From assembly GCA_900542385.1 (NCBI GenBank), contig UQNP01000029.1:1-16475 (forward strand): a DNA stretch of 16,475 bases, written 5' to 3'. A program made the translations under genes and the position numbers. Shown piece after piece: positions 1 through 16,475 of this stretch; within the stretch, counting starts at the first letter, position 1, and each line of letters starts with the position of its first letter. The notes below the pieces were generated by a model. The model made no database searches. It was given only the letters and a program-made list of their open reading frames with translations, and was not told the DNA's origin. The stretch comes from an uncultured Eubacterium sp. (GTDB lineage: Bacteria; Bacillota; Clostridia; Peptostreptococcales; Anaerovoracaceae).

Positions 1-25
1 GCGGCGCCTTGATAACTTTTAATTC

Positions 26-54
26 ATTATAGTGTAGCGCTTATTTTATTGCAA
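26..54 (-). promoter_or_regulatory. Leftward sigma-70-type promoter reading out of the window
   Basis: On the minus strand TTGCAA (49-54) is followed by a 17-bp spacer and a perfect TATAAT (26-31). Transcription would start near position 19 and run left out of the window. It begins 10 bp after the stop codon of the ABC-F gene, with no U-tailed hairpin between them, so the next gene to the left probably has its own promoter and may also receive read-through. The target gene is not visible. Confidence 0.55.
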
Positions 55-63
55 TACTTTTCG

Positions 64-2076
64 TTAAAAAATTAGAAATGTTTTAATTAACTGTTCCTGT
101 AAAACAAGCCATTCTTCGTACTTTTCCTCAAGCAGATTCCTCTTTTCTTCCAGAAGGCTTCCTATCTCCGCAAGCTTCTTATGATCCGTCATGTTTTCCT
201 CTAAAGTTACTGCATTTTCAAGCTCTGCAATGTCTTCCTCAAGTGTCTGGATATCGGACTCCAATGCCTCCCGGCGCCTTTTCAGTCTTCTCTCGCGCGC
301 CTCTTTTTCCTTCTGAATTCTCCTTCTTTCAGCGGAAGAAAGCTTCTCTTCCTCCGATCCCGTCGGCCCGCCGCCGCCTCTTTTATTCTCCGTGTTTTCC
401 CTGCGCGTCCCGGTGTATCTGTCTGCAAGGCTGATATCTGCCGATGTTTCGCGCTTTTCTTCTTCCTGCTTTTTCTCTACATAATAGTCATACTTACCGA
501 GGTAATTTTTCATGCCCTCTGACGTCAGTTCGATTATTCTCGTCGGAACTCTGTTAAGAAAATATCTATCATGGGATACGATCAGGCATGTTCCCGGAAA
601 TTCGGCCAGCGCTTCTTCAAAAACTTCCTTGGATTCTATGTCGAGATGGTTGGTCGGCTCATCGAGTATCAGCATATTTGCACCCGACATCATCAGCTTG
701 AGAAGAGAGAGTCTTGCTTTCTCTCCGCCGCTCAGGGAGCTGACTTTAAGGAACACCGATTCTCCTCTGAACAGAAATCTTCCCAGCATATTTCTCAGCT
801 CGGTTTCGGTATAGAGCCTGTATGAGTCATGAAGCTCATCTATTACAGTATTATCTCCTGTGAGGAGTCTCTGTCCCTGGTCGTAATATCCCATCTGAAC
901 ATTGTAACCGATCTTTATCCTGCCGCTCCCGCAGGGGATCTCTCCCAGTATCATCCGAAGAAGGGTCGTTTTCCCTATGCCGTTGTCTCCTACGAGACAT
1001 ACGCGTTCGCCCCTTTTTATATCAAGGTTCACGTCTCTGAAAAGCTCCCGCCTGTTTTCTCCGTATCCGAAAGACTTCGAGAGATCTTCTGCAAGGATCA
1101 CATCTTTTCCGCTCTGGAAATTTTCTTTGAAGCTTATCTTCATCTTTCCGTGCTCTGCATCCGGTCTTTTTACAAGCTCCACCGACTGCAGACGTTTTTC
1201 CCTGGAGGCCGCTCTCTTTGCCAGTTTTTCAGTGCCGTGCTGCTTGAATCTTCTTATTATCTCTTCCTGCCTCTGTATCTCCTTCTGCTGCTTTTCGTAG
1301 CTTTTCAGCTCCGCATCCCGCCTTTTCTTTCTTTCAGAAGCATAAAAGCTGTAATTTCCTTCATATATATTGAGCTTATGATTTTCAATCTCAAATATTC
1401 TGGTCACCGTCTCATCGAGAAAGTATCTGTCGTGGGAAACCAGCACCATGGTTCCTTTGTAATTTTTCAGATACTGTTCCAGCCATTTTAATGTGGCTAT
1501 ATCAAGATGGTTTGTCGGCTCGTCCAGAAACAGTATGTCAGGTTTTTCAAGAAGGAGGCATGCCAGCGACAGTCTTGTCCTCTCTCCTCCGCTCAGAGAA
1601 GCTATCTTCTTATCAAAGCTTTCTTCTCCAAAGCCCATACTCAGAAGTATGCCGGTCATCTCGCTTTTATATGTATAGCCTCCCAGATTACCGTATTTTT
1701 CCTGCAAGTCATCATACCGCTGGAGAAGCTGCACATCCTCCTCTCCCTCTTTCATCCTGTCCAGGATCTGTGACATTTCCTCCTCGATATTTTTGAATTT
1801 GGAAAATATCTTTTCCACTTCCCGGATAACGGTGTTTTCCGCAGAAAATCCGTCATCCTGCTTGAGGTACCCGGTCTTTGTATCCGCCGATATGAAAAAT
1901 TCGCCGGATTCATAGTCCAGCTCTCCGGTAAGCATTTTCAAAAGAGTAGTCTTTCCGGCTCCGTTCACTCCTACGATGCCTACTCTCTCGCCTTTATTTA
2001 TATGAAACGATATTTTATCAAGTACTGTATCTTCTCCGTACGCCTTTGTTAAATCCTTTGCCGATACTACTATCAT
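64..2076 (-). CDS. ydiF: ABC-F family ribosome-associated ATPase (YdiF-type)
   Basis: This is a soluble 670-residue protein with two ABC ATPase domains and no membrane segment. Such ABC-F factors bind the ribosomal E site and act on stalled or antibiotic-bound ribosomes. Domain 1 has a Walker A GVNGAGKTT at about 36-44, signature LSGGE at 161-165 and Walker B ending DEPTNHLD near 192. A charged linker at about 245-312 would reach the peptidyl-transferase side. Domain 2 has Walker A GDNGIGKTT at about 363-371, LSGGEKARLSLL and a second DEPTNHLD. A long Lys/Glu/Arg-rich coiled coil fills the last 90 or so residues. An ATG at 2076 is chosen over an upstream in-frame start because TGAGGAGAAT precedes it directly. 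That Shine-Dalgarno overlaps the tsaD stop, 7 nt away, implying translational coupling. The order tsaE-tsaB-rimI-tsaD-ABC-F matches Bacillus subtilis ydiB-ydiF, which supports the YdiF assignment. A role in antibiotic resistance is possible but not shown. Confidence 0.93.
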   Translation of the reverse strand: MIVVSAKDLTKAYGEDTVLDKISFHINKGERVGIVGVNGAGKTTLLKMLTGELDYESGEFFISADTKTGYLKQDDGFSAENTVIREVEKIFSKFKNIEEEMSQILDRMKEGEEDVQLLQRYDDLQEKYGNLGGYTYKSEMTGILLSMGFGEESFDKKIASLSGGERTRLSLACLLLEKPDILFLDEPTNHLDIATLKWLEQYLKNYKGTMVLVSHDRYFLDETVTRIFEIENHKLNIYEGNYSFYASERKKRRDAELKSYEKQQKEIQRQEEIIRRFKQHGTEKLAKRAASREKRLQSVELVKRPDAEHGKMKISFKENFQSGKDVILAEDLSKSFGYGENRRELFRDVNLDIKRGERVCLVGDNGIGKTTLLRMILGEIPCGSGRIKIGYNVQMGYYDQGQRLLTGDNTVIDELHDSYRLYTETELRNMLGRFLFRGESVFLKVSSLSGGEKARLSLLKLMMSGANMLILDEPTNHLDIESKEVFEEALAEFPGTCLIVSHDRYFLNRVPTRIIELTSEGMKNYLGKYDYYVEKKQEEEKRETSADISLADRYTGTRRENTENKRGGGGPTGSEEEKLSSAERRRIQKEKEARERRLKRRREALESDIQTLEEDIAELENAVTLEENMTDHKKLAEIGSLLEEKRNLLEEKYEEWLVLQEQLIKTFLIF

Positions 2077-2083
2077 ATTCTCC

Positions 2084-3100
2084 TCACAATTCCAGATTCG
2101 GCACCGCATCGAGAGTCAGATCATCCGCACCCTGCTCTCTGTATTTATAGTACGCGGCGCACCCTATCATGGCTGCATTGTCCGTACACATGAGCGGAGT
2201 AGGACAGTACAGCTTTATCCCTTGTCTGCTGCACTCTGCCTCCATCATCTGTCTCAGCATGCTGTTTGCCGCAACTCCTCCTGCTATCACTATCTTGTCT
2301 TTATCCATATCTACAGCGGCTCCAACGGTTTTAGCCACGATCACATCGAGCACTGCCGCCTGAAAGCCGGCCGCCACATCTGCTGTATTTATTTCCCGTC
2401 CTGCCTGTCTTTCTGAATTCACATAGTTCAGAACGCCTGTCTTTATGCCGCTGAAGCTGAAATCCAGGCTTCCTTTTTCAAGGAATACACGCTTGAATTC
2501 AACGCTGTGAGGATCTCCCTCCTTTGCAAGCTTATCTATCAGCGGTCCTCCCGGATATCCAAGCCCCAGGACTCTGGCAACTTTGTCGTATGCTTCTCCG
2601 GCCGCATCATCTCTCGTAGATCCAAGCACACGGCATTTATTGTATCCCGTCACCTCAACTATATTGGTGTGTCCTCCCGATATAACCAGCGCCATGAATG
2701 GAGGCTCCAGATCTTTATGCTCCACGTAATTTGCACATATGTGTCCGTGTATATGATGCACTCCTACGAGAGGTTTGCCCGCCGCCAGCGCATATGCTTT
2801 TGCAGTGGCGATCCCTATGAGGAGCGCCCCCACAAGTCCCGGACCGTAGGTCACACCTATCATATCCACCTCTTCCATGCTCACCGACGCTTCTTCAAGA
2901 GCGCGCGCCGCCACCATGTTTATATTTTCAAGATGATGTCTGGAGGCTATCTCCGGTACTACGCCTCCATACAGTTTATGTACATCTATCTGCGACGAAA
3001 TGACATTGGAGAGCATTTCACGCCCGTCCAACATCACGGCAGCCGCAGTCTCGTCGCAGCTTGATTCTATTGCAAATGTTACAGTTTTTCCGTTCTTCAT
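2084..3100 (-). CDS. tsaD: tRNA N6-threonylcarbamoyladenosine synthase subunit TsaD
   Basis: TsaD is the catalytic subunit that transfers the threonylcarbamoyl group from TC-AMP to A37 of ANN-decoding tRNAs, working with TsaB and TsaE in the cytoplasm. The 338-residue length is normal. Visible family features are an N-terminal IESSCDET, the metal-binding HxxxH in VHHIHGH (His116 and His120), SGGHT at about 141-145, and the C-terminal CTDNAAMIG with the metal-ligand Asp. All are intact. The ATG overlaps the stop of the upstream 59-residue ORF as ATGA. The nearest purine-rich stretch (GAAGGGCGAAG) is rather far upstream, so translation probably depends on coupling. All three dedicated t6A proteins other than TsaC are encoded in this operon. 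Confidence 0.97.
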   Translation of the reverse strand: MKNGKTVTFAIESSCDETAAAVMLDGREMLSNVISSQIDVHKLYGGVVPEIASRHHLENINMVAARALEEASVSMEEVDMIGVTYGPGLVGALLIGIATAKAYALAAGKPLVGVHHIHGHICANYVEHKDLEPPFMALVISGGHTNIVEVTGYNKCRVLGSTRDDAAGEAYDKVARVLGLGYPGGPLIDKLAKEGDPHSVEFKRVFLEKGSLDFSFSGIKTGVLNYVNSERQAGREINTADVAAGFQAAVLDVIVAKTVGAAVDMDKDKIVIAGGVAANSMLRQMMEAECSRQGIKLYCPTPLMCTDNAAMIGCAAYYKYREQGADDLTLDAVPNLEL

Positions 3101-3276
3101 ATGTTTCTTCGCCCTTCTTCAAGTTTCTTCTCGCACTGGTTTTCACCGTTCAGATGTCTGCAGTTTTCACACGACCTGTAGTCGCTCATGCTGAAAACAT
3201 CAAAATCATGACGTCTCGAAAACTTCCTGCACGTCGAAGCTACTACATCCATATCGCTTTTAGAGAATTCATCCAT
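3097..3276 (-). CDS. Small Cys-rich hypothetical protein in the t6A operon
   Basis: I do not recognise this 59-residue ORF. The start at 3276 is supported by a strong GGGAGG 5-6 nt upstream; an in-frame ATG at 3300 has no such site. It overlaps tsaD by 4 bp (ATGA), which is typical of a translated, coupled operon gene. The protein is hydrophilic with no signal peptide or membrane helix. Cys16, Cys36, Cys39, His41 and Cys48 include a CxxC-x8-C cluster (CENCRHLNGENQC) that could bind zinc or a metal, but no family is assigned. The corresponding slot between rimI and tsaD is empty in the Bacillus ydiD-ydiE arrangement. A 71-bp gap separates it from rimI. Confidence 0.7.
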   Translation of the reverse strand: MDEFSKSDMDVVASTCRKFSRRHDFDVFSMSDYRSCENCRHLNGENQCEKKLEEGRRNI

Positions 3277-3347
3277 AATATCCTCCCATAAATAATACAT
3301 ACCCGATAATTTTTATCTTCCTATATTATTTATGGAAATCATGTTTT

Positions 3348-3797
3348 TTATTCGGCGTGCCTCCACATTATGAGAGCATCCTCGCCGTTGTTGAGATAAT
3401 ACTTTTCTCTCACTCCTTCAACGGCAAATCCGAATTTTTCATAAAGACCTATCGCCGCAGCGTTGGATTTCCTCACTTCAAGAGTATGATGCTTTATGCC
3501 TTCTCCGCATGTGAATTCCAGCATAACGCCCATTATGCCGGAAGCTATCTTCCTGCTTCTGAAACCCGGTCTCACCGCTACATTGGTAATATGCCCTTCA
3601 TCGCCTATCCACCACATACCTGCATAGCCTACCACTTTGTCCTCAAGCTCCGCCACTATGTAAAACGCTCTGGGATTCTGCTCAAGCTCGTAGGCCAGGG
3701 ATTTCCTGCTCCACGGATCAGGGAAACACAGATTTTCTATCTCATAGATATCTTCCACATCTCCTATGTCCGCCTGTCTGACTAAAAGATCTGCCAT
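3348..3797 (-). CDS. rimI: GNAT-family ribosomal-protein S18-alanine N-acetyltransferase-like protein (RimI)
   Basis: This 149-residue GCN5-related acetyltransferase would acetylate the N-terminal amine of ribosomal protein S18 or other proteins using acetyl-CoA. The fold signature runs in order: IRxA-like start, ENLCFPDPWSRKSL near 22-35 (typical of RimI), the beta4 stretch HITNVAVRPGF, and LEVRKSNAAAIGLYEKFGF with the expected Tyr general acid. An oddity is the acetyl-CoA pyrophosphate loop, usually R/Q-x-x-G-x-G/A: it reads RSRKIA here, so the central glycine is lysine. The ATG at 3797 lies 1 nt beyond the tsaB stop and has AAGGA upstream. An upstream in-frame extension would run through tsaB coding sequence and is rejected. 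Operon position between tsaB and tsaD is as in B. subtilis ydiD. Confidence 0.9.
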   Translation of the reverse strand: MADLLVRQADIGDVEDIYEIENLCFPDPWSRKSLAYELEQNPRAFYIVAELEDKVVGYAGMWWIGDEGHITNVAVRPGFRSRKIASGIMGVMLEFTCGEGIKHHTLEVRKSNAAAIGLYEKFGFAVEGVREKYYLNNGEDALIMWRHAE

Positions 3798-3798
3798 A

Positions 3799-4524
3799 TC
3801 ACTTTTCCTTTTTCTGTTTTTCCAGCAGCTTCCTCTCCGCTTCAGCAAGACGCATATAGTCGGGCTTAAGATCAAGGAATCCGACGCTGTTTCCCGAAGA
3901 AAAGATTTTCTCTCCGATCCTCGCCACTGAAACTGCATCCTGATATCTTATGCTTTCCGGTGCGATCTCCGCTCCCGAAGGTCTAAGCTGTGCTATTTTT
4001 TCTTCGTAGGAATCGCATCCATCGCCAAACAGCAATATTCGATCATATCTTTCTGTTTTCGCCATAAATTCTTCTATGCTGTAAGGCGATCCTTTTATCT
4101 CTTCCTGTGGAACTCCGTCTCGTATGATATATCCGCCTCCGTATATCTGTGATCTTCTCGCGTCCAGGATAGGACATACGAGGGTATCCTCCTCATATCC
4201 GCCTTCTCTCTCAACTGCCCTGAGAGCCAGCGCTTCAAGGGTAGGCACCGCTGCGCACGGTATCCCAAGTATCTGAGAAAGAGCCCTTGCAGAAGATACG
4301 CCTATCCTTATCCCCGTAAAGGACCCTGGACCTCTCGATACTGCTATTCCATCTATATCGCCTAATGACAATTTATTTTCTTTTACGACAGAATTCACCT
4401 GCACCATCAGATTCTGCAAATGGGAGAATCTGTCATGACCCTGCAAATGTCCTATGATCTTTCCATCCTCTGCAAGGGCTACCGAAGCAAAAGCTCCCGT
4501 CGTTTCCACTGCTAAAATATACAT
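3799..4524 (-). CDS. tsaB: tRNA threonylcarbamoyladenosine biosynthesis protein TsaB
   Basis: TsaB is the non-catalytic ASKHA-fold partner of TsaD. It dimerises with TsaD and recruits TsaE for t6A37 synthesis. The 241-residue protein begins with the family hallmark [15 protein letters not shown] and carries RGPGSFTGIRIG at about 69-80 followed by ALSQILGIPCAAVPTLEAL. The C-terminal part ends with the LKPDYMR motif usual for TsaB/YeaZ. The ATG overlaps the 3' end of tsaE by 13 bp. A GGAAGGGGAG purine stretch lies about 11 nt upstream, inside tsaE. The gene is intact, and its job is confirmed by its neighbours tsaE and tsaD. Confidence 0.96.
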   Translation of the reverse strand: MYILAVETTGAFASVALAEDGKIIGHLQGHDRFSHLQNLMVQVNSVVKENKLSLGDIDGIAVSRGPGSFTGIRIGVSSARALSQILGIPCAAVPTLEALALRAVEREGGYEEDTLVCPILDARRSQIYGGGYIIRDGVPQEEIKGSPYSIEEFMAKTERYDRILLFGDGCDSYEEKIAQLRPSGAEIAPESIRYQDAVSVARIGEKIFSSGNSVGFLDLKPDYMRLAEAERKLLEKQKKEK

Positions 4525-4958
4525 CTATATATACGCTCCCCTTCCGTATCGCTGTACTCCATCTTTATCACCGCGGCGTCGCCTGGCAAAAGCTCTTCTA
4601 TCATATCTGCCCATTCGACCACGCACAGACCGTCTCCGTAAAAATATTCTTCATATCCTATCTCATACATTTCCTCCGGATCTTCTATTCTGTACACGTC
4701 AAAATGATACAAAGGTATCCTCCCGGATCTATATTCTTTGACTATGTTGAAAGTAGGGCTTGTTATGACTTCGCTGACGCCCATGCCGGCAGCTATGTAT
4801 TTGGTAAGGGTAGTCTTGCCCGTCCCGAGATCTCCAATAAGCGCCAGCACCGATCCCGGCTCCGCCTTTTCACCTATTTTTCTGCCGAGCTTTGCAGAGT
4901 CCTCTTCGCTTTTTATCGTTATTTCTATGTTTTTTCTTTCTTTTTCTATTTCTTTCAT
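4512..4958 (-). CDS. tsaE: tRNA threonylcarbamoyladenosine biosynthesis ATPase TsaE
   Basis: TsaE is the P-loop ATPase that drives cycles of the TsaB-TsaD complex in t6A synthesis. Walker [10 protein letters not shown] lies at about residues 42-50, followed by [11 protein letters not shown] (switch region), LYHFDVYR (Walker-B-like) and the conserved VVEWAD. From the chosen ATG at 4958 the protein has 148 residues, close to the family norm. An in-frame ATG at 4970 is also possible (152 residues), but it has no Shine-Dalgarno and would sit about 3 nt after the predicted transcription start. The ATG at 4958 has GGAAGAG just upstream. The 3' end overlaps tsaB by 13 bp. It is the first gene of the leftward operon. 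Confidence 0.94.
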
Positions 4959-4979
4959 TTTCTCTTCCATAACTAATGT

Positions 4980-5008
4980 AGTATATCATAAGGATAGAAA
5001 AATATACA
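4980..5008 (-). promoter_or_regulatory. Promoter of the tsaE-tsaB-rimI-tsaD-ydiF operon
   Basis: On the minus strand TGATATACT provides an extended -10 (TATACT at 4980-4985 preceded by TGa). The matching -35 is weak (TGTATA, 5003-5008, 17-bp spacer). It lies just downstream of the ribU terminator, as expected for a separate operon. The predicted start near 4973 leaves only about 15 nt before the ATG at 4958. Confidence 0.5.
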
Positions 5009-5020
5009 GACATAGGTTTC

Positions 5021-5060
5021 CAAAAAAATATCGCAGGCCTTAAACTTTAGGCCTGCGATG
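5021..5060 (-). terminator. Intrinsic terminator of ribU
   Basis: Read on the minus strand, an 11-bp perfect stem (arms at 5030-5040 and 5049-5059, core CGCAGGCCT) closes an 8-nt loop and is followed by A, T, then seven T residues (5022-5028). It lies directly after the ribU stop codon and isolates ribU from tsaE. Confidence 0.92.
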
Positions 5061-5067
5061 CGTCCTT

Positions 5068-5601
5068 TTATCTGTGAAGGAATCCCGATATACGCTTATA
5101 TAATATGAAAGTAACGAATCCGTTTATACCTGCTTTTATAGCATTGAATCCGACTATAAACGGCATCAGATCCCACACCACGTCTCGCGGCACGCCCATG
5201 AACAGCGGCGTTATGATAAGATTAGCCCATATCATTATGAATGCCATGGAAGCCACTCCTGCCGCAAGTCCTATGACAGCACCCTTTTTCGTCTTGTTCT
5301 TCTTGTATATTATACCTGCCACCAGTACGAAAACGCTCGTAGCTATTATGTGCATTATTATACCGTATACGCCGCTGGCTGCACTCACTGTAACTCCCTG
5401 CACCACCGATGTCACAACTGTAAGCAGTACACCTGCGAGCGGTCCGAAAGCAAAGGTCCCCATCAGTATAGGGATATCCGCCGGATCGTACTCAAGAAAT
5501 GCTACCGCCGGGAATATCGGGAAATGTACGAAATAAACGAGCACTATGGATACGGCAACCAGCATACCCATCTTGGCAAGTCTCACGGTTTTATGATTCA
5601 T
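5068..5601 (-). CDS. ribU: Riboflavin ECF transporter substrate-binding subunit RibU
   Basis: This 177-residue hydrophobic protein is the membrane S-component that binds riboflavin and docks on the shared ECF module (EcfA, EcfA', EcfT) for uptake. About five to six membrane helices are visible, starting with MGMLVAVSIVLVYF, and the N-terminal FPAVAFLEYDPADIPIL stretch is characteristic of RibU, whose members bind flavin in this region. The ATG at 5601 has an AAGGAGGAG site 6 nt upstream. No ECF ATPase or EcfT gene is present here, so it must use a module encoded elsewhere (a group II arrangement). The FMN riboswitch in its leader strongly supports riboflavin as substrate and FMN as the regulating ligand. 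Confidence 0.96.
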   Translation of the reverse strand: MNHKTVRLAKMGMLVAVSIVLVYFVHFPIFPAVAFLEYDPADIPILMGTFAFGPLAGVLLTVVTSVVQGVTVSAASGVYGIIMHIIATSVFVLVAGIIYKKNKTKKGAVIGLAAGVASMAFIMIWANLIITPLFMGVPRDVVWDLMPFIVGFNAIKAGINGFVTFILYKRISGFLHR

Positions 5602-5666
5602 ATCAGTCTCCTCCTTCTCATGTCATACGCTCAAAAGCTGTATATGATCATTAAATCAATACATAC

Positions 5667-5691
5667 AAAAAGCCCCGGATCTCTCCGGGGC
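5667..5691 (-). terminator. Riboswitch-controlled intrinsic terminator in the ribU leader
   Basis: On the minus strand GCCCCGGA (5684-5691) pairs with TCCGGGGC (5672-5679) around a 4-nt loop and is followed by TTTTT (5667-5671). It lies between the FMN aptamer and the ribU ribosome binding site, so it is the expression platform. FMN binding should favour this hairpin and stop transcription before ribU. Confidence 0.9.
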
Positions 5692-5741
5692 ACATGGATA
5701 CTCAGCAAACATGCAGATTCCGCACGTATAAAAATACCGCT

Positions 5742-5890
5742 GTTTCTTCCATCCGGACTTTGACCGTCGGTACAGGATTTTCACCTGTTCAGCCGCCTGC
5801 ATACGGCTCGTGGACTGAATATCCGTCTGCTGTGCAATGCAGTTTTCGGATAAATCACCACCGGTGAGGACTTTCACCTCGCCCCGAAAC
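5742..5890 (-). ncRNA. FMN riboswitch (RFN element)
   Basis: Read on the minus strand, the sequence contains the conserved RFN blocks: GGGGCGAGGTGAAAGTCCTC, ACCGGTGGT, the CCGTATGCAGGCGG region, GGTGAAAATCCTG, ACCGACGGTCAAAGTCCGGA and TGGAAGAAAC. The closing P1 helix is GTTTC (5886-5890) with GAAAC (5742-5746). The element senses flavin mononucleotide and lies about 140 nt upstream of ribU. It is followed by an intrinsic terminator, so control is by transcription termination. Confidence 0.96.
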
Positions 5891-5907
5891 ATTATATTCA
5901 CACAATG

Positions 5908-5936
5908 ATTATATTCTTACTTCATACTCATGTCAA
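5908..5936 (-). promoter_or_regulatory. Consensus sigma-A promoter of the riboswitch-ribU unit
   Basis: On the minus strand a perfect TTGACA (5931-5936), a 17-bp spacer and a perfect TATAAT (5908-5913) are present. Transcription would start near 5901, about 11 nt before the P1 helix of the FMN aptamer. No better-matching promoter is seen in the window. Confidence 0.92.
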
Positions 5937-5970
5937 TACGGCAGCTCGAAGTTATGCTCCAAAGCCCTGA

Positions 5971-6675
5971 TCAAAGTTTTTTAAGATAATCTATCTCTTC
6001 TCTCGTCAGTTTTCTGTAATGACCTTCCATCAGTCTTCCCAGCCTTATATCCCCTATTGCTGTGCGCTCAAGTTCAAGCACTCTGCTTCCTACAGCCGAA
6101 AACATCTTTCTCACCTGACGGTTTTTCCCTTCTCTTATCATTATCTCTATTATGGTCGCGTTTTTAAGCTGTCTTATCACTCTCACCTTTGCCGGCGATG
6201 TCCTGAATCCTCCGATATCAACACCCTTTCTGAGCTTCGCTATCTTGGTATCCGAAACTATCCCTTCCGCTTTCACTATATAGGTTTTGTATATCCGGTG
6301 TTTCGGATGAGATATCCTGTACGCCAGATCGCCGTCATTGGTCATGATGAGAAGCCCTGTAGTGTTGTAGTCGAGACGGCCTACGGGAAATATCCTCTCC
6401 TGTATATCAGTTACAAGGTCTGCCACCGTTGCCCTGTTTTTTTCATCGTTCATGGATGTTATATATCCCAATGGCTTGTTTACAGCCACATAGACCTTTT
6501 TCCCCTCTGATTTTATTTTTCTGCCGTTTACCTCGACCACATCGTATTCTCCCACATCTGTCCCAAGATGAGTTACGACTTCTCCGTTTATCTTTACATT
6601 GCCGTTTGCTATAAGCTCATCGGCTTTTCTCCTGCTGCACACTCCGGCAGAAGCTATATATTTATTTATCCTCAT
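5971..6675 (-). CDS. rluB: Pseudouridine synthase, RluB/RsuA family
   Basis: This 234-residue enzyme isomerises a specific uridine in rRNA to pseudouridine. Residues 1-50 form an S4 RNA-binding domain (MRINKYIASAGVCSRRKADE). The catalytic domain contains the family motif GRLDYNTTGLL with nucleophile Asp102, the NKPLGYITS segment near 66-74, and the C-terminal REGKNRQVRKMF motif of the RsuA/RluB/RluE/RluF group. By similarity to B. subtilis RluB, the target is probably a 23S rRNA uridine in the helix 93 region, but RsuA-type 16S modification cannot be excluded from sequence alone. The ATG at 6675 has AGGAGGAG about 9 nt upstream. It is monocistronic, with a separate promoter and divergent from the DUF815 gene. 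Confidence 0.92.
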   Translation of the reverse strand: MRINKYIASAGVCSRRKADELIANGNVKINGEVVTHLGTDVGEYDVVEVNGRKIKSEGKKVYVAVNKPLGYITSMNDEKNRATVADLVTDIQERIFPVGRLDYNTTGLLIMTNDGDLAYRISHPKHRIYKTYIVKAEGIVSDTKIAKLRKGVDIGGFRTSPAKVRVIRQLKNATIIEIMIREGKNRQVRKMFSAVGSRVLELERTAIGDIRLGRLMEGHYRKLTREEIDYLKKL

Positions 6676-6703
6676 GGAAATGCTCCTCCTAATTCACGTC
6701 TAT

Positions 6704-6732
6704 ATGATAAAAAAAAACGCCTTTAAAAGCAA
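6704..6732 (-). promoter_or_regulatory. Probable promoter of the pseudouridine synthase gene
   Basis: On the minus strand TTGCTT (6727-6732), a 17-bp spacer rich in T, and TATCAT (6704-6709) give a plausible promoter about 29 nt upstream of the start codon. The -35 matches only at TTG. Confidence 0.45.
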
Positions 6733-6741
6733 GTATTATAG

Positions 6742-6747
6742 TATAAT
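6742..6747 (+). promoter_or_regulatory. -10 element of the DUF815 ATPase gene within an AT palindrome
   Basis: TATAAT at 6742-6747 lies 28 nt upstream of the chosen start codon, with no good -35 at the usual distance. It is the right half of the perfect palindrome TATTATAGTATAATA (6734-6748), whose left half is a TATAAT on the opposite strand. Confidence 0.5.
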
Positions 6748-6774
6748 AGCTAAGTGTGAAAGGAGACAATGCTT

Positions 6775-7971
6775 ATGGATATCAGATTTACGACGCTTAA
6801 ACACCGCATAGATTCACTTACTGTATTTTCCGATATAAAAAACGATGATGTGATACAAAAGCTCCGCGGCGTAATATCCGCCGCCGAAAAAGGAGATACC
6901 GGTGAAGCAATAAAAAGCTACAGCGCATTTCTTTCTGCCATGTACCCCGTCACTTCCGATCTGACGGAATATATAAGAACTTTGATAATGCAGAATGAAA
7001 ATTTTTACGTCAAGGCTAAAGCATCCGGAAAGGATATCAGCGATGAAATAATATCCGCCGCAGATCAGGAACTTGATATGCTCACAGAGATAGCTTCCCT
7101 TGATCCGGAAATCTTCACAAGCGCCATGGATTACGACGGATTCCTTCCTGTATGGACCTGTCACCCCTGCGATCTGAAAAAAGACTTTAACGAAAAACTA
7201 AGCAATATATCTAAAAACGGCTACGGAATATTCGCCAAATACGAGTTTTTCAGACTCGATGACAAAGGCAGCATCGTTCCCGTCGCCCATCCGGACTGTC
7301 AGAGCATCGACTCCCTCTACGGATACGAGCGCGAACGCAGTCTTATCATAAAAAATACGAAAGCTCTCCTATCAGGAACAGGTGCCAGCAACATGCTCCT
7401 GTACGGCGATGCAGGCACCGGCAAAAGCTCAACTGTAAAAGCCGCTGCAAAACACTTTGCTCCCGAAGGGCTCAGGATGGTGGAAATCAAAAAAAATCAG
7501 CTTTATATGATCCCTCAGATCATGGAGGAGCTGGCATCAAATCCACTCAAATTCATCCTGTTTATAGATGATCTCAGCTTCAACGGCAACGATGACAACT
7601 TTTCGGCGCTGAAGGCGACTCTTGAGGGCAGCATTTCGGGACGCGGCAGCAACGTCGCCATATATGCTACCAGCAACAGGCGTCATCTGGTAAAGGAAAA
7701 CATGAGCGACAGAGACGGCGACGAGCTCCATGTCAACGATACTATCCAGGAAACCATGAGTCTCGCCGCAAGATTCGGACTTACCGTTACCTTCCAAAAG
7801 CCGGACAAAGACAGTTATCTCAGCATCGTAAGATCCCTCGCCGATCAGTACGGTATCGATATGGATGAAGACGAGCTTTTCAGAAAAGCTGAAGCCCACG
7901 CACTGCGTTCAAACGGCAGAAGCCCGAGGACTGCCAAACAGTTCATCGAGCTTTTAAAGATCGGCATCTGA
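6775..7971 (+). CDS. DUF815-family AAA ATPase
   Basis: This is a 398-residue soluble ATPase of the DUF815 group, a family of predicted AAA proteins whose biological role is not established. The N-terminal 200 or so residues are a variable helical region. The ATPase domain starts near 195 with LLSGTGASNMLLYGD, has Walker A GDAGTGKSS at about 211-219, Walker B FILFIDDLSF near 259-268, a sensor-1 segment AIYATSNRRHL, the family motif SDRDGDELHVNDT, and a C-terminal lid. ATG at 6775 is preferred because AGGAGA ends 8 nt before it, while the in-frame ATG at 6769 sits only 2 nt from that site. It is a single-gene unit with its own -10 element and terminator. Confidence 0.88.
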   Translation: MDIRFTTLKHRIDSLTVFSDIKNDDVIQKLRGVISAAEKGDTGEAIKSYSAFLSAMYPVTSDLTEYIRTLIMQNENFYVKAKASGKDISDEIISAADQELDMLTEIASLDPEIFTSAMDYDGFLPVWTCHPCDLKKDFNEKLSNISKNGYGIFAKYEFFRLDDKGSIVPVAHPDCQSIDSLYGYERERSLIIKNTKALLSGTGASNMLLYGDAGTGKSSTVKAAAKHFAPEGLRMVEIKKNQLYMIPQIMEELASNPLKFILFIDDLSFNGNDDNFSALKATLEGSISGRGSNVAIYATSNRRHLVKENMSDRDGDELHVNDTIQETMSLAARFGLTVTFQKPDKDSYLSIVRSLADQYGIDMDEDELFRKAEAHALRSNGRSPRTAKQFIELLKIGI

Positions 7972-7983
7972 TCCAATGATGCA

Positions 7984-8038
7984 AAAGGACTTTTCACACC
8001 GGCAGTATCTGCCCTGGAAAAGTCCTTTATTTTATGTT
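7984..8038 (+). terminator. Nested-hairpin intrinsic terminator after the DUF815 gene
   Basis: AAAGGACTTTTC (7984-7995) pairs perfectly over 12 bp with GAAAAGTCCTTT (8017-8028). Its 21-nt loop holds a second hairpin, GGCAG-TAT-CTGCC (8001-8013). A T-rich tail ATTTTATGTTTT follows on the plus strand. Because the next gene (cca) converges, it may also slow minus-strand transcripts, although the tail there is only TTTT. Confidence 0.85.
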
Positions 8039-8053
8039 TTATTTTCCCGTTTT

Positions 8054-9478
8054 TCACGTCTCATCTCTAAGCCTTCCGGCCTCCTCAAGAAGTACGCTCC
8101 TTTCATTTGCAGCCTTCTCTTCGATCACCATATCCAGCAGAGCCTTGAGCATTTCCCCTATCTCAGGTCCGCGCTCTATCCCCAGCGCGATCATATCATC
8201 GCCGTTTACCGCAAGATCTTTCAGGGAAAAGCACTGACTTTCATCTAAGATCCTCTCCATCATGATCTCCACATCGTCAAACTTTCGCAAAAGCTCGGCG
8301 CTCATATTGCCTGTCGCGTAGTTATCTGCTTTCTTTAATTCCAATATTTCAAACAGCACCGCAGGAGTAAATCTGTTCATCCATTTCTTAAGCAGAGCTT
8401 CATCTTTTTCGAATATCAGGGAATGATATTTTATGATAGTACATATCCTCTTTATCGTGCTTTTGTCAGCCTTCATCCTTCTCAGCAGTCTTTCAGCTTT
8501 GACGTTTCCTGCGGACGCATGATCGTAGAAATGTCCCATGCCCTTTTCATCCTCCGAATAAGTATCCGGCTTTCCGATGTCATGAATAAGAGCGGCGATC
8601 CTCATGTATTCTCTGTTTTCCTTTGTGGTTTTTATCTCTTCCATCGTCCTTATGCAGTGCTCCAGCACGTCGTACTTATGATAAGGGTTGTTTTGAGAAA
8701 ACCCCTTCATCCTAAGCAGCTCCGGCATGATCTCTCCGATTATTTCCGTATATTTTCTTATGACCTTTCCCGCATATTTCCCCGCAGCAAGGCGCTGGAA
8801 TTCTCCAAAGAACCGTTCAGCCGATATATTTTTCAGCAGAGCCCTGCATTCAAAAGCAGCCCTTTCAGTCTCCTCCTCTATATCGAATCCGAGGCATGCC
8901 GCAAACCTGAGTGCACGCATTATCCTGAGAGCATCTTCTCTGAATCTCCGTTCAGGATCGCCGACTGCACGTATCACTCTTCGCGATATATCCTCCTTTC
9001 CTCCGAAAAGATCCAGTATATTACCCTCAGCATCGCAGGCCAGCGCGTTCATCGTAAAATCACGTCTGGACAGATCCTCTTCTATGGTGGATACAAAACC
9101 CACTTCGTCCGGGTGCCTGCCGTCAGAGTAACTGCCGTCACATCTGAATGTAGTTATCTCCGCATTCCAGCCGCCCTTAAAAAGGATACTTTCCGCCGCG
9201 GAAACTTTTGCGATATGATCCTTTGGAGCCGTAACGGTGATAGTTCCATGTTTTATCCCTGTTTCGGCAATGTTCATATCACAGAAAACTTTCTCTGCTT
9301 CATGGGGTGCAGCTGAGGATGCTATATCGACATCGACAGCCTTATATTCTTCCGGCTCGATACCCATGATCATATCCCGTACGCATCCTCCGACAAGATA
9401 TGCCTCAAATCCTGCAGTATTCAGTCTTTTCAAAAGCAGTGACGCTATCGTGATTGCTTTTTCGTTTTTCTCTTTCAT
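8054..9478 (-). CDS. cca: CCA-adding tRNA nucleotidyltransferase
   Basis: This 474-residue class II nucleotidyltransferase adds or repairs the 3'-CCA end of tRNAs from CTP and ATP. In order it shows VGGCVRDMIMG (28-38), the catalytic DxD in AVDVDIASSAAP, DGSYSDGRHP, RRDFTMNALACD, the nucleotide-selecting stretch around ERRFREDALRIMRALRFA, and a C-terminal HD domain with ALIHDIGKPDT and a later HYKxxHASAG-like FYDHASAGN. The HD domain is found in some bacterial members and suggests extra phosphohydrolase activity. Between KHGTITV and EITTFR the palm has about a dozen more residues than the short beta-hairpin I expect. The ATG at 9478 fits the family N-terminus but has no Shine-Dalgarno; a TGaTATAAT lies 6 nt upstream. 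The gene stands alone and converges with DUF815. Confidence 0.95.
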   Translation of the reverse strand: MKEKNEKAITIASLLLKRLNTAGFEAYLVGGCVRDMIMGIEPEEYKAVDVDIASSAAPHEAEKVFCDMNIAETGIKHGTITVTAPKDHIAKVSAAESILFKGGWNAEITTFRCDGSYSDGRHPDEVGFVSTIEEDLSRRDFTMNALACDAEGNILDLFGGKEDISRRVIRAVGDPERRFREDALRIMRALRFAACLGFDIEEETERAAFECRALLKNISAERFFGEFQRLAAGKYAGKVIRKYTEIIGEIMPELLRMKGFSQNNPYHKYDVLEHCIRTMEEIKTTKENREYMRIAALIHDIGKPDTYSEDEKGMGHFYDHASAGNVKAERLLRRMKADKSTIKRICTIIKYHSLIFEKDEALLKKWMNRFTPAVLFEILELKKADNYATGNMSAELLRKFDDVEIMMERILDESQCFSLKDLAVNGDDMIALGIERGPEIGEMLKALLDMVIEEKAANERSVLLEEAGRLRDET

Positions 9479-9484
9479 ATCGTT

Positions 9485-9493
9485 ATTATATCA
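9485..9493 (-). promoter_or_regulatory. Extended -10 immediately upstream of cca
   Basis: On the minus strand TGaTATAAT (TATAAT at 9485-9490) is a perfect extended -10, separated by 6 nt from the cca ATG at 9478. The -35 region is weak. If used, transcription would begin at or next to the start codon. Confidence 0.5.
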
Positions 9494-9508
9494 CAAAATA
9501 TGCGCTAT

Positions 9509-9537
9509 TTGCCGAAAGCCTTGGGCTGTGTTATCAT
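9509..9537 (+). promoter_or_regulatory. Promoter of the amidohydrolase gene and possibly bceRS
   Basis: TTGCCG (9509-9514), a 17-bp spacer and TATCAT (9532-9537) with an upstream TGt form an extended -10 promoter. It lies 34 nt before the ATG at 9571 and overlaps the divergent cca promoter region. Confidence 0.6.
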
Positions 9538-9570
9538 TAACTAAAAAAGCAAAGAAAAGGATAATAGGAC

Positions 9571-10755
9571 ATGGCGGAAAACAATATTTCATACGCTGAA
9601 AAATTAAAAAATCACAGGCGCAGCCTTCATATGATACCTGAGCTGGACAGAAATCTTCCGGAGACGAAAAAATATCTTCTCTCCGTTCTCGAAAAGCTGG
9701 ACTGCTCCCTCACATTCCTCTGCGACAGCGGCATATGCGCATTTTTCGACAGAGGAGCAAAGGATACTTACGGTTTCCGGTCCGATATGGACGGACTTCC
9801 TGTAAGCGAAGCGAATAATTGCAGCTACGCTTCCACCCACGAAGGGAAAATGCACGCATGCGGCCACGACGGACATATGTCCATGGTGCTGACCTTCGGA
9901 GAATATATAGACAAAACCAAGAACCTGAATCACAATGTACTGCTGATATTCCAACCTGCCGAAGAGACCCTCGGCGGTGCGGAGGAAATATGCAAAAGCG
10001 GTATAATAGAAAAATACAACGTGACCAGGATCTTCGGCATACATCTCTGGCCTTTCATAAACAAAGGACTTATCTCTTCAAAGCCGGGAGCGCTCATGCC
10101 TAAATCTGCCGAAATAAACATAGATATAAATGGAAAAGCTGCCCACGGCACCGCGCCTTACGAAGGATGCGACGCCCTCTACATATCCGCAGACTTTGTA
10201 AAGCGTACGTATAAGGCTCATTCCCAAATACCGGGAGCAATAAAGAGATTTGCAGGCGATGCCGGCGATCTTTCCTATATACCATGCAGCACGCCTGAAG
10301 AAAAAACTCTTATACACTTCGGCAGGCTTCAAAGCGGATATGCCCGCAATATAGTCTCCGACTACACCCATATACTCGGAACTGTAAGAGCTTTCAGCGA
10401 AGAAAGATTCGACATGATAATATCGCTGCTGGAAAAAAATCTCGACGATATCTCACGGGAATACGGCTGCGGCACAGGTTTTTCACACAGCGAAGGATAT
10501 CCTCCCCTCATAAACGACAAGGCTTTGTACAGGGATGTCCTCCCTGTCCTTGAAAATCTCCCGTGCGGATATGAAGAAATGTCCGACCCTCTGATGATCT
10601 CCGAAGACTTTTCATTCTACGGCAAATACGCTCCGTCAGTATTTTTCGTTTTGGGAACAGGTACGGGAATACCGCTCCACAGCACCGATTTTGATTTCGA
10701 TGAATCCATCCTTATGAGCGGATTTGAGCTGTACAAGGCTCTCATAAAAAACTGA
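9571..10755 (+). CDS. M20D-family metal-dependent amidohydrolase
   Basis: This 394-residue cytoplasmic enzyme belongs to the M20D peptidase/amidohydrolase group, which includes hippurate hydrolases, N-acetyl-diaminopimelate deacetylases and IAA-amino-acid hydrolases. Metal-site residues are in place: Asp72 region FRSDMDGLP, Cys97 and His99 in HACGHDGH, Glu131-Glu132 in QPAEE, His158 in GIHLWP, and a C-terminal His in PLHSTDFDFDE. The dimerisation (lid) domain follows at about 170-280, beginning near the GKAAHGTAPYEGCDA segment. Substrate cannot be inferred from the sequence; an N-acyl amino acid or a peptide-derived acyl compound is likely. AAAGG lies about 10 nt before the ATG. Only 21 nt separate its stop from the bceR start and no terminator intervenes, so it probably shares a transcript with bceRS. 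Confidence 0.9.
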   Translation: MAENNISYAEKLKNHRRSLHMIPELDRNLPETKKYLLSVLEKLDCSLTFLCDSGICAFFDRGAKDTYGFRSDMDGLPVSEANNCSYASTHEGKMHACGHDGHMSMVLTFGEYIDKTKNLNHNVLLIFQPAEETLGGAEEICKSGIIEKYNVTRIFGIHLWPFINKGLISSKPGALMPKSAEINIDINGKAAHGTAPYEGCDALYISADFVKRTYKAHSQIPGAIKRFAGDAGDLSYIPCSTPEEKTLIHFGRLQSGYARNIVSDYTHILGTVRAFSEERFDMIISLLEKNLDDISREYGCGTGFSHSEGYPPLINDKALYRDVLPVLENLPCGYEEMSDPLMISEDFSFYGKYAPSVFFVLGTGTGIPLHSTDFDFDESILMSGFELYKALIKN

Positions 10756-10776
10756 CAGCATTTTTTAAGGTTGGTG

Positions 10777-11460
10777 ATGTATATGTACAGAATATTCATA
10801 GTTGAAGACGATGACATCATATCCGGCAAAGTAGCTCAAGCCCTCCAAAACTGGGGCTTTGAGACTGCCGTATGCGAAGATTTCCGTCAAGTCACTGATG
10901 AAATGATACGCTTCGATCCTCATCTGGTGATAATTGATATATCCCTGCCTTTTTTCAACGGATATCACTGGTGCAGCGAAATACGAAAATTTTCTAAGGT
11001 GCCTGTCATGTTTCTCTCTTCAGCAGGAGAAGATATGAACATAGTCATGGCAATAAATATGGGCGGAGATGATTTCGTCGCAAAACCTTTCGATATGCAG
11101 CTCCTGCTGGCCAAAATACAGGCTCTGCTGAGACGCTCCTACGATTTCAATGCGCAGACCAAAACAGGAGTATTCGAACATAATGGCATGATATTCGACA
11201 GCTCTGCATGCACAGTGACTTTCGGTGACGCAAAAGCGGAACTTTCAAAAAACGAAAACAGGATACTGACGGTCCTTCTGGAAAACAAAGGCAGCGTAGT
11301 CTCAAGAGACACCTTGATGAACAAACTGTGGGAAACAGATTCCTTCGTCGATGAAAACACGCTGTCCGTAAATGTCGCACGTCTAAGGAAGACCCTTGCA
11401 GGCGCCGGTGTTGAAGACATCATAAAAACAAAGAAAGGCATAGGATATATAATAGAATGA
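10777..11460 (+). CDS. bceR: BceR-like OmpR-family response regulator
   Basis: This 227-residue regulator has an N-terminal receiver domain (about 1-120) and a C-terminal winged-helix DNA-binding domain (about 128-227). Acidic residues E10-D11-D12, phosphoacceptor Asp54 in VIIDISLP, the Ser in LSSAGE, and Lys103 in AKPF are all present. The sequence GYHWCSEIR and the FLSSAGEDMNIVMAINMGGDDF stretch closely resemble BceR-type regulators, which activate genes for peptide-antibiotic ABC transporters. In-frame TTG (10771), GTG (10774), ATG (10777) and ATG (10783) occur; ATG 10777 fits best 6 nt after AAGG, with 10783 as alternative. It overlaps the kinase gene as ATGA. Confidence 0.92.
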   Translation: MYMYRIFIVEDDDIISGKVAQALQNWGFETAVCEDFRQVTDEMIRFDPHLVIIDISLPFFNGYHWCSEIRKFSKVPVMFLSSAGEDMNIVMAINMGGDDFVAKPFDMQLLLAKIQALLRRSYDFNAQTKTGVFEHNGMIFDSSACTVTFGDAKAELSKNENRILTVLLENKGSVVSRDTLMNKLWETDSFVDENTLSVNVARLRKTLAGAGVEDIIKTKKGIGYIIE

Positions 11461-12458
11461 AAAAAATCGGTTTCTTTTCATGTCTGCCGGCATATATACG
11501 CGGCAAAATAAAAACCATAGTATTTTTCCTGCTTTCAGCAGTCATTCTCTGTTTCGTGCTGTTCCTCTACCGCCAGCAGCCTGAAGCTGTCGCATACGCC
11601 GCAGTAATATCCCTTATAATCGGTCTTGTCATGGTCTTTACCGATTACTGCCGCTTTGTCGAAAAACACAGACGGCTTACTGAAGCTGCTAAAAACGCCG
11701 AGACCGCCTGCGGCAATCTTCCCAAAACAGATAAACTCATAGAAAAAGATTACCAAAATATCGTAAAGCTCCTTGACAGAAGCAGAAACGATATCCTGGA
11801 CAAAACGGAATCCCAGAAAAAATTCATGCAGGATTACTATGCCATGTGGGTACATCAGATAAAAGTACCTATTTCAGCCATGCGGCTTTTGATGAGCAAT
11901 GAAGAAAAGAATTCTCCTCTCAGTATAGAACTGTTCAAGATAGAGCAGTATGTGGAAATGGCTCTGTCCTATGTACGCCTCAACTCTGATTCTACCGATT
12001 ACCTTATCAAAGAATACGATATAGATGATATCGTCAAGCAGGCTGTAAGAAAATACGCCCCGCTCTTCATAGCAAAAAAAATCAGACTCGATATCGCCGA
12101 TATGAACATGAAAGTCTTGACCGATGAAAAATGGATACTTTTCGTAATAGAACAGATCCTCTCCAACTCTCTCAAATACACTAAGAAAGGTTATATAAAA
12201 ATATACACCGAAAAACCCAAGACTCTCGTAATCGAAGACAGCGGTATAGGCATTGCTCCGGAAGATATAAAAAGGATCGGCGAAAAAGGCTTCACAGGAT
12301 ACAACGGCCGCATAGAAAAGAAGTCTACAGGTCTCGGATTATATCTGTGTACTGAAATACTTCATAATCTCTCTCACAAAATGACTGTTGAATCCGAATT
12401 ATCAAAAGGGACACGCGTATACATAGATTTTGAAATGAAATATATGATATTCGAATGA
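11457..12458 (+). CDS. bceS: BceS-like intramembrane-sensing histidine kinase
   Basis: This 333-residue kinase has two closely spaced N-terminal membrane helices (about 18-37 and 45-62) with almost no extracellular loop, the hallmark of intramembrane-sensing kinases that receive their signal from a BceAB-type transporter. The H box WVHQIKVPISAM carries phosphoacceptor His133. The catalytic domain has the N box QILSNSLKYT (Asn237), G1 EDSGIGIAP, and G2 GLGLYL. It is encoded by a gene overlapping bceR by 4 bp (ATGA), implying coupled translation. A 144-bp gap follows before bceA. The input is expected to be BceAB activity during bacitracin or lantibiotic-like peptide attack, but the inducer cannot be named. 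Confidence 0.94.
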   Translation: MKKIGFFSCLPAYIRGKIKTIVFFLLSAVILCFVLFLYRQQPEAVAYAAVISLIIGLVMVFTDYCRFVEKHRRLTEAAKNAETACGNLPKTDKLIEKDYQNIVKLLDRSRNDILDKTESQKKFMQDYYAMWVHQIKVPISAMRLLMSNEEKNSPLSIELFKIEQYVEMALSYVRLNSDSTDYLIKEYDIDDIVKQAVRKYAPLFIAKKIRLDIADMNMKVLTDEKWILFVIEQILSNSLKYTKKGYIKIYTEKPKTLVIEDSGIGIAPEDIKRIGEKGFTGYNGRIEKKSTGLGLYLCTEILHNLSHKMTVESELSKGTRVYIDFEMKYMIFE

Positions 12459-12482
12459 TAAACTCCCTATCCTGCACTATTC

Positions 12483-12519
12483 TTTCAAAAATGTAAGAAA
12501 CAAAACGGATATTGTAAGA
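12483..12519 (+). promoter_or_regulatory. Candidate BceR operator upstream of bceAB
   Basis: TTTCA-AAAA-TGTAA (12483-12496) is one mismatch from the TNACA-N4-TGTAA inverted repeat reported for Bce-like regulators. A second TGTAAGA (12513-12519) repeats the first (12492-12498) at exactly 21 bp, two helical turns. It lies just upstream of a candidate promoter for bceA. Confidence 0.5.
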
Positions 12520-12526
12520 CAAATAA

Positions 12527-12556
12527 ATGGCATACACCTTTTCCCTCTGCTATCCT
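12527..12556 (+). promoter_or_regulatory. Possible bceA promoter
   Basis: ATGGCA (12527-12532), an 18-bp spacer and TATCCT (12551-12556) preceded by TGc could form a weak, activator-dependent promoter directly downstream of the candidate operator. The leader to bceA would be about 40 nt. Confidence 0.35.
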
Positions 12557-12602
12557 TTTAACGTAAGCAAAATACTGCACAAAACAAAAGGAGGTATGAC
12601 GT

Positions 12603-13370
12603 ATGGCCATTTTAGAAGTAAACAATCTGAAAAAGATATACACCACACGCTTTGGCGCCAACAGTGTACAAGCGCTCAGCAGCGTATCTTTTTCCGTAGA
12701 AAATGGGGAATATGTAGCTATAATGGGGGAATCAGGCTCGGGGAAAACCACTCTTCTCAACATATTAGCCGCCCTCGACAAACCAACGCGAGGCACTGTC
12801 CTGCTCGAAGGAAGGGACATTACCGCTATCAGCGAAAAGGAACTTTCCACGTTCAGACGAAATAATCTCGGATTCGTATTCCAGGATTTCAATCTGCTGG
12901 ACACCTTCAATCTCATGGACAATATATTTCTTCCTCTCGTCCTTTCGGGAAAGAAATACCAGGAAATGAACAAACGTCTCAAACCGCTCGCCGCCAAGCT
13001 CGGCATCTCAGATCTTCTCTACAAATATCCTTATGAAGTATCCGGCGGACAGAAGCAGCGTGCAGCCATAGCCAGAGCACTTATAACTCAACCGAAACTT
13101 ATACTCGCCGATGAGCCTACAGGCGCTCTTGACTCACGTTCAGCAGACGATCTTCTCAAACTTTTCAATCAGATAAACAACGATGGTCAGACGATAATAA
13201 TGGTCACTCACTCCATAAAAGCGGCGAGCCATGCCAGCCGAGTCCTGTTCATCAGCGACGGCAGAGTATATCATCAGATGTACAAAGGCGGAGCGACCAA
13301 CGAAGAAATGTTCCAGAAGATATCCGGAACTCTGACTACCATGGCGACAGGCGGTGGTCCAAATGTTTAA
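12603..13370 (+). CDS. bceA: BceA-like ABC transporter ATP-binding protein
   Basis: This 255-residue ATPase energises the FtsX-like permease encoded next to it; together they remove cell-wall-targeting peptides from their lipid target and signal to BceS. Walker A GESGSGKTT (42-50), Q-loop Gln94 in FVFQDFNLL, signature SGGQKQR from 147, Walker B LILADEPTGALD, and H-loop His193 in THS are all intact. It belongs to the MacB/LolD/BceA-type clade (SGGQKQR and ADEPTGALD), typical of single-ATPase partners. A strong AAAGGAGGT precedes the ATG by 7 nt. Its 3' end overlaps the bceB start by 8 bp, so the two are translationally coupled. Confidence 0.95.
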   Translation: MAILEVNNLKKIYTTRFGANSVQALSSVSFSVENGEYVAIMGESGSGKTTLLNILAALDKPTRGTVLLEGRDITAISEKELSTFRRNNLGFVFQDFNLLDTFNLMDNIFLPLVLSGKKYQEMNKRLKPLAAKLGISDLLYKYPYEVSGGQKQRAAIARALITQPKLILADEPTGALDSRSADDLLKLFNQINNDGQTIIMVTHSIKAASHASRVLFISDGRVYHQMYKGGATNEEMFQKISGTLTTMATGGGPNV

Positions 13371-15405
13371 GCTGTATCCAAGTATGGCGCTGACTAACAT
13401 AAAGAGCAGCCGAAAAACATATATACCTTACATGATCTCGTGTATGCTGACAATATCTCTGTACTACATTATCTGTTCTCTTTCGTCAAACGAAAATCTG
13501 ACAGACATATACGGCGGCAATACGATCCAATCATATATGGGCATGGGACAGTTCATAGTAGCAATTTTTGCAGTGATCTTTCTGTTTTACATCAACAGTT
13601 CCCTGATAAAACGCCGTAAAAAAGAATTCGGACTTTACAACATACTGGGCATGGAAAAACGTCACATTGCAAAAGTGATATTCATGGAAACTCTGTACAC
13701 CTTCCTCGCCTCTTTCATTTCAGGGATAATTTTAGGCATACTGCTCGATAAGCTGATGTATCTCGTAATCCTGCGCATTTTCAACGAGTCTGTACCTCTG
13801 GGCTTTTATGTTTCTGTAAACGGCATAATAATGTCTCTGGCTCTCTTTGGGATCATATTCATGCTGATATTCCTGAATTCTGTCAGACAGGTATACACAT
13901 CCAAGCCTGTGGAACTTCTCAAAAGCGACAACAGAGGAGAAGCTGAACCCAAAGCAAAATGGGTGCTTGCCATCATTGGTGTTATCTGTCTCGCCGCAGG
14001 CTACTTCATAGCAGTGACTACCGAAAATCCGGTATCGGCCTTTGCGCTGTTTTTCGTGGCGGTAGTACTCGTAATAATAGGCACGTATCTCGTATTCACC
14101 GCGGGTAGCATAGTTCTGCTCAAACTGCTGAAGAAAAACAAAAATTACTACTACAAGACGACTCATTTCGTAAGCATATCTTCCATGATGTACAGAATGA
14201 AGAGGAACGCGGTAGGTCTCGGCAACATATGCATCCTTTCAACCATGGTGCTGGTGATGATCTCCGCAACTCTGTCCATAAACCTGGGACTCGACGATTC
14301 CTTCAGCAGAACTCACCCGAGAGAAGTACACATATCAGCTATGGACAATGACCCGCGCTATGAAGAGGTCATCAATATCACGGAAAACGCTTTTAAAGAT
14401 CAGGGATTGGAGTTTGAGGACAGGGTAGATTATAGACAGCTCAGCTTTTCTGCGGTATACGAAAGAGAAGACGATTACTTTGTGACCGATACAGACGCAT
14501 ATTCTTCAGGCATGTCATCGATACAGGCATATAACGATCTGGGAACGCTGACATTCATTCCTCTCGAGGATTACAACGATTACACAGGAAAAAATGAAAC
14601 TCTGAAAGAGGACGAAGTACTCGTATACGCTGAAAACGCACCTCTTGAAGACGATAATATAAATATTTTCGATGACTCATTCAGCGTCAAGAAGCATCTT
14701 GATGAATTCCTGCCCAACGGCAGTCCGTGGGTGAGCACACCAAACATCTACGGTGTAGTTGTAAAAGATATGAACGTTATGGACAGCCTGCTTGAAAAAC
14801 AGGCGGAAATATACGGAGACAACCAGTCATTCATCATGAGAGAATACATGGCTGACATAAAAGGCGGCAGCGAAGGAAAAGAAGCTGAAATCAAAAAAGC
14901 TTCGGATATAATATCAGCAAAAATCCAGCCGCAAAATTCTAATGGGGAAGCCGCATCCGGCGAATTCTCCGGATACGTCGAATGTGCTGCCGTTGAGAAA
15001 GAGACTTACGGCGACAACTTCATAGGGCTTTTCTTCATAGGTATATTCTTAAGCATCCTTTTCATAATGGCAACGGTGCTGATAATGTACTACAAACAGA
15101 TAACAGAGGGATACGAAGACAAGGAGCGATACGAGATACTCCAAAATGTGGGTATGAGTCATAAAGAAGTAAAAAAATCCATAAATTCTCAGGTGCTTAC
15201 TGTATTCTTCCTGCCTCTGATAACCGCAGGTGTTCATGTGGGGTTTGCATTCCCGTTCATATTCAGGATACTGACCCTGCTCGGACTGCTGAACATGAAG
15301 CTATACGCCATGTGCAATATCGGCTGCTTCCTTGTATTCGCGCTTTTCTACGCACTGGTATATATGCTGACTTCAAAGCTGTACTACGGAATAGTCAAAA
15401 AATAA
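13363..15405 (+). CDS. bceB: BceB-like FtsX-family permease with large extracellular sensor domain
   Basis: This 680-residue membrane protein has about ten predicted helices: roughly 20-42, 57-80, 105-135, 150-175, 200-220, 223-250, 285-306, 553-575, 612-640 and 650-675. Between helices 7 and 8 lies an extracellular domain of about 240 residues (308-550), as in BceB-type permeases where it contacts the peptide and lipid target. That domain is acidic and Tyr-rich (many DD, ED and DN pairs). ATG 13363 overlaps bceA by 8 bp and follows GGCGGTGG; a GTG at 13354 is the alternative start. Function is likely self-protection from cationic or lipid-II-binding peptides, but the exact substrate is unknown. 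Confidence 0.93.
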   Translation: MFKLYPSMALTNIKSSRKTYIPYMISCMLTISLYYIICSLSSNENLTDIYGGNTIQSYMGMGQFIVAIFAVIFLFYINSSLIKRRKKEFGLYNILGMEKRHIAKVIFMETLYTFLASFISGIILGILLDKLMYLVILRIFNESVPLGFYVSVNGIIMSLALFGIIFMLIFLNSVRQVYTSKPVELLKSDNRGEAEPKAKWVLAIIGVICLAAGYFIAVTTENPVSAFALFFVAVVLVIIGTYLVFTAGSIVLLKLLKKNKNYYYKTTHFVSISSMMYRMKRNAVGLGNICILSTMVLVMISATLSINLGLDDSFSRTHPREVHISAMDNDPRYEEVINITENAFKDQGLEFEDRVDYRQLSFSAVYEREDDYFVTDTDAYSSGMSSIQAYNDLGTLTFIPLEDYNDYTGKNETLKEDEVLVYAENAPLEDDNINIFDDSFSVKKHLDEFLPNGSPWVSTPNIYGVVVKDMNVMDSLLEKQAEIYGDNQSFIMREYMADIKGGSEGKEAEIKKASDIISAKIQPQNSNGEAASGEFSGYVECAAVEKETYGDNFIGLFFIGIFLSILFIMATVLIMYYKQITEGYEDKERYEILQNVGMSHKEVKKSINSQVLTVFFLPLITAGVHVGFAFPFIFRILTLLGLLNMKLYAMCNIGCFLVFALFYALVYMLTSKLYYGIVKK

Positions 15406-15478
15406 CTTCACGCGTATATCATCCTGCACATGATATACGCAAACATATAAATCGCCCATCATATGTTTGACATATACC
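15406..15478. repeat. Two inverted repeats downstream of bceB
   Basis: GCGTATATCAT (15412-15422) pairs perfectly with ATGATATACGC (15430-15440) around a 7-nt loop, and AAACATAT (15441-15448) pairs with ATATGTTT (15461-15468). Neither is followed by a U-tract on either strand, so neither is a clear intrinsic terminator. Confidence 0.6.
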
Positions 15479-15549
15479 GAAAACGTCCTGATAAGCTTTT
15501 CTGACAGGGTATCCCTTAAGAACAAGCAGTCAGGGCGTTTTCATCTTTT
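15479..15549 (+). terminator. Long imperfect hairpin, probable terminator of the bce operon or small structured RNA
   Basis: GAAAACGTCCTGA (15479-15491) pairs with TCAGGGCGTTTTC (15530-15542) over 13 bp with one G-U. The loop folds further: CTT/AAG and TTCT/AGAA, then a 3x3 internal loop and AGGG-TAT-CCCT (15506-15516). The 3' side runs into TTTTCATCTTTT, giving a moderately U-rich tail on the plus strand. It is the best termination candidate after bceB, but the elaborate stem could also be a palindromic repeat or small RNA. The rest of the 203-bp gap has no credible ORF. Confidence 0.55.
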
Positions 15550-15573
15550 CAGCAAATCTTCACTTTATCATGT

Positions 15574-15602
15574 TTGAATTATGCACAGGTTTATGGTAAT
15601 CT
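15574..15602 (+). promoter_or_regulatory. Possible promoter of the DUF5685 gene
   Basis: TTGAAT (15574-15579) is followed by a 17-bp spacer and TAATCT (15597-15602) preceded by TGg, an extended -10 arrangement. The -10 lies 6 nt before the ATG at 15609, leaving almost no 5' leader. Confidence 0.35.
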
Positions 15603-15608
15603 TTGTTT

Positions 15609-16475
15609 ATGCTGGGATATGTGAAGATATACAAGAGCGAACTTAAAGTACGCGAATACGAAATATACTGCGGTTATTACTGCGGCGTGTGCAAATCAAT
15701 AGGCAGACGATACGGGCAGCTTCCGAGAATGGTGCTCAGCTATGATGCGGCGTTCCTTGCCCTGTTTCTCGCCTCTTTTGACGATGCCCCGGATGAGCCG
15801 CTCCAGGAACACTGTGCGATACATCATGTAAAGAAAAAAACTCTGATATACAACAAAGCTGTAGATTACGCCGGAGACGTAATGCTTATTTTAGCATGGC
15901 ACAAGCTTTTGGATGATGTTAAAGATGAAAACAAACTATATGCGAAAACAGCTATGCTCCTGATGAAAAATGTATACAAGAAGCTGTATTCAAAATATAA
16001 AAATCTCTGCAAAAAAACAGAAAACGCACTAAAGGAACTTTCATCTTTGGAAAAATCAAAATGCGACAGTATAGATATAGCCGCCGATCAGTTTTCAACG
16101 ATAATGGAGACAATATTTGAAGAAGGCGTAAAAATACTATACCAGAATTCTCTTCCGCCTGAAACTGTCGAATTCGTAAAAAAAACCGGCTGGCACATGG
16201 GTAAATGGATATACATGATAGACGCCGCAGATGACATAGAAGACAATATAAAAACAGGGGCTTACAATCCTCTCATTTACCGTTTTGCATACGATTCGGA
16301 CAAAGAAAATGCAGACCAGTTCAGAAACAGGATAGAGGACTCTCTCAGATTCAATTTATTTCACTACCTTGCAGTTACAGGTAATTGCATCAACTCTCTT
16401 GATATCAAAAAAAATCAAGGTATAATAGATAATGTGGTTTATTTTGGTCTGAACAAAAAGACAGAAGAAGTTATC
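15609..16475 (+). CDS. DUF5685-family protein, C-terminus cut by the window end
   Basis: The frame from ATG 15609 stays open to the end of the window (289 residues, no stop). The N-terminus MLGYVKIYKSELKVREYEIY, the Cys cluster YCGYYCGVCKSIG (Cys21, 25, 28), LPRMVLSYDAAFLAL, and the late KKNQGIIDNVVYFG segment match what I know of the DUF5685 family of Clostridia, whose function is unknown. The match to the family's C-terminal motif suggests only a few residues are missing. The protein is mostly helical, with no signal peptide. Two Asp-rich motifs stand out: DDVKD (102-106) and DDIED (208-212) inside IDAADDIEDNIKTGAYNP. Both resemble the Mg-binding DDxxD motifs of all-alpha isoprenyl and squalene/phytoene synthases. 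No Shine-Dalgarno precedes the ATG. Confidence 0.85.
   Translation, partial: MLGYVKIYKSELKVREYEIYCGYYCGVCKSIGRRYGQLPRMVLSYDAAFLALFLASFDDAPDEPLQEHCAIHHVKKKTLIYNKAVDYAGDVMLILAWHKLLDDVKDENKLYAKTAMLLMKNVYKKLYSKYKNLCKKTENALKELSSLEKSKCDSIDIAADQFSTIMETIFEEGVKILYQNSLPPETVEFVKKTGWHMGKWIYMIDAADDIEDNIKTGAYNPLIYRFAYDSDKENADQFRNRIEDSLRFNLFHYLAVTGNCINSLDIKKNQGIIDNVVYFGLNKKTEEVI

Follow-up and report, generated by a model that had tools for sequence, protein, structure and literature searches.

A predicted isoprenoid synthase fold in the DUF5685 family and its linkage to bacterial proteins with cysteine-rich tails

The polyprenyl synthases and the squalene/phytoene synthases are relatives by fold, and an Arg pair after the first Asp motif is a hallmark of the chain-elongating synthases. 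The spacing i, i+4, i+8 is that of the squalene/phytoene synthases and the class I terpene synthases. The acceptor of MoeN5 is a small phosphorylated molecule, unlike the Cys tail considered here, and the eukaryotic protein farnesyl- and geranylgeranyltransferases have a fold other than that predicted for DUF5685. ComQ, PalQ and the P domain of ChrPC belong to the isoprenoid synthase superfamily and act on a ribosomal peptide (accessible parts of PMC13290415 and PMC10853753). According to the portion available of a 2026 review, every characterised prenyltransferase of the ComQ/PalQ type targets tryptophan, not cysteine (PMC13290415), and ComQ is described in the accessible text of the PalQ paper as being without the second Asp motif (PMC10853753). 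DUF5685, listed by Pfam as a family of unknown function, differs from ComQ in having a second Asp motif as well as a site of three invariant Cys residues (Cys3). Where ComQ and PalQ use a tryptophan acceptor, that of DUF5685 would, as judged from its gene neighbours, be a Cys of a chaperone tail; the linkage to a protein partner is observed for DUF5685, and prenylation we infer.

The window analysed here is the whole stretch of 16,475 nucleotides, in which the DUF5685 coding sequence (15609..16475, + strand) opens with the ATG at 15609 and continues without a stop for 289 residues, up to the end of the window at 16475. Because the database protein P0002 comprises 298 aa and is identical across the common 289 residues, the gene is cut by the window, its last nine residues and stop codon lying outside. 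A scan for promoters and terminators 5' of the gene in the window found none. The protein matched the DUF5685 profile PF18937 over positions 1-271 of 272 with 279.2 bits (E 4.6e-83, cut-off 26.7). Neither PF00348 (polyprenyl_synt), PF00494 (squalene/phytoene synthase) nor any other Pfam isoprenoid family was among the five Pfam matches obtained for the window protein at E up to 10, and no isoprenoid synthase was found for DUF5685 in the PDB, searched by sequence and by profile. Of 299 genomes from a single phylum, 33 encode a member of the family, and of 14 control genomes Thermotoga maritima does so. Relatives were also detected by tblastn in four phage-collection records from faecal samples and two plasmid records; 116 pattern matches in viral contigs included none encoding a relative.

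Conservation was assessed over 113 loci, made up of the best 80 of 134 from genome contigs and 33 from further genomes; four of the latter (L081-L084) are re-fetches of genes already in the set, and none of these is among the representatives. From 114 sequences (the 113 loci plus the window), 51 representatives with <60% mutual identity were chosen greedily, the window itself being excluded. The preliminary description had proposed two DDxxD motifs, DDVKD at residues 102-106 and DDIED at 208-212, 106 residues apart and the latter within IDAADDIEDNIKTGAYNP, and both are found exactly there. Invariance of their Asp residues throughout the family, proposed there as a check, holds for D102 (51/51), D106 (50/51, with N in L099 as the sole exception) and D209 (51/51), and fails for D103 and D208 (38/51 each) and D212 (8/51); the reading as two canonical DDxxD motifs was rejected on account of these three variable positions. 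The first motif is instead D102-x3-D106 (15912..15926, +) and the second D205-x3-D209-x3-(D/N)213 (16221..16247, +), all three positions of which are conserved in 51/51, position 213 being occupied by D in 37 representatives and by N in the other 14. Looser DxxxD/N and DxxxDxxx(D/N) patterns fit all of the 120 top-ranking relatives (P0002-P0121) out of 849 hits. Read from the alignment, the signature of DUF5685 is DxxxD ... DxxxDxxx(D/N), which replaces the pair of DDxxD motifs.

Further invariant positions surround these motifs. The N-terminal YCGYYCGVC segment pointed out in the preliminary description is present and contains two of the three invariant Cys residues, C25-G-V-C28 (15681..15692, +; both 51/51), which lie in the first long helix (residues 14-35). 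The third, C69 (51/51), belongs to a C69-x2-H72 loop (15813..15824, +; H72 37/51) between strands 65-68 and 76-79, and together with C25 and C28 this loop forms a candidate metal site. Near-invariant R40 (15726..15728, +; 49/51) is a candidate diphosphate contact. E148 (16050..16052, +) and N220, in a (Y/F)N loop 3' of the second motif (16266..16268, +), are conserved in 51/51, as are G198 and Y202; N275 and D156 are conserved in 48 of the 51 representatives.

The predicted structure of DUF5685 displays the all-alpha fold common to prenyl synthases, and places the conserved acidic motifs at the ends of two helices, the first at the C-terminal end of helix 83-107 and the second beginning at the end of helix 184-208. 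Profile-profile comparison by hhalign gave 28.9 (reversed 25.5) against the squalene/phytoene synthases (PF00494), and 23.1 over 196 columns, both motifs aligned (reversed 23.0), against the polyprenyl synthases (PF00348); the polyprenyl and squalene/phytoene synthases gave 25.3 against each other. Among 36 unrelated neighbour families run in one direction as controls, none exceeded 28.9 and one exceeded 23.1 (26.0 over 17 columns). The sets comprised the 23 of 30 polyprenyl synthases kept by motif and length, and eight squalene/phytoene sequences of which one (L130) was removed; a first polyprenyl run was excluded from the evidence, its set containing a stray unrelated ORF (L138). In these alignments the first Asp motif coincides with the DDxxD of the polyprenyl synthases, while D205, D209 and N213 are in register with the N, D and D of the squalene/phytoene synthase NxxxDxxxD. 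The profile comparison proposed in the preliminary description thus yields values compatible with isoprenoid synthase kinship without proving it, and the argument is carried by the predicted fold. The 50 rows listed for the VIA comparisons contained no squalene/phytoene or terpene synthases, which is no counter-evidence. The distant fold membership suggested earlier is supported by predicted fold and conserved motifs together, and on the strength of the model DUF5685 almost certainly has the isoprenoid synthase fold. That the protein is a generic helical bundle with acidic motifs arisen by chance, as the failure of sequence searches alone to reveal kinship (Pfam at E up to 10; PDB by sequence and profile) might suggest, is already disfavoured and barely credible.

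DUF5685 differs from the trans-isoprenyl diphosphate synthases (PF00348) by the lack of a Pfam match, of an Arg pair and of a GGKRxRP-type stretch; the latter was not found in the DUF5685 alignment, R40 alone being kept, and Arg occurs after motif 1 at position 111 in 4/51 and at position 112 in 2/51 representatives. To our knowledge, the PF00348 family has neither a Cys3 site nor the beta hairpin of DUF5685. A role as a chain-elongating prenyl synthase was rejected, given the missing Pfam match and Arg pair. The squalene/phytoene synthases (PF00494) share with DUF5685 a first motif of the DxxxD form, acidic or Asn residues at i, i+4 and i+8 of the second motif, and an aromatic residue and a Pro after it, a likeness of spacing alone since the exact letters differ; DUF5685 is set apart from them by the absence of a Pfam match and of any VAG-type stretch in columns 156-169 of its alignment, and by the presence of the Cys site. 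The missing Arg pair would suit a scaffold of isoprenoid synthase fold without catalytic activity, whose role would be to bind either the Cys tail or a prenyl lipid. However, five metal-ligand-type Asp/Asn positions are near-strictly invariant, which would be unusual for a pseudoenzyme, and we regard such a scaffold as decidedly improbable. Because of the predicted fold and the motifs, binding of a prenyl diphosphate via Mg is suggested, and DUF5685 is probably an enzyme acting on a metal-bound diphosphate.

The evidence on neighbouring genes comes from the loci of relatives, since the window ends before the partner's place. When neighbours were clustered, a J-domain family occupied the same-strand +1 position in 87/110 loci (three loci being unplaceable). 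Searched for directly, a J protein stood immediately 3' of DUF5685, often overlapping it, in 102/113 loci, or 98/109 once the re-fetches were removed; the pattern used for these 102 proteins requires HPD or HAD, so that their HPD is no independent test. The pattern overlooked two J proteins that were recognised by reading (L036 and L098), and Pfam DnaJ matched both partner proteins scanned (L066 and L001). At least five Cys residues were present among the last 30 residues in 98/102 J proteins, as in the ends ICADCCCDCI and CCECMGGDLISCC. With re-fetches removed, Cys-rich ends were found in 81/96 same-strand +1 proteins as against 9/768 other neighbours, and eight of these nine we take to be Fe-S ends of endonuclease III. 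The tails mostly hold 4-11 Cys residues, placed among the 98 tails at position -4 in 65, -2 in 79 and -1 in 26, and follow no plain CaaX rule. In L076 the J protein is without a Cys tail and the locus ends shortly after, and in L077 there are 150 bases 3' of DUF5685. In L046 (re-fetched as L084; 9350-9700) the J protein stops before the tail, and tail letters occur in a shifted frame, through either a sequencing error or a real change. A small membrane-type protein family (L066 9593-10102 and its equivalents) occurs in 70/110 loci, at +2 in 64 of these; two members were without a Pfam match, and one scanned member had no match in NCBIfam. The third-commonest neighbour family, after the J family (87/110) and this one (70), was found in 19 loci.

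The J domain is not indispensable to the arrangement. Tail proteins without a J motif were found in L114, L119, L122, L123 and L124, and in L120 (Anoxybacter fermentans) the Cys tail is fused to DUF5685, a fusion kept in the first 13 of 15 database matches (P0122 itself and 12 relatives, 365-390 aa) and absent from the last two, weak matches of 287 and 293 aa. The constant partner of DUF5685 is the Cys tail, not the J domain. This bears on the proposal that DUF5685 is a class I isoprenoid enzyme for a small molecule, its J/TPR tail protein serving as a chaperone or membrane tether and not as substrate. Fold and motif spacing suit class I chemistry, the D-x3-D-x3-(D/N) motif being in register with that of the squalene/phytoene synthases, and most partners carry a J domain (Pfam DnaJ in the two tested). 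Yet the tail persists without a J motif or fused to DUF5685, which makes the tail, rather than the chaperone, the constant element, and recurrent biosynthetic cluster genes are absent, the next neighbour family occurring in 19 loci; we consider a small-molecule enzyme rather unlikely.

More divergent loci retain the tail in another setting. A polyprenyl-synthase gene is present in five tail-bearing loci. In L115, L116, L118 and L177 the tail protein lies 4-8 kb away on the opposite strand, in a gene row that includes a polyprenyl-synthase-like gene. The L177 tail protein was identified by similarity to that of L116, and those of L115 and L118 by Cys count alone; with the L116 tail protein as query, no match was obtained in G253 (L118) or G139. 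Hsp70-like genes accompany L115, L118 and L177, and none was found within the 10 kb fetched for L116. Pfam identified the polyprenyl synthase in L115, L118 and L120 and, in L115, also one of the Hsp70 proteins and a membrane protein of the DUF2232 family; the remaining Hsp70 calls and the synthases of L116 (divided over two ORFs) and L177 were assigned by sequence appearance. In L115 (1685-5498) and L118 (1366-5145) a gene for 220-235 aa stands between two Hsp70-like genes, followed by the polyprenyl synthase. An SWFW motif occurs near the end of the polyprenyl synthase in L115, L118, L116 and L177, and WFW in L120.

A Cys-tail protein was found within the fetched region in 32 of the 33 DUF5685-positive genomes, adjoining DUF5685 in 27 (22 with a J motif), 4-8 kb off in four and fused in one; the final 30 residues include five or more Cys in 30 of these tails and four in the other two. 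In the one genome with no tail seen (G139), DUF5685 is fragmentary and interrupted by an internal stop, and its contig measures 12 kb. A TPR-plus-tail profile, which was built from 26 DUF5685 neighbours, seven of them within the 299 genomes, and which other tail types would escape, matched 21 of the 299 genomes at E <1e-20, and 21/21 were among the 33 DUF5685-positive ones; the naive chance of this overlap is ~4e-24, uncorrected for relatedness or for the seven profile rows. Eight further genomes gave weak matches (E 2e-10 to 5e-6), seven of them without DUF5685, and inspection of their ORFs found Cys-tail ends in 0/8. Similarly, a DNA pattern for CCECxGGD matched ten genomes, all DUF5685-positive, and the reversed pattern, as a control, matched one (G046). 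Nine of the ten matches are tails beside DUF5685; the tenth (G185) lies inside a prenyl-synthase-like protein, not a tail, which scores below the cut-offs of the prenyl-synthase models. In L166 (736-1680, - strand) a prenyl-synthase-like protein carries an N-terminal CCECIGGD as in several tails, possibly by chance. Taken as a whole, a functional link between DUF5685 and the Cys tail is highly probable.

We tentatively propose, as a possibility well short of probable, that DUF5685 is a Mg/prenyl-diphosphate enzyme of isoprenoid synthase fold that prenylates the Cys tail of its linked protein. An allylic (prenyl) diphosphate would be held via Mg between D102/D106 and D205/D209/(D/N)213, and its prenyl group would pass to Cys thiols of the C-terminal tail on the linked protein, usually the adjoining J-domain co-chaperone; the prenylated tail might then anchor the chaperone at the membrane. 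The Cys3 site (C25, C28, C69), which resembles Zn sites that activate thiols for alkylation, may hold a thiol-activating metal. In the window's own genome, a partner of this kind would be expected from the relatives. S-prenyl transfer by DUF5685, taken as a step of its own, is likewise possible but short of probable, and a fuller bacterial S-prenylation system, in which DUF5685 would prenylate a J/TPR Cys string and be supplied in some clades by an adjoining polyprenyl synthase, is doubtful.

The same Cys residues lend themselves to another interpretation, and a tail with up to 11 Cys could equally well bind Zn or an Fe-S cluster, which counts against prenylation, as does the endonuclease III-like appearance of eight of the nine Cys-rich ends among other neighbours. 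In metal chemistry of this sort, a Zn or Fe-S centre would be assembled or handed on by Cys3 and the tail together, with a metal-phosphate in place of a prenyl diphosphate as the ligand of the pocket. The three invariant Cys of DUF5685 and the mostly 4-11 Cys per tail speak for it, but it leaves unexplained both the conserved D102, D106, D205, D209 and D/N213 and the linked polyprenyl synthase of the divergent loci, and is in our view unlikely. The all-tryptophan record of the ComQ/PalQ-type enzymes also counts against Cys prenylation (accessible part of PMC13290415). Nevertheless, S-prenylation of Cys is favoured over the small-molecule, metal-centre and scaffold readings because of the fold, the motifs, the constant Cys tail and the ComQ/PalQ precedent.

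Upstream of the DUF5685 gene, the window (10771-15405) encodes consecutively a response regulator, a histidine kinase, an ABC ATPase and an FtsX-like permease, a layout that presumably resembles bacitracin-type sensing modules, and a similar-looking permease lies 5' of DUF5685 in L001 and L003. Bacitracin binds isoprenoid diphosphate, so the adjacency of permease and DUF5685 may perhaps not be due to chance. Elsewhere in the window (2084-4970, - strand) are what we take, judging from the translations, to be TsaD, TsaB and TsaE of the tRNA t6A pathway together with an acetyltransferase.

The system formed by DUF5685 and the Cys tail appears to be without an earlier description in the literature searched, which left subscription journals mostly outside its scope, and DUF5685 was met by name or accession in one passing mention, in the accessible part of PMC9403866. 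As for known protein lipidation, the partner is like cysteine string protein in combining a J domain with a Cys-rich C-terminus, a likeness that need not mean kinship, and thiol lipidation would be the outcome proposed in common with cysteine string protein and eukaryotic protein prenylation, on tails without a plain CaaX rule. The DUF5685 family can thereby be assigned a predicted fold, a signature for its active site and a partner protein, and the question is raised whether bacterial proteins are isoprenoid-lipidated on Cys by an enzyme unrelated to farnesyltransferase. If true, this would be an enzyme of the trans-prenyltransferase type acting on protein Cys, with an origin separate from that of the eukaryotic farnesyltransferase, and its partner would provide a bacterial counterpart to the lipid-anchored cysteine string chaperones.
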